DNA of 64,000 bases from Collinsella aerofaciens. GTDB lineage: Bacteria > Actinomycetota > Coriobacteriia > Coriobacteriales > Coriobacteriaceae. The stretch covers positions 124,987-188,986 of the forward strand of contig NZ_JADMWW010000001.1 of NCBI RefSeq assembly GCF_015548375.1, read 5' to 3'. The notes beneath the pieces are model-generated. The model searched no databases and was not told the DNA's origin. It was given only the letters and a program-made list of their open reading frames with translations. How positions within the stretch are numbered: the stretch's first letter is position 1; every line of letters begins with the position of its first letter. Both the position numbers and the translations under genes were made by a program. Shown here in pieces: positions 1 through 64,000 of this stretch.

Positions 1-57
1 CAGGCAGACCTTCCTGAGCTTGCCGATCTCGGAAGGCACGTGCAGACCTTTCGTCAT
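1..57 (-). CDS. arcA: arginine deiminase, N-terminal 19 residues (runs off the window)
   Basis: Only the first 19 codons are present; they read MTKGLHVPSEIGKLRKVCL. The SEIGKL(R/K)KV segment is the characteristic N-terminus of arginine deiminase, the first enzyme of the arginine dihydrolase pathway (arginine to citrulline and ammonia, ultimately yielding ATP). The ATG lies at 57 to 55 on the minus strand, preceded by a strong AGGAGG at a good distance. The gene points away from ppk, so the two are divergent. The call rests on the short N-terminal match alone; no catalytic residue lies inside the window. Confidence 0.8.
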   Translation of the reverse strand, partial: MTKGLHVPSEIGKLRKVCL

Positions 58-608
58 GGCCTCCTACCTTTCTTTCGGGCCTTACTGGCCGAATGTATCA
101 GCGCCCCTCCGTATGGGACGCTGCTTGCTGACAGCTCTAGTTATATCCAAAAACCACCTGCAATTCCACCTCGCCCCCGAACGGTCAGCAAAGTGCGATC
201 AACGGTATATCTCATATGATTCCCCCATGATGCACTTCGGTTCTCTAAAGCAGGTTTTCAAAGGTAAATGTTCTTTTTTCTAAGGAATTAAGCTAGATTG
301 CACAAATATTTTCATGTTTAGGAATTGCATAGCTAAAACGGTTTTCTGCATATATATGTCGTTTGTTCATGATTCAATTTGGATTCGATTATATTCAGCT
401 CGCAATCATTCTTATTCATACATCCTCACCAATTGAGTATGGATATAGATTGTTTCTAAACGAGTTGGGCAGTTAGTTGCATGCCTTGGCAGCGTAAGAA
501 GTAGGTAAAGATACCGTTCACGCAATACGTCCGTGCCACAGGTCGACTAAATTGAGACAATAGTGAATAGTGTTAGGCTACCGTCCCCTGTGGGGACTGA
601 ACGGACAG
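58..608. other. 551-bp AT-rich divergent intergenic region between arcA and ppk
   Basis: No coding potential is supported; a short open frame near its left end has no ribosome binding site and no recognisable protein. The segment is clearly more AT-rich than its surroundings and must hold the arcA promoter (leftward) and the ppk promoter (rightward). ArgR-like TTCA/TGAA half-sites occur in the AT-rich middle (about 280-460), but none forms a convincing full box, so no operator is called. Confidence 0.6.
552..579 (+). promoter_or_regulatory. candidate ppk promoter
   Basis: TTGAGA at 552-557 and TAGGCT at 574-579, 16 bp apart, resemble a sigma-70 type promoter with a weak TAnnnT -10 box. A start near 586 would exclude the GTG at 570 as a translation start. 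The palindrome GTCCCC-TGT-GGGGAC at 583-597 then overlaps the transcription start and could be an operator or a 5' hairpin. This is inferred from sequence only. Confidence 0.35.
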
Positions 609-3017
609 ATGCATATGCCGAGCAAAATCGAAAAGAAGCAAGCCGCCGCAAAGCTGCGCAAACCGCCGCGCGACTTCTCATACACGCAAAACCGAGAGCT
701 CAGCTGGCTACGCTTTGACAACCGCGTGCTCGACGAAGCCTTCGACGAAACCGTTCCGTTATTCGAGCGACTAAAGTTCGTCTCGATCTTCGAGTCCAAC
801 CTCGATGAGTTCCTCATGGTGCGCGTGGGCGGCCTGTCCGATCTGGCGGAGCTCAAAAAACAACCTGTCGACAACAAGAGCAATATGACCGCCTCCGAAC
901 AGGTCGATGCTGTCATGGCCGAAATGCCCGGGCTCCTTACCCGTTGGGAGTCCATCTTTAAGAGCATCGAGGGCAAGCTCGACACCTTGGGCGTTCACCG
1001 CGCCCACATCGATTCGCTTACGCCCGAGGAGCGTACCTTTGTAACCCGCTACTTCCAGGCCTACGTGTCGCCGGTCATCTCGCCGCTGGTCATCGATCCT
1101 CGCCACCCCTTCCCCAACCTGCGCAACGGCGCGCTCTATCTGGCCTGTGGTCTGGACGGCACCACCGACGAGGAGAGCCTACTGGGCCTTATCGAGATTC
1201 CCGCCTCGATGAACCGCGCGGTCGAGATCCCCTCGCCCACCGGCACCTACTCCTACATCTTGCTCGAGGACGTCATCCTCGCCTGCCTGGACAGCTGCTT
1301 TGGCTCCTATAAGCCGCTGGATCGTGCGCTGATCCGCGTCACCCGCAACGCCGACATCGATCCGGACGGCGAGGGCGTCGAAGAGGAAGAGGACTACCGC
1401 CAGCACATGAAGCGCATTCTCAAGAAGCGCCTGCGCCTGCAGCCGGTAGTGCTCGCGGTCTCGGGGTCGCTCGAGAAGGCGACGCTCAAGACTATCCGCA
1501 AGGCGCTCGAGCTTTCGCGCCGCTCTGTCTTTACCTGCGATATCCCGCTCAACCTGGGCTACGTCTTTGGCATTGAGGGCAAGATTCCCGAGCACCTGCG
1601 CAACGAGCTCCTCTTTACGCCGTTTAAGCCACAGCCCAACCCCACCATCGACATGACCCGCTCCATCCGCGAGCAGGTGCTGCAGCACGACAAGCTGCTC
1701 TTCTACCCTTACGAGGCCATGAATCCGTTCCTGGATCTGGTACACGAGGCAGCCTACGATCCCGAGTGCATCTCGTTGCGCATCACGCTCTACCGCGTGG
1801 CCAAGCAGAGCCGCCTATGCGAGTCGCTGATCGATGCCGCCGAGAACGGCAAAGAGGTCACGGTGCTCATGGAGCTCCGCGCCCGCTTTGACGAGCAGAA
1901 CAACATCGAGTGGGCCGAGCGTCTGGAAGAGGCAGGCTGCACCGTCATCTACGGCTCCGAAGGCTTTAAGTGCCACTCCAAGATCTGCCAGCTCACCTAT
2001 CGCGAGGGCATGGCGCTCACCCGCCTCACGCTTTTGGGCACCGGCAACTTTAACGAGAAGACGGCCAAACTCTACAGCGACTTTATGCTCATGACAGCCC
2101 ATCCCGGCATCGGTGAAGACGCCAACCTGTTCTTCCGCAATCTGTCGCTGGGCAACCTGCGCGGCGACTACCGCTTCCTGGGTGTGGCGCCCGTCGGACT
2201 GAAACCGCTCATCATGCGCGGGCTTGACCGCGAGATCCAGCGCGCCCTTGCCGGCGAGCCCGCCCGCGTGTTCTTTAAGCTCAACTCACTGACCGACCGC
2301 GAGGTTATCGACAAGATCGCCGAGGCATCGTGTGCCGGCGTGCGCGTAGACATGATCATCCGCGGCATCTCGTGCCTCAAGCCCGGTGTTCCGGGCAAGA
2401 CCGAGAACGTGCATGTCCGCTCCATCGTCGGACGCTTTTTGGAGCACGCGCGCGTCTATGCTTTCGGCGTGGACTCGGACATGATTTACCTGAGCTCGGC
2501 AGACATGATGACGCGCAACACCGAGCACCGCGTGGAGATTGCCTTCCCCGTGCTCGACCCCACCTGCCGCGCTCTGGTGCACGAGTACATGGGCATGCAG
2601 CTGCGCGACAACGTGAAGGCCCGCAGCCTCACGAGCGACGGCACCTGGGTCCCCGTGGAGCGTGCAGAGGGTGAGAAACCCTTCAACTCACAGGAAGCCC
2701 TGCTGGAGCGCGCCTATCGCAACGCCGAGGCCGCGCCCGAGCCCGTCATTGAGGCGGAACCTGCCTCCGAGGCCGAGCCGCAGCCAGTAGCACCCAAGGT
2801 CCAAGAGGTCCAGGCGACCGTCATTGAGCCCGAGCCTGCACCTGCACCTCAGCCCGATCCGCAGGTCACCAAGCCCGCACCCGAGACGAGCGCCCGTCGC
2901 GATAAGCCCGCTGGCAAGACCAAGGCCATCGAGCGCCATCGCCCCGGCCGCGTGCGCATGGGCCTGGGTCTGATCGGCCTGGGTCTTAAGACGCTCATTA
3001 CCGGCAAGACGAAATAG
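609..3017 (+). CDS. ppk1: polyphosphate kinase (PPK1)
   Basis: Reversibly polymerises the gamma-phosphate of ATP into inorganic polyphosphate. The protein has the PPK1 order: an N-terminal domain opening FSYTQNRELSWLRFDNRVL, the head domain, then two phospholipase-D-like C-terminal domains. The KCHSKICQL motif carries the phospho-accepting histidine (about residue 456), and EHARVYAFG with the Arg/His-rich MMTRNTEHRVEIAFP motif belongs to the last domain. The frame opens at GTG 570, but the promoter and palindrome around 552-597 favour ATG 609 or 615. The last 100 or so residues are unusual: a Pro/Glu/Ala-rich linker and a basic amphipathic end (RMGLGLIGLGLKTLITGKTK) beyond the normal PPK1 C-terminus. 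A terminator follows directly. Confidence 0.95.
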   Translation: MHMPSKIEKKQAAAKLRKPPRDFSYTQNRELSWLRFDNRVLDEAFDETVPLFERLKFVSIFESNLDEFLMVRVGGLSDLAELKKQPVDNKSNMTASEQVDAVMAEMPGLLTRWESIFKSIEGKLDTLGVHRAHIDSLTPEERTFVTRYFQAYVSPVISPLVIDPRHPFPNLRNGALYLACGLDGTTDEESLLGLIEIPASMNRAVEIPSPTGTYSYILLEDVILACLDSCFGSYKPLDRALIRVTRNADIDPDGEGVEEEEDYRQHMKRILKKRLRLQPVVLAVSGSLEKATLKTIRKALELSRRSVFTCDIPLNLGYVFGIEGKIPEHLRNELLFTPFKPQPNPTIDMTRSIREQVLQHDKLLFYPYEAMNPFLDLVHEAAYDPECISLRITLYRVAKQSRLCESLIDAAENGKEVTVLMELRARFDEQNNIEWAERLEEAGCTVIYGSEGFKCHSKICQLTYREGMALTRLTLLGTGNFNEKTAKLYSDFMLMTAHPGIGEDANLFFRNLSLGNLRGDYRFLGVAPVGLKPLIMRGLDREIQRALAGEPARVFFKLNSLTDREVIDKIAEASCAGVRVDMIIRGISCLKPGVPGKTENVHVRSIVGRFLEHARVYAFGVDSDMIYLSSADMMTRNTEHRVEIAFPVLDPTCRALVHEYMGMQLRDNVKARSLTSDGTWVPVERAEGEKPFNSQEALLERAYRNAEAAPEPVIEAEPASEAEPQPVAPKVQEVQATVIEPEPAPAPQPDPQVTKPAPETSARRDKPAGKTKAIERHRPGRVRMGLGLIGLGLKTLITGKTK

Positions 3018-3042
3018 TCGTTTGTAGAAGCAGTTTGTAGAA

Positions 3043-3084
3043 GCGCCCCGCATTTGAGGAAAGCCTCGGATACGGGGCGCTTTT
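3043..3084 (+). terminator. rho-independent terminator after ppk
   Basis: GCGCCCCG at 3043-3050 pairs with CGGGGCGC at 3073-3080, with an inner GAGG/CCTC helix, and TTTT follows. It separates ppk from the methyltransferase gene. Confidence 0.85.
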
Positions 3085-3130
3085 CCCTGCTACCATGGTG
3101 CGAACAACAACGCGAATGACAGGCAGGAAT

Positions 3131-4444
3131 ATGAAGCTCACTATAGAATCGATGACCTACGGCGCCGACGGGCTGGCGCACGCCGACAACGGCAAGGCCG
3201 TCTTTGTGCAGGGTGCCGTGGCAGGCGACACCGTCGAGGCCGAGGTCGTACAGGACGGCAAGTCATTCATGCGCGCCCGCACCACCGAGATTCTGGAGCC
3301 AAGCCCCAATCGCATTCAGCCTCCCTGCCCCTTCGTGGGCATCTGCGGCGGCTGCTCGTGGGGCAATCTCTCACGCACGGCACAGCTCGCCGCCAAGGAG
3401 CAAAACCTGCGCTCCACGCTCGAGCGCATCGGCAAGTTCGCTCCTGAGCTGGCAGATGAGTTGGTACAGCCCATCTGCCACACCAAGGACGACTGGGGCT
3501 ACCGCAATAAAATCGAGCTCGAACCGACCGTCGTCAACGGTCGCGTGCGCCTTGGCATGCACGGTGTCGACCCCAGCAAAATCGTGACCGTCGATATGTG
3601 TCCGCTGTTCGATAAGCGCTTCCCGAAGGCACTCAAATCGGTCGTCGGCGCACTCAACTATCTAAGCGGCAGCCATGACTTGGGGCTCGAACGCGTGGGC
3701 ATTCGCGCATCGCGCCGCACCAAGGCACTCGAGGTCGCACTCTGGACGCCCACAGGCTCTTTTCCGCGCTCGCAGGTCTCCCGCGTGCTGGCGGACGCCG
3801 CTCATCCTACGAGCATCGTACGCGTGATGAGCAAGGGCGAAAAGAAGGCCCGCCGTGTCTCCAAGGTCGAAATGCTCGCCGGAGAGGGCTCATGGACCGA
3901 GAATATCGCCGAGGATCAGATGCGCTTGTCTGCCCCGTCTTTTTTCCAGGTCAACACCAAGGGTGCCGAGATTTTGATCGATCTTGTCATGGAAGCGCTC
4001 GACCCGCAGGAAGACGAGCTTGCCGTGGACCTGTACTGCGGTGCCGGCACCTTTACCCTGCCGCTCGCCCGCCGCTGCGACTTTGTCGCTGCCGTCGAGG
4101 CCTACGGCCCCGCCGTGCGCGATCTACGCCGTAACCTGGAAATCAACAAGCTTGATAACGTCGACGTCATTGGCGGAGACGCGGTGCGCGAGTTCCCCGA
4201 CCAGGATGCCGACATCTTGGTGGTCGACCCGCCGCGCGCAGGCCTCGCCCCCGAGGCGATCGGCCTTATCGCCAGCACGAGTGCCCGCGATGTCGCCTAC
4301 GTGAGCTGCGACCCGGCCACCCTGGCGCGCGATCTCAAACGCTTTGTCGAAGAAGGCACCTTCTCCCCCGTAAAGATCACGCCAGTCGACCTGTTCCCAC
4401 AAACCTTCCACTGCGAGACCGTCGTCCACCTTAGGCGCAACTAG
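3131..4444 (+). CDS. rlmD: RlmD/TrmA-family 23S rRNA (uracil-5-)-methyltransferase
   Basis: SAM-dependent methyltransferase that makes 5-methyluridine in RNA. An N-terminal TRAM domain (first 60 residues or so) is followed by an iron-sulfur cysteine cluster CPFVGICGGCSW, with a later Cys in DMCPLF as the probable fourth ligand. The catalytic domain has QVNTKGAEIL, the SAM-binding DLYCGAGTFTLPLA, the DPPRAGL motif, and the catalytic cysteine in YVSCDPATLARDL. ATG 3131 is chosen over ATG 3095 because AGGCAGGA precedes it and the extra 12 residues have no family counterpart. RlmD, RlmCD and TrmA cannot be told apart with certainty from sequence alone; the Fe-S motif favours the RlmD/RumA type. 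Confidence 0.88.
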   Translation: MKLTIESMTYGADGLAHADNGKAVFVQGAVAGDTVEAEVVQDGKSFMRARTTEILEPSPNRIQPPCPFVGICGGCSWGNLSRTAQLAAKEQNLRSTLERIGKFAPELADELVQPICHTKDDWGYRNKIELEPTVVNGRVRLGMHGVDPSKIVTVDMCPLFDKRFPKALKSVVGALNYLSGSHDLGLERVGIRASRRTKALEVALWTPTGSFPRSQVSRVLADAAHPTSIVRVMSKGEKKARRVSKVEMLAGEGSWTENIAEDQMRLSAPSFFQVNTKGAEILIDLVMEALDPQEDELAVDLYCGAGTFTLPLARRCDFVAAVEAYGPAVRDLRRNLEINKLDNVDVIGGDAVREFPDQDADILVVDPPRAGLAPEAIGLIASTSARDVAYVSCDPATLARDLKRFVEEGTFSPVKITPVDLFPQTFHCETVVHLRRN

Positions 4445-4484
4445 CCGCTTAATCATTGCTCAGAAAATCATTGGGAAATCGAGC

Positions 4485-4513
4485 GTGGCAAGCGGAGGTC
4501 TTCGGGGTATAAG
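4485..4513 (+). promoter_or_regulatory. candidate promoter for the DJ-1/Maf pair
   Basis: GTGGCA at 4485-4490 and TATAAG at 4508-4513 are 17 bp apart and lie about 40 bp before the DJ-1-family start codon. The hexamers are imperfect, so support is moderate. Confidence 0.35.
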
Positions 4514-4549
4514 ACGGCTAATTGTATGCCGCCTATGAAAGGAACCCTC

Positions 4550-5092
4550 ATGCCCAGCGTTGCCGTTCTCGCCGCCGATGGCTTTGAAACTATTGAATGC
4601 TTGACCATGGTCGATGTCATGCGTCGCGGCGGCGTGCGTGCCACGCTCGTCTCGATCATGCCCACGCGCGAGGTCGTAAGCTCGCTGCAGATCCCCGTGA
4701 CCTGCGATGCGCTCTTTGATGAGATCAACTTTGACGAGTACGACTGCGTCGTGCTGCCCGGCGGCCTGCCCGGTGCCACCAACCTGCGCGCAGATCAGCG
4801 CGTCTGCGACGTGGTCTGCGAGTTCGCCGCAACCAAGCACGTCGCCGCCATCTGCGCCGCCCCGTTTATCCTGGGCGAGCTCGACCTGCTCGAGGGGCGC
4901 CATGCCACGTGCTTCCCTGGCTTTGAGAAAAGCTTCCCCGAAGGCGCCTATACCGGCGAGAAGGTCACGCAAGACGGCAACATCATCACTGCCAGCGGCA
5001 TGGCACAGTCCCTCCCCTTTGCATTGGAGCTGCTGCGCACGCTCGCCGGCGACAAGGCCGTCGAGAAAGTCGCCGAGGGCATTCAGCTATGA
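4550..5092 (+). CDS. DJ-1/PfpI (YajL-type) family protein
   Basis: A 180-residue class I glutamine-amidotransferase-like protein of the DJ-1/YajL branch. GFETIE near residues 11-16 supplies the conserved acidic residue, and the nucleophile elbow AAICAAP places the reactive cysteine at about residue 102; VVLPGGLPG is also typical. Family members are proposed to act in oxidative-stress or glyoxal defence or as deglycases, and the substrate is disputed. AAAGGA 6-11 bases upstream supports ATG 4550 rather than the earlier in-frame ATG at 4526. The gene overlaps maf by 4 bases (ATGA), so the two are probably translationally coupled. Confidence 0.88.
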   Translation: MPSVAVLAADGFETIECLTMVDVMRRGGVRATLVSIMPTREVVSSLQIPVTCDALFDEINFDEYDCVVLPGGLPGATNLRADQRVCDVVCEFAATKHVAAICAAPFILGELDLLEGRHATCFPGFEKSFPEGAYTGEKVTQDGNIITASGMAQSLPFALELLRTLAGDKAVEKVAEGIQL

Positions 5093-5670
5093 TTTTGGCT
5101 TCGCAATCGCCGCGCCGCATCGAGTTGATGCGCGAGGCGGGCTATGACATCCGCATCATCCCTGCCGATATCGATGAAACGCCGTTTGACGACGAGGCGC
5201 CGCTCACGCTTGTCGAGCGATTGGCACGGGCCAAAGCCGCTGCTGTCGCTGCCGAGCATGCCGAGCCCACCGAGCTGACCGTCGCGGCCGACACGATCGT
5301 CACCTTCGATGGCAAGATTTTAGGCAAGCCGGCAAACGAGGACGAGGCCTGCACTATGCTCCGTGAGCTTTCGGGCCGCACGCACCAGGTCGCGACCGGC
5401 GTCTGCATCGTTAAGGCCGGCGACACTGCCGCCCCGCATGCCGCCGAGAGCCTATCCTTTGTCGATGTGACCGACGTGACGTTCTATGAGCTCACTGACG
5501 AGCAGATCGAACACTACGTCGCCTCGGGCGAGCCCATGGATAAGGCCGGCGCCTACGGTATTCAGGGTGTCGGCGGACGCATGCTCGTGCACGATATTTC
5601 GGGCGACTTCTACAACGTGGTGGGCCTACCCATCTCACGCGTCGCACGCGCGATTCAAAAACTCTCGTAA
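5089..5670 (+). CDS. maf: Maf-family nucleoside triphosphate pyrophosphatase
   Basis: Hydrolyses non-canonical or excess nucleoside triphosphates (dTTP/UTP or m7GTP type) to monophosphates and pyrophosphate. The N-terminus ILASQSPRRIELMREAGY is the Maf signature SxSPRR; VAADTIV carries the metal-binding Asp, and GKPANEDEA and KAGAYGIQG are further family motifs. At 193 residues it has normal length. Its ATG overlaps the preceding stop codon. Maf and YceF/YhdE subtypes are not separated here. Confidence 0.93.
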   Translation: MILASQSPRRIELMREAGYDIRIIPADIDETPFDDEAPLTLVERLARAKAAAVAAEHAEPTELTVAADTIVTFDGKILGKPANEDEACTMLRELSGRTHQVATGVCIVKAGDTAAPHAAESLSFVDVTDVTFYELTDEQIEHYVASGEPMDKAGAYGIQGVGGRMLVHDISGDFYNVVGLPISRVARAIQKLS

Positions 5671-5678
5671 TTGCATCT

Positions 5679-5713
5679 GGCGCTGGGTATCCCCCAGCGC
5701 CTACAATTTTGCC
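5679..5713 (+). terminator. hairpin after maf, probable terminator
   Basis: GGCGCTGGG and CCCAGCGCC form a 9-bp stem with a TATCC loop, followed by TACAATTTT. The T-tract is broken, so termination may be partial. A second hairpin (CCGGGC-ATAAG-GCCCGG, near 5733-5750) lies between it and the P1 peptidase gene. Confidence 0.5.
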
Positions 5714-5770
5714 GTACCGTACGGATCCCGACCGGGCATAAGGCCCGGCCGAAAACCGATAGGAGAAAAC

Positions 5771-6772
5771 ATGGACACACTGCTTGAAGCCATTGACGTT
5801 TGCGATATCGATGGCTTTTGCTTTGGCAACTATACGGACGAGGAGGCTGGCACCGGTTGCACCGTAATCGTGGCCGCCGAAGGCGCCACCGGCGGCGTTG
5901 ACGTTCGTGGCGGTGCCCCAGCATCACGCGAGACCGACCTGCTGCGCCCCGAGAACACCGTCGACAAGGTCCACGCCGTCTGCCTCTCGGGTGGATCGGC
6001 CTTTGGCCTCGAGGCAGCAAGCGGCGTTGCCCGCGAGCTCGAGAGCCGCGGTATCGGCCTGCCCGTCGGCCCCACGCAGGTGCCCATCGTATGCTCCAGT
6101 TGCATCTTCGACCTCGCCTATGGCGACCCCACCGTGCGTCCCGACATCGATGCCGGCATCGCCGCCGTGCGCGAGGCGCTCGATAACACCCCCACCACGC
6201 TTGAGCAGGGCAATGTAGGCGCCGGCACCGGTGCTACGGTAGGCAAGCTCATGGGACCTGCCACCTGCATGAAGGCCGGTCTTGGCGCCGCCGCCGTGTC
6301 ACTCGGCCCCGTCAAGGTGGGCGCCGTGGTCTCGGTCAACGCCTGCGGCAACGTCGTCGATCCCCTCACCGGCGAGTGGGTCGCCGGCATGCGCGCCGCA
6401 GCCGATAGCGACCAGATCGTCGACATGGAGCTCGCAGCCTTTGCCGCTGCCGGCTCCATGCAAATGCCGCTCGACCGCACTAACACTACCATCAGCTGCA
6501 TCGTCACCAACGTAGAGCTCACCAAGGCCCAGGCCACCAAGGTCTCCCAGATGGCCGCAGACGCCTACGCACACGCCATCCGCCCCACGCACACCACCAA
6601 CGACGGCGACACCATCTACACCCTCGCCAGCGGCAAACTAGGCACCCAGGCAAGCGCCGCCGTACCCCTAGACCTGCTTGGTATGCTTGCCGTAAGGGCC
6701 CTACAAACCGCCATCGTAAACGGAGCCAAAACCGCCAAAACCTCCCACGGCATCCCCGGCGCCGCGAAGTAG
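5771..6772 (+). CDS. P1-family peptidase (DmpA/NylC-like Ntn-type hydrolase)
   Basis: A 333-residue member of the P1 peptidase family, which are self-cleaving aminopeptidases or amidases. The CTVIVAAEGATGGVDVRGGAP and VHAVCLSGGSAFGLEAASGV segments are typical. NTTISCIVTN around residues 238-247 is the likely autocleavage site: by analogy with NylC, the Asn-Thr bond is cut and the new N-terminal Thr239 is the nucleophile. AGGAGA lies 5-10 bases before ATG 5771; the open frame runs further upstream through the maf end and a hairpin, and that part is not family-like. The substrate is unknown. A family B stem-loop element begins 12 bases after the stop codon. Confidence 0.88.
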   Translation: MDTLLEAIDVCDIDGFCFGNYTDEEAGTGCTVIVAAEGATGGVDVRGGAPASRETDLLRPENTVDKVHAVCLSGGSAFGLEAASGVARELESRGIGLPVGPTQVPIVCSSCIFDLAYGDPTVRPDIDAGIAAVREALDNTPTTLEQGNVGAGTGATVGKLMGPATCMKAGLGAAAVSLGPVKVGAVVSVNACGNVVDPLTGEWVAGMRAAADSDQIVDMELAAFAAAGSMQMPLDRTNTTISCIVTNVELTKAQATKVSQMAADAYAHAIRPTHTTNDGDTIYTLASGKLGTQASAAVPLDLLGMLAVRALQTAIVNGAKTAKTSHGIPGAAK

Positions 6773-6784
6773 CCTAACCTGACC

Positions 6785-6909
6785 GGTTGCCCGGTGGGGC
6801 TTGGTTATGTTTGCTGCTCTACAGTCCTGGCTCGCACGAAGAGCACATTAAGTGCTCTTCGGCTCGTGCGGAACTCGCGACAAACATAACCAAGCCCCAC
6901 CGGGCAACC
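6785..6909 (+). repeat. family B 3'-end stem-loop element, copy 1
   Basis: Perfect 29-bp arms at 6785-6813 and 6881-6909 enclose a 67-base core. The core contains an inner hairpin (AAGAGCAC-ATTAA-GTGCTCTT) flanked by GTCCTG on the left and TGCGGAAC on the right. It starts 12 bases after the P1 peptidase stop codon and lies in the direction of transcription. Its core closely matches copy 2 read on the opposite strand, while the arms are unrelated in sequence. Confidence 0.8.
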
Positions 6910-6932
6910 TACCAACCAGATTCTTTTCAGCC

Positions 6933-6977
6933 CAGGCCCCTGTGTACCGCGCGTCGAAGATCTTCAAATTCAAATAA
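6933..6977 (+). pseudogene. C-terminal relic of a second glycosyltransferase gene
   Basis: The plus strand here reads ...VYRASKIFKFK followed by TAA, nearly the same as the end of the leftward glycosyltransferase (LYRLASKIFKFN plus stop). Only the last dozen or so codons survive, in the opposite orientation to the intact gene and between two family B elements. I infer that a paralogous gene once ended here and was deleted down to its 3' tip. Confidence 0.6.
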
Positions 6978-7002
6978 ACTGACAATCGATTCTTATAGCA
7001 GA

Positions 7003-7112
7003 GGCCCCTTGGCCTTTAGTTTGATACAAGTTCCGCACGAGCCGAAAAGCACTTAATGTGCTTTCCGTGCGAGCAGGACTGTTCGCAGTAGCAAACTAAA
7101 GGCCAAGGGGCC
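7003..7112 (-). repeat. family B 3'-end stem-loop element, copy 2
   Basis: Perfect 21-bp arms at 7003-7023 and 7092-7112 surround a core that, on the minus strand, matches copy 1 nearly base for base (GTCCTGCTCGCACGG..., AGCACATTAAGTGCT, CGTGCGGAACTTG). It lies 33 bases after the stop codon of the leftward glycosyltransferase and is oriented with it. Confidence 0.8.
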
Positions 7113-7144
7113 CAGTCAACCTATCAGCAGCGATTACTCGGCAG

Positions 7145-8176
7145 CTAGTTGAATTTGAAGATCTTTGAGGCAAGACGGTATAGGCCGAGTGTGGTTTTGT
7201 CTCCGGCCCGTCCGCGCAGATTGGTGAAGAACCCGACCACGCCGTAGCGGGCACGACGATACATGCGCTCGTCGTAGGCCTTCAAATCATTCCACAGCAT
7301 CTTTAGGCGCTCGTCGGCGCAATCTTCCTCGGAAAGCTTGGTGAGAACCGAGCAGATCGCCATCATCATGGTGAAGTAGCCCATCATGTACGAACGCAGA
7401 CGCGACGACTCAACATCGCTGTACAAGTGGTACGACTCCATCATAATACGCGTAACACGGAACTGCTGGTCCAGACGCTTGACCATCGTTGCCTCGTTGA
7501 CGCTCTGACCTTCGCGACCGATAAAGTAGCGGTAGAGGTCGATGTCGGCGTAGTACATGGTCTTGCAACGCGGCAGCGGCACGTAGGCGTAGATGTTGTC
7601 CACATAGAACGTGTGCGGCGGCATGGGAAGGTTGGACTCACGCAGCACATCCGTGCGATAGCACAGGCTGTGCATGAGTAGGTTCTGGTCCAGGCGGAAA
7701 TGACCGATCTGATCCCAAGAAAAGATCTTTTTGCGCGGCAGGGCAAATTTGTAGCCAATAGCGGTATGTGTCCCCTCGTAAACCTTCTCGTACACGTAGT
7801 TCGAGATAAACAGGTCAACGCGCTGGTCGCGCTCCTCAAAGCCACGCAGAATCGACAGCATGGTCGAAAGGGCAGCGCCGTCAAGCCAGTCGTCCGAGTC
7901 GACAACCTTGTAGTAGGTGCCCTGCGCCTCGCGCAGACCCGAAAGGACGGCAATACCGTGACCGCCATTCTCCTGGTGCACCGCGCGGATGATTCCAGGA
8001 TAACGGGCCTCCCACTCGTCGGCCTTGGCGGCCGTCTCGTCCTTGGAGCCGTCGTCCACCACGATAATCTCGATATCGGTGGCGTAATTGCTCCCCTCCA
8101 AGATGGAGGTGATGCAATGGTCCATGTCCTTGGCGGCGTTATACGAGGGAATACCGAATGTTATGACTTTATGCAT
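7145..8176 (-). CDS. family 2 glycosyltransferase
   Basis: A 343-residue GT2 enzyme that transfers a sugar from a nucleotide donor to a surface glycan. The GT-A fold motifs are VITFGIPSYNA at the N-terminus, IIVVDDGSKDET, the NGGHG segment and the metal-binding VDSDDWL. The C-terminal 100 or so residues are basic and lack clear membrane segments. ATG 8176 (MHKVITF) overlaps the last codons of glf by 8 bases, so the pair is co-translated. UDP-galactopyranose mutase as partner suggests a galactofuranose-containing polysaccharide, but acceptor and sugar are inferred from that context only. Confidence 0.88.
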   Translation of the reverse strand: MHKVITFGIPSYNAAKDMDHCITSILEGSNYATDIEIIVVDDGSKDETAAKADEWEARYPGIIRAVHQENGGHGIAVLSGLREAQGTYYKVVDSDDWLDGAALSTMLSILRGFEERDQRVDLFISNYVYEKVYEGTHTAIGYKFALPRKKIFSWDQIGHFRLDQNLLMHSLCYRTDVLRESNLPMPPHTFYVDNIYAYVPLPRCKTMYYADIDLYRYFIGREGQSVNEATMVKRLDQQFRVTRIMMESYHLYSDVESSRLRSYMMGYFTMMMAICSVLTKLSEEDCADERLKMLWNDLKAYDERMYRRARYGVVGFFTNLRGRAGDKTTLGLYRLASKIFKFN

Positions 8177-9371
8177 GGCAGGCGATAATCTCATCCGAAA
8201 GATCGAGGGCGGAATTGGTCACGGCGTCCATATCGTAGTAACGATACTCGGCCAGACGACCCACCGGGTGGAAGTTCGTCAGGTTCTGGACGCGCTCAAG
8301 ATAGCGCTCATAGAGCTCACGGTTCTCGGGCTCAAGAATGGCGTAGTACGGCGTCTCGCCCGAGTCGGGCGTATAGGCCTTGGAGTACTCCTTCATGATG
8401 GTGGTCTTGCCGGGCAGGACCTGACCGGTCATGTTCTTGAACTCGGTGATGCGCGTGTAGTCCTCGCTCGTGGTGTAGTTGACGGTGCCCACGGGCTGGA
8501 ACTGGTCCATATCGAGCGTCTCGAACTTCATATCGAGCGTGCGGTACGGCAACGCGCCCAAGTCGAGGTTGAACAGCTCATCGAGCGGACCTGTATAGAC
8601 AATCTCGCCGCCGTAGACCTTACCGTCGACCTTGACGGTGGTCTCGTCGATCTCAAAAAGATCGCGGGCGTCCACGTCGCAGAACACGTCAATCAGGTCG
8701 TGGTCGAGCATGTGCTCAAAGAGCGCCGTGTAGCCCTCCTGCGGCATGCCCTGGAAGGGAGCTTGCGGGAAGTAGCGGTCATCATCGCCCACAAAGACGG
8801 GAACGCGGCCGGTGATCGAGGGGTCGATCTGATCGGGCGTCTGGCCCCACTGCTTCATGGTGTAATGCAAAAAGACATTCTCGTAGACGTAATCGGCGAC
8901 CTCGGCAAGATCCGGGTCGTTCTTCTTACGCAGCTCCATAATGGGCACCTTGACATCCTTGCCAAAGGTCTCCACGAGCTTCTGATACAGCTCCTCGCCG
9001 CGCTCGTCACCAAAGGCGAGCTTGAGACTCGCATGGTTGAAGGGCACGGGCATAAGGGTACCGTTGATGTTGGCGAGCACCTTGTGCTGATAATCCGTCC
9101 ACTTGGTAAAGCGCGACAGGAAATTGTGCACGCGCTCGTTAAAAGTGTGATAGATATGCGGACCGTACTCGTGGATCAGGATTCCGGCCTCGTCAGTGCA
9201 GTCATAGGCATTGCCCGCAATGTGGCTACGGCGCTCCAAAACGGCAACACGATAGCCGATGGTCTCGGCAAGACGGCGGGCGCAAACGGCACCGGCATAT
9301 CCAGCACCGACGACAATCATGTCGTACGCGCCGGCGTTAAAGCCTTCAGGCAGGCCTGAGGTAATCTGCAT
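8169..9371 (-). CDS. glf: UDP-galactopyranose mutase
   Basis: FAD enzyme that interconverts UDP-galactopyranose and UDP-galactofuranose. The N-terminal Rossmann segment is MIVVGAGYAGAVCARRLAE, followed by the Glf signature residues EYGPHIYHTFN and later WTDYQHKVLA, YFPQAPFQGMPQ and FQPVGTVNY. Its 400 residues match the family. AAGGAG is well placed before ATG 9371. It forms an operon with the downstream glycosyltransferase. TATAAT-like -10 boxes lie on both strands near 9450-9475, so glf and pta have back-to-back promoters. Confidence 0.95.
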   Translation of the reverse strand: MQITSGLPEGFNAGAYDMIVVGAGYAGAVCARRLAETIGYRVAVLERRSHIAGNAYDCTDEAGILIHEYGPHIYHTFNERVHNFLSRFTKWTDYQHKVLANINGTLMPVPFNHASLKLAFGDERGEELYQKLVETFGKDVKVPIMELRKKNDPDLAEVADYVYENVFLHYTMKQWGQTPDQIDPSITGRVPVFVGDDDRYFPQAPFQGMPQEGYTALFEHMLDHDLIDVFCDVDARDLFEIDETTVKVDGKVYGGEIVYTGPLDELFNLDLGALPYRTLDMKFETLDMDQFQPVGTVNYTTSEDYTRITEFKNMTGQVLPGKTTIMKEYSKAYTPDSGETPYYAILEPENRELYERYLERVQNLTNFHPVGRLAEYRYYDMDAVTNSALDLSDEIIACHA

Positions 9372-9527
9372 CGATACTCCTTGTCAAAAGCCACGGGCTC
9401 GTTAGCTGGGCTTTTCTCGAACATTCTTCGAGACATATTTATCAGAGCGATTATAGCGCTAATGCGTCCTATAATGAGCTTGCCACACAAGGAAAGCTCA
9501 AGCACCGCGGCGTACATAATTGAAAGG

Positions 9528-9552
9528 TAAACCCGCTAGCAGCGGGTTTATT
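9528..9552 (+). promoter_or_regulatory. terminator-like hairpin in the pta leader
   Basis: TAAACCCGCT (9528-9537) and AGCGGGTTTA (9541-9550) form a 10-bp stem with an AGC loop, followed by TT, 50 bases before the pta start. A very similar AAACCC/GGGTTT hairpin occurs in the ackA leader at 13709-13743. Attenuation or 5'-end stabilisation are both possible. Confidence 0.5.
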
Positions 9553-9602
9553 CGTGAACAGCCGGGTGCCTGGAGCTTAGCGAAACGCTTGTAAGGAGTA
9601 AC

Positions 9603-10583
9603 ATGAGCGATTTCCTAAACCGTATGAAGTCTGCCGCCAAGGCCGACCTTAAGACGATCGTCCTGCCCGAGGGCGAGGATCCGCGCACTATCGTCGCGGC
9701 CACCAAAATCATCGAGGAGGGCCTGGCAAAGATCGTCATCCTGGGCAACCCCGACGAGATCAACGTTCCCGGCGCTACCGTCATCGACCCGCGCAATGCC
9801 GAGAAGCACGAGGAGTATGCGCAGAAGTTTGCTGAGCTCCGCGCCAAGAAGGGCGTTACCATCGAGCAGGCTCGCGCCCAGGTGATGGACGCCACCTACT
9901 TTGGCACCATGATGGTCAAGATGGGCGACGCCGACGGCCTGGTCTCCGGCGCCTGCCACTCCACCGCCGACACCCTGCGCCCTGCACTTCAGATCCTCAA
10001 GACCGCCCCGGGCACCAAGCTGGTCTCGGCCTTCTTCGTGATGTGCACCGACACCCCGCAGTTCGGCACCGACGGCACGCTGATCTTCGCCGACTGCGGC
10101 CTCAACATCAACCCGTCCTCCGACGAGCTCTCCGAGATCGCCATCGCCTCCGCTCACTCCTGGTCCACCTTCATGGGCAACGTTGAGCCGCACGTGGCCA
10201 TGCTCTCCTACTCCACCATGGGCTCCGCCGGCGGCGAGGTCGCCAAGAAGGTCCAAGAGGCCGTAAAGTTCTGCAAGGAGAAGGCTCCCGAGCTCGCCAT
10301 CGACGGCGACCTGCAGCTCGATGCCGCTATTGTCCCCACCGTCGCCCAGCTCAAGGCTCCCGGCTCCTCCGTTGCCGGCAAGGCCAACGTGCTCGTGTTC
10401 CCCGACCTCGAGGCCGGCAACATCGGCTACAAGCTGGTCCAGCGCTTCGCCGGTGCCGACGCCTACGGCCCCATCCTGCAGGGCATCGCCAAGCCGGTCA
10501 ACGACCTGTCGCGCGGCTGCTCTGCCGACGACATCGTGGGTGTCGTAGCCATCACCGCCGTCCAGGCTCAGATGGCTGAGTAG
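9603..10583 (+). CDS. pta: phosphate acetyltransferase
   Basis: Converts acetyl-CoA and phosphate to acetyl phosphate, the step before acetate kinase in substrate-level ATP formation. The 326-residue single-domain form has LKTIVLPEGEDPRT near the start, the SGACHSTADTLRPALQI motif, and SYSTMGSAGG in the active-site region, ending with the typical NDLSRGCSADDIVGVVAITAVQAQ. TAAGGAG precedes ATG 9603. It faces the two ackA genes. Its leader carries a hairpin and its 3' end a family B stem-loop element. Confidence 0.96.
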   Translation: MSDFLNRMKSAAKADLKTIVLPEGEDPRTIVAATKIIEEGLAKIVILGNPDEINVPGATVIDPRNAEKHEEYAQKFAELRAKKGVTIEQARAQVMDATYFGTMMVKMGDADGLVSGACHSTADTLRPALQILKTAPGTKLVSAFFVMCTDTPQFGTDGTLIFADCGLNINPSSDELSEIAIASAHSWSTFMGNVEPHVAMLSYSTMGSAGGEVAKKVQEAVKFCKEKAPELAIDGDLQLDAAIVPTVAQLKAPGSSVAGKANVLVFPDLEAGNIGYKLVQRFAGADAYGPILQGIAKPVNDLSRGCSADDIVGVVAITAVQAQMAE

Positions 10584-10600
10584 CGGACATATCCCCTCGG

Positions 10601-10724
10601 GACCCTACAGGGTAAAGCTCTGAAAACGTCCTCGGACATGCATGAAACCCCCGCTGCGCAACTTCGTGCGGCGGGGGTTTCATGCGTCCTGCGGAATATT
10701 TTCAGAGCTTTACCCTGTAGGGTC
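10601..10724 (+). repeat. family B 3'-end stem-loop element, copy 3
   Basis: Perfect 26-bp arms at 10601-10626 and 10699-10724 enclose a core with its own 15-bp hairpin (GCATGAAACCCCCGC and its complement). The core starts with GTCCTCGG and ends with TGCGGAAT, which matches the edges of copies 1 and 2, but its inner helix is different. It begins 17 bases after the pta stop codon and is oriented with pta. Confidence 0.7.
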
Positions 10725-10739
10725 TCTGCCACCACGTAG

Positions 10740-11075
10740 CAATCAGGGAATCCGGGGTGGACGGCGGCTTGGCTACGAGCTGGGGCTGAAAATCTGAATG
10801 GATGGGTGCCGTTGCTGGGAGCGCAGGCGTTGCTGATGATGATCGCTTTGGAGATTGAAAGGCCGGTGGGCTTCGGCGGTTGTTGTGCCGGAAACTACAT
10901 CCCAGTTTGGAGGCGGATTGTGGGATGTGGCTTCCGCTTGGGGCCTGTTTGGGAAACTTTGGGACGGAATTTTGCTTTATTGTGGGTCGCACTTTCCGCA
11001 ACATGCCTCAACTGGAAAGCGTGTCCCAGAATTTACGCTCGAAATGGGATGGAGTTTCCGTCGTCCACCTGCTAG
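10740..11075. repeat. noncoding segment with three degenerate repeats
   Basis: No gene is supported between the pta 3' element and the ackA terminator. Three related units lie at about 10902-10940, 10975-11000 and 11029-11064, each with (C)CCAG or GGAATTT, then TGGG(A/T), then a (C/T)TTCCG ending. The first and third contain CATCCCA/TGGGATG or TCCCA/TGGGA inverted repeats. The function is unknown; they look like decayed repeats. Confidence 0.4.
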
Positions 11076-11079
11076 CAAA

Positions 11080-11118
11080 AAGGCCTCCGGAGCTGTTGCT
11101 CTGGAGGCCTTTCGTTTA
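11080..11118 (-). terminator. terminator after the first ackA (possibly bidirectional)
   Basis: AAAGGCCTCC pairs with GGAGGCCTTTTT (minus strand reading), with inner AGAGC/GCTCC helices. It sits just after the leftward ackA stop codon. Confidence 0.8.
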
Positions 11119-11134
11119 CTTGCAAATGCGCGCG

Positions 11135-12313
11135 TTAGTTGTTCTTGGTCAGGCGCTCGACGTCGTGGGCGATCATGTATTCCTCGTCGGTGGGGATGAC
11201 CATAACCGTGACGGAAGAGCCGGCGGCGCTGATGACCTGTGGGCCGTTGCCCACGGCCTCGCGGTTCTTGTTGTTGTCGATGCGCACGCCCAGCCACTCG
11301 AAGCAGTCGCAGAAAGCCTTGCGGATCGACCAGTCGTTCTCGCCAATGCCGGCGGTAAAGGTAATGGTGTCCACGCCCGCCATGGAAGCGATCATGGAAC
11401 CGGCCTGCTGCATGGCCTTATAGGCGAACATATCGAAGGCGAGAAGGCAGCGCTCGTCGCCCTCGGAGGCGCGCGTGCGGATGTCGCGGGCGTCGTTGGA
11501 GATACCCGAAATGGCAAGCAGGCCGGACTGCTTGTTCATCATGTCGTCGACTTCCTGGTAGCTGTAGCCGCCCTCGCGCTGCAGGTAGCACACGGTAGCC
11601 GGGTCAATGGAACCGCAGCGGGTACCCATCATCAGACCGTCAAGCGGCGTGAGGCCCATCGTGGTGTCGCGGCACACGCCGTCCTCAATGGCGGCAAGCG
11701 AAGCACCGTTACCCAAATGGCACGAAAGCAGACGGTGGCAGCGCGAACCCAGGATCTCCTTGGCCATCATCCACTCATAGCGGTGGCTCGTGCCGTGGGC
11801 GCCGTACTTGCGCACGTGGTACTTGTCGCACACGTCCTTGGGCAGCGCGTAGGTATAGGCGACCTCGGGCATGGTCATGTGAAACGAGGTATCGAAGACG
11901 GCGACGTTGGGCAGCTCCGGATACTTCTCGCGGCAATACTCGATTGCTGCGGCCTCGCCGTAGTTGTGCAGCGGAGCAAGCGGTGCCACCTCGAGAATCT
12001 TGGCCATAACCTCGTCGTCGACAACTGCGGAATCATCGAAGTGCCAGCCGCCCTGAACGATGCGATGCCCAATGCCATCAATCGTAAAGTCGGTCTTCTC
12101 GAGCTCCTCGAGCACGCGAGCGATAGCAGAGCGATGATCGGGGAAAGGGACCTCCTCGGTTTGCTTGGCGCCACCGTTCTCGGAGTGACCAAAGATGCCC
12201 ATGTCCGATCCGATACGCTCGCAGTTGCCCTTGGCGAAAACCTTGCGGGTATCGGTATCCAAAAGCTGATATTTAAGGCTTGAGCTGCCGGCGTTGACAA
12301 CAAGTACGTTCAT
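11135..12313 (-). CDS. ackA: acetate kinase, paralog 1
   Basis: Makes acetate and ATP from acetyl phosphate and ADP. ASKHA-fold motifs are MNVLVVNAGSSSLKYQLLD at the start, GHRIVQGG, HLGNGASLAAIEDG, the TTMGLTPLDGLMMGTRCGSIDP phosphate/ATP loop, and FTAGIGEN near the end. The 392-residue length is normal. It is a tandem duplicate of the gene at 12477-13655 with the same length; the two differ throughout, including at FTAGIGEN versus FTAGIGEH, so the duplication is old rather than recent. The intergenic gap of about 160 bp holds a terminator for the upstream copy, so the two are probably regulated separately. Confidence 0.95.
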   Translation of the reverse strand: MNVLVVNAGSSSLKYQLLDTDTRKVFAKGNCERIGSDMGIFGHSENGGAKQTEEVPFPDHRSAIARVLEELEKTDFTIDGIGHRIVQGGWHFDDSAVVDDEVMAKILEVAPLAPLHNYGEAAAIEYCREKYPELPNVAVFDTSFHMTMPEVAYTYALPKDVCDKYHVRKYGAHGTSHRYEWMMAKEILGSRCHRLLSCHLGNGASLAAIEDGVCRDTTMGLTPLDGLMMGTRCGSIDPATVCYLQREGGYSYQEVDDMMNKQSGLLAISGISNDARDIRTRASEGDERCLLAFDMFAYKAMQQAGSMIASMAGVDTITFTAGIGENDWSIRKAFCDCFEWLGVRIDNNKNREAVGNGPQVISAAGSSVTVMVIPTDEEYMIAHDVERLTKNN

Positions 12314-12430
12314 GAGACTCCTTCGCAGTGCAATACGGTCGACGCAGGCCCCTTAAGGCGGCCGCATTTTAATAAGAAGTTATCATATCTTGATAAATAG
12401 ATATCAGCATATCGCCCAACGAGCGCAAAA

Positions 12431-12474
12431 GAGGGGCCGAACGGCGCTCGGTCGTCCAGCCCCTCCCCTCTTGC
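12431..12474 (-). terminator. terminator between the two ackA genes
   Basis: On the minus strand AAGAGGGG and CCCCTCTT form the outer stem around a GC-rich stem-loop, and TTGCGC follows. It lies directly after the stop codon of the second ackA. Confidence 0.7.
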
Positions 12475-12476
12475 AA

Positions 12477-13655
12477 TTACTTGCCGTTGACGATGCGCTC
12501 GACGTCGGAAGCGATCATGAACTCCTCGTCCGTAGGGATGACGAAAATCTTGACCTTGGAATCCTTGGCGGACAGGCACCAAGCGCCGTCGCCACGCAGG
12601 GCATTACGGGCGTGATCCATCTTGACGCCCATAAAGGCCAGACGATCGGCCACGCCAGCGCGAACGGCCGGAGCGTGCTCGCCGATGCCGGCGGTAAAGA
12701 CCAGGGTGTCCATGCCGCACATGGAGGTGGCCATCTCGGCGGCCTTAGCGGCAATCTTGTAGACGAACATATCGAAGGCGAGCTGAGCCTCGGGGTCACC
12801 AGCAGCGGCGAGCTCCTCAACGTTGCGGCAGTCGTTGGTCTTGCCACCGGTCACAGCCAAAAGGCCAGACTTCTTGTTCATCATCTCGTCGACCTCGTCG
12901 AAGGTGTAGCCACCCTCGCGCTGCAGGTAGCACACGGTAGCCGGGTCGATGGAGCCGCAGCGGGTGCCCATCATGACGCCGTCGAGCGGCGTCAAGCCCA
13001 TGGTGGTGTCCATGCACTTGCCGTCCTCGATGGCGCACAGGGAAGCGCCGGAGCCGATATGGCACACGACGACCTTGCGGGCCTCGCCGTTGGTCATCTC
13101 GGCGATCTTCTTGGAGATGTAGCGATAGCTGGTGCCGTGGGCGCCGTACTTACGGATGTGCAGCTTGTCGCAAACATCCTTGGGAAGGGCGTAGGTCTTG
13201 GCAACCTCGGGCATGTTGAAGTGGAAAGCGGTGTCGTAGACCGTGACGTTGGGCAGGTCGGGATACTGCTCCAGGCAGTACTCGATAACGTTGGCCTCGG
13301 GGTTGTTGTGCAGCGGCGCCAGCGGAGCGACCTCGCGGATCTTGGCGAGAACGTCCTCGTCGACGAGGGAGGAGTCGCCAAAGTACCAGCCGCCCTGAAC
13401 GATACGGTGACCAATGCCCTCGATCTTGACGCCGTTGGCCTCGAGGTCCTTCAGAACGACCTCGATGGCGACCTTGTGGTCGGGGAACTCGATGTTCTCG
13501 GTCACCTTCTTGGAACCGTTGGCAGCGTGGGTGAAGGTACCGCCGGTAAAGCAGACGCGCTCGCAGGAGCCCTTTGCGGACACCTTGTGGGACTTGGTAT
13601 CGATGACCTGATACTTAAGGGTCGAAGATCCTGCGTTGACGACCAGAACGTTCAT
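12477..13655 (-). CDS. ackA: acetate kinase, paralog 2
   Basis: A second full-length 392-residue acetate kinase with all ASKHA motifs: MNVLVVNAGSSTLKYQVID, GHRIVQGGWYFGD, HIGSGASLCAIEDGKCMDTTMGL (split by ordinary residues) and FTAGIGEH. It is the promoter-proximal copy, with a long leader containing an AAACCC/GGGTTT hairpin like that of pta, which suggests shared control of this copy with pta. Two acetate kinases might differ in substrate (acetate versus propionate or butyrate) or in expression; sequence alone does not decide. Confidence 0.95.
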   Translation of the reverse strand: MNVLVVNAGSSTLKYQVIDTKSHKVSAKGSCERVCFTGGTFTHAANGSKKVTENIEFPDHKVAIEVVLKDLEANGVKIEGIGHRIVQGGWYFGDSSLVDEDVLAKIREVAPLAPLHNNPEANVIEYCLEQYPDLPNVTVYDTAFHFNMPEVAKTYALPKDVCDKLHIRKYGAHGTSYRYISKKIAEMTNGEARKVVVCHIGSGASLCAIEDGKCMDTTMGLTPLDGVMMGTRCGSIDPATVCYLQREGGYTFDEVDEMMNKKSGLLAVTGGKTNDCRNVEELAAAGDPEAQLAFDMFVYKIAAKAAEMATSMCGMDTLVFTAGIGEHAPAVRAGVADRLAFMGVKMDHARNALRGDGAWCLSAKDSKVKIFVIPTDEEFMIASDVERIVNGK

Positions 13656-13708
13656 GTGTCTCCCTACTAACAGGCGGTGTGGCGCCGCCAGGTTACATAC
13701 GCTTCAAT

Positions 13709-13743
13709 AATAAACCCAAACGCCCTCGCGCTCGGGTTTATTG
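13709..13743 (-). promoter_or_regulatory. hairpin in the ackA (paralog 2) leader
   Basis: AATAAACCC and GGGTTTATT are complementary arms around an inner GC-rich loop, 54 bases before the start codon. It mirrors the pta leader hairpin at 9528-9552. Confidence 0.45.
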
Positions 13744-13775
13744 CGTTGATATATAAGTTATCGGTACCTAAATAC

Positions 13776-14936
13776 TCATGGCCTTTGACTTGTAAGACGA
13801 AATAGCGCGGGGATATACACCAGGGAAGAAATCCCGAGCGCAACAAGCAATACGACTCGAATGCCCGCAACGCTACTCAGCACAGAGTTGAGCAGATAGA
13901 AAAGAACAGCACCCACCGCCACCATCTGGCTTTGAACCGAAATCAGTGAACAGCGCATCGATGAATCGGCAGCATTTTGGAAAACTGAGTATTTGATTGG
14001 GGCAAACAACGAGTACGCAACCGTCTGCAGCACATAGAACACGGACAGCAAATTAGCCGGAGTAAGAGGAATCAAAAACAAAGCTGTCAATACTAAGCGA
14101 AAGATGCCGCAAATACGCGCAAAACGGCCCTTGTCGACACGAGCAATCACACTGGGCACAATAAACCCCATGGAGGCCGAGGCAAGGAGCTGGACCGCAA
14201 TGGTCACGCCCGAAGCGACGGCATTCATTCCGCGGCCTGCAAGTAACAGTGAGAAGAAGTCTTCCAGAGCGACGAAGGCAAATGCCTGAGAACAGTCCAT
14301 GATGAACGCTGACCGAAGAATGCCATTACCCGCAATAGCAGCACCGATCATCCTCGGGCTCATTCCATGCCCAGGTGTCACCGCAGCGCCCTCTCTTCTC
14401 GCCTCAGGAATACAGACAACGACAACCAATGTCAGCACCATTGTGATGATATCGACCGAAAGCCCAATGAGATACGTGCCAGCGGACGAAATGAAACCAC
14501 CCACACAAGCGGAGAGGGCATAAGAGGCATAGAAAACAAATCGCTCAACGACATTAAGTCTTACGAGCTGGTCCTGAGAGACGCTGTCAATGTAAATCGC
14601 TTCTATGGATCCGCTCAGACATGCAACGGCAAAACCTTTGAGAGCAAACGCACCGATTAAAAGCAGAGGAGATCGGACGAGAAGCAGGGCGGCGTAGTAC
14701 CCAAGCATTCCCACAATGCCAACGAGGCCGCTCACCTTTCGTCCAAACCTATCAGCAATATAGCCAGTGGGAACTTCGAGGATGAACTTGCTCACTTGAT
14801 ATGCAATCATCATGCTAGAAATCGCCACCATCGAGAATCCGACGAATTCAAGGTAAACCGTCAGAAAATACAAAATGGTGCTGAAGTTCGACAGAAAAAC
14901 GAACGTCATATAAAGAAAAACCGTACGGTTTTTCAT
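13776..14936 (-). CDS. MFS transporter
   Basis: A 386-residue major facilitator with about 12 hydrophobic segments. The motif-A-like GYIADRFGRKVSGLVG loop follows segment 2, and there is a central break after the first six helices (PEARREGAAVTPGHG). Substrate is not deducible; family resemblance is to drug/metabolite exporters. ATG 14936 (MKNRTVF) has GGAGGG upstream and is preferred over ATG 14960. Base composition is visibly lower in GC and codon use less biased than in the neighbours, which suggests horizontal acquisition together with the LysR gene immediately upstream. Confidence 0.85.
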   Translation of the reverse strand: MKNRTVFLYMTFVFLSNFSTILYFLTVYLEFVGFSMVAISSMMIAYQVSKFILEVPTGYIADRFGRKVSGLVGIVGMLGYYAALLLVRSPLLLIGAFALKGFAVACLSGSIEAIYIDSVSQDQLVRLNVVERFVFYASYALSACVGGFISSAGTYLIGLSVDIITMVLTLVVVVCIPEARREGAAVTPGHGMSPRMIGAAIAGNGILRSAFIMDCSQAFAFVALEDFFSLLLAGRGMNAVASGVTIAVQLLASASMGFIVPSVIARVDKGRFARICGIFRLVLTALFLIPLTPANLLSVFYVLQTVAYSLFAPIKYSVFQNAADSSMRCSLISVQSQMVAVGAVLFYLLNSVLSSVAGIRVVLLVALGISSLVYIPALFRLTSQRP

Positions 14937-15055
14937 GCTCCGCCCTCCAAGAGTCAGCAATCTAAATCGGAATCTTGGAAAAGCATGAGGGCAAAGCTGT
15001 CAGCTATGTGTTGCAAGGCGTCAATAATCACTTGACGTCTCGAAGCCAATTAATC

Positions 15056-15946
15056 TCACGAAGCAAGATGACGCAATAGGTGCAGAAAAACCGTCTGGTG
15101 TCGATCGGTCCAGGAGTTTTGCCGATAGCAGAAGTAGATGGGCAAGGCTACGTCATGCGAGGCTTCAATGGAGCACTCGCTCACTTCCGATCCATCTGAT
15201 GCGAGAGAAGAGCCAGAAAAACCCAATATCAATCCCCCGGCTTGAAGAAACTCAGCCTGCGCTCTGTTTCCGTATTCGACGTCGCGGAAGCGGAAATTAA
15301 CCAGCTGAGCTTCGGGGCATTGATTGATTGCATTGAGACAGGGCGACAAATTAATGGGAACAGCTAACCTGCCGCCCAGTAACTCACGAACGGTCATAGC
15401 GCCCACAGATTGATGACCCGCTGGGCACGAAAGAACCTTGAGCTCCTTTTCACCCAAGTATTTCGAAGAAAGGACACTGTTCCTTGGTTCCTCAAATGAG
15501 ATGGCCGCATCCGAAATGCCAAGCACAAGTGATTCAAAGCATGTAGCCGTTGGCTGATGCCACACATCAAGGTGAATCTGAGGGTGCGAGCTTTCAAACG
15601 AGTCGTACCAGTTTTCGGAAAAGAGACGCCCCCGCCCTTGAAGGCAGGGGGCGTAAAGACGGAAGTGGCCGTCGGGCGAGACGCCGTCGTCCCTCGATTG
15701 GGCGTACTTTTTAAGATCGTCGACTTGTGCCAGGATCACGCGTGCACGACGCGCAAATTCTCTGCCCGCCGGAGACAAAACAGCCTCCCCCGCCGATCGG
15801 TCGAGCAAAACAATCTGATACTCAGATTCCAACTTTTTGATTGCCGACGAAACGGCCTGCGGACTCACATGAACGGCGCGAGCTGCTTTGCGCACGCCGC
15901 CATAGTTCGCTACCGCTTGAAGGTATTCGAGTTGAGAAAGCTGCAT
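15056..15946 (-). CDS. LysR-family transcriptional regulator
   Basis: An N-terminal winged HTH (MQLSQLEYLQAVANYGGVRKAARAVHVSPQAVSSAIKKLE, shown here only as the family-typical stretch) is followed by a periplasmic-binding-like effector domain. It is 296 residues, normal for LysR. It lies 119 bp upstream of, and on the same strand as, the MFS gene, so it probably controls that exporter. Its lower GC matches the MFS gene and contrasts with the flanking genes. The effector is unknown. Confidence 0.9.
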   Translation of the reverse strand: MQLSQLEYLQAVANYGGVRKAARAVHVSPQAVSSAIKKLESEYQIVLLDRSAGEAVLSPAGREFARRARVILAQVDDLKKYAQSRDDGVSPDGHFRLYAPCLQGRGRLFSENWYDSFESSHPQIHLDVWHQPTATCFESLVLGISDAAISFEEPRNSVLSSKYLGEKELKVLSCPAGHQSVGAMTVRELLGGRLAVPINLSPCLNAINQCPEAQLVNFRFRDVEYGNRAQAEFLQAGGLILGFSGSSLASDGSEVSECSIEASHDVALPIYFCYRQNSWTDRHQTVFLHLLRHLAS

Positions 15947-15987
15947 AGATTACTCCAAAGGCAGCCAAGTCGACGGGCTACGTGTCC

Positions 15988-16323
15988 TCAGATGAGGTTC
16001 TCGCCCAGGTTCTTGCCGCCGAGGACATGCATGTGGAAGTGCATGACGGTCTGGCCGGCGTTGACACCCTTGTTGGAAATGACGCGGAAACCGTCCTCCA
16101 GACCCTTGGCCTTGGCGACCTCCTGGACGGCGTGGGCCATGGCACCCATGGTCTCGGCCGGCACGTTATCGGCGATATCGCTGTAGTGCTTTTTGGGGAT
16201 CACGAGCGTATGGACCGGCGCCTGGGGATTGAGGTCGTCGAAGGCGATGACCTGGTCGTCCTCATAGACAACGGTCGAGGGGATCTCGTGGTTGGCAATT
16301 TTGCAGAAGATGCAATCGCACAT
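15988..16323 (-). CDS. HIT-family nucleotide hydrolase/transferase
   Basis: A 111-residue HIT protein of the Hint/PKCI branch, likely cleaving nucleoside phosphoramidates. The HFHMHV motif places the three histidines at about residues 95, 97 and 99, the middle one being the nucleophile. CDCIFCKI near the N-terminus gives the CxxC pair often seen as a zinc site. AAAGGA precedes ATG 16323; the earlier in-frame ATG at 16341 is not needed. It is the last gene of an apparent xseA-xseB-HIT operon. Confidence 0.92.
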   Translation of the reverse strand: MCDCIFCKIANHEIPSTVVYEDDQVIAFDDLNPQAPVHTLVIPKKHYSDIADNVPAETMGAMAHAVQEVAKAKGLEDGFRVISNKGVNAGQTVMHFHMHVLGGKNLGENLI

Positions 16324-16372
16324 GGTTGGTTCCTTTCTCACAGACCAAGGTAATTATATTTGGTCGGGATGG

Positions 16373-16639
16373 TTAGAACGAGAGGTTGTCGTCGGTGTTG
16401 GCGGCTTCGCCGTCGGCGAGCACGTCGTTGCCGTCGACGTCCTTAAGAAGCACCGAGACCTTCTGCTCGGCATCGGACAGGCGGGTGCGCAGGCTCTTGA
16501 GGAGCTCGACGCCGCGGGTATAGCTCTCGAGCGACTCCTCGAGCTCCATATCGCCCGACTCCAAGCTGCGGATGATGAGCTCCAACTCCTGCGAAGCCTG
16601 CTTGTACGTAAGCTGCTCGACCGGGGTTTTCTCTGCCAT
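16373..16639 (-). CDS. xseB: exodeoxyribonuclease VII small subunit
   Basis: An 88-residue protein with the XseB core: LTYKQASQELELIIRSLESG, then DMELEESLESYTRGVELLK, then a helix ending in AEQKVSVLL. It assembles as several copies around XseA to make the single-strand-specific exonuclease VII. The acidic tail after residue 70 is variable in the family. It starts 42 bases after the xseA stop codon. Confidence 0.95.
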   Translation of the reverse strand: MAEKTPVEQLTYKQASQELELIIRSLESGDMELEESLESYTRGVELLKSLRTRLSDAEQKVSVLLKDVDGNDVLADGEAANTDDNLSF

Positions 16640-16681
16640 ATCTGTTTCCTTTCCTAAAGGTTTATCGCTATGAAACGCGGC

Positions 16682-18133
16682 CTACTCGACCGTATCGACC
16701 GTTGCCGTCACGTTGCCGTCTGCCATGCGCACGCGGATGGCGTCACCGGCCTTAAAGGTCTTGGCGCTCGTGGCCACCCCATCATCGCTGTACGCGATGG
16801 AATAACCACGGGCAAGCACCTTGAGCGGCGACAGGGCATCTAGCGAGGCTGCCGCACGGCCCAGGTCGGACGCGGGCTTGTTGAGCATCGTGCGCCCCTG
16901 ATGCTCCAGACGGGAACTCGCAATCGCGAGCGCATGGCGCTTGCCATCGAGCCCCGAGGTGCTTGCAACCAGACGCTCGGGCAGGCGCTCAAAGTTGGAG
17001 CGGAATGTCCCGACCGAGCGTACTATGGCGCCCGACAGGCGATCGGCCGTCAGGGCAAGCTCAGACTCGCGACGCTCGACCATAAACGTTGGGTCGTTGA
17101 GGCACGGGCGGCACGCAGCCGCATCGAGCGCATCGCCCAAGCGGGCCGTATAGGTATCCCAGGCGCGGCGACCGCGCTGGTCGAGCATCTCCAGATCAAC
17201 CTGATTCGACCCAATCATCGATGCCATCGCGGCACCCAGACGCTGATGGCGCGCCTCGAGCACATCGGCCAACTCCGTCATAGCCGGCGCCACCGATTCT
17301 GCCGCCGCCGTGGGCGTGGAGGCGCGGCGGTCGCTCACCATGTCGCAAATCGAGGTATCAGGCTCATGGCCAATGCCGGTCACCACGGGCACAGGACAAG
17401 CCGCCACCGCGCGAGCAAGCTCCTCGTCGTTAAAGGTCATGAGGTCCTCAAAGGAGCCGCCGCCGCGCACCAGCAAAATACAGTCGGGCGCCGGCGTAAT
17501 GGAAGCGGCGCGGCGCAAGCCTTCAATAAGCTCTGCTGGCGCACCCTCGCCCTGGACCTTGGCACCCACGCAAACGAGCTCGACAAGTGGGTTGCGACGG
17601 CGCAGCGTACGCTTGACGTCGTCAATCACGGCGCCGGAAAGCGAGGTGACGACCGCCACGCGCGAGCAAAACACCGGGATGCGGCGTTTGCGGGACTCGT
17701 CCATCAACCCCTCGCGGCGCAGCTTTTCGGCCAACTGTGCCACCTGTTGACGCAGCAGGCCCTCCCCCGCCAGCGAGAACGAGCGAGCGACAAAGCTCAT
17801 ACGGCCTGTGGGCTTATAGAGATTGAAGCTGCCCTTAAAGCTCACCTGCATGCCGTCACGCAGATCGAAGGTGCGCTTGAGATAGGCGCCCTTCCAGATG
17901 ATGCAGTCAACGGCGGCCGAGTCGTCCTTGATCTGGAAGTAGCAGTGGCCGCTTCGGGCATTGGGACCACGAAAGCCCGTGACCTCACCCAAGACGCTCA
18001 GCTGCGGAATCGCATCGAGCGCACCAGCGGCAATCTCCACCGCCTGGCTCACGCTGAGCTCTTTGCGCTCCTGCTCGTCCGACCCGTCAAACTCGGCGGA
18101 AACGCTGTTGCCGGTTAGATTCCAGCCTGCCAC
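16682..18133 (-). CDS. xseA: exodeoxyribonuclease VII large subunit
   Basis: Catalytic subunit of exonuclease VII. An N-terminal OB fold (LSVLGEVTGFRGPNARSGHCYF region) is followed by the nuclease domain with VVTSLSGAVIDDVKRTLRRR, the RGGGSFEDLMTFNDEELARA motif and GIGHEPDTSICDMVSDRRASTPTAAAE, then a long coiled-coil C-terminus with the LARGYSIAY end motif. The upstream ATG at 18151 has no ribosome site of its own; AAAGGAGG inside its codons lies correctly for GTG 18133 (VAGWN), so GTG is chosen. No catalytic residues are missing. Confidence 0.95.
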   Translation of the reverse strand: MAGWNLTGNSVSAEFDGSDEQERKELSVSQAVEIAAGALDAIPQLSVLGEVTGFRGPNARSGHCYFQIKDDSAAVDCIIWKGAYLKRTFDLRDGMQVSFKGSFNLYKPTGRMSFVARSFSLAGEGLLRQQVAQLAEKLRREGLMDESRKRRIPVFCSRVAVVTSLSGAVIDDVKRTLRRRNPLVELVCVGAKVQGEGAPAELIEGLRRAASITPAPDCILLVRGGGSFEDLMTFNDEELARAVAACPVPVVTGIGHEPDTSICDMVSDRRASTPTAAAESVAPAMTELADVLEARHQRLGAAMASMIGSNQVDLEMLDQRGRRAWDTYTARLGDALDAAACRPCLNDPTFMVERRESELALTADRLSGAIVRSVGTFRSNFERLPERLVASTSGLDGKRHALAIASSRLEHQGRTMLNKPASDLGRAAASLDALSPLKVLARGYSIAYSDDGVATSAKTFKAGDAIRVRMADGNVTATVDTVE

Positions 18134-18202
18134 GCAGCCTCCTTTCGTCATCGCGCACTAGGGCTCCGGCCCTGTGCAAATTCAAGTCCCACACATAGTA
18201 CA

Positions 18203-18232
18203 GCGCCGCGGGGACACAAATCCCCGCGGCGC
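18203..18232 (-). terminator. strong hairpin after the zinc protease gene
   Basis: GCGCCGCGGGGA and TCCCCGCGGCGC form a perfect 12-bp stem with a 6-base loop. It lacks a T-tract on the minus strand, so it may act as a 3'-end stabiliser or weak terminator. Confidence 0.5.
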
Positions 18233-18248
18233 CTGCCAGTCCAATTTG

Positions 18249-18953
18249 TTATCGATTGGAGTCTCTGTTGTAGCGAGCCATAAGGTAGAGCAGCTGAATG
18301 ATCGAGGTGAGCGCCGCTGCCACATAGGTAAGCGCGGCTGCCGTCAGCACCTTCTTGGCACCGTTGACCTGCTTGGAGCTCATACCCGACTGCTCGATAT
18401 ACGCCACGGCGCGACGACTGGCGTCAATCTCGACCGGCAGCGTAACCAGCTGGAACAGCACGCTAAACGAGAAGAAGATCAGCGCAAGGGTCGTGAGTCC
18501 GGCGATGTTCATGAACAGGCCCATGAGCAGCACGATGGTCCAGGTGTTCTGAGTAAAGTTGACGACGGGGACCAAAGCGGTGCGCACCTTCATCATGGCG
18601 TAGCCGCTTTGACGCTGAGCGGCATGGCCCGCCTCGTGGCAGGCGACGGCAACGCTTGCGACCGACCCGCCCGAACGGTTGGCGTCCGACAGATACAGGT
18701 TGTTGTCCTGCGGGTTGTAATGGTCGGTGAGCTCGCCGGCAACCCCCTTGATACCCACGGCGTTGCAACCGTTGGCGTCGAGCATGCGGCGAGCAACCGC
18801 AGCGCCCGTATCGCCGTCCGAGCGCACCTTGGACCACGTCTTGTACGTCGAGTTGATATAGCTCTGCGCGGCAAGGCCAAGCACCGTACAGACAAGAACA
18901 ACCAGCAGGTACAGCGGGTCGATACCAAAGCCGTATCCATAGTAATAAGGCAT
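18249..18953 (-). CDS. membrane zinc metallopeptidase (YugP-like)
   Basis: A 234-residue integral membrane protein with the zinc motif HEAGHA (HExxH). It has one N-terminal membrane segment (PLYLLVVLVCTVLGLAA), the metallopeptidase core, two adjacent segments after it (around VVNFTQNTWTIVLLMGLFMNIAGLTTLALIFF) and a final one. ATG 18953 (MPYYYGYGFG) has GGAGG at good spacing; the longer frame to 19022 reads through a palindrome and is rejected. The family is annotated as neutral zinc metallopeptidase with unknown substrate. Confidence 0.88.
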   Translation of the reverse strand: MPYYYGYGFGIDPLYLLVVLVCTVLGLAAQSYINSTYKTWSKVRSDGDTGAAVARRMLDANGCNAVGIKGVAGELTDHYNPQDNNLYLSDANRSGGSVASVAVACHEAGHAAQRQSGYAMMKVRTALVPVVNFTQNTWTIVLLMGLFMNIAGLTTLALIFFSFSVLFQLVTLPVEIDASRRAVAYIEQSGMSSKQVNGAKKVLTAAALTYVAAALTSIIQLLYLMARYNRDSNR

Positions 18954-19031
18954 GTGAATTCCTCCGAATCGAGTTACACGTTGGAGGCATTTTACCCACC
19001 GGAGCGGGACAAACGACCTCACCCCGATGTC

Positions 19032-19064
19032 GGTGGGACAAATTCATCATGAATTTGTCCCACC
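19032..19064. repeat. 33-base near-perfect palindrome
   Basis: Arms of 16 bases (19032-19047 and 19049-19064, GGTGGGACAAATTCAT and complement) flank a single C. It lies between the rnd stop codon and the protease promoter region. No T-tract follows on either strand. Confidence 0.7.
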
Positions 19065-19083
19065 ACTCAGCTGCTAGGCTTCC

Positions 19084-20217
19084 CTACAGCAGCTCAATCT
19101 TTCCGTCCTTCACGGTGAGCCCCATATTGCCCGAAAGCAAATCATCCAGGCGCGAGCCCACAAGCTCAAAACGCCAACCTTCGCGCAGGGGGCTCTGCTC
19201 GGGATGCTCTATGTAGTCTGCCAGGTCATCGCGCGAGGCGATGACCGAGGTCGCCACGCCCGAGCGCTCGGCAACCAGGCGAATGAGCGCATACATCAGG
19301 TCCGTCACGCTCTCCAACTCCGGAGAGATCTGGCGATGCCCGCGCATCATGAGCGGCAGGCGATCGTGCGGGCAGCTTGCGCCACGCTTGATGGCCATGA
19401 GCGCACCGTCCACGTCGCGCTCCCCCAACTGATCGGTACCGCGAATGCTGCGGAACTCCTCAACGCGCACGGGATTGCGTTTAACGAGCGCAAGCAGCGT
19501 GTCGTCGGACATGACCCATTTGCGCGGGATGTTGCGGCGCTCGGCGCGGTCCTCACGCCAGGCGGCGAGCTCGCGCGCGATACCCAGCTGGTGACGACTG
19601 CACGAGTTGATGCGTTTGACCTTGCGGAACGCCTCGTGGCGATCGGCACGATAGTGCGACTCGTCAGCCAGCGGGCGCAGCTCGTCGAGCACCCAGTCCA
19701 CGCGGCCCAGCTCGCGCAGGCGGCTCATCATCTCGGTATAGGCGACGATCAGATACTTGACGTCATCGATCGCGTACTCAATCTGCTTATCGGTCAGCGG
19801 GCGACGCGACCAGTCGGTCAGTGACTCGGTCTTGGGCAATGAGACGCCGCAAAACGTCTGCACGAGCGCGCCGTAGGAAATCTGCTGACGCTCGCCCAAA
19901 AAGGCGGCGGCCACCTGCGTGTCAAAAATCGGACGCGGCAGCACGCCTACGGTATGGAGCATGACCTCCATATCCTGCGAGCAGGCGTGGAAGACCTTGG
20001 TCACGCTCTCGTCGGCCATAAGCTCGGCCAGCGGCGATAGGTCGTCGATTACCAGGGGATCGACCGCTACACTCTCGGCAGGGGTGGCAATCTGAACCAA
20101 ACACAGACGCGGATGGAACGTGCGCTCGCGCAAAAACTCGGTATCGACGGCAATCGCGTCGAACTCACGGGCGCGCTGGCAAAAGTCGAGTAGAGCCTGA
20201 TGTGTGGAAATGTACAT
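19084..20217 (-). CDS. rnd: ribonuclease D
   Basis: 3'-to-5' exoribonuclease of the DEDD superfamily acting on tRNA and stable RNA precursors. The exonuclease domain has FDAIAVDTEFLRERTFHPRL (first Asp-x-Glu), KVFHACSQDMEVM, and the final motif EYAIDDVKYL. An HRDC domain follows (about residues 200-285, HQLGIARELAAWREDRAERRNIPRKWV...). A family-typical C-terminus completes 377 residues. ATG 20217 is chosen because the protein begins there with MYISTHQALLDF, as expected; the ribosome site is weak. Confidence 0.93.
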   Translation of the reverse strand: MYISTHQALLDFCQRAREFDAIAVDTEFLRERTFHPRLCLVQIATPAESVAVDPLVIDDLSPLAELMADESVTKVFHACSQDMEVMLHTVGVLPRPIFDTQVAAAFLGERQQISYGALVQTFCGVSLPKTESLTDWSRRPLTDKQIEYAIDDVKYLIVAYTEMMSRLRELGRVDWVLDELRPLADESHYRADRHEAFRKVKRINSCSRHQLGIARELAAWREDRAERRNIPRKWVMSDDTLLALVKRNPVRVEEFRSIRGTDQLGERDVDGALMAIKRGASCPHDRLPLMMRGHRQISPELESVTDLMYALIRLVAERSGVATSVIASRDDLADYIEHPEQSPLREGWRFELVGSRLDDLLSGNMGLTVKDGKIELL

Positions 20218-20315
20218 ATCAACCCATCGAATAAGGTTAGGCCCGAAAAACACGGGTAGGATATCGGCATTGCCTTACAACTATACTCGGTTAGTCACAG
20301 AACGGGAACGTAAGT

Positions 20316-21233
20316 ATGCGCTGCCTTATCATCCACAACCCGGCATCGGGCCCCAGCTCAGATGAAATCTACGCATTCACGCACGCCCTTGCACAGGGCG
20401 GCGACGAAGTCGTGATGCGCTTTATCGGCGATGGCATGGAGCCCGAGGACGCCGTGGCAGACGTTCGCGAGTTCGACCGCGTGGTCGTCTCGGGCGGCGA
20501 CGGCACCGTCTCCAACGTGCTCGACCAGATGCGCGGCTGCGGCGTCCCCACGCTCGTTTTCCCCTCCGGCACGGCCTGCCTGTTCTTTAACAACATCGGC
20601 AATGCCCCCGAGGCAGCGGCGCTTGCCAAGGCATGTCGCGCCGGCCGCACGGTCAAAGTAGACATGGGCGAGCTCTTTTGGCTCGACGAGAACGGCAACG
20701 AAAAGCGCCATGGCTTTATCATCATCGCCGGTTCGGGCTTTGACGCCGAGATCATGATGAAGGCCGCCCCCACCAAAAACGACATCGGCGAGATCGCCTA
20801 CTTCCTCTCCGCTCTCGCCACGCCCAACCCCACGGTGGCGCACTTTACCATTGAGCATGATGGCATTGTTGAGGAGCTCGACGGCATCTGCTGCATGGCG
20901 GGCAACACGTCTGTCATCCAAAACGACATCAACCTGTTCCCCAACTGCCGTATGAACGATGGCATGGTCGACATTGCGGTTATCGAACCCGTGCGCACCG
21001 TGCAGCTGCTGCCTACTGTGATCACCGCTGCGCTTGACCCCGCCGGCAAGGTACTCGGGCGCCCGCAGTTCAAGATCATCCAGACCAAGGAAGCCAAGAT
21101 CACCTGCACCCCGTCGCTGGGCATGCAGTTCGATGGCGAGATTATCTCCAGCAATTCGGGCGTCTTTGGAGCCCGCGCGCTTCCGCAATGCCTCGACCTC
21201 ATCGTCGACGAATTCTCGCCGCTCGGAAAATAG
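20316..21233 (+). CDS. diacylglycerol kinase-family lipid kinase
   Basis: A 305-residue protein with the DAGK catalytic fold: IHNPASG at the N-terminus and the nucleotide-binding VVSGGDGTVSNVLDQM. Where most members have GTANDFA-type residues it has FPSGTACLFFNNIG, a noticeable variation. The C-terminal beta domain (MQFDGEI) matches YegS/BmrU-type lipid kinases that phosphorylate diacylglycerol or related lipids at the membrane. A 30-residue membrane peptide gene follows 10 bases after the stop codon. The exact lipid substrate is unknown. Confidence 0.85.
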   Translation: MRCLIIHNPASGPSSDEIYAFTHALAQGGDEVVMRFIGDGMEPEDAVADVREFDRVVVSGGDGTVSNVLDQMRGCGVPTLVFPSGTACLFFNNIGNAPEAAALAKACRAGRTVKVDMGELFWLDENGNEKRHGFIIIAGSGFDAEIMMKAAPTKNDIGEIAYFLSALATPNPTVAHFTIEHDGIVEELDGICCMAGNTSVIQNDINLFPNCRMNDGMVDIAVIEPVRTVQLLPTVITAALDPAGKVLGRPQFKIIQTKEAKITCTPSLGMQFDGEIISSNSGVFGARALPQCLDLIVDEFSPLGK

Positions 21234-21243
21234 GAGGACCCCC

Positions 21244-21336
21244 GTGAACGACAACCCCATCCTTGGCTTTATCGTCATCGTTTTGGCCATGCTCGTCGGC
21301 TATGCCATTAACGTGATTCACCGTCGAAAGAAGTAG
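21244..21336 (+). CDS. 30-residue single-span membrane peptide
   Basis: GTG 21244 is preceded by AGGAGG with ideal spacing and opens a 30-codon frame: a short NDNPI start, a hydrophobic segment (LGFIVIVLAMLVGYAINVI) and a basic end (HRRKK). The positive-inside rule predicts the C-terminus in the cytoplasm. It lies 10 bases after the lipid kinase stop codon and before a strong terminator, so it is the last gene of that operon. No named family is recognised. Confidence 0.7.
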   Translation: MNDNPILGFIVIVLAMLVGYAINVIHRRKK

Positions 21337-21365
21337 CCATTACTCTTAGACGGCCCGTGCAGCCC

Positions 21366-21415
21366 GGACCCCTCGCCGGCATGAAACCACATGCCGGCGA
21401 GGGGTCCGCTTTTTT
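21366..21415 (+). terminator. strong rho-independent terminator
   Basis: An 18-bp perfect stem (GGACCCCTCGCCGGCATG and its complement) with a 6-base loop is followed by GCTTTTTT. It ends the lipid kinase and microprotein unit. Confidence 0.93.
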
Positions 21416-21587
21416 CTTGACGCTTTATTTAGCTACATTTTTCGCTGGCGTTATACAAATTGATTTCCCACTAAATGAGTTCAATTTACCGTTAATCGCA
21501 TATTTCGCTACGCTTATCGAGTAAATAACTTTCATGAATGTATATTGTTTCGAATTCGTTACGCTAAGGGGGTGTAATTATTGGGTG
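21416..21587. other. AT-rich upstream region of the C69 peptidase with three direct repeats
   Basis: Related 15-16-base units TTCGCTGGCGTTATAC (21441), TTCGCTACGCTTATC (21504) and TTCGTTACGCTAAGG (21555) are spaced 63 and 51 bases apart. They may be regulator-binding sites for the downstream surface peptidase; no promoter is called with confidence. Confidence 0.35.
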
Positions 21588-21613
21588 AAGCCCTCTGGAG
21601 ACAGAGGGCTTTC
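21588..21613 (+). promoter_or_regulatory. hairpin in the C69 peptidase leader
   Basis: AAGCCCTCT and AGAGGGCTT pair around GGAGAC, 17 bases before the GGGAGGG-AAT-ATG start. It resembles a terminator without a T-tract and may stabilise or attenuate the mRNA. Confidence 0.4.
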
Positions 21614-21630
21614 GCGCGCTGGGAGGGAAT

Positions 21631-23577
21631 ATGAGTAAAACTCATCCCGTCAACGCGCTCAAGAAGCTTGGCATAGGCCTTGCATTTGGAGCTGCAACCA
21701 TCATGTCCATGCCGACATCTGCGCTCGCCTGCACGCAGATGTACATGGGCAACAAGCTGACGGCCGACGGTGACACGTACTATGGCCGCGCCGAGGACTT
21801 CGATAAGCGCTACCTCAAGCACTTTGGCATTGAGCCTTCTCACGGCCCGGGGCATACGTACGGCTCGGACGAGTCCGCATTCATGTATACCTCGACCAAG
21901 ACCACGTATCGCTACACCTATGTACGCGACCATCCCTCCCAGTGGCACGGGCGCTATGATGCCTACTCTGAGGCAGGCATCAATGAGAAGGGCGTGTCCT
22001 GCTCCGCAACGCTGACCACCGGCATGAATGCTGATGCTGAGGCAGCAGACCCCCTGACCAAAACCGGTATTGGCGAGTACAGCTACGGCAGCGTTATCTT
22101 AGGTGAAAGCGCCAATGCACGTGAGGGCGTCGAGCTCCTCGGCAAGATCATCGACGAGCAGGGCGCCTGCGGCAACGATCAGATTATCATCGCCGACAGC
22201 AACGAGACTTGGCTGTTTGCCGCACTTTCCGGCCACCAGTGGATCGCCATGAGGCTCACTGACGATATCGCCTCGCTCAACCCCAACATCGGCAACCTCA
22301 ACTACAAGGTTGACCTCACCGACACCGCGAACTGTCTCCACTCTGCGACCATCGAGTCCATGCCTAAGGAGAATGGCTTCGCCAAGTACTTCGATGACGG
22401 TCAATTTGACGTTGCCCAGACCTACGGCGAGGCAATTAGCGAAAAGGCCATGCATTCTTGGGCCCGTTATGTCCAGGGTCGCGCCTACTTCGGTGTGCCG
22501 CTCACCGAGGGCACCGACTACGAGATCGTCAAGGACGAGCGCGAAGATGCTCGTGCCACGACCGGCGCCCTGGTTAGCAAGGCGCAGCCGCTGTTCTTCC
22601 AGCCCGGCAAGTCCGACTGGAACACCTTTGAGATGATCCGCGCGTTTGGCAACCGCGGCGAGAAGGTCCCGGGCCTCAACGCCAACACCGACGGCGCCTA
22701 CGCCATTGGTACCGAAACCAACACCGAGGTCAATCTCTTCCAGATCCGTCAGGGCATGGACCCCGAGATCGCGACCATCCAGTGGGAGATGCTCTCCCGC
22801 GCCGCCTACTCCGTCGCCATCCCCTACTACTCCGCACTGCTCACCGAGGTTAGCCCGTACTACAGCGACCAGACCGTCTCCTTCGATCACTGCGAAGAGG
22901 AGGACATCGTGAACAACGAGGAGCCCGAGAACTCCATCAACTATGTCCTCATGGACATCAGCTCCCTGTGCTTCGAGCACCGTGAGCAGCTCGGCACCGG
23001 CGTTCGCACCTACCTCGACGCCCTCCAGAACGAGCTCGTCGAGCAGAACTTGGAAGTCGACGAGGTCATGCAGGCCACCGAGGGCACCGAGGCCCGTACC
23101 GCCCTGGCAAACAAGGCCGGCAATGCTGCCACCGAGAACACCTACGTCAAGTGCAAGGCCTTGCTCCAGGAGATGCGCGCCTATCTGAAGGCTGAGAACT
23201 TCGACCAGCCCTTCACCCCGAGCGACCTGAACACCGAGACCAACGGCCTCAAGGTGTCCATCACCTACGCCAAGGACGCTCTTGCCACCGACCCGGTAAC
23301 CCCGGATCAGCCTGGCACTCCCGAGCAGCCTGGTACTCCTGAGCAGCCCGGTACCCCCGAGCAGCCCGCTAAGCCCGAGCAGCCCACCACCAAGCCCGAG
23401 AAGCCTGGCAAGTCGGACACCACGACCACGGTAACCACCAACAAGGCGAACACCAAGGGCGGCCTGCCCACCACCGGTGATCGTTTTGATGGCCGCGTGG
23501 TGGCTGCATTCGCCATCGCTGGCGTTGCCGTCATCTCCGCGGGCGGTTACTTCCTCTACCGTCGCAATAAGGAGTAA
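21631..23577 (+). CDS. cell-wall-anchored C69-family dipeptidase
   Basis: A 648-residue secreted dipeptidase of the Ntn-hydrolase family C69 (PepD-like). The signal peptide ends SALA, directly before Cys34 (CTQMYMGNKL). In this family a Cys at the mature N-terminus is the nucleophile, so signal peptidase may itself generate the active enzyme. The catalytic domain runs to about residue 480. A helical region and a wall-spanning stretch of PGTPEQ repeats (about residues 565-605) follow, and the end is a sortase signal: LPTTG, a hydrophobic segment (VVAAFAIAGVAVISAGGYFL) and YRRNKE. GGGAGGG precedes ATG 21631. It probably digests host or dietary peptides at the surface. Confidence 0.93.
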   Translation: MSKTHPVNALKKLGIGLAFGAATIMSMPTSALACTQMYMGNKLTADGDTYYGRAEDFDKRYLKHFGIEPSHGPGHTYGSDESAFMYTSTKTTYRYTYVRDHPSQWHGRYDAYSEAGINEKGVSCSATLTTGMNADAEAADPLTKTGIGEYSYGSVILGESANAREGVELLGKIIDEQGACGNDQIIIADSNETWLFAALSGHQWIAMRLTDDIASLNPNIGNLNYKVDLTDTANCLHSATIESMPKENGFAKYFDDGQFDVAQTYGEAISEKAMHSWARYVQGRAYFGVPLTEGTDYEIVKDEREDARATTGALVSKAQPLFFQPGKSDWNTFEMIRAFGNRGEKVPGLNANTDGAYAIGTETNTEVNLFQIRQGMDPEIATIQWEMLSRAAYSVAIPYYSALLTEVSPYYSDQTVSFDHCEEEDIVNNEEPENSINYVLMDISSLCFEHREQLGTGVRTYLDALQNELVEQNLEVDEVMQATEGTEARTALANKAGNAATENTYVKCKALLQEMRAYLKAENFDQPFTPSDLNTETNGLKVSITYAKDALATDPVTPDQPGTPEQPGTPEQPGTPEQPAKPEQPTTKPEKPGKSDTTTTVTTNKANTKGGLPTTGDRFDGRVVAAFAIAGVAVISAGGYFLYRRNKE

Positions 23578-23584
23578 CGTCCTA

Positions 23585-23636
23585 GCTGAGCGGGCAAGGC
23601 AGCAATGGCAGCCTCGCCCGCTCAGCCCGCTCTTTT
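23585..23636 (+). terminator. terminator after the C69 peptidase
   Basis: GCTGAGCGGGC (23585-23595) pairs with GCCCGCTCAGC (23615-23625), with an inner GGC/GCC helix; CCGCTCTTTTG follows. Confidence 0.8.
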
Positions 23637-23656
23637 GACCGGCGGGAAACCCGCCT

Positions 23657-23678
23657 GAAATCTTTTTAAAAAGATTTC
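23657..23678. promoter_or_regulatory. 22-base perfect palindrome upstream of the trp leader
   Basis: GAAATCTTTTT and its complement AAAAAGATTTC form an uninterrupted palindrome, ending 22 bp before a TATAGT -10-like box at 23700-23705 and so overlapping the -35 region. It is a candidate operator for the tryptophan transporter unit; the regulator is unknown. Confidence 0.5.
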
Positions 23679-23763
23679 CCCGCACACACTTCGCTGTGCT
23701 ATAGTGCAGCGCAACAGCAACTAGGTGCGACCGCGCCACGGCATCACGAAAGGAGCCACCGAC

Positions 23764-23832
23764 ATGAAGAACACGATGAAGTCTCTCAACAACTGGTGGT
23801 GGCGTGATGCGAATACGATCGGTCGACAGTGA
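23764..23832 (+). CDS. tryptophan attenuator leader peptide (22 residues, Trp-Trp-Trp)
   Basis: AAAGGAG precedes ATG 23764; the peptide is MKNTMKSLNNWWWRDANTIG followed by RQ and a stop. The three consecutive TGG codons (23794-23802) are the mark of a ribosome-sensing trp leader. Downstream RNA offers the expected choice: a terminator at 23869-23899, and an antiterminator in which CGGTCGA (23820-23826) pairs with TCGACCG (23882-23888) in the terminator loop and 3' arm. A ribosome stalled at the Trp codons leaves CGGTCGA free; one at the stop codon covers it. The controlled gene is not a trp biosynthesis gene but an ECF transporter S component. Confidence 0.88.
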   Translation: MKNTMKSLNNWWWRDANTIGRQ

Positions 23833-23868
23833 GTCCCTCACGCCTGTTTTTGCGCTCTAGGTGATTGG

Positions 23869-23899
23869 AAGGCCTCCGGTTTCGACCGGGGGCCTTTTT
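23869..23899 (+). terminator. attenuator terminator of the trp leader
   Basis: AGGCCTCCGG and CCGGGGGCCT form the stem (one T-G pair) with loop TTTCGA, followed by TTTT. A second, weaker terminator-like stem, GGCGTGA (23801-23807) with TCACGCC (23838-23844) then TGTTTTT, lies upstream and includes bases immediately after the Trp codons. Confidence 0.85.
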
Positions 23900-23976
23900 C
23901 TATCTCGAGCCCGATCGCATTCGCATCACGCGCCTCCGCTTTTCTCTTGCACCCCCATTCCGAAAGGATTTTCACC

Positions 23977-24549
23977 ATGTCTCAGAACACCACCGCCGCC
24001 CAGCCCCGCACCGTCCAGACCGCCGACCGCGGCAAACTCGACGTCCGCGCTCTCGTCCTGCTCGCCATCCTGCTCGCTGCAGGCTTCATCCTCAACTTCA
24101 CCGTCGGCAAGGCCATCTCGGGCATCTCGGGCGGCATGATCAGCCCCGAGTTCATCATCTCGGCCTTCTGCCTCACCATCCTGGTCGTTCGCCCTAACAT
24201 CGGCCAAGCGCTCGTCATCGGCCTCATCTCGGCTGCCGTGATCCAGATCACCACCACTTCGCCGTTCGTCGATTTTGCCGCCGAGGGCATCGCCGCCATG
24301 CTCATGGCCGGCATCGTCAACGCCGCCGGCAAGAACGGTCAGGTCAAGCCTGCCGTCGCCATTGTTGCAACCTTCCTGACCACCTTTGTCTCCGGCGTCA
24401 TCTTCATGGTCATCAAGATGGCCATGCTCGGCGTGGTAGGCGAGCTCGCCGCCGCCATGTTGCCCGTCGTCGCCATGACCGCCGTCTTTAACGCCATTCT
24501 GGTCGGCGCCCTCTACCTGCCCATCCAGAAGGCCCTTAGGCTCAACTAA
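23977..24549 (+). CDS. ECF transporter S component, probably tryptophan-specific
   Basis: A 190-residue membrane protein with about six hydrophobic segments after a hydrophilic N-terminus, in keeping with an ECF substrate-binding S component related to TrpP-type proteins. AAAGGA precedes ATG 23977. Specificity for tryptophan is inferred from the Trp-codon attenuator just upstream, which is the strongest functional evidence here. The dedicated ATPase and T component genes follow, so this is a group I-like ECF unit. A family A stem-loop element separates it from the ATPase gene. Confidence 0.82.
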   Translation: MSQNTTAAQPRTVQTADRGKLDVRALVLLAILLAAGFILNFTVGKAISGISGGMISPEFIISAFCLTILVVRPNIGQALVIGLISAAVIQITTTSPFVDFAAEGIAAMLMAGIVNAAGKNGQVKPAVAIVATFLTTFVSGVIFMVIKMAMLGVVGELAAAMLPVVAMTAVFNAILVGALYLPIQKALRLN

Positions 24550-24555
24550 CCCGCT

Positions 24556-24656
24556 CGGCTTTACGAGCCACCCCATCTTGGCGTTCATTCGTCGCTCGCG
24601 TACCCAAGTACGCTTCGCTCCTCTTTCGCGCCAACCTGGGCCCCCTCGTAAAGCCG
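24556..24656 (+). repeat. family A 3'-end stem-loop element, copy 1
   Basis: 12-bp arms CGGCTTTACGAG (24556-24567) and complement (24645-24656) enclose a long rod: CCCC(A)/(T)GGGG, TTGGCG/CGCCAA and GCGTAC/GTACGC helices separated by conserved asymmetric loops (TTCATTCGTCGCTC and TTCGCTCCTCTTTCG). It starts 6 bases after the S component stop codon. Its core is about 85-90% the same as copy 3 by eye; the arms differ. Confidence 0.8.
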
Positions 24657-24675
24657 TCTCCGTGCTTCACCACCA

Positions 24676-24714
24676 AAGACCGTCCCAAACAACGAACTTT
24701 TTTGGGACGGTCTT
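24676..24714 (+). terminator. hairpin before the ECF ATPase gene
   Basis: AAGACCGTCCCAAA (24676-24689) and TTTGGGACGGTCTT (24701-24714) form a perfect 14-bp stem with a T-rich loop. It could reduce readthrough from the S gene into the ATPase gene and hence set stoichiometry, or be a repeat relic. Confidence 0.45.
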
Positions 24715-24762
24715 AAACAACTGGTCATTTAAGACTGTCCCCAATGACTATGAAAGGTATCC

Positions 24763-26514
24763 ATGGAAACGATCATCAACGTCGACGATGTCTCGTTCTC
24801 CTATGGCACGCAGACCGAGCAGGCGCTCAGCCACATCTCGCTCAGCGTGAACAAGGGAGATTTCATCGGCATCATCGGGCCCTCGGGCGCCGGCAAGTCC
24901 ACGCTTGCCGCCTGCCTGTCGGGTGCCGTGCCCCACCACTACACCGGCACGTTCTTTGGGTCCGTCATGGTCGACGGCCACGACACCTGCGAAGTCTCGC
25001 TCACCGACGTCTCGCAAATCGTCGGCAGTGTGCTGCAGGATATCGACACGCAGATGGTCGCTTCGGTCGTCGAGGACGAGATGCTCTTTGGCCTCGAGAA
25101 CTTTGGCGTTCCCCACGACCAGATCGAGCAGCGCGTGAGCGAAACGCTCGAGACCGTCGGCATCAGCGACCTGCGCGACCGCGAGATCGCCACCCTCTCG
25201 GGCGGACAGAAGCAAAAAGTGGCCATCGCCGCCATCCTCGCCATGCGTCCGCGCGTCTTGGTTCTCGACGAGCCCACCGCGGCACTCGACCCCGCCAGCT
25301 CCACGCTGGTTTTCGAGACCCTGCGTGAGGCCAACCGTGCACTCGGCATCACCATCGTCGTCGTTGAGCAAAAGGTCGCCCTGCTTTCGGAGTACTGCAA
25401 CCGCGTGCTCGTGCTCAATCATGGCGAAATCGCGCTGCAGGGCGAGCCACACGAGGTCTTCGCGCATACCGACGAGCTCCGTGCCATCGGCGTCGACTGC
25501 CCTCGCGTCACGCGTATCTTCAATAGCCTCCAGGCCGATGGCCTGGTAAGCGGCACCCCCTGCTTGGATGTCGATGAGGCCGAGCGCCTGATTTCGGGCA
25601 TCGTCGACCCCGCACACGCGGCTATCGAAGCCCAGGCGCCCGCCGGTTCCCCGCATGCACCGTCGTTGCGTCCTCATGCCAAGGACGCCGAACCCGTACT
25701 CACCTTCGACCATGTTGAGTTTGCCTATCCCAATGGCGGAGCCGCCGTACACGACCTTAGCCTGACGCTCTATCCTGGCGAGCTCGTGGGCATCGTCGGC
25801 CAAAACGGCGCCGGCAAGACCACGCTCACCAAACTGCTCACAGGCCTGCTTAAGCCCGCCTCGGGCAGCGTGCGCGTCACGGGACTGGATACCGCAGCCG
25901 TTCCCACGAGCCGCATCGCTCGCGAGGTCGCGACCCTCTTCCAAAACCCCGACCGCCAGATCTGCAAGGACACCGTGCTCGACGAGGTCGCCTTTGGCTT
26001 GGAGCTTGGCGGCATGGACCGTGCCGAGGCTCTGCGTCGTGCCCAACTCGTCATCGACCGCTTTGGCTTGCCGGCCGACGAGGCGCCCTTCTCGCTCTCG
26101 CGCGGTCAGCGACAAATGGTGGCGCTTGCCTCCGTCGTAGTGGTTGAGCCCAAGATCGTCGTGCTCGACGAGCCCACGAGCGGCCTTGATTACCGCGAGT
26201 GCATGACCGTCATGGAAACGGTGCGCACCATGGCCGAGCGCGGTTGCGCCGTTATCATGGTTTGCCACGATATGGAAGTCGTCTCGGATTTTGCCGAGCG
26301 CATTGTGGTAATGGCCGACGGTCGCATCCTCGACCGCGGCCGCACGCACGAGCTATTCTCGAACATCGATCTCATGCGGCGTGCCTACGTGGAGCCTCCC
26401 CAGGTTATTGAACTCTCGCGCCGTCTGGCATCTTCCGTCTCGCCCGCTTTTGCGCAGGTGAGCGAGGTCACCGATGTCGTTCGAATTACCAAGGAGATGG
26501 TCCACCGTGGTTAA
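24763..26514 (+). CDS. ECF transporter fused A1-A2 ATPase
   Basis: A 583-residue protein with two complete ABC ATPase domains. Domain 1 has GPSGAGKST (Walker A), LSGGQKQKVAIA (signature) and VLVLDEPTAALD (Walker B). Domain 2, after a linker around residue 300, has GQNGAGKTT, LSRGQRQMVALA (signature with Ser-Arg-Gly) and IVVLDEPTSGLD. It energises the S and T components. GAAAGG precedes ATG 24763. The stop codon overlaps the T component start (GTGGTTAA), so the two are translationally coupled. Confidence 0.93.
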   Translation: METIINVDDVSFSYGTQTEQALSHISLSVNKGDFIGIIGPSGAGKSTLAACLSGAVPHHYTGTFFGSVMVDGHDTCEVSLTDVSQIVGSVLQDIDTQMVASVVEDEMLFGLENFGVPHDQIEQRVSETLETVGISDLRDREIATLSGGQKQKVAIAAILAMRPRVLVLDEPTAALDPASSTLVFETLREANRALGITIVVVEQKVALLSEYCNRVLVLNHGEIALQGEPHEVFAHTDELRAIGVDCPRVTRIFNSLQADGLVSGTPCLDVDEAERLISGIVDPAHAAIEAQAPAGSPHAPSLRPHAKDAEPVLTFDHVEFAYPNGGAAVHDLSLTLYPGELVGIVGQNGAGKTTLTKLLTGLLKPASGSVRVTGLDTAAVPTSRIAREVATLFQNPDRQICKDTVLDEVAFGLELGGMDRAEALRRAQLVIDRFGLPADEAPFSLSRGQRQMVALASVVVVEPKIVVLDEPTSGLDYRECMTVMETVRTMAERGCAVIMVCHDMEVVSDFAERIVVMADGRILDRGRTHELFSNIDLMRRAYVEPPQVIELSRRLASSVSPAFAQVSEVTDVVRITKEMVHRG

Positions 26515-27253
26515 CGTCATCGACTACATGCCGGGCGATACGCTACTGCATCGCCTGAACCCCGTCGTCAAACTGGGCCTCGCCGCCGCCATCATCGTCG
26601 GCATCTTCTTGTCCGACACCTACGTGGCGCTGTTGGGCTTTTTGGCACTCACCCTTGCGCTGGGTGCCTATGCCGGTGTCATCGACCGTCTGCTCTCGCT
26701 GCTCAAGTTGCTGATTCCGCTCGCGCTTATCATGCTGGTGCTCCAGCTGGCCTTTATGCGCGATGGCAACGTGGTGTGGAACTTTATCACCGACACGGGT
26801 CTCATCACAGGATCGAAGGCCTGCCTGCGCCTGCTGGGCGTGGCGTTACCACTCATCCTCATGCTCATGGTGACCAAGCTCAACGACCTTGCCAACGCCT
26901 GCGTCGAGGTGCTGCACGTGCCGTATCGCTATGCCTTCACCTTTACCACGGCGCTGCGCTTTGTGCCGGTGTTTGGTCAGGAGATGAACGCCATCATGGA
27001 GGCGCAGACCGCACGCGGCGTCGAGTACGACACCAAGAACCCCATCAAGAAGCTTAAGCTCATGCTGCCACTGTGTGTGCCACTGCTCATCTCGAGCGTG
27101 GGCAAGACCGATGCCACAGCCTTGGCGGCAGAACAGCGCGGCTTCTATCTGCGTACGCGCGCCAGCTCGTACAAGCGCTACCCCATCAAGGGCCTGGACA
27201 TCGCCGTACTCATCGTCAGCATCGCCCTCATCGCCATCGGCTTCCTGTTCTAG
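26507..27253 (+). CDS. ecfT: ECF transporter T component
   Basis: A 248-residue membrane protein (EcfT/CbiQ family) that couples ATP hydrolysis to the S component. It has several hydrophobic segments and the two coupling-helix signatures: AQTARGVEYDTKNPIKKLK (with the A-R-G) and AEQRGFYLRTRAS. AAGGAG stands before GTG 26507, which overlaps the ATPase stop codon. A strong terminator follows, closing the operon. Confidence 0.92.
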   Translation: MVNVIDYMPGDTLLHRLNPVVKLGLAAAIIVGIFLSDTYVALLGFLALTLALGAYAGVIDRLLSLLKLLIPLALIMLVLQLAFMRDGNVVWNFITDTGLITGSKACLRLLGVALPLILMLMVTKLNDLANACVEVLHVPYRYAFTFTTALRFVPVFGQEMNAIMEAQTARGVEYDTKNPIKKLKLMLPLCVPLLISSVGKTDATALAAEQRGFYLRTRASSYKRYPIKGLDIAVLIVSIALIAIGFLF

Positions 27254-27281
27254 TTCACCACCGACAGCAACCGCCCAACGC

Positions 27282-27317
27282 AAAAGGCCTCGGCTCGCAC
27301 CAAACGAGCCGAGGCCT
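27282..27317 (+). terminator. terminator of the ECF operon
   Basis: AAAGGCCTCGGCTCG and CGAGCCGAGGCCTTT form a 15-bp stem with a CACCAAA loop. It serves the rightward operon and may also serve the leftward racemase. Confidence 0.85.
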
Positions 27318-27378
27318 TTACTGTTTCACCAGATAAAACCTACCAACATTAACCTGTCCCTTTTTGGCGGGTCGGAAG

Positions 27379-28125
27379 CTAGAGGCGGTAGGGAGCGCCG
27401 CTACGGATGATGGATTCGCGCACCAGGACGTCCATGGCGTCAAGGGTAATCTCGGGCATCTCTCGGTACTTTTGCAGCACCGAGAGCTCGGTGCAGGCCA
27501 GAATGACGCGGTCGCAGCCGCTACGGGCGAACTCCCACATCACGCGGTCGAACTTATCCATATCGGGCTCACGTCCGGCCTTCACATCATCGTAGATAAG
27601 CGACATCACATCGTTCTGACGTTTCTCGCTGGGATAGACGACCTCAACACCCGCAGCCTCGCATTCGCGGCCGTAGACGCCCGCGCCCACGGTTCCGTCG
27701 GTGCCCATGATGCCGATCTTGCGCACCGGCTCGGCCGGCATACTCAGGTTGGGGTCGAACTCGCACTCCCCCATCACCGCACCAGCAAGGGCATAGCGAA
27801 CCGACTCGCGCGGCATGTGGATAATCGGCACCTTCGTAAACGACTGGATCTGGTCGTAGAAGTAGTGTGACGTGTTGCAGGGAATGGCAATGTGCGCACA
27901 GCCCAGCGACTCGAGTGCCTGGGCACACTCTTTCATGGTCGCCAGCAGCTTGGCATGCTCGCCGGTCTTAATGGCAAGCGTGCGGTCGGGCATGGTCGAC
28001 TTGGAGAGCACCACCATGTCGATATGTTCCTGATCGCAGGCAGCAGCCGTATGACGCACTACCTGGTCGTAGTAATACGACGTGGCCTCGGCGCCCATGC
28101 CGCCGATAACTCCCAGCTTTTCCAT
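27379..28125 (-). CDS. aspartate/glutamate racemase family protein
   Basis: A 248-residue PLP-independent racemase. MEKLGVIGGMGAEAT opens the first lobe; the two catalytic cysteines are Cys83 (IPCNTSHYF) and Cys211 (ACTELSVL). AAGGAGG precedes ATG 28125; the longer frame to 28209 is noncoding upstream sequence. It sits directly downstream of an ATP-grasp ligase gene on the same strand. The same pairing in Enterococcus (aspartate racemase with D-aspartate ligase) supplies D-Asp for peptidoglycan bridges, so aspartate is the favoured substrate by inference. Confidence 0.88.
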   Translation of the reverse strand: MEKLGVIGGMGAEATSYYYDQVVRHTAAACDQEHIDMVVLSKSTMPDRTLAIKTGEHAKLLATMKECAQALESLGCAHIAIPCNTSHYFYDQIQSFTKVPIIHMPRESVRYALAGAVMGECEFDPNLSMPAEPVRKIGIMGTDGTVGAGVYGRECEAAGVEVVYPSEKRQNDVMSLIYDDVKAGREPDMDKFDRVMWEFARSGCDRVILACTELSVLQKYREMPEITLDAMDVLVRESIIRSGAPYRL

Positions 28126-28209
28126 CGCCGCCTCCTTGGTGACGCTTGCGCAATTGCGCGTATCATACCCGCGCCCGCCCGATGTAAACCGGACGGGCGC
28201 CGCACTCAT

Positions 28210-29466
28210 CTACTTGTAATACGTCTTGAACAGCTTAAAGTGGCGCAGCTTGGTGTGCCACATGCGCAGCCAGCGGTTAAAGACAAAGTCGCCCTTCATA
28301 AACGAAGGGTCGGCGCCCTTGCCTTCCTTGTCCAGGCGATGCACCTTAGCGCGCAGCTCGGGATCCTTGACGTACTTGTCGACGACGCCCATGGGGACGA
28401 CCATCCACAGTGCCTCGTCCTGCGCCGTCACAAACTCCGGCTCAAACGGGCGGTTGAACACATACTCGTCCACCACATACTTGGCAACGTTAAAGCCGCT
28501 GTTAGTGACGTAGTAGTTGCTGCGACCTTGGCGCGTGTTGAAATCGAAGAACTTAAACGAGCCGTCGCGCTCGTCGTACTTAACGTCAAAGTTGGAATAG
28601 CCCACAAAGTGAAGGTCCTCGAGCAACTTGCGCACGCCGCCCATGAGCTCGTCATTGGGCTCGGTGATGATACAGGCGTGGTTGCCGACACCGTGAGGCT
28701 GATGCTCCTCGAGCAGCACGTGACCCAGGCACATCATGCGCACCTTGCCGTTACGGTCGGAATAACTGGTGAGCACGCGCATGTACTCGTCGTTGCCGGG
28801 CACGCGATCCTGCAAGATCAGGTCGTCGGTGTAGCCGCTGGCATACGAGTCGCGAATGACCTGTTCCAGCTCGGCACGGTCGGCAATCTCATAAGCCTTT
28901 TTCTGGCCCTCGAACTCGTGCTGCCACCACATGATGCCGTCAGAAGGCTTCAGAATCATCGGGTAGGGAAAATCGATCTGGTCGAGTACTTCGGCAGGCG
29001 CCTCGCCTTGGGCGTTCAGCATCGCCATGGTGAAGGTAAAGGTATGCGGATAGGGCACGCCATGCTTCTCGCACAGCTCGTAGAAGATCTCCTTCTTCTG
29101 ACACTGCTCAAGCATGCTATAGGGAGCGTAAGGCGCGACGATATTATCCGCCAACTCATGGGCATCCTTGGCCTGAGCCACGAGGGCAACATAGTTATCG
29201 CCACAGCCCACAAGGACAATCGTCTTATCGGCATGCGCTTGGGCAATGCCGTTGACGATCCTGAGCATCACGGGCATGGTATCGATATCCACGTTGGGCG
29301 TGTAGTCGATAATCTGGCTGCGGTACGCGGGACCCGTCTGGTACTTGCCAAAGACCAGACTCTTGACCTGGTACTCCTCATAGAAGGCGCGCGCCACCGA
29401 ATAGGCGTTGATGTCGCCACCGAGCAGCACGGGAATAAACTCGCGCTCTGTAAACTGCAATGCCAT
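28210..29466 (-). CDS. ATP-grasp ligase, candidate D-aspartate ligase
   Basis: A 418-residue ATP-grasp protein. The central domain has PYPMILKPSDGIMWWQHEFEG (ATP-binding lysine region), LILQDRVPG, and the metal/ATP site GYSNFDVKYDERDG then FKFFDFNTRQGRSNYYVTNSG. The N-terminal pre-ATP-grasp domain opens IPVLLGGDINAYSVARAF. Length and the adjacent racemase resemble D-aspartate ligase (Asl), which activates D-Asp for attachment to the peptidoglycan stem. It could also be another carboxylate-amine ligase; substrate is not proven. Confidence 0.75.
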   Translation of the reverse strand: MALQFTEREFIPVLLGGDINAYSVARAFYEEYQVKSLVFGKYQTGPAYRSQIIDYTPNVDIDTMPVMLRIVNGIAQAHADKTIVLVGCGDNYVALVAQAKDAHELADNIVAPYAPYSMLEQCQKKEIFYELCEKHGVPYPHTFTFTMAMLNAQGEAPAEVLDQIDFPYPMILKPSDGIMWWQHEFEGQKKAYEIADRAELEQVIRDSYASGYTDDLILQDRVPGNDEYMRVLTSYSDRNGKVRMMCLGHVLLEEHQPHGVGNHACIITEPNDELMGGVRKLLEDLHFVGYSNFDVKYDERDGSFKFFDFNTRQGRSNYYVTNSGFNVAKYVVDEYVFNRPFEPEFVTAQDEALWMVVPMGVVDKYVKDPELRAKVHRLDKEGKGADPSFMKGDFVFNRWLRMWHTKLRHFKLFKTYYK

Positions 29467-29700
29467 GGAAACTTCCTATCATGAACTGCCCACACAACGG
29501 GCGGTCTTTGCGCAACTGATTTATTCTAGCGTGCCAAACCGCCGGTGCCCAAAGCTCCACCGTATCTATGGCAATCGACGTAATCGTCCAGCACGAAGGC
29601 CAACACGAAGACGGCGCTCACCGTTGTATGACAATGGGCAATGAACCTACCATTGTTGTAGGATTCAGCGTATTGACATCCTCAAACGAAAGGCGCGCAC

Positions 29701-30333
29701 GTGCCCCAAGACCATCCGACCGATAACCCCATCCTCAATGCCGCGAAACGAGAGCTGGAGGAACGCGCACAAACGGCCGTTCCCCTACGCACGGCAAACG
29801 ACGCCTACGACAGGCCCGCCCGCATCGTCTCAATCAACACGTCGGCGCACAAGGGCACACGCAAGTCGCCCGTCGCCGATGGACACGACACCGTTATAGA
29901 GCAATTTGGCCTCGCCTCCGACGCACACGCCGGGCATTGGCACCGTCAGGTTTCCTTTTTGGCCGCAGAGTCCATCCAGACGGCGCAGGCCCGCGGACTC
30001 GATGTGCGCCAGGGTGACTTTGGGGAGAATTTCACCACGCAAGGCATCAATCTACTCTCGCTCCCCTTGGGCACGCAGCTCAAGCTTGGCAGCGAGGTGC
30101 TTGTCGAAATCAGCCAAATCGGCAAGGCCTGCCACACACGCTGCGCCATCTACTATCTCGCCGGCGACTGCATCTTTCCCCACGAGGGCGTTTTCGGCGT
30201 GGTACTAAAGGGCGGAGAGGTCTACGCCGGCGACGATATCCAGGTAATCAAACTCGGCGACGGCACCTGTTCGTTCACCCCCGCCGAGGCCCTCGAAGAG
30301 ATTGAGCGGGCTCGCCAGAAGGGCACGCTGTAG
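29701..30333 (+). CDS. MOSC-domain protein
   Basis: A 210-residue protein with a MOSC sulfurtransferase domain: ARIVSINTSAHKGTRKSPV, FGLASDAHAGHWHRQVSFLA, RQGDFGENFTTQGI and the conserved cysteine in IGKACHTRCAIYY. MOSC domains handle molybdenum-cofactor sulfur, and stand-alone forms often occur near MoCo genes; none is seen here. The start is GTG 29701 with GAAAGG upstream. The first 40 or so residues precede the domain and are hydrophilic. Confidence 0.9.
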   Translation: MPQDHPTDNPILNAAKRELEERAQTAVPLRTANDAYDRPARIVSINTSAHKGTRKSPVADGHDTVIEQFGLASDAHAGHWHRQVSFLAAESIQTAQARGLDVRQGDFGENFTTQGINLLSLPLGTQLKLGSEVLVEISQIGKACHTRCAIYYLAGDCIFPHEGVFGVVLKGGEVYAGDDIQVIKLGDGTCSFTPAEALEEIERARQKGTL

Positions 30334-30458
30334 TTATAAAACCCCACGTTGAGATGGCTTTTACAGCCCAAAACTCCTCTCAAACAGGGCTCTGTAACGT
30401 TAAAGTTGAACTCTATGGTTTCTCAACAATTCATCATAACTGCAGGTCAAAGCCAAAG

Positions 30459-30506
30459 CCTCAAGTTCAACTTGACCCTTTGGGACCTTTAAGGTTCAAG
30501 TTGAGG
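30459..30506. promoter_or_regulatory. repeated TTCAACTTGACC-type motifs upstream of the secreted protein gene
   Basis: CCTCAAGTTCAACTTGACC (30459-30477) and GGTTCAAGTTGAGG (30493-30506) are imperfect inverted copies, and AAAGTTGAACTC occurs at about 30400. They lie some 60-100 bases before the start codon and may bind a regulator. Confidence 0.4.
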
Positions 30507-30567
30507 TCGAAAGCAGTAGTAGAATACCGTTCGAACCATAACCTACGATTGATTGCAGAGGGACTGG

Positions 30568-31701
30568 ATGCAGCATTCGAATCATCGCACCGCAGCGCTC
30601 ATTGCGTCGAAGCCGGCTCGTATCATCACGAGCGCCGCGCTCGCCGTTGCGCTGACGGCCACGCCGATGCTCTCCCCCGTTGCGGCGTATGCCGCCTCGC
30701 AGGCAACGCAGGACCAGCTTTCCGCAGCCCAGCAGAAGATCGAAGCCGCTACGAGCGCCTACAACGACGCCCGCACCAAGCTCGATGACCTACAAAAGCA
30801 GATTGACTCCAATGAGGCAAGCATCGAGGAAATCGAGGCTAAGCTTCCCGAGCAGCAGGCCAAGGCAAGCTCCGCCATGCGCGATCTGTACAAGTACCAG
30901 AAGGGCACTAACCCCATCGTGAGCTTCCTGGTCAACGCGCAGAGCCTGGGTGAGTTCATCACGACCTGCAAATACACCAACCAGATCACGAGCTCGAGCG
31001 TCGACGAGATCGAAGAGCTCAATAATATGCAAACCGAACTCGAGCAGAACAAGGCCGAGCTCCAGCAGGCCAAGTCTCAGCTTGAGGCGGAGCAGAAAAA
31101 CGCCGAGGATGCGCTGGCGCAGGCCCAGCAGCTCCGCAGCGAGGCACAGGCAAAAGCCGAGCAGGAAAATGCCGCCGAGCTTGCCAAGCTTGAGGCCGAT
31201 AAGGCCGCTGCCGCCGAAAAGCTCTCGGGCGAGGGCGTAAGCGGCAGCAATTCCAGCAGCCAGGCCACCAACACCAACACCACCATCGACACCACGGTGA
31301 ACAACGCCAATACCGGTAGCTCCGATTACGATTCGTTCATTAATGAGTGGACGAGCCGCATCGACAATTATCTCGCCGGCTCCCCCATGGCAGGCCAGGG
31401 CTATAACTTTGCCGTCGCCGCTTGGAATACCGGTGTCGACCCCCGTTGGTCCCCCGCCATCGCCTGCATCGAGAGCACCAAGGGTGCTTATTGCGCCAAT
31501 TCTTACAACGCCTGGGGCTGGAGTGCACGTGGCGGCGGTTGGCGCAGCTTTGGCAGCTGGAGCGAGGGCATCTCCGCTCACGTTGCCTATCTGGGCGCCA
31601 ACTACGGCTCCACCCTTACCCCGGCAGCGGCCAAAAAGTACTGCCCGCCCACGTGGCAGGACTGGTACAACAAAGTCGCCGCTCAGATGAACCGCATCTA
31701 A
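30568..31701 (+). CDS. secreted coiled-coil protein with lysozyme-like C-terminal domain
   Basis: 377 residues: a signal peptide (about 1-43, ending AAYAAS), a long PcsB/CwlO-like coiled coil (about 45-215), a Ser/Asn/Thr linker, and a C-terminal domain (about 265-377) with AWNTGVDPRWSPAIACIESTKG, NAWGW and YLGANYG that resembles the lysozyme/glucosaminidase fold. Coiled coils of this type bind FtsX and regulate cell-wall hydrolases; here the hydrolase-like domain is fused. ATG 30568 is chosen because AGAGGGA precedes it. A bidirectional terminator follows. Confidence 0.82.
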   Translation: MQHSNHRTAALIASKPARIITSAALAVALTATPMLSPVAAYAASQATQDQLSAAQQKIEAATSAYNDARTKLDDLQKQIDSNEASIEEIEAKLPEQQAKASSAMRDLYKYQKGTNPIVSFLVNAQSLGEFITTCKYTNQITSSSVDEIEELNNMQTELEQNKAELQQAKSQLEAEQKNAEDALAQAQQLRSEAQAKAEQENAAELAKLEADKAAAAEKLSGEGVSGSNSSSQATNTNTTIDTTVNNANTGSSDYDSFINEWTSRIDNYLAGSPMAGQGYNFAVAAWNTGVDPRWSPAIACIESTKGAYCANSYNAWGWSARGGGWRSFGSWSEGISAHVAYLGANYGSTLTPAAAKKYCPPTWQDWYNKVAAQMNRI

Positions 31702-31710
31702 GTGCAACTG

Positions 31711-31738
31711 CAAAGGGCCCCAATGGGGCCCTTTTCTT
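31711..31738. terminator. bidirectional terminator between converging genes
   Basis: AAAGGGCCCC and GGGGCCCTTTT form a 10-bp stem with an AAT loop, with TTTTCTTTT on the plus side and AAAG complement on the other. Confidence 0.85.
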
Positions 31739-33112
31739 TTAGGTAGCGGAGGTATCGACGACGCCGGTCGCATTGGCAACCGCGACTATGACGATCATGC
31801 ATAGGAGCAGCACACCCAATGCCTTGAGCAAGAGCTTCGCGAGCTTCTTGCCGCGATAGCTGTCGAGCAATGCGAATCGCCGACGAAGACGGCGCTTATC
31901 GAGCAGCGCAAAATGCATAAGCACCATAAGGCCATCGACAAAGATAAAATACTCGATTACGAGAAGCCACGTCGGGTAGCTTTGGTTTGCTCCCGTGGGG
32001 TGAAAGACGGCAAAGTGACTTCCTGCAAAGAACACAAGCAGCGAAAAGCAGACGAGTGTATTCCAAATGCGCCCCAGAGACTCCGGAACGCGAGAGAGCA
32101 GACCGCATGCAGCGGAGGCGGCAGGCCCAGGATGCCCTGTGGGGTTCTTGAGCCCTTGGGGCGTCAACACCGTCTCCGATGCCGGAGTACGGACAGGCGC
32201 AGGAGGCCGCACGGGGCGACTCAGGTCGTATGCCGCGCGCGTCGCCCGTCCCAACGCTTCCGCACTCGCAAAACGTTTGGCCGGGTCAAGCGCCATCGAC
32301 ATGCAGATGACATCGGCAAGTGGAGTGGGAATGCCGCGCGCCTCGCATTGCTCGCGCATGTCGAGCCCTGGTTTAGGGTCGACTCCCGTCAAGCAGAAGA
32401 ACAACAGGGCGCCAAGTGCGTAGACATCGCTGCGCACGCTCGTCTGCCCAAACCCGTACTGCTCGGGCGGCGCATAGGGTCGCGTGCCGAACTTGACGGT
32501 GTCGGCATCGGCGCCATCGCGCCATACGCGGGCGATTCCCAAGTCGATAATCACCAGCGATGAAAATGTCAGGCCGTCATCAAGCGTATAGTTGGCACCT
32601 GTCACGATGATATTCGACGGCTTGAGGTCGCGATGGATCACCGGCGCCGGCGTCTCCCCCGCCATTGCAAAACCGGCGTGGAGCTCGCCCACGGCATCGC
32701 ATAGGGCAGGATACAATTCACGCACATAATCGGGAGTGGCTCCCAGACGGTCCACCAGCGCCCCGAGTGTCTCCCCTTCGATGTATTCCATAACCACGTT
32801 GAGCTCGTCGCCCACACGACGACAATCGACGATTCTGGGCAGGTGCTCAAAACGCCTGCCTGCCCGCTGGGCGGCAAACAGACGCTCGTATGCCCCGCCG
32901 ATTTGAGCCGAAGCATCGATGCGTTTACGGACAAAGGGGCCGAGCGAACCACCGCCGGTTCCTTCAAAGTACACGAGCTCGGTTGTTTCAACGGACGAGC
33001 GCTTAAGTACACGCTCCACGCGATAGCTGTCGTCGCGATCGAGCGACGCCAGGTGCTCGGCAAGCGCTGCGGTCAGCTCGTCATCGAAATATGTTGGGGT
33101 CTGAGTATCCAT
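31739..33112 (-). CDS. membrane-anchored Ser/Thr protein kinase
   Basis: 457 residues. The Hanks-type kinase domain (about 25-295) has the catalytic loop VIHRDLKPSNIIV, the metal motif as DLG rather than DFG (IIDLGIAR), the GTRPYAPPEQYG activation segment and VRSDVYALGALLF. After a Pro-rich linker there are three hydrophobic segments. The glycine-rich loop is weak (EGTGGGSLG). The start is ATG 33112 (MDTQTPTYF). A short HTH gene lies 98 bp upstream on the same strand; such pairs probably form a signalling unit. The substrates are unknown. Confidence 0.85.
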   Translation of the reverse strand: MDTQTPTYFDDELTAALAEHLASLDRDDSYRVERVLKRSSVETTELVYFEGTGGGSLGPFVRKRIDASAQIGGAYERLFAAQRAGRRFEHLPRIVDCRRVGDELNVVMEYIEGETLGALVDRLGATPDYVRELYPALCDAVGELHAGFAMAGETPAPVIHRDLKPSNIIVTGANYTLDDGLTFSSLVIIDLGIARVWRDGADADTVKFGTRPYAPPEQYGFGQTSVRSDVYALGALLFFCLTGVDPKPGLDMREQCEARGIPTPLADVICMSMALDPAKRFASAEALGRATRAAYDLSRPVRPPAPVRTPASETVLTPQGLKNPTGHPGPAASAACGLLSRVPESLGRIWNTLVCFSLLVFFAGSHFAVFHPTGANQSYPTWLLVIEYFIFVDGLMVLMHFALLDKRRLRRRFALLDSYRGKKLAKLLLKALGVLLLCMIVIVAVANATGVVDTSAT

Positions 33113-33210
33113 AGCCTCCATCATAGCGCAGGGCGCAGACGCCCCATGGCATCCGCGCCCCGTTCGTTTGCATCCTTGTTCGGCAGCTCCGCCGGCTCAG
33201 ATATCAGCCG

Positions 33211-33633
33211 CTAACTCACCGTTTCCTCGCCAAAGCGATACAGCTCTTCATTGACCTTTTGGAGGCTACACCCGCGATCGATGCAAAAGATGATAATCGC
33301 ATCACGGCGATCCTTGCAGTTAAGGACGCTTGCGCCGGCAGCCGTCAGTGCACGGTTGGCCTCTTTGAGCGTCAGCGCCGTCGCAAAGGCAATCTGCAGC
33401 ACCTTATTGCGACTCGGATGACGCGCACCGGCAAAGATCTGATAGCCAAAGGTCTCATTGAGATCAGCCATACGGACCACGCGCGAGCGCTCCAAGCCCT
33501 TTTCCTGCAGTAGCTGCTTCAGGTAGTCCGAAAGCGACGGGGCGGCAAAGTCGTGCTCCCTGATATAGCCATCGATGTTCGGCGCGTCGAGAAGTTCATT
33601 GAGTAACTCGTCAGTCAACTTTTTATCGGGCAT
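33211..33633 (-). CDS. XRE-like helix-turn-helix protein, partner of the kinase
   Basis: A 140-residue protein. Residues about 30-95 (SLSDYLKQLLQEKGLERSRVVRMADLNETFGYQIFAGARHPSR, read in sections) resemble an XRE/Cro HTH, followed by an alpha-helical region with two Cys (LNCKDRRDAIIIFCIDRGCS). GGGAGG precedes ATG 33633. Its position upstream of the Ser/Thr kinase suggests it is a regulator or a phosphorylation target. Confidence 0.75.
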   Translation of the reverse strand: MPDKKLTDELLNELLDAPNIDGYIREHDFAAPSLSDYLKQLLQEKGLERSRVVRMADLNETFGYQIFAGARHPSRNKVLQIAFATALTLKEANRALTAAGASVLNCKDRRDAIIIFCIDRGCSLQKVNEELYRFGEETVS

Positions 33634-33672
33634 ACGACTTCACCTCCCATACGGCGCAACGGTAGCGACATG

Positions 33673-34218
33673 CTAGGCCAACACCCAGCTTGCAGTGGTA
33701 GACTTATCAAACATGTTGGCAAAATACAGTGCCTTCTTGATATCGCCATCAAAGTAGATATTGCCCGCCACAGAGCCACCAGCGGCAAGGGTACCAGACT
33801 GCAGCTCATCGGAGCCCTCGCTGTAGTAACCCTGATTCTGCTGAGCGCCGTTGGCGTCCTCGCCCTTCCAGTCGTAGATGTTGTAATCTGCGCCCTCATC
33901 ACCATTGTTGACGTACGTGACGTGAATGCCCGTCATGGTCGAACCGTCATAATTTGTGAGGCCGGGCTGGACGGAATCGACAACGACGGAAAGACCGGCA
34001 GCCGTGGTCACCGTCGCACCAACCGCCAGGTCAGTCGTAGACTGCTCTTCCTTCTTCGCCTCTTCCTTCTTGTCGCCATCGCCAGCGTCCTCGGTGACGG
34101 TCGCCTTATCGCTACCACAACCGGTAAGAAGACCGGCAGTCCCCAAGGCGACGGTGGCGAATGCGCCCAGTGCAGCGCGACGGCTCAGCAGCACTTCGTT
34201 TTCAAGCTTTTTCATCAT
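33673..34218 (-). CDS. lipoprotein with DUF4352-like immunoglobulin-type domain
   Basis: 181 residues. The N-terminus carries twin arginines (SRRAALGAFATVALGTAG) and then the lipobox LLTGC, so it may be exported by Tat and lipidated at the Cys. A charged Lys/Glu linker follows, then a beta-rich domain (VGATVTTAAGLSVVVDSVQPG ... GIHVTYVNNGDEGADYNIYDW) of the kind seen in DUF4352 proteins. Its ribosome binding site lies in one arm of a long hairpin (34221-34274), which suggests translational control. Confidence 0.75.
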   Translation of the reverse strand: MMKKLENEVLLSRRAALGAFATVALGTAGLLTGCGSDKATVTEDAGDGDKKEEAKKEEQSTTDLAVGATVTTAAGLSVVVDSVQPGLTNYDGSTMTGIHVTYVNNGDEGADYNIYDWKGEDANGAQQNQGYYSEGSDELQSGTLAAGGSVAGNIYFDGDIKKALYFANMFDKSTTASWVLA

Positions 34219-34220
34219 GC

Positions 34221-34274
34221 ATCCTTCCTACGATCCGGCTACCGTGCCGGCACACAGCACATCGTAGGAAGGAT
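34221..34274 (-). promoter_or_regulatory. hairpin sequestering the lipoprotein gene ribosome binding site
   Basis: ATCCTTCCTACGAT (34221-34234) and ATCGTAGGAAGGAT (34261-34274) are perfect 14-bp arms. On the minus-strand mRNA the arm nearer the start holds the GGAAGG Shine-Dalgarno, so the site is masked when the hairpin forms. The loop contains a smaller CCGGC/GCCGG helix. An RNA thermometer or ligand- or protein-responsive switch is possible. Confidence 0.65.
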
Positions 34275-34379
34275 TAAACTTGAATTCATTAGCTGAGAGC
34301 TAAGGCTGCGGTAAACGGCCAATGCAGTTATCCAAACGCCGAGCAAACGCACTTTGCGCAACCGTCTGCTGGCAGTGCA

Positions 34380-34703
34380 TCAACCCACCGTGACGGATTC
34401 CCCGGTAAAGGTGCTCACAAGCAACAGGATAAAGAAGGCCAAATAGCTGATGCTCAGCAGGTAGGCGATGACCAAAAAGGCAATCCATCCTACATTGGTC
34501 TTACCGTCGGCGCGGCGCTGCTCACGACTGCGATAAAGCCAAATCGTCACGCCGATAGCAGTGATAAACAGTACGAGTGCCGCCGTAGCCAGCCCAGCAA
34601 GCACAAACATCACGCCAATGCTCACAGCGATGACCGGAAGCAGTAGCAAACCGCACCCGCATCCACCCGGACTATATACGGAAGACTGTCGGCATCGCCT
34701 CAT
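34380..34703 (-). CDS. small membrane protein
   Basis: 107 residues with a Cys-rich start (RRCRQSSVYSPGGCGCG), two adjacent hydrophobic segments (LLLLPVIAVSIGVMFVLAGLATAALVLFITAIGVTIWLY), a basic loop (RSREQRRADGKTNVG) and a final one (WIAFLVIAYLLSISYLAFFILLLV), read in sections. Start ATG 34703 follows a G-rich tract. No family is recognised. It lies just downstream of the antitoxin gene on the same strand. Confidence 0.6.
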   Translation of the reverse strand: MRRCRQSSVYSPGGCGCGLLLLPVIAVSIGVMFVLAGLATAALVLFITAIGVTIWLYRSREQRRADGKTNVGWIAFLVIAYLLSISYLAFFILLLVSTFTGESVTVG

Positions 34704-34729
34704 CGCCACCCCCCCATCATCTTTGAGCA

Positions 34730-35071
34730 CTACAGTGCGATGGCCTGCTGAACAGGAACGATCTTATCGAGTTCCGGTTCAATCCGCCTTTTCTCGGCCT
34801 CAAGGTCAAACGCCACCTGAGCGCGCAGCCAATAACCATCCGTCAGGCCAAAATAACGGCAAAGACGGAGGTCGGTGTCGGCCGTCACGCGACGTTTTCC
34901 CAAGACAATCTGCCCGATACGCTGAGCCGGAATCCCGGTCTCTTTCGCAAGGCGATATTGAGAAATGCCCATGGGAACAAGAAACTCCTCTTTGAGAAGC
35001 TCACCAGGAGTCACCGGCGACAACAAATCGGCCGAAGGCTCATCACTTGTGATAATCGACGATTTCGACAT
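34730..35071 (-). CDS. higA: HigA-family antitoxin
   Basis: 113 residues with the HigA/VapI HTH: VTPGELLKEEFLVPMGISQYRLAKETGIPAQRIGQIVLGKRRVTADTDLRL in sections, the usual PGE-LKE-LxPxG signature. It should bind the toxin and repress the operon. ATG 35071 (MSKSSIIT) overlaps the toxin 3' end by 29 bases; AGGAG lies upstream. The toxin-first order is normal for HigBA. Confidence 0.92.
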   Translation of the reverse strand: MSKSSIITSDEPSADLLSPVTPGELLKEEFLVPMGISQYRLAKETGIPAQRIGQIVLGKRRVTADTDLRLCRYFGLTDGYWLRAQVAFDLEAEKRRIEPELDKIVPVQQAIAL

Positions 35072-35324
35072 TCCAAGCCATCTCCTGTCTCCACTCAAAG
35101 CAGACCCGATAGCGCTCGTTAACACGGATGCTATATTGACCGGCACGATCGCCCTTCAAAGCTTCCAGGCGGTTGCCCGGTGGAACGCGAAGATCATCAA
35201 GCGAAGCACAAACCTGCAGTTGGCGAATCTTCCTCAACGCAACACGCTCAAAGGGCACGAACCTCCTGACCCGCATACCCATGGCAAAGCGTTCGGTATC
35301 CTCATCTTTATACGATGCAATCAT
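35043..35324 (-). CDS. higB: HigB/RelE-family toxin
   Basis: A 93-residue RelE-superfamily toxin, expected to cut ribosome-bound mRNA. It has the family end: LRVPPGNRLEALKGDRAGQYSIRVNERYRVCFEW followed by VEIVDYHK (in sections). No frameshift or missing basic residue is visible, so it is probably active. The upstream region has a TATAAT-type -10 and palindromic ACGT motifs that may be the antitoxin operator. Confidence 0.92.
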   Translation of the reverse strand: MIASYKDEDTERFAMGMRVRRFVPFERVALRKIRQLQVCASLDDLRVPPGNRLEALKGDRAGQYSIRVNERYRVCFEWRQEMAWNVEIVDYHK

Positions 35325-35335
35325 AGTATCGCCTT

Positions 35336-35392
35336 ACGTTAGTAACGTCAAACGTTTCTATAGACTTACATCTCTATTATATCGTACGTTTG
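35336..35392 (-). promoter_or_regulatory. higBA promoter and candidate operators
   Basis: On the minus strand TATAAT lies near 35382-35377, and between it and the toxin gene are palindromes ACGTT-AGT-AACGT (35336-35348) and AAACGTTT (35350-35357), with another ACGT near 35385. Antitoxins of this type autorepress through such sites; this is inference. Confidence 0.5.
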
Positions 35393-35426
35393 TTCGTGTT
35401 TTCTAGAACAAATACTCCTTCACGCC

Positions 35427-36614
35427 TTAGTCAAGCAAAAGCAATCGTTTGTAGACATCGAGGCCTTTGAGTAGGATTTCCTCGTCGAAGAGCATGCTAT
35501 CGGTATGCAGAGCGCTTGTGGCATAGGCTGGGCAGCCATCAGCGTCGATCGGGTTTTCTTGTCCCTCTGGCACGCCCGTGCCCAGCAAGAAAAACACGCC
35601 CGGCAGATGGCGCTGATAGAACGCGAAATCCTCGGCGATTAGCAGCGGCTCGTCCACAAGTTGCAGCTCGGACAAGGCAGGCGCAATGTGGGCGAACAGC
35701 TCGGGGTCGTTATCGACTGGCGGATAGCCCTCGGCAAAGTCGAGATCATACGTGCAGCCCGTTGCGGCACAGGCATCGTCCAGCACGCGGCGCACTCCTT
35801 CGCGCGCCCGGTCGAACATGTCGTCCGTAAACACACGTAGGCTGCCGGCAACATGGGCCTCCCCCGCCACCGCATTGCAGACGGTGCCGGCCTGCAGCAG
35901 GCCGAACTTACCAATGCAGGGCTCGTCGACACCCAACTCGTCCATGAGCTCGCGCTCGGAAACCAAGAACTTGGCAGCCGCCAGCGCCGCATCGTGCGAC
36001 TCCTCGACCGGAACGCCATAGGTCTTGGCGATATGGATGCTCGTCCCGTGAATATGAATGTGTGTCTCACTCGAACGCGCCAGCAACGGACCGGAGCAGC
36101 TCGCCAACGTGCCGGCGGGCAAATCGGGCCATACATGGAAGCCAAAGATGCGATCTGCCCCATAGCGCTCGAATACGCCGCTCTCGCACACTGTCTTGGC
36201 GCCACCGGTCGTTTCCTCGGCCGGCTGAAACACAAAGAGCACGTTGCGCTTAATGGCGCCCGGCCGCTCACGGATCGTACGGTCGACAAAGGTTGCCGCC
36301 GCAAGCGCCATGGCCATGTGTCCATCGTGTCCGCAAGCATGCATCTTGCCGGGATGCGTCGAGGCAAAGGCCGCGCCCGTTGCCTCGGCAATGGGCAGCG
36401 CATCCATATCGGCGCGAATCGCCGTGGCATGCACGGCACCAACACCAGCGTCGAAGAAAGCGCAGACGCAGCTGGGACACGGATGGGTCACCTCGCAGGC
36501 GAGCGGAGCGAGCACGCCCTCGATATAGGCGATGGTTTGCGGAAGATCGAAGTCGAGCTCCGGAATGCGGTGCAAGTCGCGACGATAACGACGGAGTTCT
36601 TGGAGCTCGGTCAT
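35427..36614 (-). CDS. M20-family amidohydrolase, candidate N-acetyl-diaminopimelate deacetylase
   Basis: 395 residues. M20 metal motifs: RRDLHRIPELDF near residue 11, MHACGHDGHMAM (His92, His96, His99 region), and FQPAEETTGGAK with the catalytic Glu at about 133. A dimerisation lid domain follows. GAAAGGAATCCCT precedes ATG 36614. The gene is divergent from the lysine operon that encodes DapH, the tetrahydrodipicolinate acetyltransferase. The acetyl pathway needs a deacetylase of exactly this family, so the role is plausible by context. Hippurate or amino-acid amidase activity cannot be excluded. Confidence 0.8.
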   Translation of the reverse strand: MTELQELRRYRRDLHRIPELDFDLPQTIAYIEGVLAPLACEVTHPCPSCVCAFFDAGVGAVHATAIRADMDALPIAEATGAAFASTHPGKMHACGHDGHMAMALAAATFVDRTIRERPGAIKRNVLFVFQPAEETTGGAKTVCESGVFERYGADRIFGFHVWPDLPAGTLASCSGPLLARSSETHIHIHGTSIHIAKTYGVPVEESHDAALAAAKFLVSERELMDELGVDEPCIGKFGLLQAGTVCNAVAGEAHVAGSLRVFTDDMFDRAREGVRRVLDDACAATGCTYDLDFAEGYPPVDNDPELFAHIAPALSELQLVDEPLLIAEDFAFYQRHLPGVFFLLGTGVPEGQENPIDADGCPAYATSALHTDSMLFDEEILLKGLDVYKRLLLLD

Positions 36615-36724
36615 AGGGATTCCTTTCATGAGACGACTCGATTGACACCTATTGTGACGCAGGATTGTGGCACCCTTGTTTCTAGCATGATGCTGCATTT
36701 TTTAAACGTTATATACGAATACTC

Positions 36725-36753
36725 TTGTTTGGTAAAGTGCAACGTGGTAGGGT
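36725..36753 (+). promoter_or_regulatory. promoter of the lysine operon
   Basis: TTGTTT at 36725-36730 and TAGGGT at 36748-36753 are 17 bp apart, with the riboswitch aptamer starting about 10 bp downstream. The position fits transcription beginning just before the aptamer. Confidence 0.5.
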
Positions 36754-36763
36754 CTTTACCACT

Positions 36764-36922
36764 TGATAGAGGCGCGGGCACGAAGAGCCGCGGGCGAGTC
36801 GGCAGACTTTGACCCTGCGGGGAGGCGAAACCCGCCGAACTGGGCATTTCGGGCACGAACAGCCTGGTGGGCCTGCGGGAAACACCCGCAGGACTGTCTG
36901 CAGCAATGCGGGAGCGCTATCC
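36764..36922 (+). promoter_or_regulatory. lysine riboswitch (L box)
   Basis: Hallmarks in order: TGATAGAGGCGCG (P1 and loop E-like motif), GACTTTGACC and GGGGAGGCG, CGCCGAACTGG, CTGGTGGGCCTGCGGG, GGACTGTC, and the closing GGAGCGCTATCC whose CTATC pairs with the first GATAG to close P1. The layout matches the Bacillus lysC leader element by element. No T-rich terminator follows. The P1 3' strand CGCTATCC (36915-36922) is complementary to GGATAGCG (36972-36979), which overlaps the lysA ribosome site, so control is probably at translation. Confidence 0.9.
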
Positions 36923-36992
36923 GGACATTGGGTCCACGTTATGCGGATTCGATGCGCAGATGGCGCCGTCTGGATAGCGAGGTTTACGGGAC

Positions 36993-39302
36993 ATGGCATT
37001 GACCCCCAACGAGGCATATGCGGCCAAGCAGCCGTTTGTGGACAAGGAGACGCTCGAGCATATCGTCGAGCAGTTCCCCACGCCGTTTCATCTATACGAC
37101 GAGGCGGGCATCCGCCGCAACATGCAAGAAGTGCGCGACGCCTTTGCATGGAACCCGGGCTTTAAGGAATACTTTGCCGTCAAGGCCAATCCCAACCCGG
37201 CGCTCATCTCCATTCTCAACGAATACGGCTGCGGCTGCGATTGCTCGAGCTATACCGAGCTCATGATCGCCCGCTCGCTGGGCATTACGGGACATGACAT
37301 CATGTTCTCGTCCAACGACACGCCGGCGGCGGACTTTGAGCTCGCCGACAAGCTGGGAGCCATCGTCAACTTTGATGACATCAGCCACATTGAGTTCTTT
37401 GAGCGCGTTGCGGGGCCCATTCCCAAGACGGTCAGCTGCCGCTTTAATCCGGGTGGCCTGTTCCAGCTCTCCAATGGCATCATGGATAACCCCGGCGACT
37501 CCAAATACGGCATGACCACCGAGCAACTCTTCGAGGCCTTCCGCATGCTAAAGGTCAAGGGTGCCGAGGACTTTGGTATCCACGCATTCCTTGCCAGCAA
37601 CACCGTCACCAACGACTACTACCCCAAGCTTGCGCGCATCCTCTTTGAGCTTGCCGTGCGCCTGGAGCGCAAGACCGGCGCACACGTCGCCTTCATCAAT
37701 CTGTCCGGCGGCGTCGGCATCCCCTATCTGCCCGAACAGCAGGCCAACGACATTCACGCCATCGGCGAGGGGGTACACACGGCATACGACGAGATCCTGG
37801 TTCCTGCCGGCATGGGCGATGTGGCCATCTGCACCGAGATGGGCCGCTTTATGATGGGCCCCTACGGCTGCCTGGTCACCAAGGCCATCCACGAGAAGCA
37901 GATCTACAAGAACTATATCGGTGTCGACGCAAGCGCCGTCGATCTGATTCGCCCTGCCATGTATGGCGCCTACCACCACATTACGGTGATGGGCCAGCCG
38001 GGTGGCGCCGACAAGACCGTAGCACCGGTCACAAACACGTACGACATTACGGGCAATCTGTGCGAGAACAACGACAAGTTCGCTATCGATCGCAAGCTAC
38101 CGCATATCGACATGGGTGACCTGCTTGTAATCCACGATACCGGTGCGCATGGCTACTCCATGGGCTACAACTACAACGGACGGCTGCGCTCGGCCGAGGT
38201 CCTGCTGCGCCCCGATGGCGCGGCCGACCTCATCCGCCGCGCCGAGCGCCCGGGCGATTACTTTGCCACGCTCGACGTGCTGCCGTGCGGCCGAGAGCTG
38301 CTGGCCAAGTCGCGCGCCGAAAGTGCCCGCCGTCGCGCCGAAGACGAGCGCCTGGCAGTCGCAGCTCAATGGAACAAACGCATCCAGATCGCGGAGGCGA
38401 AGGAGAAGAACATGGACATCCGCAATCTCGAGGGCTCAATCGTCGCCCTGGTTACGCCGTTTAAAAAGGACAGCAGTGTCGACTTTGACGCGCTCGAGCG
38501 CCTTATCGATTTCCACTTGCAAAATGGCACCGACGCCATTCTCACCCTGGGCACCACCGGTGAGAGCGCCACGATGACCGATGACGAGGACAACTCCGTC
38601 GTCGCCGCCGTGGTCAAGCATGTTGCAGGACGCGTCCCCGTCATCGCCGGCTCGGGCTCCAACTCCACGCAGACCATGCTCACCAAGTCGCTTACTTACC
38701 AGGGCTTGGGAGCCGACGGCCTGCTGCTCATTACCCCCTACTACAACAAGTCCAACGAAGAGGGTATCTATCAGCACTTTAAGGCCGTCGCCGATGCCGT
38801 TGACATCCCCTGCATCCTGTACAACATCCCCGGCCGCTGCGGCTGCGGTATCAGCGAGCGCAACGTAGAGCGCTTGGCCGCGCACCCCAACATCATGGGC
38901 ATCAAGGAGGCCTCGGGCAACGTCGCCTACGCGGCCAAGATCGCCCACCTGCTGTCAGACGACTTCCGCATGTACTCGGGCGAGGACGCGCTTACCGTGC
39001 CGCTCATGAGCCTGGGCGCCTCGGGCACCATCAGCGTGTGGGCAGACGTTCAGCCGCAGCTCGTGCATGACATGTGCCGCGCCTATTTGGACGGTGACGT
39101 GGCACGTGCCCGCGATATCCAAATTGCCGGCCAGCCGCTCATCAATGCCCTCTTTAGTGAGGTCAACCCCATCCCCGTCAAAGAGGCGCTCGCTCAGATG
39201 GATATGATCGAGGCAAACTACCGCATGCCGCTGTGCCCCATGGCAGACGACACGCGCTCTGCACTTACCGATGCCCTGAAGGGAGCTGGTCTGCTTGATT
39301 AA
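36993..39302 (+). CDS. lysA-dapA: in-frame fusion of diaminopimelate decarboxylase and dihydrodipicolinate synthase
   Basis: One 769-codon frame without a stop. Residues 1-473 are LysA: the PLP lysine at 64 (YFAVKANPNP), RFNPGG, CENND near the active site, and HDTGAHGYSMGYNYNG. Residues 474-769 are DapA: MDIRNLEGSIVALVTPF, TLGTTGESATM, Tyr610 in YNIPGR, and the Schiff-base Lys638 in GIKEASGN. So the first committed and the last step of DAP/lysine synthesis lie on one chain. The junction holds AAGGAG 8 bases before ATG 38412 (Met474), which could also give free DapA. GCGAGG precedes ATG 36993. The L box controls it. Confidence 0.93.
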   Translation: MALTPNEAYAAKQPFVDKETLEHIVEQFPTPFHLYDEAGIRRNMQEVRDAFAWNPGFKEYFAVKANPNPALISILNEYGCGCDCSSYTELMIARSLGITGHDIMFSSNDTPAADFELADKLGAIVNFDDISHIEFFERVAGPIPKTVSCRFNPGGLFQLSNGIMDNPGDSKYGMTTEQLFEAFRMLKVKGAEDFGIHAFLASNTVTNDYYPKLARILFELAVRLERKTGAHVAFINLSGGVGIPYLPEQQANDIHAIGEGVHTAYDEILVPAGMGDVAICTEMGRFMMGPYGCLVTKAIHEKQIYKNYIGVDASAVDLIRPAMYGAYHHITVMGQPGGADKTVAPVTNTYDITGNLCENNDKFAIDRKLPHIDMGDLLVIHDTGAHGYSMGYNYNGRLRSAEVLLRPDGAADLIRRAERPGDYFATLDVLPCGRELLAKSRAESARRRAEDERLAVAAQWNKRIQIAEAKEKNMDIRNLEGSIVALVTPFKKDSSVDFDALERLIDFHLQNGTDAILTLGTTGESATMTDDEDNSVVAAVVKHVAGRVPVIAGSGSNSTQTMLTKSLTYQGLGADGLLLITPYYNKSNEEGIYQHFKAVADAVDIPCILYNIPGRCGCGISERNVERLAAHPNIMGIKEASGNVAYAAKIAHLLSDDFRMYSGEDALTVPLMSLGASGTISVWADVQPQLVHDMCRAYLDGDVARARDIQIAGQPLINALFSEVNPIPVKEALAQMDMIEANYRMPLCPMADDTRSALTDALKGAGLLD

Positions 39303-40035
39303 GACTGTCATTATGGGAACGGGCCGCATGGGCTCGCTCATCCGCACCACCGCCGAGGGCGTTGTCGACGCCGCCGGTCAACCCGTTTTTGATATCGTGG
39401 CCCAGATTGGCTTCGATTTGAGCGAACTCGAGAACGCACCGGCTGCCGATGTGATTATCGACTTCTCGAACGTCGTGACCTTCGATGCCGTCGTCGCCTA
39501 TGTCGAGCGCACGGGCGCGGCGCTGGTCTCGGGCACCACAGGCTACACCCCCGAGCAGATGGATCGTCTGCGCGAGCTGGGCCAGAACACCCGCGTTATG
39601 CACGCGGGCAATTATTCCATCGGCATCGCAGCCCTGCGTCATCTAGTGGCCCAGGCCACGCGTGAGCTGCCCGGCTTTGACTGCGAAATTGTCGAGGCTC
39701 ACCACAACCAAAAGGTCGACGCCCCCAGTGGCACCGCCAAGCTGCTGCTCGACGCCGTCGTCGAAGCTGAACCCGAGGCAGGCTACCACCCCGTCTATGG
39801 CCGCGAGGGCATGTGCGGAGCGCGCGACCCCAAGGAGATCGGCATGCACTCGATGCGCGGCGGCACCGTAGCTGGCGTACACGAGGTGGGTTTCTTTGGC
39901 CAGGACGAGGAAGTCACGCTCACCCACCGCGCCACGAGCCGTCAGATCTTTGTCAACGGCGCCCTGGCAGCCGCGCAGAAGCTCGTCGTCCGCGAACCCG
40001 GCTTCTATACGTTCGACCAGGTCATGTTTGCCTAA
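39295..40035 (+). CDS. dapB: 4-hydroxy-tetrahydrodipicolinate reductase
   Basis: 246 residues. The NAD(P)-binding GTGRMGSLI near the N-terminus, SGTTGY, the catalytic histidine motif EAHHNQKVDAPSGTA and HSMRGG are all present. The start is TTG 39295, overlapping the fusion gene's stop by 8 bases, with GGGAG upstream. Third gene product of the lysine operon in pathway order after DapA. Confidence 0.95.
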   Translation: MIKTVIMGTGRMGSLIRTTAEGVVDAAGQPVFDIVAQIGFDLSELENAPAADVIIDFSNVVTFDAVVAYVERTGAALVSGTTGYTPEQMDRLRELGQNTRVMHAGNYSIGIAALRHLVAQATRELPGFDCEIVEAHHNQKVDAPSGTAKLLLDAVVEAEPEAGYHPVYGREGMCGARDPKEIGMHSMRGGTVAGVHEVGFFGQDEEVTLTHRATSRQIFVNGALAAAQKLVVREPGFYTFDQVMFA

Positions 40036-40074
40036 CCAGGTATCAACCGAATCCACCCAAAGGAGAGATAGCAA

Positions 40075-40794
40075 ATGAGCAACGCAGCCGAGATGGATGC
40101 ACAGGAGATTATCAACTACATCGCCACCGCGCCCAAAAAGACGCCCGTCAAGCTGTACGTGCGCGAGAAGCCGGGCATGAAGGTTGCCTGGGGCGACGCA
40201 CATGTCTACGGCGGTCGTCGTGGCAAGACCGTCTTTGGTGACTGGGATGAGCTTAAGGCCATCCTGGACGCCAACGCCGATTCTATCGATTACTACGACG
40301 TTGAAAACGATTGCCGCAACTCCGCCGTGCCCATGCTCGACCTTAAGGGCATCAACGCCCGCATCGAGCCGGGCGCGATCATCCGCGACCGCGTCGAGAT
40401 TGGCGACCGTGCCGTCATCATGATGGGCGCCATCATCAACATCGGCTCCGTCATTGGCGAAGGCTCCATGATCGATATGGGCGCCGTGCTGGGTGGCCGC
40501 GCCACCGTGGGTAAGAACTGCCACATCGGCGCCGGCACCGTATTGGCGGGCGTCGTGGAGCCCGCAAGCGCCACGCCCGTCATCATCGAGGACGATGTCA
40601 TGATCGGCGCCAACGCCGTGGTCTTGGAGGGCGTGCGCGTGGGCAAGGGCGCCGTCGTGGCTGCCGGTGCCGTGTGCGTCGAGGACGTCCCCGCCGGCGC
40701 CGTCGTGGCCGGCGTTCCCGCCCGCGTCATCAAGATGCGCGACGAGAAGACCGACAGCAAGACCGGCCTGGAAGAGGGCCTGCGCCAGCTGTAG
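40075..40794 (+). CDS. dapH: tetrahydrodipicolinate N-acetyltransferase
   Basis: 239 residues with an N-terminal DapH domain (first 75 or so) and a left-handed beta-helix of hexapeptide repeats ([40 protein letters not shown], read in sections), ending [11 protein letters not shown]. It acetylates the DAP precursor, defining the acetylase branch of the pathway. AAAGGAG precedes ATG 40075. The family A element starts one base after the stop codon. Confidence 0.95.
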
Positions 40795-40795
40795 A

Positions 40796-40937
40796 AGTTA
40801 CGCGGTTTTCACCAAACCGCGTAACTAGTCGACGCTGCAAACGCCCCAGAGCGGCAATCTGGCGTTCAATCGTCGGGCATGACCAAAAGGTCAATGCCCT
40901 CCTCTTTCACGTCACCTTGCTCGCTCTGGGGCGTTTT
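40796..40937 (+). repeat. family A 3'-end stem-loop element, copy 2
   Basis: A first hairpin, AGTTACGCGGTTT (40796-40808) and AAACCGCGTAACT (40814-40826), and the spacer GTCGACGCTGC are shared with copy 3. Then arms AAACGCCCCAGAGCG (40839-40853) and complement (40922-40936) enclose the core (GGCGTTCAATCGTCG, a GGGCATGACC-AAAA-GGTCAATGCCC hairpin, CTCCTCTTTCACGTCACC). A TTTT follows the right arm, so it may also terminate transcription. Confidence 0.8.
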
Positions 40938-40991
40938 CGCTGACGCATGCCCAACCTGCGGCGCAATGTCAGCAACCAAGCCGAAAACATA

Positions 40992-41023
40992 AAAGGCCGA
41001 AGTCCCGAAGGGCTTCGGCCTTT
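40992..41023 (-). terminator. terminator after the nucleoid protein gene
   Basis: AAAGGCCGAAG and CTTCGGCCTTT form an 11-bp stem; on the minus strand CTTTTATG follows. Confidence 0.8.
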
Positions 41024-41050
41024 GCTTTCTCGCTGTAGGCGCAACGCAAC

Positions 41051-42055
41051 TTATCGATTCTCGATGCTACCGATATTTTTGAGCTCGATGGAAATGAGGC
41101 CGTTGGGCTCGTTGACGAACTCAATGTACTCGGAGTTCGAACCCATCTCGGCCGGGAAGCTGATCTCGATGCCCGTGTCGGTACGGATCTTGTGGTTGCG
41201 CACGGCCGCGCGTTCGACCTGCTTGCGCTCCACGGGCACACGCTCAGGCACCTTCTCCTCAGTCAGTGCCGCGCGCACGCTCTCCTTGATAACCGGCTCG
41301 TCCTCAAAGACCTCATCGACGATATCCCAAGGCGGCAGTTCCTCGTCATCCTCAACTTTCTCGGCAACAGCAGCCTTAACCTTGGCGAGTGCTACAGCCG
41401 TGTTGGCACCGTGCTCCTCGGCGACTTCCTCGACCACACGCGTCACGGTGTCGATGACCTCCTTGCCCGATACCCCCGTGTCGCACTGCAGCAGGCCATC
41501 GGGAATGAGCATGCGATCCTCGCCGGCAATCTTGCGCTTCTTATCCACATAGCCGATCTCCATGGTGCTTGCACGCACGATTGCATAGCTCGGCACCTTT
41601 TGCGAGGGATTCGGCAGAATGGCGTAGTGGCGCGCAATGTCGTTGCGCACCTCGCCCTCTTCGCGACCCACCTCGTGCATAAAAGCCTGCTTGGAGCCCA
41701 GCAGCATCACGGCAAACCAGCGGGCATCCTCATCGTCATCAAAGTCCGCCACAAGCACGTCAGTGGACTCGGCTTTCTCGGCCTTGGTAAGTTCGGAAGA
41801 GATGAACTCCGCAATCTGCTGAGACAGATCCACGAACTCACGCTCACCAAAGAAATAGCCCTTGAGCTCGCCGCCGAATGCGGAGTTCTCGGCAAACGTG
41901 GCACGCTTGTTATCAGCCGAGGTACGAGCGCGCCGCAGGTGCGTGGTTACGAAATTACGCACGGTGCGGCTCTCGATATCGAGCTCGCGCTGGCTCATAA
42001 CGTTGACGGCAGAGTCAAAGTCCAGGATATGCAGAATCGCGTGATTGATTTTCAT
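41051..42055 (-). CDS. nucleoid-associated protein (NdpA/YejK family)
   Basis: 334 residues beginning MKINHAILHILDFDSAVNVMSQ, the typical start of the 37-kDa nucleoid-associated family. Middle motifs include FFGEREFVDLSQQIAEFI, the SSELTKAEKAESTDVLVADF region and RWFAVMLLGSKQAFMHEV. It has an acidic C-terminal part and a final beta-rich segment (GIEISFPAEMGSNSEYIEF). The start is ATG 42055 or 42064; the ribosome site does not decide. The role is DNA or RNA association, poorly defined. Confidence 0.85.
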   Translation of the reverse strand: MKINHAILHILDFDSAVNVMSQRELDIESRTVRNFVTTHLRRARTSADNKRATFAENSAFGGELKGYFFGEREFVDLSQQIAEFISSELTKAEKAESTDVLVADFDDDEDARWFAVMLLGSKQAFMHEVGREEGEVRNDIARHYAILPNPSQKVPSYAIVRASTMEIGYVDKKRKIAGEDRMLIPDGLLQCDTGVSGKEVIDTVTRVVEEVAEEHGANTAVALAKVKAAVAEKVEDDEELPPWDIVDEVFEDEPVIKESVRAALTEEKVPERVPVERKQVERAAVRNHKIRTDTGIEISFPAEMGSNSEYIEFVNEPNGLISIELKNIGSIENR

Positions 42056-42130
42056 ATACGGCATTCCGTTCTAGATCGATTTCGGCACGAACCAGTATAG
42101 CGGTCGATCCCGCCCCAGGCGCATCGAAGA

Positions 42131-42166
42131 TTGGTGCATCGGGGACAGGTTGCTTTGCACCAATGG
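42131..42166 (+). repeat. decayed dispersed repeat, left of the DUF2974 gene
   Basis: TGGTGCATCGGGGACAGGTT followed by GCTTTGCACCA is an imperfect inverted copy of the sequence at about 43341-43378 on the other side of the gene. A related AACCTGTCCC also occurs at about 27353. Confidence 0.45.
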
Positions 42167-43327
42167 TTAGCGCAGGAGCTCGGACTGCCAAGCCTCGAGC
42201 TGTTCTGCCAAGCTCTTGCCGGCAGCGGGCATGTCGATCTGGGGACGTTTGGGCAGAAGCGCACACTTAAGAATCGCAACGATAGTCTGCGAGACAAAGC
42301 GTCGCGTATCCTTGTCAAAGCCTTGCGCAGCCTGGAGCATCACGGGCAGGCTCTCGCGCAGATTCCCAGCGATATCCGCAAACCGCTCAGCACCCGTAGC
42401 CTCAAGCACGGAGAACAACGCATCTACAAAACGCTCGCGCTCGTTAGGCGACACTGCAAGCAGCATCTCGCGAATGGAACCATCAACGTATCGAGCACCG
42501 GCGGACAGGCGCTCACAGTACACGAAGTCGCGACCATCAACCACCCAGCTAAAGGGATTGTGTTGCAGCAGGCTGAACTCGGTGCTCTCAACGATGGCAT
42601 AGTCCTCCTGTGTCTCGAACATCATGCCAAAGATCGACGACCGAGGTAGCGTCTTGTCGATTCGACCGGATAGGTCGGCGAAGGCGTTGCCGCTCAGAAA
42701 CTCCTCGACGAAGCCCGGACCATCATGGGAATACGCCCGTTCGATTCGCTCACGGGCGACATCGGGGCACATCGCCGCACCGTACACCGCAAGGTTTCCA
42801 CCCTTGGAATGACCTCCGCACAAAAGCGGCCCGTCAATCGCATCCGCCGCCTCGTCTACATAACGCGCCGCGGATTCCTGGGCCGGCACAGGACACCGGA
42901 ACGCCATGTTAAAGTCCTCTTTCCAGCCCACAATCGTGCTGTCGGTCCCCCGGAAGGCAAGATAGCTAAACCCCGCCGGAAATCGGAACGTCATGGCCGC
43001 AAACTGCTCCGTTGTCTCGGCATCACTCACGCTACGATAGCCGCAAACACGAACGCCACGGTAGCGAGGGCTTGCTGCCACAGCCTCCAACAGGGCACGA
43101 CTCCCCTCCGGATCCCACAGGTCGCCAATCATGTCTTGGTAGCACTCGGCGCGCAGCAGCTCGCGTACGTCTAGGCCCTGCCAGTTCGTCAGCTCCGCCA
43201 TATCACCCGGCAAACGCAAATAGGACAACCACGCAAAGACCAGGCTATCCACCGCGCAGAACGGCCGTTCCTCAAACGGATCAAACGCCGTCTGGGCATA
43301 GGTCAAAAAATTAGGCGAATCCGACAT
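42167..43327 (-). CDS. DUF2974 (Mbeg1-like) alpha/beta-hydrolase
   Basis: 386 residues. FLTYAQTAFDPFEERPFCAVDSLVFAWLSYL opens the DUF2974 domain; the hydrolase elbow GGHSKGGNLAVYGA has the serine in GHSKG, and AYSHDGPGF carries a conserved Asp. The family is annotated as uncharacterised lipase-like or surface hydrolase. No signal peptide is visible. It is flanked by inverted copies of a short repeat, and no operon partner is close. Confidence 0.85.
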   Translation of the reverse strand: MSDSPNFLTYAQTAFDPFEERPFCAVDSLVFAWLSYLRLPGDMAELTNWQGLDVRELLRAECYQDMIGDLWDPEGSRALLEAVAASPRYRGVRVCGYRSVSDAETTEQFAAMTFRFPAGFSYLAFRGTDSTIVGWKEDFNMAFRCPVPAQESAARYVDEAADAIDGPLLCGGHSKGGNLAVYGAAMCPDVARERIERAYSHDGPGFVEEFLSGNAFADLSGRIDKTLPRSSIFGMMFETQEDYAIVESTEFSLLQHNPFSWVVDGRDFVYCERLSAGARYVDGSIREMLLAVSPNERERFVDALFSVLEATGAERFADIAGNLRESLPVMLQAAQGFDKDTRRFVSQTIVAILKCALLPKRPQIDMPAAGKSLAEQLEAWQSELLR

Positions 43328-43340
43328 GGCCCTCCCATCA

Positions 43341-43378
43341 ACTATGGTGCATTGGGGTGGTGCAAAGTAACCTGACCC
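43341..43378 (-). repeat. decayed dispersed repeat, right of the DUF2974 gene
   Basis: Contains TGGTGCATTGGGGTGGTGCA and AAGTAACCTGACCCCCC. Reverse-complemented, it resembles the repeat at 42131-42166 (CAGGTTACTTTGCACCA versus CAGGTTGCTTTGCACCA). Confidence 0.45.
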
Positions 43379-43388
43379 CCCCTCGCAC

Positions 43389-43427
43389 TAAAAAGGCGCC
43401 CGGACCGTGTGGCCCGGACGCCTTTCA
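43389..43427 (-). terminator. terminator after ldh
   Basis: On the minus strand AAAGGCGTCCGGGCC pairs imperfectly with GGTCCGGGCGCC, followed by TTTTTAG. Confidence 0.8.
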
Positions 43428-43456
43428 TTGTAGCCTGTTGCCCAAACGAGCCGAAT

Positions 43457-44407
43457 TTAGCAGGAGAAGTCGACGCTGTCGATGATGTCCTTGAGGGCCT
43501 TGGCGGAGGCGGTGAGCTCATGCTGCTCGTCATCGTTCAGCGGCACGGGGACGCGGCAGACGACGCCGTCGCGGCCAACGACCGTCGGCATGGAGATGGC
43601 CAGATCGGACAGGCCATACTCGCCCACCATGAGCGAGGAAACGGGCAGAACGGTCTGCTCATCACGCATAACAGCGGTGCAGATGCGCTTAACGGCCATG
43701 GCGACGCCGTAGTAGGTGGCGTGCTTCTTCTCGATGATGGTGTAGGCGGAGTTCTTAACGTCCTCGGCGATGCGCTTCTCGGCAGCCTCATGCTCCAGGT
43801 GGCCGTGAAGCTCGCAGAAGGTGTTCAGCGGCACGCCGGCAACCTGGGCGCTGGACCAAGCGACAAACTCGGAGTCGCCGTGCTCACCCATGACATAGGC
43901 CTGAACGTCGCGCGGGTCAACCTCGACGTGGGCACCAAGCATCTGCTGCAGACGGCCAGTGTCGAGCACGGTGCCGGAGCCGATGACATGGCCCTCGGGC
44001 AGGCCGGACATCTTGATGGCAGCATAGGTCAGAACATCAACCGGGTTGGAGACGATTAGCAGAATGCCGTCGAAGCCGGACTTCTTAATCTCGGGGATAA
44101 TGGACTTAAAGATGTTGACGTTCTTGTTGACCAGGTCCAGGCGGGTCTCACCGGGCTTCTGGGCAGCGCCAGCGGTGACGACGATCATGGCGGCGTCGGC
44201 GACATCGGAATAATCGCCGGCGTAGATCTTCATCGGCTCGGCAAACGTCATGCCGTGCGCGATATCCAGAGCCTCACCCTCGGCGCGGTTCTTGTCCACG
44301 TCGATGAGGACCATCTCGGAGAACAGACCGCTCTGCATCAGAGCGAACGCCGAAGACGAACCGACGAAACCGCAACCGACAATAGCGACCTTCTTCTCGT
44401 TAACCAT
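43457..44407 (-). CDS. ldh: L-lactate dehydrogenase
   Basis: 316 residues; reduces pyruvate to L-lactate with NADH. VAIVGCGFVGSS is the nucleotide loop, Gln83 in AQKPGETR marks lactate rather than malate specificity, Arg152 lies in VLDTGRL, and His176 in GEHGDSE is catalytic. ATG 44407 (MVNEKKVAIVG) has GGGAG upstream; the longer frame reads through a leader hairpin. Together with pta and ackA it forms the fermentative end of central metabolism in this window. Confidence 0.96.
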   Translation of the reverse strand: MVNEKKVAIVGCGFVGSSSAFALMQSGLFSEMVLIDVDKNRAEGEALDIAHGMTFAEPMKIYAGDYSDVADAAMIVVTAGAAQKPGETRLDLVNKNVNIFKSIIPEIKKSGFDGILLIVSNPVDVLTYAAIKMSGLPEGHVIGSGTVLDTGRLQQMLGAHVEVDPRDVQAYVMGEHGDSEFVAWSSAQVAGVPLNTFCELHGHLEHEAAEKRIAEDVKNSAYTIIEKKHATYYGVAMAVKRICTAVMRDEQTVLPVSSLMVGEYGLSDLAISMPTVVGRDGVVCRVPVPLNDDEQHELTASAKALKDIIDSVDFSC

Positions 44408-44433
44408 TAGAAACTCCCATCTCTCTCCACAAA

Positions 44434-44464
44434 CAAGCCGCCCGGGAACGACCCGAGCGGCTTG
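44434..44464 (-). promoter_or_regulatory. hairpin in the ldh leader
   Basis: CAAGCCGCTCGGG and CCCGGGCGGCTTG (minus strand) form a 13-bp stem with one mismatch-like G-C/U pair, followed by TTTG, ending 27 bases before the start codon. Terminator-like in shape, too close to the start for a promoter to lie after it. Confidence 0.5.
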
Positions 44465-44608
44465 CCGTAATCCCAATACATCCAATCGGGACTTTGATTA
44501 TGCTCCTATTCGCAGCCAAAAATCGACCGTTTACCGAAATTGTTTGCAGAATTCGTAAAATAACTGCACGAAATCGGTTTCGAGCTATTGACGAGTCGAA
44601 ATAGGTTT

Positions 44609-45772
44609 CTAATACAGGCCCGCCTCGCGAATGGCCTCGACAGCCAAAGCGATCTGATCGGGCGGCAGGACCAGTGCCATACGCACGTGCCCCTCGCCCG
44701 AAGGGCCAAAGCTCGCGCCCGGCGTCACCACAACGCCGGCCTTCTCCATAAGCTCCTCGCAAAACGCCATGGAATCGGTGCGACCACCGGGAAGCTTGGC
44801 CCACACAAACATAGAGCCATGCGCGTTGGGACGCTCCCAGCCCAGGTCCTCAAGACCGTCGCACAGGGCATCGCGGCGTTCCTGGTACTTCAGACGCTGC
44901 GCCTCGACCTCATCGCGCGGGCCATTAAGGCACGCGATGGCGGCCTTCTGAATCGGGAAGAACATACCAAAGTCGATCTGGCTGCGCAGCTTGGCAAAGG
45001 CAGAGACCACATCCTCGCGACCGACCAAAAAGCCGATGCGGGCACCGGTGACGTTAAACGACTTGGAAAGCGAGAAGAACTCCACGCCCACCTCAAGCGC
45101 ACCGGGATACTGCAAGAAGCTGCCGCCCGGCTCGCCGTCGAACACGATGTCGGAGTATGCGTTGTCATGGACGATGAGCAGGTCGTGCTCGCGGGCAAAA
45201 GCGATGATCTCCTCGTAGATCTCGGGCGTGCCCACCGAGCCCACCGGGTTGGCGGGCAGCGACACGATCATGTACTTGGCACGATCGGCCACCTCGGGAT
45301 CGATGCCTTCCACATAGGGCAGGTAATTATGCTCGGCAACCAGCGGATAGTACTCGAGCTTGGCATCGGCAATCTTGGCACCCGCCTCAAAGACCGGGTA
45401 GCACGGATCGGGAACCAGAATGGTGTCACCCGGATCGAGCAGGGCCAGGCCCAAATGGCCCACGCCCTCCTGCGTGCCGTTGCACGACTGCACCATAGAC
45501 GGCGTAATGCCCGAAACGCCAAAGCGACGCTCATAGTAATCGCACACGGCTTGCTTGAGTTCGGGCAGGTCGCGCAGGGCATACTTCCACATCTCGGGAT
45601 CTTGGGCTGCCTGCGTGAGCGCCTCGACCACGTGGTCGTACGGCTTAAAGTCGGGCGTGCCCACGCTCATGTTGTAAATGGTCTTGCCCTGAGCCTTCAG
45701 CGCGAGAAGCTTGTTGTTGAGCGAGGCGAAGACCTCCGCGCCAAAGCGGTCGAGACGCTGCGATGCCTGCAT
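44609..45772 (-). CDS. class I/II aminotransferase
   Basis: 387 residues of the PLP fold type I family. SVGTPDFKPYDHV, the NPVGS segment, DNAYSDIVFDG and the PLP lysine 237 in FFSLSKSFNVTGARIGF, plus the C-terminal ARG in HVRMALVLP are present. AAAGGTGG precedes ATG 45772. It resembles LL-DAP or N-acetyl-LL-DAP aminotransferases, which would fill the gap between DapH and the M20 deacetylase, but aspartate or alanine aminotransferase roles are equally possible without comparison. Confidence 0.85.
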   Translation of the reverse strand: MQASQRLDRFGAEVFASLNNKLLALKAQGKTIYNMSVGTPDFKPYDHVVEALTQAAQDPEMWKYALRDLPELKQAVCDYYERRFGVSGITPSMVQSCNGTQEGVGHLGLALLDPGDTILVPDPCYPVFEAGAKIADAKLEYYPLVAEHNYLPYVEGIDPEVADRAKYMIVSLPANPVGSVGTPEIYEEIIAFAREHDLLIVHDNAYSDIVFDGEPGGSFLQYPGALEVGVEFFSLSKSFNVTGARIGFLVGREDVVSAFAKLRSQIDFGMFFPIQKAAIACLNGPRDEVEAQRLKYQERRDALCDGLEDLGWERPNAHGSMFVWAKLPGGRTDSMAFCEELMEKAGVVVTPGASFGPSGEGHVRMALVLPPDQIALAVEAIREAGLY

Positions 45773-45789
45773 GGTGCCACCTTTCGATA

Positions 45790-45824
45790 TAAAAAACGCG
45801 GCGCTCCGACAAGAGCGCCGCGCG
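45790..45824 (-). terminator. terminator or attenuator between nadE and the aminotransferase
   Basis: CGCGGCGCTC and GAGCGCCGCG form a 10-bp stem with a TTGTCG loop, followed by TTTTTT on the minus strand. Only some 20 bases lie between the T-tract and the aminotransferase start, too few for a promoter, so the gene must be read through or attenuated here. Confidence 0.8.
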
Positions 45825-45890
45825 ATACGGGCCATCAGATTGCAAAAGTGTAACGCTTGCAACCCCCGTATTGGTTCAATTTAGCCAACC

Positions 45891-47870
45891 TTAGTCAACT
45901 GGATTGAGCGCGTCGATCTGCGCAAGCCACAGACACGAGCTAGCGTCACTCGGCATACGCCAATCGCCGCGCGGGCTGAGCGTCACCGATCCCACCTTGG
46001 GACCATCGGGCAGGCAGCTGCGCTTAAACTGCTGGGCAAAGAAGCGGCGGTAGAACGTACGTAGCCACGTGTGGACGGTCTTGACATCGTAGACGCCCTC
46101 AAAGCTCTTGAGCGCCATGTGGTAGATCTTGCCCGGCTCAAAGCCAAAACGTAGCAGGTAGTAGAGGAAGTAGTCGTGCAGCTCGTACGGGCCCACCAAA
46201 TCCTCGGTCCTCTGTGCAATCTCGCCATCGCCCGTGGGCGGCAGAAGCTCGGGGGACACCGGCGTATCGAGGATATCGAGCAAGACCTCGGCAATACGCC
46301 CGCCAAAGACATCGGCGGCATAGCGCACCAGATGGCGCACAAGCGTCTTGGGCACGCTCGCGTTGACGGCGTACATGCTCATGTGGTCGCCGTTATAGGT
46401 AGCCCAGCCGAGCGCCAGCTCCGACAGGTCGCCCGTGCCAATGACAAAACCGCCAGCCTGGTTGGCCAGATCCATCAGGATCTGCGTACGCTCGCGGGCC
46501 TGGCTGTTCTCGTAGGTCACGTCCTGCACGGCCGGATCATGCTCGATATCCTTAAAGTGCTGTTCCACGGCAGCATGGATTGAGACCTCGCGGAAGCTCA
46601 CACCCAAGTCACGAGCGAGCGACTCGGCATTGGACTTAGTGCGGTGCGTCGTGCCAAAACCGGGCATGGAAACCGCCGTGATACCCGTGCGCGGCAGCCC
46701 CAGCGCATCGAAGGCACGCACGGTCACAAGCAGCGCTAGCGTGGAGTCCAAGCCGCCCGAAAGGCCGATGACCGCAGCCTTGGTACCTGTGTGGGCGAGG
46801 CGGGTCTTGAGGCCCGCAGTCTGTAGATCAAGGATCGTCTCGCAGCGCTCGGCCAAGTCGCCGTGGTCGGCCGGCACAAAGGGCGCGCGCGGGAAGACAC
46901 GGTCGATGTCGCAGGCATCGCGCAGGACAGGTTCGTCCGTCAGCACGCCCTCAAACGAAAATTCAACGGTCGTGGCCTCCGGCGCATCGTCCGCGCGCGT
47001 CCACGTCGTCGAGCGGCGGCGCTCGGCAACCAGACGGTCAAGATCGACATCGGCCACCGCCATATCGCAGGTAAGAAGCTTCGTGGCGGCGAGCTTAGAT
47101 CCGTTTTCGTAGACGAGGTTCTCGCCCGCAAAGACCATGTCGGTCGTGGACTCGCCCTCGCTCGCATCTGCATAGGCATAGGCACAGTACAGGCGCGCGC
47201 TCTGGTTGGATATGAGGCTGCGTCGGTAATCTGCCTTGCCGATAATCTCGTCCGAGGCCGACGGGTTGAGGATCACCGTCGCACCGGCAAGCGCCATCTC
47301 GGTCGAAGGGGGCGCCGCCACCCACAGGTCCTCGCAGACCTCAATACCGAGCACCAAATCCTCGGCACCCTCGTCACAGCAGCGGTAGACAAGCTCCGAA
47401 CCCAGCGGAACCGGACCCTGACCGGCAAACTCGACCCACACGGGATCTGCGGGCGCCGGAGCAAACCAGCGGCGCTCGTAGAACTCGCCATAGTTGGGCA
47501 GATACTTCTTGGCCGTGAGGCCCAAAAGCTCGCCCGCGCAGCACACGGCGGCGCAGTTGTAGATATTCTCGGCAACTGCAACGGGAAGACCGATGGTAAA
47601 GACAATCGGAAGCTCACGAGTCTCATCGAGGATATGCACCAAAGCAGCCTCGCAGGCATGCAGCAGCGTGCGGTTATGGAACAGATCGGCCGCGGTATAG
47701 CCAGTCAGATTAAGCTCGGGCAGCACCAGCGCGCGAACGCCGCGCTCAACAGCCGCGCGAACAGCCGCTAACGCAACCTCGGCATTGCCCTCGACATCGA
47801 CCACGCGAATCTGCGGCGACGCCGCCGCCACACGCAAAAAGCCATCAGACTGAGAAAGGTGAAGATTCAT
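45891..47870 (-). CDS. nadE: glutamine-dependent NAD+ synthetase
   Basis: 659 residues. The N-terminal nitrilase-type amidase has the triad Glu52 (LPELNLTGY), Lys121 (TAKKYLPNYGEF) and Cys179 (GIEVCEDLW); it makes ammonia from glutamine. The C-terminal synthetase domain has the P-loop SGGLDSTLAL and GTGDLSELALGW. Full length for the two-domain form. ATG 47870 has GGGAG upstream. It is divergent from the membrane protein gene at 48074. Confidence 0.95.
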   Translation of the reverse strand: MNLHLSQSDGFLRVAAASPQIRVVDVEGNAEVALAAVRAAVERGVRALVLPELNLTGYTAADLFHNRTLLHACEAALVHILDETRELPIVFTIGLPVAVAENIYNCAAVCCAGELLGLTAKKYLPNYGEFYERRWFAPAPADPVWVEFAGQGPVPLGSELVYRCCDEGAEDLVLGIEVCEDLWVAAPPSTEMALAGATVILNPSASDEIIGKADYRRSLISNQSARLYCAYAYADASEGESTTDMVFAGENLVYENGSKLAATKLLTCDMAVADVDLDRLVAERRRSTTWTRADDAPEATTVEFSFEGVLTDEPVLRDACDIDRVFPRAPFVPADHGDLAERCETILDLQTAGLKTRLAHTGTKAAVIGLSGGLDSTLALLVTVRAFDALGLPRTGITAVSMPGFGTTHRTKSNAESLARDLGVSFREVSIHAAVEQHFKDIEHDPAVQDVTYENSQARERTQILMDLANQAGGFVIGTGDLSELALGWATYNGDHMSMYAVNASVPKTLVRHLVRYAADVFGGRIAEVLLDILDTPVSPELLPPTGDGEIAQRTEDLVGPYELHDYFLYYLLRFGFEPGKIYHMALKSFEGVYDVKTVHTWLRTFYRRFFAQQFKRSCLPDGPKVGSVTLSPRGDWRMPSDASSCLWLAQIDALNPVD

Positions 47871-48073
47871 AAGAATGCTCCCGTGCGTAGACGCCATTCA
47901 CAACAATTAGCAAGCCCTATTGTAGTTCAACCGCCGGGTGTAACCGCATCCCACCAACTTGGTGAGCTATTGATGAGTTGATGGTATCTGTTAAACGTCA
48001 CGCACGATTCACATCTGGTGGGTACCCTGAGGGCTACACGAAACGAAGCAGATTTACACCGGGAGGACCCCGT

Positions 48074-49024
48074 ATGACAACCAAGTACACCGACGCGCCG
48101 CGCACGCGCGTCATGACGCCGGCATCGCTCAACAACGGCGTGCACGAGAACCATTCCATCGGACAGACCATGGCCATCGCGCCCAAAAAGGGCCTGTTCG
48201 ACGACATTTCCATTCCCCAGATCATCGCCGGCGCCGCAGCTGCCGCCACGAGCGTCGCGCTTGCCTCCAAGATTGGTATCGCTGGTTCAGTAATTGGTGC
48301 CGCCGTGAGCTCGGTTATCACCGTTGTGTCCTCGCAGGTCTACCGCCACTTTATCTCTGCCAGCGCCGAAGCCCTCAAAGGTACGCACGCCGCCGTCGAC
48401 TACCCCGCCGGCGCCTATGAGCCCGTTGAGTTTAATGCCGAGGAGCACCTGGGCGGCGCCGCGACTACGCAGGAGATGCGCCAGATTGCGGGGCGCGCGA
48501 CCACGGCGCGCGTTGCTCCCGACAGCCTGCGCGCCAAGGCGGCGGCAGAGCGCAGCCAGACGCAAAAGAAGGTCATCGTCTTCTCGATCGCCATCGCCAT
48601 TGTCGCGGTCATCGCCTGCGCCGGCGCCATCCTTATCACCACCGCCGGTGAGGGTCTGGGCGAGCGCCCCGAGCCGATTCTGTCGTCGCGCACGACGGAG
48701 AGTGATGCAAATGGCAACACCCAGTCGCAAGACCAGCAGGCACAGACGGACGGCACGCAGGACAGTTCCACCTCTGCCGATTCGTCCTCGAACACCCAAA
48801 ACCAATCGCAGGGCACCGATTCCTCTACGTCCAACAGTGGCACGCCGTCCGGCACGACCGACTCAAGCCAAACGACTGACGGTTCGCAGCCGAACACGGG
48901 CGGCCAGACGAGCGACACCACATCGGGAACGGGCACAGCAGACAGCAACAACAGCAATTCGAGTGGCACCACATCGGGCACGACATCTGACAGTTCAAGC
49001 CAAGGCACGACATCGGGCAACTAG
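48074..49024 (+). CDS. membrane protein with a Ser/Thr-rich tail
   Basis: 316 residues. After a basic, hydrophilic start, segment IPQIIAGAAAAATSVALASKIGIAGSVIGAAVSSVITVVSS (in sections) suggests two short hydrophobic stretches; a middle domain follows; KKVIVFSIAIAIVAVIACAGAILITTA is a clear membrane span. The last 105 or so residues are almost only Ser, Thr, Gly, Asn, Gln and Asp, low in complexity. GGGAGGA precedes ATG 48074. No family is recognised; the tail is probably outside the cell. Confidence 0.65.
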   Translation: MTTKYTDAPRTRVMTPASLNNGVHENHSIGQTMAIAPKKGLFDDISIPQIIAGAAAAATSVALASKIGIAGSVIGAAVSSVITVVSSQVYRHFISASAEALKGTHAAVDYPAGAYEPVEFNAEEHLGGAATTQEMRQIAGRATTARVAPDSLRAKAAAERSQTQKKVIVFSIAIAIVAVIACAGAILITTAGEGLGERPEPILSSRTTESDANGNTQSQDQQAQTDGTQDSSTSADSSSNTQNQSQGTDSSTSNSGTPSGTTDSSQTTDGSQPNTGGQTSDTTSGTGTADSNNSNSSGTTSGTTSDSSSQGTTSGN

Positions 49025-49055
49025 GCGCTGCATCCCCAGATAGGCAACCTGTACA

Positions 49056-49090
49056 ACGGGCGCGAATCGATAGCGGTTCGCGCCCGTTTG
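49056..49090 (+). terminator. terminator after the Ser/Thr-rich protein gene
   Basis: ACGGGCGCGAA (49056-49066) and TTCGCGCCCGT (49077-49087) form an 11-bp stem followed by TTGCC. The T-tract is short. Confidence 0.7.
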
Positions 49091-49160
49091 CCTTGGGTGC
49101 CGCCATGGCGAACGCTATGCGATGGTAAGATGCTTTACGTGTGTAAAGAGGAGATTTGCC

Positions 49161-50468
49161 ATGAGCAAGACAATAGTTAGGCCCACGCTATCGCTGGGCA
49201 ACCACATCTATCTGTATCGCCTGCTGCGCGATGCGATTGGGTGCGGCAAGCAAACGTTTATGACGCAGGTCGAGGAGGCACTCGCCGCTGGCGACATGGC
49301 CGCTTATGACCTGGGCTTCGAGTCCACGCGCGAGCTGCTCGAGGAGCTCGATGACTGCATTAAGCTGACCGTCTTTAAGGGCGGTCGCCTGTATGCCACC
49401 GTCATCGCCAACGAGGCATGGGATGCCGCCCTTGCCAAGGGCGAGGACAAGCCCAAGGCTGCCAAGGGTGCCAAGCAGTCCTACAAAAAGAAAAAACGCG
49501 GCGAGAAGGACCTCAAGGCCGTGCGTCCCAAGCACGTTAAGCGCTCCGAGCCCGAGCCCGTGGCCGAAGTCGCTCCGGAGCCCGAGCCCGAGGCAGAGAT
49601 CGAAGTCGCTATTGAGGTAACGGCAGAAGCCGAAACCGAAATCGCCGCCACGACCGACCCCGAAGTCATATCCGAGCAGGAAGCCACTGCCGAGCTCAAC
49701 GAGGCTCCCAAGTCGACAACCGAAGAAGCCGCTGACCAGCCCGAGACGTCTGCGTTCCAAAACAGCGATGTCTTTGGCGACGAGGCCGAGGACAATCAGC
49801 CCGACGAGCCCGACGAGCAAGGCGCTACTGAGTCGACGCCGGAGCCCGAGACGCCGCAGCCCGCCATCTCGCTCACGGTCGTCTATGACCCCGAGAACGC
49901 CAACGCCGGCATCACCACCATGGCATCCACGCCCATCGAGGCAAAGTCGAGCGTCGAGAACGAGAACGCAACGCAGGTTAAGGTTGAAACCGCAGCTGTA
50001 GACGCGCCCGTCACCGAGGAGCCCGCAGATTCCACGATCAAGCCGGAAGCGACGCCGGAGCCCGCACCCTTCATCGAATCCGTGCCCGCCTCTGCTTGCG
50101 ACCGAATTCCCTCACCGGCACCGGCTTCGGTACCCGTAGCGGCCCCAACCCCCGCACCCGTAGCGCCCGCCATCCCCGAGGACTTCCCCATCGATTTCGC
50201 AACCGAAGTCTTCTGCCCCGGTCCGCTTCTGCACCAGTTGTCGACCTATCTCCCCTACGGCGACGGCGCCCTCGGCATTGTCGGCGAGTACTACTGGATC
50301 GCCCGCGAGCGCGGTACCATCGAGGCCGCGCGAAACCGCGCAATCTTCCCCCTGCGCTACACGCAGGCCGGCGAGCGCCACGAAGTCACCGTGCGCATCC
50401 GCCGCAACACCACCGGCGGTCTCGGAGCCGCCTGGGCCATCGACAAAGTCGAAGAACCCGAGCAGTAA
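49161..50468 (+). CDS. LOTUS-like/PE-rich linker protein of unknown function
   Basis: 435 residues in three parts. Residues 1-85 (HIYLYRLLRDAIGCGKQTFM ... LGFESTRELLEELDDCIKLTVFKGGRLYATV) resemble an OST-HTH/LOTUS-type winged-helix, a fold known to bind RNA. A basic stretch follows (KQSYKKKKRGEKDLK), then a Glu/Pro/Ala-rich disordered linker of over 200 residues. A conserved-looking C-terminal domain closes (EDFPIDFATEVFCPGPLLHQ ... RYTQAGERHEVTVRIRR). GAGGAG precedes ATG 49161. The assignment of the first domain is pattern recognition, not a search result. Confidence 0.6.
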   Translation: MSKTIVRPTLSLGNHIYLYRLLRDAIGCGKQTFMTQVEEALAAGDMAAYDLGFESTRELLEELDDCIKLTVFKGGRLYATVIANEAWDAALAKGEDKPKAAKGAKQSYKKKKRGEKDLKAVRPKHVKRSEPEPVAEVAPEPEPEAEIEVAIEVTAEAETEIAATTDPEVISEQEATAELNEAPKSTTEEAADQPETSAFQNSDVFGDEAEDNQPDEPDEQGATESTPEPETPQPAISLTVVYDPENANAGITTMASTPIEAKSSVENENATQVKVETAAVDAPVTEEPADSTIKPEATPEPAPFIESVPASACDRIPSPAPASVPVAAPTPAPVAPAIPEDFPIDFATEVFCPGPLLHQLSTYLPYGDGALGIVGEYYWIARERGTIEAARNRAIFPLRYTQAGERHEVTVRIRRNTTGGLGAAWAIDKVEEPEQ

Positions 50469-50472
50469 CGAC

Positions 50473-50510
50473 AAACGGCTCAAATCCAAACCCGGATTTG
50501 AGCCGTTTTT
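50473..50510 (+). terminator. terminator after the LOTUS-like gene
   Basis: AAACGGCTCAAATCC and GGATTTGAGCCGTTTTT form a 13-bp stem with an AAACCC loop and a T-tract. Confidence 0.92.
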
Positions 50511-50545
50511 ATTAGCATTCATCGATGTTTCGTGACCAACAGCGA

Positions 50546-50687
50546 GCGGGCCGCAAGTGCCCCAGGTTGCCGTGAAAGAGGAGCGACGCGTACTTCGGTA
50601 CGCGAGCGACGGTTTGAACGGCAAGATGGGGTGCTTGCGGCCCGCGCAGCGTCGAGCAGTTACGCGGTTTGGTAAAACCGCGTAACA
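50546..50687 (-). repeat. family A 3'-end stem-loop element, copy 3
   Basis: Read on the minus strand from just after the ettA stop codon: hairpin GTTACGCGGTTT/AAACCGCGTAAC (50658-50686), spacer GTCGACGCTGC-like, arm GCGGGCCGCAAG (paired 50634-50645 with 50546-50557), then the core CCCCATCTTGCCGTTCA, a GCGTAC/GTACGC hairpin, and CTCCTCTTTCACGGCAACCT. It matches copy 1 in the core and copy 2 in the leading hairpin and spacer, while the arms are its own. Confidence 0.8.
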
Positions 50688-50689
50688 AA

Positions 50690-52375
<1,686 letters not shown>

Positions 52376-52453
52376 TTCTCCTTATCTAGCTGCGGAAATC
52401 TTCTCCCCCTCTCCGTTTTGGAAAAAGCGGAGAGGCAGTCCACGCGTTCTAAT

Positions 52454-52484
52454 AAAAAGGGGCATGGTTGCCCACACCCCCTAA
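52454..52484 (-). terminator. terminator after the SdpI-family gene
   Basis: On the minus strand TGGGCA-ACCA-TGCCCC is followed by TTTTTATT. A further hairpin, CCTCTCCG/CGGAGAGG at about 52417-52436, lies closer to ettA. Confidence 0.8.
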
Positions 52485-52546
52485 TACTACCTGGGAAAAG
52501 TCCCCCGGAACATACTATGAACTGCGTACGCTAGTTTTCCGCAACC

Positions 52547-53251
52547 TTAGCGAACGGCCCGCTGCGATTTGCGCCACAGCAGATACGAGTAGACGTAGAC
52601 GGCTCCGACCGAACCAAACGCCAGAACCGCAATCACCGCGGCGACGACTTCACTCGAAAGCACGCTGCCTGCCACGCCCATCGCAATCAGGCCAATACCC
52701 AGCACCATAAAGCAGGCGCCGCCAAAACGCTGCGTACGGCGCCAGTTCTCGGGATCGGCAAGCGCCCAGGGTGTCTTGATACCGAGCGTATGGTTCTGCT
52801 TCACACGCGGCAAGTAGTTGCCTACGCCGATGAACAGCAAACCGACAACACCGGAAATCAGCACGTTAACCGAACCGACCGCCGGCACCACGCCCCAGAC
52901 CGTAAGCTCTCCCAGCCAGCTTATCGCGCACATGAACAAGGTGAAGGCGATTACGAAGCCCTGGTAGAACTTGCCCGAGGTTCGATATGCCTCACCTTTG
53001 GGGTCGATGCGCGGCACCACACAGAACATTGCGAGAAGCGCCAGAGGCAGCACGCCGAGCGCGGAGGCCATCCAGCTAGGACCCCAACCGTCGACGGCGC
53101 CGTTCGCGCCCCAGTGCGTGGGAATCTGCGCCGGCAAGCTCGGCATCACCATGAGGTGCGCTACGACATTGGCGACGCACAGAGCGACCAGCGCAATCCA
53201 CACGCGCGACGATACCCCCGTGGGGTGAATGCCCTTGTTTTCGTTATTCAT
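52547..53251 (-). CDS. SdpI-family membrane protein
   Basis: 234 residues with about six membrane segments. The DUF1648 part has VMPSLPAQIPTHWGANGAVDGWG; the SdpI part has YLPRVKQNHTLGIKTPWALADPENWRRTQRFGG. In Bacillus, SdpI gives immunity to the SdpC toxin and titrates the repressor SdpR. Here the ArsR-type gene lies directly upstream, overlapping by 8 bases (ATG 53251). No SdpC-like toxin is present in the window. Confidence 0.9.
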   Translation of the reverse strand: MNNENKGIHPTGVSSRVWIALVALCVANVVAHLMVMPSLPAQIPTHWGANGAVDGWGPSWMASALGVLPLALLAMFCVVPRIDPKGEAYRTSGKFYQGFVIAFTLFMCAISWLGELTVWGVVPAVGSVNVLISGVVGLLFIGVGNYLPRVKQNHTLGIKTPWALADPENWRRTQRFGGACFMVLGIGLIAMGVAGSVLSSEVVAAVIAVLAFGSVGAVYVYSYLLWRKSQRAVR

Positions 53252-53522
53252 CCTTATCACCTTCCGTGTTTGTAAAGCCCATAAACCAGCCAATTAAATC
53301 CTGCATGACGGTGGTGTTTAAGCTGTATACGATGTTTTGGCCATGGCGCTCATCGGTCACCAACCCGGCGTTTTTGAGCGTCGCCAAGTGATGGCTCAGT
53401 GACGGCTTACTGATGTCAAAATGCTCGGCAAGCTCTCCGGCCGTACAATTGCCCTCGTGCAGTAGTTCCAAAATGCGCCGCCGCGTAGGATCGTCAAGCG
53501 CCTTAAAACCCTCTCCCGGCAT
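53244..53522 (-). CDS. ArsR-family repressor (SdpR-like)
   Basis: 92 residues with a winged HTH: FKALDDPTRRRILELLHEGN, TAGELAEHFDISKPSLSHHLATLKNAGLV (recognition helix, in sections), and a short wing. It has no metal-binding Cys pair, as in SdpR. AGAGGAGG precedes ATG 53522. Autoregulation with the downstream SdpI gene is likely; a palindrome overlaps its promoter. Confidence 0.9.
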   Translation of the reverse strand: MPGEGFKALDDPTRRRILELLHEGNCTAGELAEHFDISKPSLSHHLATLKNAGLVTDERHGQNIVYSLNTTVMQDLIGWFMGFTNTEGDKDE

Positions 53523-53556
53523 AAGACCTCCTCTCATCATCTCTCATGACGCGCAC

Positions 53557-53593
53557 ACTATACTCGATATTTAGATGTTTGTCTAACTATCTA
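53557..53593 (-). promoter_or_regulatory. sdpR-sdpI promoter and candidate operator
   Basis: On the minus strand TTAGAC (53586-53581) and TATAGT (53562-53557) are 18 bp apart. The imperfect palindrome TAGAT...ATCTA (53572-53593) overlaps the -35 box, the expected place for an ArsR-type operator. Confidence 0.55.
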
Positions 53594-53606
53594 ATCTTGT
53601 ACTCAA

Positions 53607-53770
53607 AAAAAATAGCCGCCTCCGCGTAATGCGAAGACGGCCACTTCTCACGCTACAAACGTGTTTTAGAGTTGGCCAACCCGCTGCAACGGGTGCCATC
53701 TGCTTCAATCTTATGCGAACCCCGATCCCATTTCAACAAGCCCAAGGGCTCAAATGGAATCGCGATAACA
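53607..53770 (-). ncRNA. candidate small RNA with intrinsic terminator
   Basis: There is a good minus-strand terminator (GCCGTCTTCGC ... GCGGAGGCGGC followed by TATTTTTTTT, 53607-53641) but no minus-strand gene upstream of it. The preceding 100 or so bases fold into clear helices: CCATTT/AAATGG with AGCCC/GGGCT, CCCG/CGGG, and GGCCA/TGGCC around CACG/CGTG. I did not recognise an Rfam family; SRP RNA was considered and does not fit. No promoter is certain. Confidence 0.4.
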
Positions 53771-53822
53771 CCTATAATGGCGATAGCTAAAACACGATTC
53801 GCTTCCCCATCGGAGGATGTCT

Positions 53823-54617
53823 ATGACCGAAACCGCTGCCGCTCTCGTCGAGACACGCGACACCAAGCTCGAGATCATCATGGGCCGCGAGGCACTCGAT
53901 AAGCTCGCCGATGCTACGGTGTTGGTGCTCGGCTGCGGAGGCGTGGGCTCCAACTGCTGCGAGGCACTCGCCCGCGGCGGCATTGGTCATTTCGTCATTC
54001 TGGACAAGGACATCGTCGCGCCCAGCAATATCAATCGCCAGGCTATCGCCTTTCACAGCACCATCGGCAAGCGCAAGGTCGATGTTATGGAAGCCATGAT
54101 CCACGACATCAATCCCACCGCCACCGTTATCAAACGCACCGAATACCTGCTGAGCGACAACATCGACGAGTTCTTCGCGAGCGTTTTGGAGCAGACGGAC
54201 GGCAAGCTCGACTACGTCGTCGACGCCATCGACACCATCTCGGCCAAGCTCACCATTGCCAAATATGCTCAGGACCACGACATTCGTTTGGTTAGCTCCA
54301 TGGGCGGGGCCAACAAGCTCCATCCCGAGTGCCTCCGCTTTGCCGACATTTTCGATACGGTACGTGACCCCATGAGCCGCATCATGCGCAAAGAATGTAA
54401 GAAGCGCGGAATCAAGAGTCTGCACGTGCTGTTTAGCTGCGAGGAATCGGTTAAGACCCAACCCCGCGACCCGTCCAACATCCACGAGCGTACCGAGTTG
54501 GGTACCGCTAGTTTTATGCCGCCCATCATGGGTCAGATGATTGCCGGCGAGGTTATCCGCCAGATCAGTGGACGCGGCACCGAGCGTGTGCGCGCCGACG
54601 GCCAACGCCTGGACTAG
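53823..54617 (+). CDS. tcdA: tRNA threonylcarbamoyladenosine dehydratase
   Basis: 264-residue E1-like enzyme that cyclises t6A37 in tRNA in an ATP-dependent step. LGREALDKL-like GREALDKLADATVLVLGCGGVGSN is the nucleotide loop; NRQAIAFHSTIGKRK, VVDAIDTISAKL and the Cys in MRKECKKRG follow. GGAGG stands 6 bases before ATG 53823. TATAAT at 53773-53778 may be its -10. tatD follows 14 bases after the stop, so the two probably form an operon. Confidence 0.9.
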   Translation: MTETAAALVETRDTKLEIIMGREALDKLADATVLVLGCGGVGSNCCEALARGGIGHFVILDKDIVAPSNINRQAIAFHSTIGKRKVDVMEAMIHDINPTATVIKRTEYLLSDNIDEFFASVLEQTDGKLDYVVDAIDTISAKLTIAKYAQDHDIRLVSSMGGANKLHPECLRFADIFDTVRDPMSRIMRKECKKRGIKSLHVLFSCEESVKTQPRDPSNIHERTELGTASFMPPIMGQMIAGEVIRQISGRGTERVRADGQRLD

Positions 54618-54631
54618 CGGAGTGCGCCGAG

Positions 54632-55414
54632 ATGGAGCCCCGGTTATTTGATGCACACTGCCATCTTGATTTGATGGCTCACCCGGACGCCGTTGCCGAT
54701 GAGGCGACGGCACTGGGCTTGGGCCTATTTGATTGCGGCGTCGATCCACGTGACTTTTCGGCCGCAAACGAGCGCGCCCATCGCCAACCAAGCATCATCG
54801 CCGGCATTGGGCTTCACCCCTGGTGGCTTGCCGACGGTCGCTGCGGTCCTGCCGAAATCAATCTGCTTTGCGAAGTTGCAGCCCAAGAGCGCTACATCGG
54901 CGAGGTGGGACTCGACTTTTCTGCGCGCTTTGCCGGAAGCGAGCCGCTGCAAACACAGGCACTTGACCGGCTCTGCGAGGCTCTCGCGCAACATCCTCTT
55001 ACCGGGCGTGTGATATCAATTCACGACGTTCGTTCGGCAGGAGCCGTACTGGACGTCCTCGAATCGCATGGACTACTCATCCCAAACCCCGACTCCCCCG
55101 CTATCATCTTCCACTGGTTTAGCGGTACTTCGGACGAACTCGTCCGCGCGCGTAATGCGGGCTGTTATTTTTCCGTGAACGAGCGGATGCTCGCCACCAA
55201 GCGCGGTCGCGAATACGCCCGACAGATCCCACTCGATCGTTTACTGCTCGAGACCGATGCGCCGGCGGAGGCAAACACCGAAACAAGCGCACAGTCGCTT
55301 ATCAGATCGCTCACATGGACCTCAGAACGCATCGTCTCACTCAAAAACCGCGACGCAGAGTGCATCGAGTCGGCAGTTTTAGCAAATGCGCACTCTGTTT
55401 TTGACCTTCGCTAG
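54632..55414 (+). CDS. TatD-family metal-dependent hydrolase
   Basis: 260 residues. LFDAHCHLD gives the first metal histidines; GIGLHPWW, IGEVGLDFS (metal Glu), VISIHDVRS, FHWFSG and LLLETDAP (final Asp) match the TatD deoxyribonuclease motif series. The family acts as a 3'-5' exonuclease or on other phosphoesters. It is 14 bases downstream of tcdA. An AT-rich repeat element follows. Confidence 0.88.
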   Translation: MEPRLFDAHCHLDLMAHPDAVADEATALGLGLFDCGVDPRDFSAANERAHRQPSIIAGIGLHPWWLADGRCGPAEINLLCEVAAQERYIGEVGLDFSARFAGSEPLQTQALDRLCEALAQHPLTGRVISIHDVRSAGAVLDVLESHGLLIPNPDSPAIIFHWFSGTSDELVRARNAGCYFSVNERMLATKRGREYARQIPLDRLLLETDAPAEANTETSAQSLIRSLTWTSERIVSLKNRDAECIESAVLANAHSVFDLR

Positions 55415-55429
55415 CCCCGGTGGGCAAAA

Positions 55430-55639
55430 AATGCCAAATATGAGTACTGTTGCAAATCCAGTCACATTATTTTACGGCAAAATAGTGCCTTGATAATGTA
55501 CAGCTATCCATTATCAAGGCACTTTAAGGTGGTTAAAGTCATTTTTAGCAGGTTTTAATCACTCGCAGACACCCAACTAGGCCCTCAATAGCTTAATTTC
55601 GCTGTTACTAAATTAGTGACAGTACTCATATTTAGCATT
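55430..55639. mobile_element. MITE-like AT-rich element with terminal inverted repeats
   Basis: 21-base ends, AATGCCAAATATGAGTACTG with a final T (55430-55450), and their complement with one mismatch (55619-55639) flank about 170 bp of AT-rich DNA. Inside is a 15-bp hairpin AGTGCCTTGATAATG (55484-55498) and complement (55509-55523). There is no coding capacity. It contrasts strongly in base composition with both neighbours. A clear target-site duplication is not visible. Confidence 0.6.
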
Positions 55640-55651
55640 ATTTGTCCATGG

Positions 55652-55686
55652 AGTCCCGGGGGGCGACAATTCGACTCCCCGGGACT
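55652..55686. terminator. hairpin between the converging tatD and sugar kinase genes
   Basis: AGTCCCGGGG and CCCCGGGACT form a 10-bp stem. No T-tract follows on the minus strand. Confidence 0.45.
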
Positions 55687-55692
55687 GCTCAC

Positions 55693-56556
55693 CTATTCGG
55701 AAATCGGCACTCCATGGCCCCAGGAGCCTTCCATGCCGCATACGGTCGAAGCAAACCCCGCCGCAAAGTCGAGTGCACGCTCGATGGCCTCGGCACCATC
55801 CTCGCCACGCTTGACGGAATCGAGATAACACATCAGGAACGAAGTCAGGAATGAGTCGCCCGCACCCATGGTGTCCTTCATATCCGTTACCGGCTTAGCC
55901 AGTTGGCGGTAATAACGATCGCCATCATAGGCAATGCAGCCCTCAGCGCCAGCCGTTGCCGATACGAAACGCGGACCTAGGCTCCTCACCCATGCCAGAC
56001 GCTCGCGAATCTCATCCTCACTCGCGGCGTCTGCCGCGCTAAAGAACGCGAAGTCAACGTAGGGAGCAATCTGCTCGTAGTACTCGTCGGTCGAATCGTC
56101 CGAGAAGTCAAACGAAACCGTGATGCCCGCGGCCTTCAACTTGGGAAGTTCACGCTCGGTAAAGCAATAGTTGCCCGAGTGGACTACGTCGAACTGCTTC
56201 ACGTACGCAAGGTCAAAGCGATCGAGCACATAGCGCGCATCACCACGGATGCCGCCCTCATTGGAGCCAAGGAAAACACGGTCGCCGTTAACGACGGTCA
56301 CGCGTGCCGCACCGTTCTCGCCGATGAGCTGCTTGCACTTGGCAAGCTCAACGTCCTCATCCTCAAGACTCGCAATCACATGCTCAGCAGCAGCGTCATT
56401 ACCAAGGATGCCCATATACGCGGAGCGCGCGGCGCCGCACTTCTTGGCATACACGGCAAAGTTCACCGCATTGCCACCCGGATACATTGTGTGGATATGC
56501 TCGTAGCAGTCGACGACGTTGTCGCCAAACCCCAGTGCGCTCACGTTAAATGCCAT
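55693..56556 (-). CDS. PfkB-family sugar kinase, fructoselysine 6-kinase-like
   Basis: 287 residues. MYPGGNAVNFAVYAKKCGA is the N-terminal PfkB signature region, and KDTMGAGDSFLTSFL the C-terminal one with the catalytic Asp. The overall layout with FSDDSTDEYYEQIAPYVDFAFFSA resembles FrlD fructoselysine kinases rather than ribokinase. No fructoselysine deglycase gene is adjacent, so the substrate is open. A HAD phosphatase gene lies 60 bp upstream on the same strand. Confidence 0.82.
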   Translation of the reverse strand: MAFNVSALGFGDNVVDCYEHIHTMYPGGNAVNFAVYAKKCGAARSAYMGILGNDAAAEHVIASLEDEDVELAKCKQLIGENGAARVTVVNGDRVFLGSNEGGIRGDARYVLDRFDLAYVKQFDVVHSGNYCFTERELPKLKAAGITVSFDFSDDSTDEYYEQIAPYVDFAFFSAADAASEDEIRERLAWVRSLGPRFVSATAGAEGCIAYDGDRYYRQLAKPVTDMKDTMGAGDSFLTSFLMCYLDSVKRGEDGAEAIERALDFAAGFASTVCGMEGSWGHGVPISE

Positions 56557-56616
56557 GACGCCGCCTCTCTCTTATGCCAACGGAACCACTGTTGTGACAG
56601 CAGTACCGCCCAGAAT

Positions 56617-57276
56617 CTACGCGAGTTCCAGCAGCTCCGGCAGCTGGTCGATAATCTTGTCCGCGGCATCCTGGCTAAAGCCAAAGCGCTCCTCGCGCTT
56701 GGCAATAACCGTCAGGCCGGCTCGCTTACCCGCGGTAATGCCCGGAACGGAATCCTCAACGCAGCAGCAGCGATTCGCGGGCAGCCCCAGCAGGTCTAGC
56801 GCATGCAGGTAGATGTCGGGCTCGGGTTTACTCTCCTTAAACTGCTCGCCGCTCACCACATACTCAAAGGCATCCGACAGCCCGCATGCGTTGAGCACTT
56901 CCTCGATGCTAACCATGGGAGACGAGCTGGCAAGCGCCACGCGAACGCCACGGCGCGGCAGCTCTCGAATCGTATCCACGGCGCCTGGGTTAATCAAAGC
57001 CTGATAGTCGCGCGGACGCTCATGCGCCCACTCGTCCCAACGGGCCAACGCTTCCTCGCCAGTGAAGTGCCCCTTACCGGCGCGCTCAAACCAATCGACC
57101 AGCATATGCAGGAAGAACTGATGCGAGGTACCGACCTGCCCATTCAACTCCTCTTGAGTCAGATTAAGCCCAAGCTCCTTGGCAAACGCGGCAGTCTCGC
57201 CCAGGTAGTAATACTCGGTATCGACAATGACGCCGTCCATGTCAAAGATAACGGCGTCGAACGGAAATGCGGACAC
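56617..57276 (-). CDS. HAD-superfamily hydrolase, beta-phosphoglucomutase-like
   Basis: 219 residues. Motif I is FDAVIFDMDGVIVDTE, motif II LASSS, motif III Lys in KESKPEPDIYLHAL, motif IV VEDSVPGITAG. The helical cap after motif I is that of beta-phosphoglucomutase and sugar phosphatases. The start is GTG 57276 with GGGAGGG upstream; the frame to 57324 runs through a terminator hairpin. Phosphatase and mutase roles are not separable by eye. Confidence 0.88.
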   Translation of the reverse strand: MSAFPFDAVIFDMDGVIVDTEYYYLGETAAFAKELGLNLTQEELNGQVGTSHQFFLHMLVDWFERAGKGHFTGEEALARWDEWAHERPRDYQALINPGAVDTIRELPRRGVRVALASSSPMVSIEEVLNACGLSDAFEYVVSGEQFKESKPEPDIYLHALDLLGLPANRCCCVEDSVPGITAGKRAGLTVIAKREERFGFSQDAADKIIDQLPELLELA

Positions 57277-57292
57277 GGCACCCTCCCTAACA

Positions 57293-57318
57293 AAAGGGCG
57301 CCTGCAAGCAGGCGCCCA
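57293..57318 (-). terminator. terminator after the Cof-type phosphatase gene
   Basis: GGGCGCCTGC and GCAGGCGCCC (minus strand) form a 10-bp stem with TTTTGTT following; the next gene starts only 17 bases further on, so readthrough or attenuation feeds it. Confidence 0.8.
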
Positions 57319-57339
57319 AACCATGCATTATCGGCGATT

Positions 57340-58182
57340 CTAACCCAGCAGCTTATCCAGCGCCATTGCAATACCATCTTCGTTGTTATCGGCGGTCACC
57401 ATCTGGGCCACAGCCTTAACCTCATCGACGGCGTTACCCATGGCAACACCGGTGCCGGCCCACTCAATCATGGACTTGTCGTTCTGGCCGTCGCCAAACG
57501 ATACGACCTCGCTGGCATCGATGCCGAGTTTGGGCAGGGCACCCTCGAGCGCACGGGCTTTGTCGATACCGTGCGCCGTGTACTCAAAGTACCAGTCGGC
57601 CGTAAACATGCCCGAAAGCGTCTGCTTAAAGGGCGCATACATCTCCTCGTAATGCGCCTGCAGGTAGGCCGGATCGCCCGCCGTCAGCAGCTTGTCCACG
57701 GGATAAGCATCAGCGACCTCATGCAGGCTCTCGACCTCGCGGATCTTAAGATCGCACGCATCGCGCTCGTATTTGACGATGTTTTTCTGCGAGCCGTCAG
57801 GCAGCGTGATCATGCAGCGGTACGAGTCCTCGACGTGCAAATCGCGACCGAGCGAAATCATAGGGATCACGTCAAAATTACGCAGGTGATCAATCAGGCG
57901 ATGCAATTCGTCGGCAGGCATAGCCTGATCGAACAGCACCTCGTCGGTCTGGGCATCGACGACGTGTGCGCCGTTAAAGGCAACTAGCAGACCGTCATGG
58001 TTTTGGAGGTCGAGCTCCTGCGCCAAGGCGTGGAGCCCCCATGCGGGACGGCCCGAAGCCAAAATGAGCTTAATGCCCGACTCCTGCGCCGCGAGCAGCT
58101 TCTCGCGCGTACGCGGGCTAATCACTTTCTGATCGTTGGTGAGCGTACCGTCGATATCCATCGCGATGGCTTTGATTGCCAT
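57340..58182 (-). CDS. Cof-type HAD phosphatase
   Basis: 280 residues. IAMDIDGTLTNDQKVIS is motif I with the nucleophile Asp, LASGRPAWG motif II, and VVSFGDGQNDKSMIEWAGTGVAMGNA motif IV; a large C2 cap lies between. Cof enzymes dephosphorylate sugar phosphates, pyridoxal phosphate or FMN. GGGAGG precedes ATG 58182. It is the first of three leftward sugar-phosphate genes. Confidence 0.9.
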   Translation of the reverse strand: MAIKAIAMDIDGTLTNDQKVISPRTREKLLAAQESGIKLILASGRPAWGLHALAQELDLQNHDGLLVAFNGAHVVDAQTDEVLFDQAMPADELHRLIDHLRNFDVIPMISLGRDLHVEDSYRCMITLPDGSQKNIVKYERDACDLKIREVESLHEVADAYPVDKLLTAGDPAYLQAHYEEMYAPFKQTLSGMFTADWYFEYTAHGIDKARALEGALPKLGIDASEVVSFGDGQNDKSMIEWAGTGVAMGNAVDEVKAVAQMVTADNNEDGIAMALDKLLG

Positions 58183-58331
58183 ATATGCCTCCCTGTCATT
58201 GAACAACCTTGTCTGAGCCATCATACAGAACACCCATCGCGACTCCGTTTACAACGGGCAAAAAGTCATATTGTCTCGAACATGAACGGCGTGTGGTCGT
58301 GAAGCTTTATCGTTCAGGTCAAATACGTCTG

Positions 58332-59006
58332 CTAGCGACGCTCATCCGTCGGTGCGCCCTCGACGATCGCGATGCCCGCCGATGCACCTAACGCGCTGGC
58401 GCCGGCCTCGATGAATGCGCAAGCCTCTTCGTAATTATGGATACCGCCCGCCGCCTTGATTGCCACGGCATCGCCGAGCACCTCGTGCATCAGCCGCACG
58501 TCCTCGAGCTTAGCACCGCCAAAGCTTCTGCCAGTCGATGTCTTAAGGAATCCCGGCTTGGCCTCCAGCGCGATCTCGCATACACGGCGCTTGGCGGCGT
58601 CGTCGCCGTCCAGTTTGCACATCTCGACGATCACCTTGTCAGTGATGCCATGCGCGCGACAAAAATCAGCAATGGTAGTCATCTCGCGCTCGATGGCATC
58701 AAAATCGCGGTTCTCAACCGACTCCTGATTCAAAACGTAGTCAATCTCGGTAAAGCCACACGCAGCGTATTCCTCAAACCTCGCAAGCTTCTCCTCAAGC
58801 GTCATAGTGCCCTGGGGAAAGTCGATAGCGCCGGCAAGGATGATGTCAGAGTCCTCGAGCATGGCGCGGCCCGTCTCGTACTCCTGCAGGTTCGCAAATA
58901 CGCAGCGAAAGTTGTACTTTAACGCCTTCTCGACATATTGCTCAAACGTGTCCTCGGGGGCATCGATATAGTCGATGTATTTGTTGATGGATTTGGTAAG
59001 CGTCAT
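58332..59006 (-). CDS. deoC: deoxyribose-phosphate aldolase
   Basis: 224 residues; splits deoxyribose 5-phosphate to glyceraldehyde 3-phosphate and acetaldehyde. Catalytic lysines lie in PGFLKTSTGRSFGGAK (Schiff base) and AVAIKAAGGIHNY. Its start MTLTKSINKYIDYIDAPED and overall form are of the shorter DeoC branch. AAGGAGG precedes ATG 59006. A hairpin GTGGTTT/AAACCAC (59041-59064) is in its leader. Confidence 0.92.
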   Translation of the reverse strand: MTLTKSINKYIDYIDAPEDTFEQYVEKALKYNFRCVFANLQEYETGRAMLEDSDIILAGAIDFPQGTMTLEEKLARFEEYAACGFTEIDYVLNQESVENRDFDAIEREMTTIADFCRAHGITDKVIVEMCKLDGDDAAKRRVCEIALEAKPGFLKTSTGRSFGGAKLEDVRLMHEVLGDAVAIKAAGGIHNYEEACAFIEAGASALGASAGIAIVEGAPTDERR

Positions 59007-59040
59007 GCTGGGCCTCCTTGTTCAGGACTGACAACCGATT

Positions 59041-59064
59041 CGTGGTTTCACGCGAAAAACCACG
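59041..59064 (-). promoter_or_regulatory. hairpin in the deoC leader
   Basis: GTGGTTT and AAACCAC pair around TTCGCGTG or its complement, some 35-60 bases before the start codon. It may be an operator or an mRNA hairpin. Confidence 0.35.
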
Positions 59065-59220
59065 TTCAATGTACGCCCGGCATGCAAGGACAGCGTCCGC
59101 ATTCCGACAAGTGGTATGAAATTAGCTGTAAACGTATATTTACAGACAGTGAATGGCACCGCACGCGGATGCCGACAGCAAGACATCCCCCCCCTCAATA
59201 CACCCTCATGCCCATTTAAA

Positions 59221-59330
59221 TAGCAAGGGGCCCGTATCTGTTGGGATACGGGCCCCTTTCGGCCATGACCTATCTCAGCAGCAAAGACCACTTGCGGTGA
59301 GCGCGGTAGAACTCGATCGCACCATCTTAT
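59221..59330 (-). pseudogene. decayed duplicate of the pgi 3' end with its terminator
   Basis: The minus strand reads [11 protein letters not shown] (59291-59320) in the same order as the end of intact pgi ([10 protein letters not shown], 62793 onwards), but the stop codon is replaced by TGG. The following hairpin AAGGGGCCCGTATC/GATACGGGCCCCTT (59225-59258) is the same terminator as at 62729-62760, with an identical 14-base right arm (GGATACGGGCCCCT). The rest differs by perhaps a quarter. It marks the far end of the cassette next to pgi. Confidence 0.75.
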
Positions 59331-59781
59331 CCGAGCCGGGGCACGTTCGCATAGCGTGGCGCGTGACGGTTGCAAAACCACCCCATTTGAAACAAAGGCA
59401 AAAAAGTACTTGCAAAGACGCGTTCCGACATATAAGTTGATAAAAGACCGCCGTTGCGGTTTTAAGTAGATCGAGCATATGAAGTTTCAGTTTTTAGCGT
59501 GTAAGAGAAAGAAGATCGGCAAAGTACAGCCCCAAACGCAATGACAACTTAATGAGGTAACTGCCACATGTGAGGCACCCGGGGCATTGCTGTCTCGATT
59601 TTGAGCACGATGCCTTCCGCCTTGCATGGGCCGTTCCATCCCGCCCCTGCAGCAACTGCCTCACGGGCTCATTGAAAACCGCATAGCACCCCAACGTCAG
59701 CACATCACCCACGGCAAGCACATCACTCACGACAACCAACACATCAACAAACAGCACGAACATCAACCGATTGGAGAAGCT
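59331..59781. other. leader region of the pgi-linked cassette, no gene seen
   Basis: About 450 bp without a supported gene. It includes a small CCGCCGTTGCGG-TTTT hairpin near 59447-59465 and, from 59690 onward, a stretch rich in CACATCA/CAACA repeats that runs into the first cassette gene. No integrase or recombination directionality gene can be read. Confidence 0.5.
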
Positions 59782-60672
59782 ATGACAAACCACCACGCTG
59801 AAGACGGCGATAAGAAAAGCATTCTGGATACCCGCATTGAGCGAGCATATGCAAACGAATATGACGCCGCCTTTGCCGCCGCGACCATCAAGAACTACGC
59901 GTCGCTACCGCTCGCGACGATCTTGGCCGACCACCCTCAACTGCTGAAGCGCTGCACAAAGATCATGGGCGACCCCGACATTCGCAAGCTGACAGACCCC
60001 TATGCCCCAAAACGCGACAACGATTCGTACGTTCTTACCGTAGGCTGCCTAGCCCATATGCTTACGGCGCTTGACACGAAACTCAAGCTCGAATGGGAAC
60101 CCGACGAGCGTCATGAACTCGAAAGCAAGCGGAACACCCTGCGCACCGCACTGTTCCTTCCGTTGGACGGCCTCAAGCGCTGCAACGTCGAGCTCAATAC
60201 ACAGGCGCGGCAAAAGCCCGGAACCACGGGGCAGAAAACTCCAAGACCCCATGCGGCCATCGTCGACCGCAACCGATATAACCGCATGACCGCGCATTTT
60301 TCTGCCGAGGGAACAGCCATAAGGACGCTAATCGACCTGCTGTGCCTCCTGAGCATCAACGAGCTATTTGAGGGCTATCTCGCCCTTGTTCCCGCGACGG
60401 CACCCAAGTCGGTAGCAAAGATCATCGAGACCTGCAGACGCCAGTTTGAGCGCCATCGCAATGGCAGCGAGATGAACGCCAGCATCGCGCAGTACTACGC
60501 GGCTCATTACAAAAATGACGGATGTGCCCCTGTCGAGCATCAGCTGCGGCTCGCCTACACCACGCCCGCCGCAACGCTCTATCGCTTTGGAGCCCTTGGC
60601 GCTTGCGAGCCGCACGAACAGGCAGTCTGCCCCACAACCGAGCTCGATCTCAGGCTCGGACGAACCCTGTAG
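59782..60672 (+). CDS. 296-residue protein of unknown function, first cassette gene
   Basis: Start ATG 59782 with GGAGAAG upstream. The sequence is largely helical and charged, with no signal peptide or membrane segment. Recognisable stretches are MTNHHAEDGDKKSILDTRIE, HMLTALDTKLKLEWEPDERH and LSINELFEGYLALVPAT. I did not recognise a family. It lies 63 bases before a ClpP-like protease gene and is followed by a VirD4-like ATPase, so it probably belongs to the same function, perhaps as a substrate, adaptor or replication/transfer protein. Confidence 0.7.
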   Translation: MTNHHAEDGDKKSILDTRIERAYANEYDAAFAAATIKNYASLPLATILADHPQLLKRCTKIMGDPDIRKLTDPYAPKRDNDSYVLTVGCLAHMLTALDTKLKLEWEPDERHELESKRNTLRTALFLPLDGLKRCNVELNTQARQKPGTTGQKTPRPHAAIVDRNRYNRMTAHFSAEGTAIRTLIDLLCLLSINELFEGYLALVPATAPKSVAKIIETCRRQFERHRNGSEMNASIAQYYAAHYKNDGCAPVEHQLRLAYTTPAATLYRFGALGACEPHEQAVCPTTELDLRLGRTL

Positions 60673-60735
60673 CCCGCCAGCCCCTCCGCGGGCAACAATC
60701 CTATTCCACAACACAACCAACAGAAAGGAGTCCTC

Positions 60736-61353
60736 ATGGACACCAATCATTCCCCCATCATCAGCCCCCTCACCATGCGTGAATCCGCCCGAGGTATCAC
60801 GCTCACCAGCATTTACGATGAGATGCTCGCCCGTCGCGAGCTCTCCGTCATGGGAAACATCGAAATCCCGATGGCCCACGACCTATGCCAGCAGATCCGC
60901 CTGCTCGATGCCACCGACCCCAGCCGCCCCATCACCATATTTGTCGCCAGCGCCGGCGGAAGCGTGCGATCGGGTCTTGCGATCTATGACGCCATGCGCC
61001 TCGCATCGTGCCCCATCCGCACCGTCTGCCTGGAATTCGCCGCGTCCATGGGCGCCGTGATTTTTATGGGCGGCGACGATCGCCGTATGGCGCCCCATGC
61101 AGAGCTCATGATTCACGACCCGCTGATCCCCCAGGGGGCAGGCGGCTCGGCACTTGCGCTGCAGGAAACCAGCCGGCGTCTCATGCAGACCCGCAAGACC
61201 CTCACGCAAATCCTCTCGGACCGCAGCGGCCTCACGCCCAAGCGCATCCAGTCCCTCACTGCAAAAGACACCTACCTTTCGGCCGAGCGCGCCGTCGAGC
61301 TCGGCTTTGCCCACGAAATCCTCTCGACCACCAAGGAGGTCGCCCATGTCTAA
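60736..61353 (+). CDS. ClpP-like serine protease
   Basis: 205 residues of the ClpP fold with an intact triad: Ser104 (EFAASMGAVIF), His127 (AELMIHDPL) and Asp178 (LTAKDTYLSAERAVELGF). The N-terminal ITLTSIYDEMLARRELSVMGNI and FVASAGGSVRSGLAIYDAM also match. It is divergent from housekeeping ClpP, and no ClpX/ClpA ATPase is adjacent. AAAGGAG precedes ATG 60736. It overlaps the ATPase gene by 8 bases, so the two are translationally coupled. Confidence 0.9.
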   Translation: MDTNHSPIISPLTMRESARGITLTSIYDEMLARRELSVMGNIEIPMAHDLCQQIRLLDATDPSRPITIFVASAGGSVRSGLAIYDAMRLASCPIRTVCLEFAASMGAVIFMGGDDRRMAPHAELMIHDPLIPQGAGGSALALQETSRRLMQTRKTLTQILSDRSGLTPKRIQSLTAKDTYLSAERAVELGFAHEILSTTKEVAHV

Positions 61354-62650
61354 CCTCACCAGCCGCCTCGCCGCATCTGAGTCCGCATCGTCCACCATCC
61401 TCGCCAAGGATCGAACGCTTTCCTGCGACACCCGCCAAACGGAACTCAACAACAACGCACTTGTGATCGGCCCCTCGGGAGCCGGCAAGACCCGAAACGT
61501 CCTCAAGCCCAACCTGCTGCAAATGAACGCAAGCTACATCGTGCTCGACACCAAAGGCACGCTCTGTCGCGAAGTGGGACCCGTGCTGGCAGCCCACGGT
61601 TACCGCGTGCAATGTCTCAACTTCGCCGACCTCAACACCGTCCCGGCCCTTGCGCCCGGCATCGAGCGCTGCGGTTACAACCCCCTGAGGCACATTCGCC
61701 GCAAGGCGGACGGCAGGCCCAACCAGCAGGACATCCTCTCGGTGGCAAAGGCCATCTGCCCCATCGAGGACAACAACCAGCCTTTTTGGGATCATGCGGC
61801 GGCAAACCTGCTGTCGTGTCTTATCGCCTACGTCACCGAACAGCTACCCGCCGACGAGCAGACGATCAGCTCGGTCATCAAGCTGATCGAGCACCTGCAG
61901 GACGGTGCCACGGGTCGATTGTTTGACGACCTGATCACGACCGACCCCAAAAGCTATGCCCTCTCGCTATGGCGGCGCTACGCCATTACGCAAAATGCCG
62001 AGCGCATGCACGCGAGCATCGTCGGCATCCTTGCCGAAAAGGTCATGTGTCTGGGATTCGACGGTGCGGCACAGCTCTATCGTGAGTGCCATCAGGTGGA
62101 CTTCGCTTCCATGGGACACACCCCCTGCGCCCTGTTTGTAACCGTGAGCGATATTGACCGCAATCTCGATCCGCTGACCGGCCTCTTTATTTCGCAGGCG
62201 TTTATGGGCCTCATTCGTGAGGCCGATAGGCAGCCCGACGGCAGCCTGCCCGTGCCCGTGCGCTTTATGCTCGATGACTTCGCAAATCTGCAGATCCCCC
62301 AGATCGACAACGTGCTCTCGATTATCCGAAGCCGCAACATCTGGGCAACGCTGCTGCTGCAGTCGACCAACCAGCTCGATGCGCTCTATGGCGAGGCACG
62401 CGCACGCTCCATCATGGGCAACTGCGACACGCATCTGGTGCTGGCGTTCCAGGATCCCGAGAGTGCCCGGGTGTTTTCCGACCGCGCCGACGCGCTGCCC
62501 AGCACGCTCATGGCGACGCCGATCGATCGCTCGTGGCTCTTTGTACGCGGTCGCACTCCCGAACAGGTCGAGCGCTTTAGGCTCGAAGACCATCCGCTCT
62601 ACGGGGAGCTGCCCGAGGCGCAGCGAGGCCATGCGGAGGCCGAGATCTAG
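61346..62650 (+). CDS. VirD4/TraG-like coupling-protein ATPase
   Basis: 434 residues. Walker A is IGPSGAGKTRN (residues 41-51), the NLLQMNASYIVLDTKGTL segment follows, and FMLDDFANLQIPQI (307-320) is the Walker B region typical of TraG-type proteins, then LLLQSTNQLDALYG. No N-terminal membrane segments are visible, unlike classical VirD4, so it is a short soluble form. AAGGAGG precedes ATG 61346 inside the ClpP stop overlap. No relaxase, type IV channel gene or integrase is seen nearby. Confidence 0.85.
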   Translation: MSNLTSRLAASESASSTILAKDRTLSCDTRQTELNNNALVIGPSGAGKTRNVLKPNLLQMNASYIVLDTKGTLCREVGPVLAAHGYRVQCLNFADLNTVPALAPGIERCGYNPLRHIRRKADGRPNQQDILSVAKAICPIEDNNQPFWDHAAANLLSCLIAYVTEQLPADEQTISSVIKLIEHLQDGATGRLFDDLITTDPKSYALSLWRRYAITQNAERMHASIVGILAEKVMCLGFDGAAQLYRECHQVDFASMGHTPCALFVTVSDIDRNLDPLTGLFISQAFMGLIREADRQPDGSLPVPVRFMLDDFANLQIPQIDNVLSIIRSRNIWATLLLQSTNQLDALYGEARARSIMGNCDTHLVLAFQDPESARVFSDRADALPSTLMATPIDRSWLFVRGRTPEQVERFRLEDHPLYGELPEAQRGHAEAEI

Positions 62651-62728
62651 GCGCAGGGTTCTCGCAGCGCGCGACGCCCCGGCGATGTTCCACAAAGGCC
62701 GTGCGCCCCGGGACCACGGCAAAAGCAA

Positions 62729-62760
62729 AGGGGCCCGCATCCGATAGGATACGGGCCCCT
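62729..62760 (-). terminator. terminator after pgi
   Basis: AGGGGCCCG(C)ATCC and GGATACGGGCCCCT pair with one mismatch; TTTGCTTTTG follows on the minus strand. The hairpin is duplicated at 59225-59258. Confidence 0.85.
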
Positions 62761-62792
62761 GACTATAAGGCGCGATACGTTAACAGCAGCGA

Positions 62793-64000
62793 CTACTTGC
62801 GATGCGCGCGATAGAACTCGATGAGCGCCTGGGTCGAAGCGTCCTGCTCGGCCTTGGCGGCGTCGTCGTGGAAGGCCGGGGTGATCTGCTTGGCAAGCTG
62901 CTTGCCCAGCTCGACGCCCCACTGGTCGTAGGAGTCGATGCCCCAGACCGTGCCCTCGACAAACGTAATGTGCTCGTACAGGGCGATGAGCTCGCCGAGC
63001 GCGAACGGGGTCAACGTGTCGCCGAAGATCGAGGTCGTCGGGCGGTTGCCCTCAAAGCAGCGGGCCGGGACGATCTGCTCGGGCGTGCCCTCGGCGCGCA
63101 CCTCGTCGGCCGTCTTGCCAAAGGCGAGCGCCTTGGTCTGGGCCAGGAAGTTGCCCAGGAACAGCTCGTGCACGTCCTGACCGCTGTCGGTCGCAGGGTT
63201 GGCAGTGTTGGCGAAAGCGATAAAGTCGGCCGGAACCACCACAGTGCCCTGGTGCAGCAGCTGGTAGAAGGCGTGCTGGCCGTTGGTGCCGGGCTCGCCC
63301 CAGAAGATCTCACCGGTATCGGAGGTCACGGCGCTGCCGTCCCAGCGGACGTGCTTGCCGTTGGACTCCATGGTGAGCTGCTGCAGGTAGGCCGGGAAAC
63401 GGTGCAGGTACTGGCAGTACGGCAGCACGGCGTGGCTCTTGGAACCGAAGAAGTTGACGTACCAGACGTTGAGCAGGCCCATCAGCGCGACGGCATTGTT
63501 CTCGAGCGGCGTGTTGCAGAAGTACTCGTCGATGGCGTGGAAGCCCTCGAGGAACTGTTGGAAGCGCTCGGGGCCGAGCACGACGATCAGCGACAGGCCC
63601 ACGGCGGAGTCAACGGAATAGCGGCCGCCAACCCAGCTCCAGAAACCGAAGGCGTTGGCGGGGTCGATACCGAAGGCCTCGACCTTCTCGAGTGCGGTGG
63701 AGACGGCGACGAAGTGCTTTGCCACGGCCTCGGCGTTCTGCTCATCGGAGCCGTCGATGGCGCCCTGAGCCTTGAGCTGCTCGAGCATCCAGGTCTTGAC
63801 TTCGCGGGCGTTGGTGAGGGTCTCGAGCGTGGTGAAGGTCTTGGAGACGATGATCACGAGCGTGGTCTCGGGATCCAGGCCCTTGAGCTTCTCGGCCTGA
63901 TCGTTGGGATCGATGTTGGAGATGTAGCGGCAGTCGATACCGGCGTCGGCATAGGGACGCAGGGCCTCGTAGGCCATGACCGGGCCCAGATCGGAGCCGC
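62793..64000 (-). CDS. pgi: glucose-6-phosphate isomerase (N-terminal part outside the window)
   Basis: Interconverts glucose 6-phosphate and fructose 6-phosphate. The visible 402 or so codons include the PGI motifs [53 protein letters not shown] and [14 protein letters not shown], ending IEFYRAHRK. The frame is open to the window edge ([13 protein letters not shown]), so the start lies beyond 64000. Its 3' end borders the three-gene cassette, whose far side carries a decayed copy of this same 3' end. Confidence 0.96.

Follow-up and report, generated by a model that had tools for sequence, protein, structure and literature searches.

In textbook attenuation the matter is over once RNA polymerase has passed the terminator. 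A tryptophan leader of Collinsella aerofaciens raises the question of whether this is always so, since a stretch just after its Trp codons is complementary to a segment that lies beyond the terminator, and we asked whether this long-range pairing is a real RNA structure and what it could do. The locus lies in a 64,000-nucleotide stretch of contig NZ_JADMWW010000001.1 (the window), and all coordinates given here are window positions.

A tryptophan attenuator ahead of an ECF importer

The leader contains the following elements, and transcription would start at about 23712.

23700-23705, + strand: probable -10 element TATAGT with TGTGC just before it, from reading the sequence; TGTGCTATAGTGCA is seen again in several related loci
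23749-23755, + strand: Shine-Dalgarno sequence of the leader ORF, AAAGGAG; this or a near variant occurs in nearly all loci listed
23764-23832, + strand: leader ORF encoding MKNTMKSLNNWWWRDANTIGRQ, with the stop codon TGA at 23830-23832
23794-23802, + strand: the sensor, three Trp codons in tandem, probably also the outer part of the long helix, facing 23932-23938
23820-23826, + strand: antiterminator strand CGGUCGA, within the last leader codons, partner 23882-23888
23838-23844, + strand: region 2, UCACGCC, alternative partner for 23801-23807
23871-23899, + strand: intrinsic terminator (stem 23871-23880/23885-23894, U-run 23895-23899), from conservation and folding

Judged by its sequence, the locus is a ribosome-mediated leader-peptide attenuator of a TrpP-like ECF tryptophan importer, in agreement with the earlier note on this DNA, which had called it a Trp-codon attenuator. 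Tandem Trp codons, an intrinsic terminator and an antiterminator that excludes the terminator are all present and conserved. Among 40 distinct leaders of the genus the terminator is paired in 99.3% of cells, and the same value is reached by the antiterminator 23820-23826/23882-23888, the best-conserved option, in which four of the seven pairs are invariant and the few changes keep the pairing. Its partner segment consists of the terminator loop and 3' stem, so that antiterminator and terminator overlap, and the position of the antiterminator suggests that it would be available during a ribosome stall. The classical 1:2 pairing (23801-23807/23838-23844) is formed in 91.4% of cells in these 40 leaders with little covariation, both-sided changes being confined to one pair.

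The geometry of the leader is tightly kept, with exactly 39 nt from the first Trp codon to the stop in 101 of 102 loci parsed across the order. A Trp leader is present in all 43 genomes of the genus, with three Trp codons in 42 of them and two in G046. The leader matches no Rfam family above the gathering score, the only match in the window being a lysine riboswitch aptamer (RF00168, 73.3 bits) at 36759-36927, and a search of the genome found no second copy of the leader. As a separate observation, the leader Shine-Dalgarno region 23749-23762 (GGAGCCACC) can pair with the Trp codons (23794-23810) in terminated RNA; in the sister family described below the counterparts of these two segments differ on both sides.

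Downstream of the leader lie the genes of the importer.

23962-23968, + strand: trpP Shine-Dalgarno sequence GAAAGGA, from the sequence
23977-24549, + strand: TrpP-like tryptophan ECF S component, 190 aa (Pfam PF17099 TrpP, E 2.2e-5)
24763-26514, + strand: fused double ECF ATPase (NCBIfam TIGR04520, 457.9 bits, in two stretches)
26474-27253, + strand: ECF transmembrane (T) component (Pfam PF02361 CbiQ, 93 bits)

The match of the S component to PF17099 scores 24.8 bits, just under the curated cut-off of 27.2, and an NCBIfam search with this protein gave no match. Since TrpA is missing from 39 of 42 genomes of the genus (it is present in 14 of 14 control genomes), uptake is probably the main source of tryptophan in those 39. 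A second, more divergent TrpP-like gene follows directly 3' of the first in G016, G021, G022, G012, G055 and other relatives.

A long-range helix across the terminator

The complementarity between 23803-23822 (CGTGATGCGAATACGATCGG) and 23911-23930, put at 19 of 20 positions by the earlier note, is exact, the sole mismatch being A23814 opposite C23919. The additional pair G23802-C23931 extends it to 20 of 21.

23802-23822, + strand: 5' arm of the long helix, conserved core 23802-23812
23911-23931, + strand: 3' arm of the long helix, conserved core 23921-23931
23932-23937, + strand: conserved GCCUCC directly 3' of the 3' arm, which can pair with the Trp codons

It is the best 20-base inverted repeat in 23712-24000, and the best found in 300 dinucleotide shuffles reached 16 of 20. 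With loops of 60-139 bases and a match of 19 of 20 or better, the 64 kb of the window contain four such pairs of arms, and the three besides this one are long intergenic palindromes.

Distribution among relatives

All 43 searchable species of the genus have the locus, and the leader pattern was found in 43 stretches from named genomes, nearly all of them Collinsella; the rest include Enorma and one Slackia. In the contiguous-helix test, a helix had to start at the third Trp codon and have an energy below -12; locus G092 could not be parsed and was dropped from the set, and G108 and G154 were excluded for their short tails. Of the 63 loci in the window's family (f1, which we take to be the Coriobacteriaceae), 58 have a contiguous helix from the third Trp codon to past the terminator, and 57 reach p < 0.05 against shuffled tails. 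In G204 the test picked a match other than the homologous arm, the latter having an A-C mismatch. Where present, the helix always starts at the last base of the third Trp codon, and core helices have 8-14 contiguous pairs. The global duplex energies, a test that the contiguous-helix test superseded (genus tails limited to 130 bases), gave a weak signal against shuffled tails, since a long C-rich tail finds many places to pair with a G-rich arm.

The sister family f5, presumably the Atopobiaceae, has the same attenuator, yet a helix below the energy threshold was seen in only one of its 36 loci, and that helix has 6 pairs. The earlier note had taken the loss of one arm in relatives that keep the attenuator as a sign against the pairing, and here the outcome was mixed: the 58 family loci keep both arms, whereas the 3' arm is lost in five members (G005, G014, G019, G046 and G210, without helix in the contiguous-helix test) and the sister family is without the helix. 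Since these five members and the sister family retain the attenuator, the helix is a lineage-specific addition to it rather than something all attenuators of this kind require. The 3' arm lies 0-83 nt past the terminator and 24-128 nt ahead of the trpP start, a spread that argues against a precise effect on translation. One Slackia-type genome (G320, locus L139) has the Collinsella-family importer, leader and long helix, a regulated unit that was probably gained by horizontal transfer.

Covariation in both arms

Compensatory changes across related genomes, the check proposed in the earlier note, were found in both arms in the genus and family alignments and on the trpP tree. In a structure-blind MAFFT alignment of the 40 distinct genus leaders (core 23802-23812 with 23921-23931), four core columns have both-sided changes, and ten of the eleven core pairs are formed in at least 34 of about 39 lettered rows, the innermost in 27 of 38. 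Examples include GCGU/ACGC becoming GCGC/GCGC in G020, G055 and G057, GCAUGACGCG paired with CGCGUCAUGC in G050, GCAUGGCGCG with the same partner in G054, and a terminal A-U pair replaced by U-A in G044.

The family alignment A2 (43 Coriobacteriaceae leaders plus G320 from another family) extends this, with both-sided changes in nine of the eleven inner columns and in 38 cells compared with 14.8 expected, a value that none of 500 shuffles reached. Sliding the register by 1-3 columns lowers the paired cells from 87% to 26-55%, and the 3' arms of G050, G212 and G214 were misplaced by MAFFT, which counts against the helix. On the trpP tree, which is short, partly unresolved and likely affected by gene transfer in places, at least nine Watson-Crick exchanges fall in core pairs 3-10 and a further ten in pairs 11-14; the register for this count was picked by pairing and leans towards the helix, a bias of which the genus and A2 alignments are free. 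The trees were built without G052, G055 and G210, the first tree also without G020, and the exchange count was made without G204.

In the genus g17 the whole inner helix (GCGTGGTTCTCGTC) and its partner have been replaced together, giving 14 contiguous pairs. Pairing is stronger between cognate arms than after swapping (mean -22.1 vs -17.1 kcal/mol, permutation p 5e-5, with kinship ignored). Unsupervised mutual information on alignment A1 was dominated by gappy columns, and although the well-filled column pair 36-190, a helix pair, stood out, it was not used as evidence. With covariation tests that are partly corrected for kinship, the comparative data indicate that the long helix is a real, covarying RNA structure.

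The pairing can extend further, as GCCUCC at 23932-23937 may lengthen it onto the Trp codons, with G23801 bulged and one U-U mismatch. GCCTCC follows the 3' arm in 42 of the 58 helix-bearing family loci and also in g17 despite its changed arm, duplex prediction pairs it with the Trp codons, and A2 shows each of these pairs in 38 to 42 rows out of 42 or 43, U23800 being faced by G or A in 41 of 43. The Trp codons thus probably belong to the long helix, with the proviso that they are invariable, so that covariation cannot prove their pairs.

The helix core spares the antiterminator strand and would exclude a stalled ribosome

As the partner segment lies past the terminator, the helix is restricted to read-through RNA, and the expectation that it would form only in full-length transcripts was borne out. 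A proposed competition with the antiterminator strand was not: the core 23802-23812/23921-23931 leaves 23820-23826 untouched and can nest outside antiterminator or terminator alike. Overlap is limited to the three outermost pairs (23820-23822), and this outer part of the helix is unconserved beyond the window's close relatives.

The core is instead incompatible with the leader pairings of 23801-23807 with 23838-23844 and with the 5' UTR, and with a ribosome on the Trp codons. It occupies the position that a ribosome would take when stalled on these codons, so that helix and stalled ribosome are mutually exclusive. An ordinary ribosome footprint extends about 15 nt downstream of the P site, and on this basis a ribosome whose A site holds any one of the three Trp codons would cover the core and spare the antiterminator strand. 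The long helix would therefore mark read-through RNA without a stalled ribosome.

In folding predictions the helix exceeds a probability of 0.5 in 51 out of 56 family loci, and in the window's own RNA a mask standing for the stalled ribosome abolishes it. The stretch after the Trp codons is predicted to change partners, from the 5' UTR or region 2 in terminated RNA to the tail in read-through RNA, where the tail accounts for a mean of 0.85 of its pairing in 63 family loci compared with 0.09 in 37 loci of the sister family.

The earlier suggestion of translational control, taken as concealment of the trpP ribosome-binding site, gained no support from folds with and without the ribosome mask: the helix is accompanied by a slight opening of the site (mean +0.056), seen in 43 of 53 loci. 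A translation attenuator of the ermC/tlrB type was rejected, as the predicted helix leaves the trpP Shine-Dalgarno site uncovered in these 53 loci. Nor did accessibility of the leader Shine-Dalgarno sequence change consistently with the helix, being greater in 22 and smaller in 9 of 63 loci. We also rejected the idea that the helix offsets weak terminators. It would account for the sister family (-26.5 kcal/mol without a helix), yet it fails in the five helix-less family members, whose terminators are slightly weaker than those of the others (-21.7 vs -23.5 kcal/mol, n = 5 and 58).

Possible roles of the helix

The reading we lean towards, while giving it somewhat less than an even chance, is a leader attenuator to which a second, fail-safe switch acting on read-through RNA alone was added in the Coriobacteriaceae. 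Under tryptophan shortage, the ribosome that stalls on the Trp codons would cover 23802-23812 and leave 23820-23826 free, so that polymerase would read through and the long helix would be blocked. When tryptophan suffices, most transcripts would terminate; on those that leak through the leader ribosome would be gone, and the helix would close and tag the mRNA as unneeded. The closed helix might then lower trpP expression, either because the 5' end with its duplex is cleaved or decays or because ribosomes load poorly, and one ribosome signal would be used twice, on transcription and then on the finished mRNA. Since in starved cells the ribosome would hold the helix open, its natural sign is repression of leaked mRNA at sufficient tryptophan; that the repressing step is decay or cleavage is our guess.

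For this we count the covariation, the replacement in g17, the energies of cognate arms, the fixed start of the helix, the folding, the absence of TrpA and the precedent of tlrB (see below). Against it, the models leave the trpP ribosome-binding site exposed and put no repression step at hand, the core of 8-14 contiguous pairs is short for a typical RNase III target, and terminator strength does not track helix loss. The support is comparative or thermodynamic, and the sign and mechanism given here are proposals.

The main rival, nearly as good an account though in our view rather unlikely, holds that the helix locks the read-through state: it would stabilise the antiterminated mRNA, shield the 5' region from exonucleases and shut the leader ORF so that ribosomes stop stalling there. 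The nested, compatible arrangement of core helix and antiterminator suits this, as do the slight opening of the trpP ribosome-binding site and the shift of the stretch after the Trp codons, in read-through RNA, from its leader partners to the 3' arm (the mean of 0.85 given above, n = 63). It is at odds with the situation in starvation, when expression is wanted and yet ribosomes on the Trp codons would keep the helix open; moreover a terminator hairpin that forms behind the polymerase requires no lock, and the accessibility of the leader Shine-Dalgarno sequence shifts inconsistently.

Less probable by a good way is a joint action of the helix with a zone of Rho-dependent termination between terminator and trpP. 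The 50 nt ahead of the trpP ribosome-binding site (23915-23964) are rich in C and poor in G (0.44 and 0.14), compared with 0.26 and 0.29 in 39 other upstream stretches of the window, among which the largest excess of C over G is 0.14; tails average C 0.44 and G 0.18 in the family, and C 0.36 and G 0.22 in the sister family. The sign expected on simple grounds is the wrong one, however, since it is in tryptophan-rich cells that the helix would mask part of the C-rich zone and in starvation that this part would be freed, and the C-richness may merely keep the stretch unstructured.

We consider it more doubtful still that terminated leader RNA acts in trans, by binding the 3' arm of a trpP mRNA whose 5' arm sits under a stalled ribosome. 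Covariation is blind to cis and trans, and the terminated trp leader rnTrpL of Sinorhizobium meliloti is described as destabilising trpDC mRNA in trans (PMC7298713). The full complement of the leader arm occurs once in the genome, within the trpP mRNA, so that a genome-wide search for trans targets returned the cis site alone; allowing two mismatches, eight other places matched, one of them the leader arm's own complement, compared with three for a reversed-pattern control. Pairing in cis has a large kinetic advantage, and terminated RNA folds its own arm onto the 5' UTR or region 2.

That the complementarity has no function of its own, and reflects chance, shared ancestry or a DNA inverted repeat read by a protein, is very improbable: the window's close relatives are nearly identical here and the 3' arm is gone in 5 of 63 family members, but compensatory change recurs amid free sequence drift, the whole helix was replaced in g17, the non-coding 3' arm tracks synonymous and non-synonymous leader changes alike, and a protein site would conserve sequence rather than complementarity.

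Relation to known systems

In the trp leader of Bacillus subtilis, work by Du and Babitzke from 1998 is said to have found that long-distance refolding controls trpE translation. That system shares with the Collinsella-type locus a long-range refolding element in read-through trp transcripts, and differs in being sensed by the protein TRAP rather than by the ribosome. The TRAP class is defined by repeated GAG/UAG triplets bound by TRAP, in contrast to the Trp-codon leader peptide found here.

Ribosome-mediated attenuators of trp operons combine a leader peptide with tandem Trp codons, an intrinsic terminator and an antiterminator alternative, and those of Corynebacterium and Streptomyces are covered by a 2005 survey of attenuators in Actinobacteria (PMC1262725). 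The Collinsella locus shares tandem Trp codons, terminator and antiterminator with these and with the attenuators of enteric bacteria. It differs in controlling an ECF importer, in carrying the antiterminator strand inside the last leader codons, and in adding a covarying helix to a segment past the terminator; in the part of the survey on Corynebacterium and Streptomyces, no partner past the terminator is described (PMC1262725).

Closer in logic is tlrB (yxjB) of B. subtilis, which also joins a leader peptide to transcription attenuation and in which read-through transcripts face a second repression that is relieved by the ribosome (PMC6851288), a precedent for the fail-safe logic. There a hairpin covers the Shine-Dalgarno sequence and tylosin is the signal, whereas the ribosome-binding site of the Collinsella-type locus is left uncovered in the predicted folds. 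With rnTrpL (PMC7298713) the locus shares a terminated trp leader with a possible role beyond termination in cis, but rnTrpL works in trans on another operon, while the full complement found here lies only in cis.

A literature search largely confined to open-licence papers (subscription journals lay mostly outside its scope) turned up neither a trp attenuator in Collinsella nor a helix across an attenuator terminator. Tentatively, and again at rather under an even chance, the locus would represent a previously undescribed two-stage attenuator, in which a stalled ribosome gates both transcription and the fate of the mRNA through a helix that crosses the terminator, sequesters the Trp codons and leaves the downstream ribosome-binding site untouched, possibly with the terminated leader acting in trans on the same 3' arm.

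Here selection has time and again rebuilt a helix that is possible only after the terminator and would be excluded by a ribosome on the sensor codons. If the helix acts, one RNA would make use of its sensor twice. This would account for a control tighter than termination by itself can give, and it would make the sequence past attenuator terminators worth searching for partners. Because most members of the genus lack the alpha subunit of tryptophan synthase, the switch probably governs a main route of tryptophan supply in abundant gut bacteria.

Other features of the window

The three intergenic palindromes mentioned above lie at 6780-6912, 7000-7113 and 10597-10723, each with arms of about 25 nt or more flanking an inner hairpin, and the inner hairpins of the first two are related to each other. 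They are possibly bidirectional terminators or members of a repeat family. Upstream of the leader, 21631-23577 encodes a peptidase family C69 protein that has an LPTTG-like sorting signal and, at its C terminus, a membrane anchor. Judged by this motif, it is probably a sortase-anchored surface protein.
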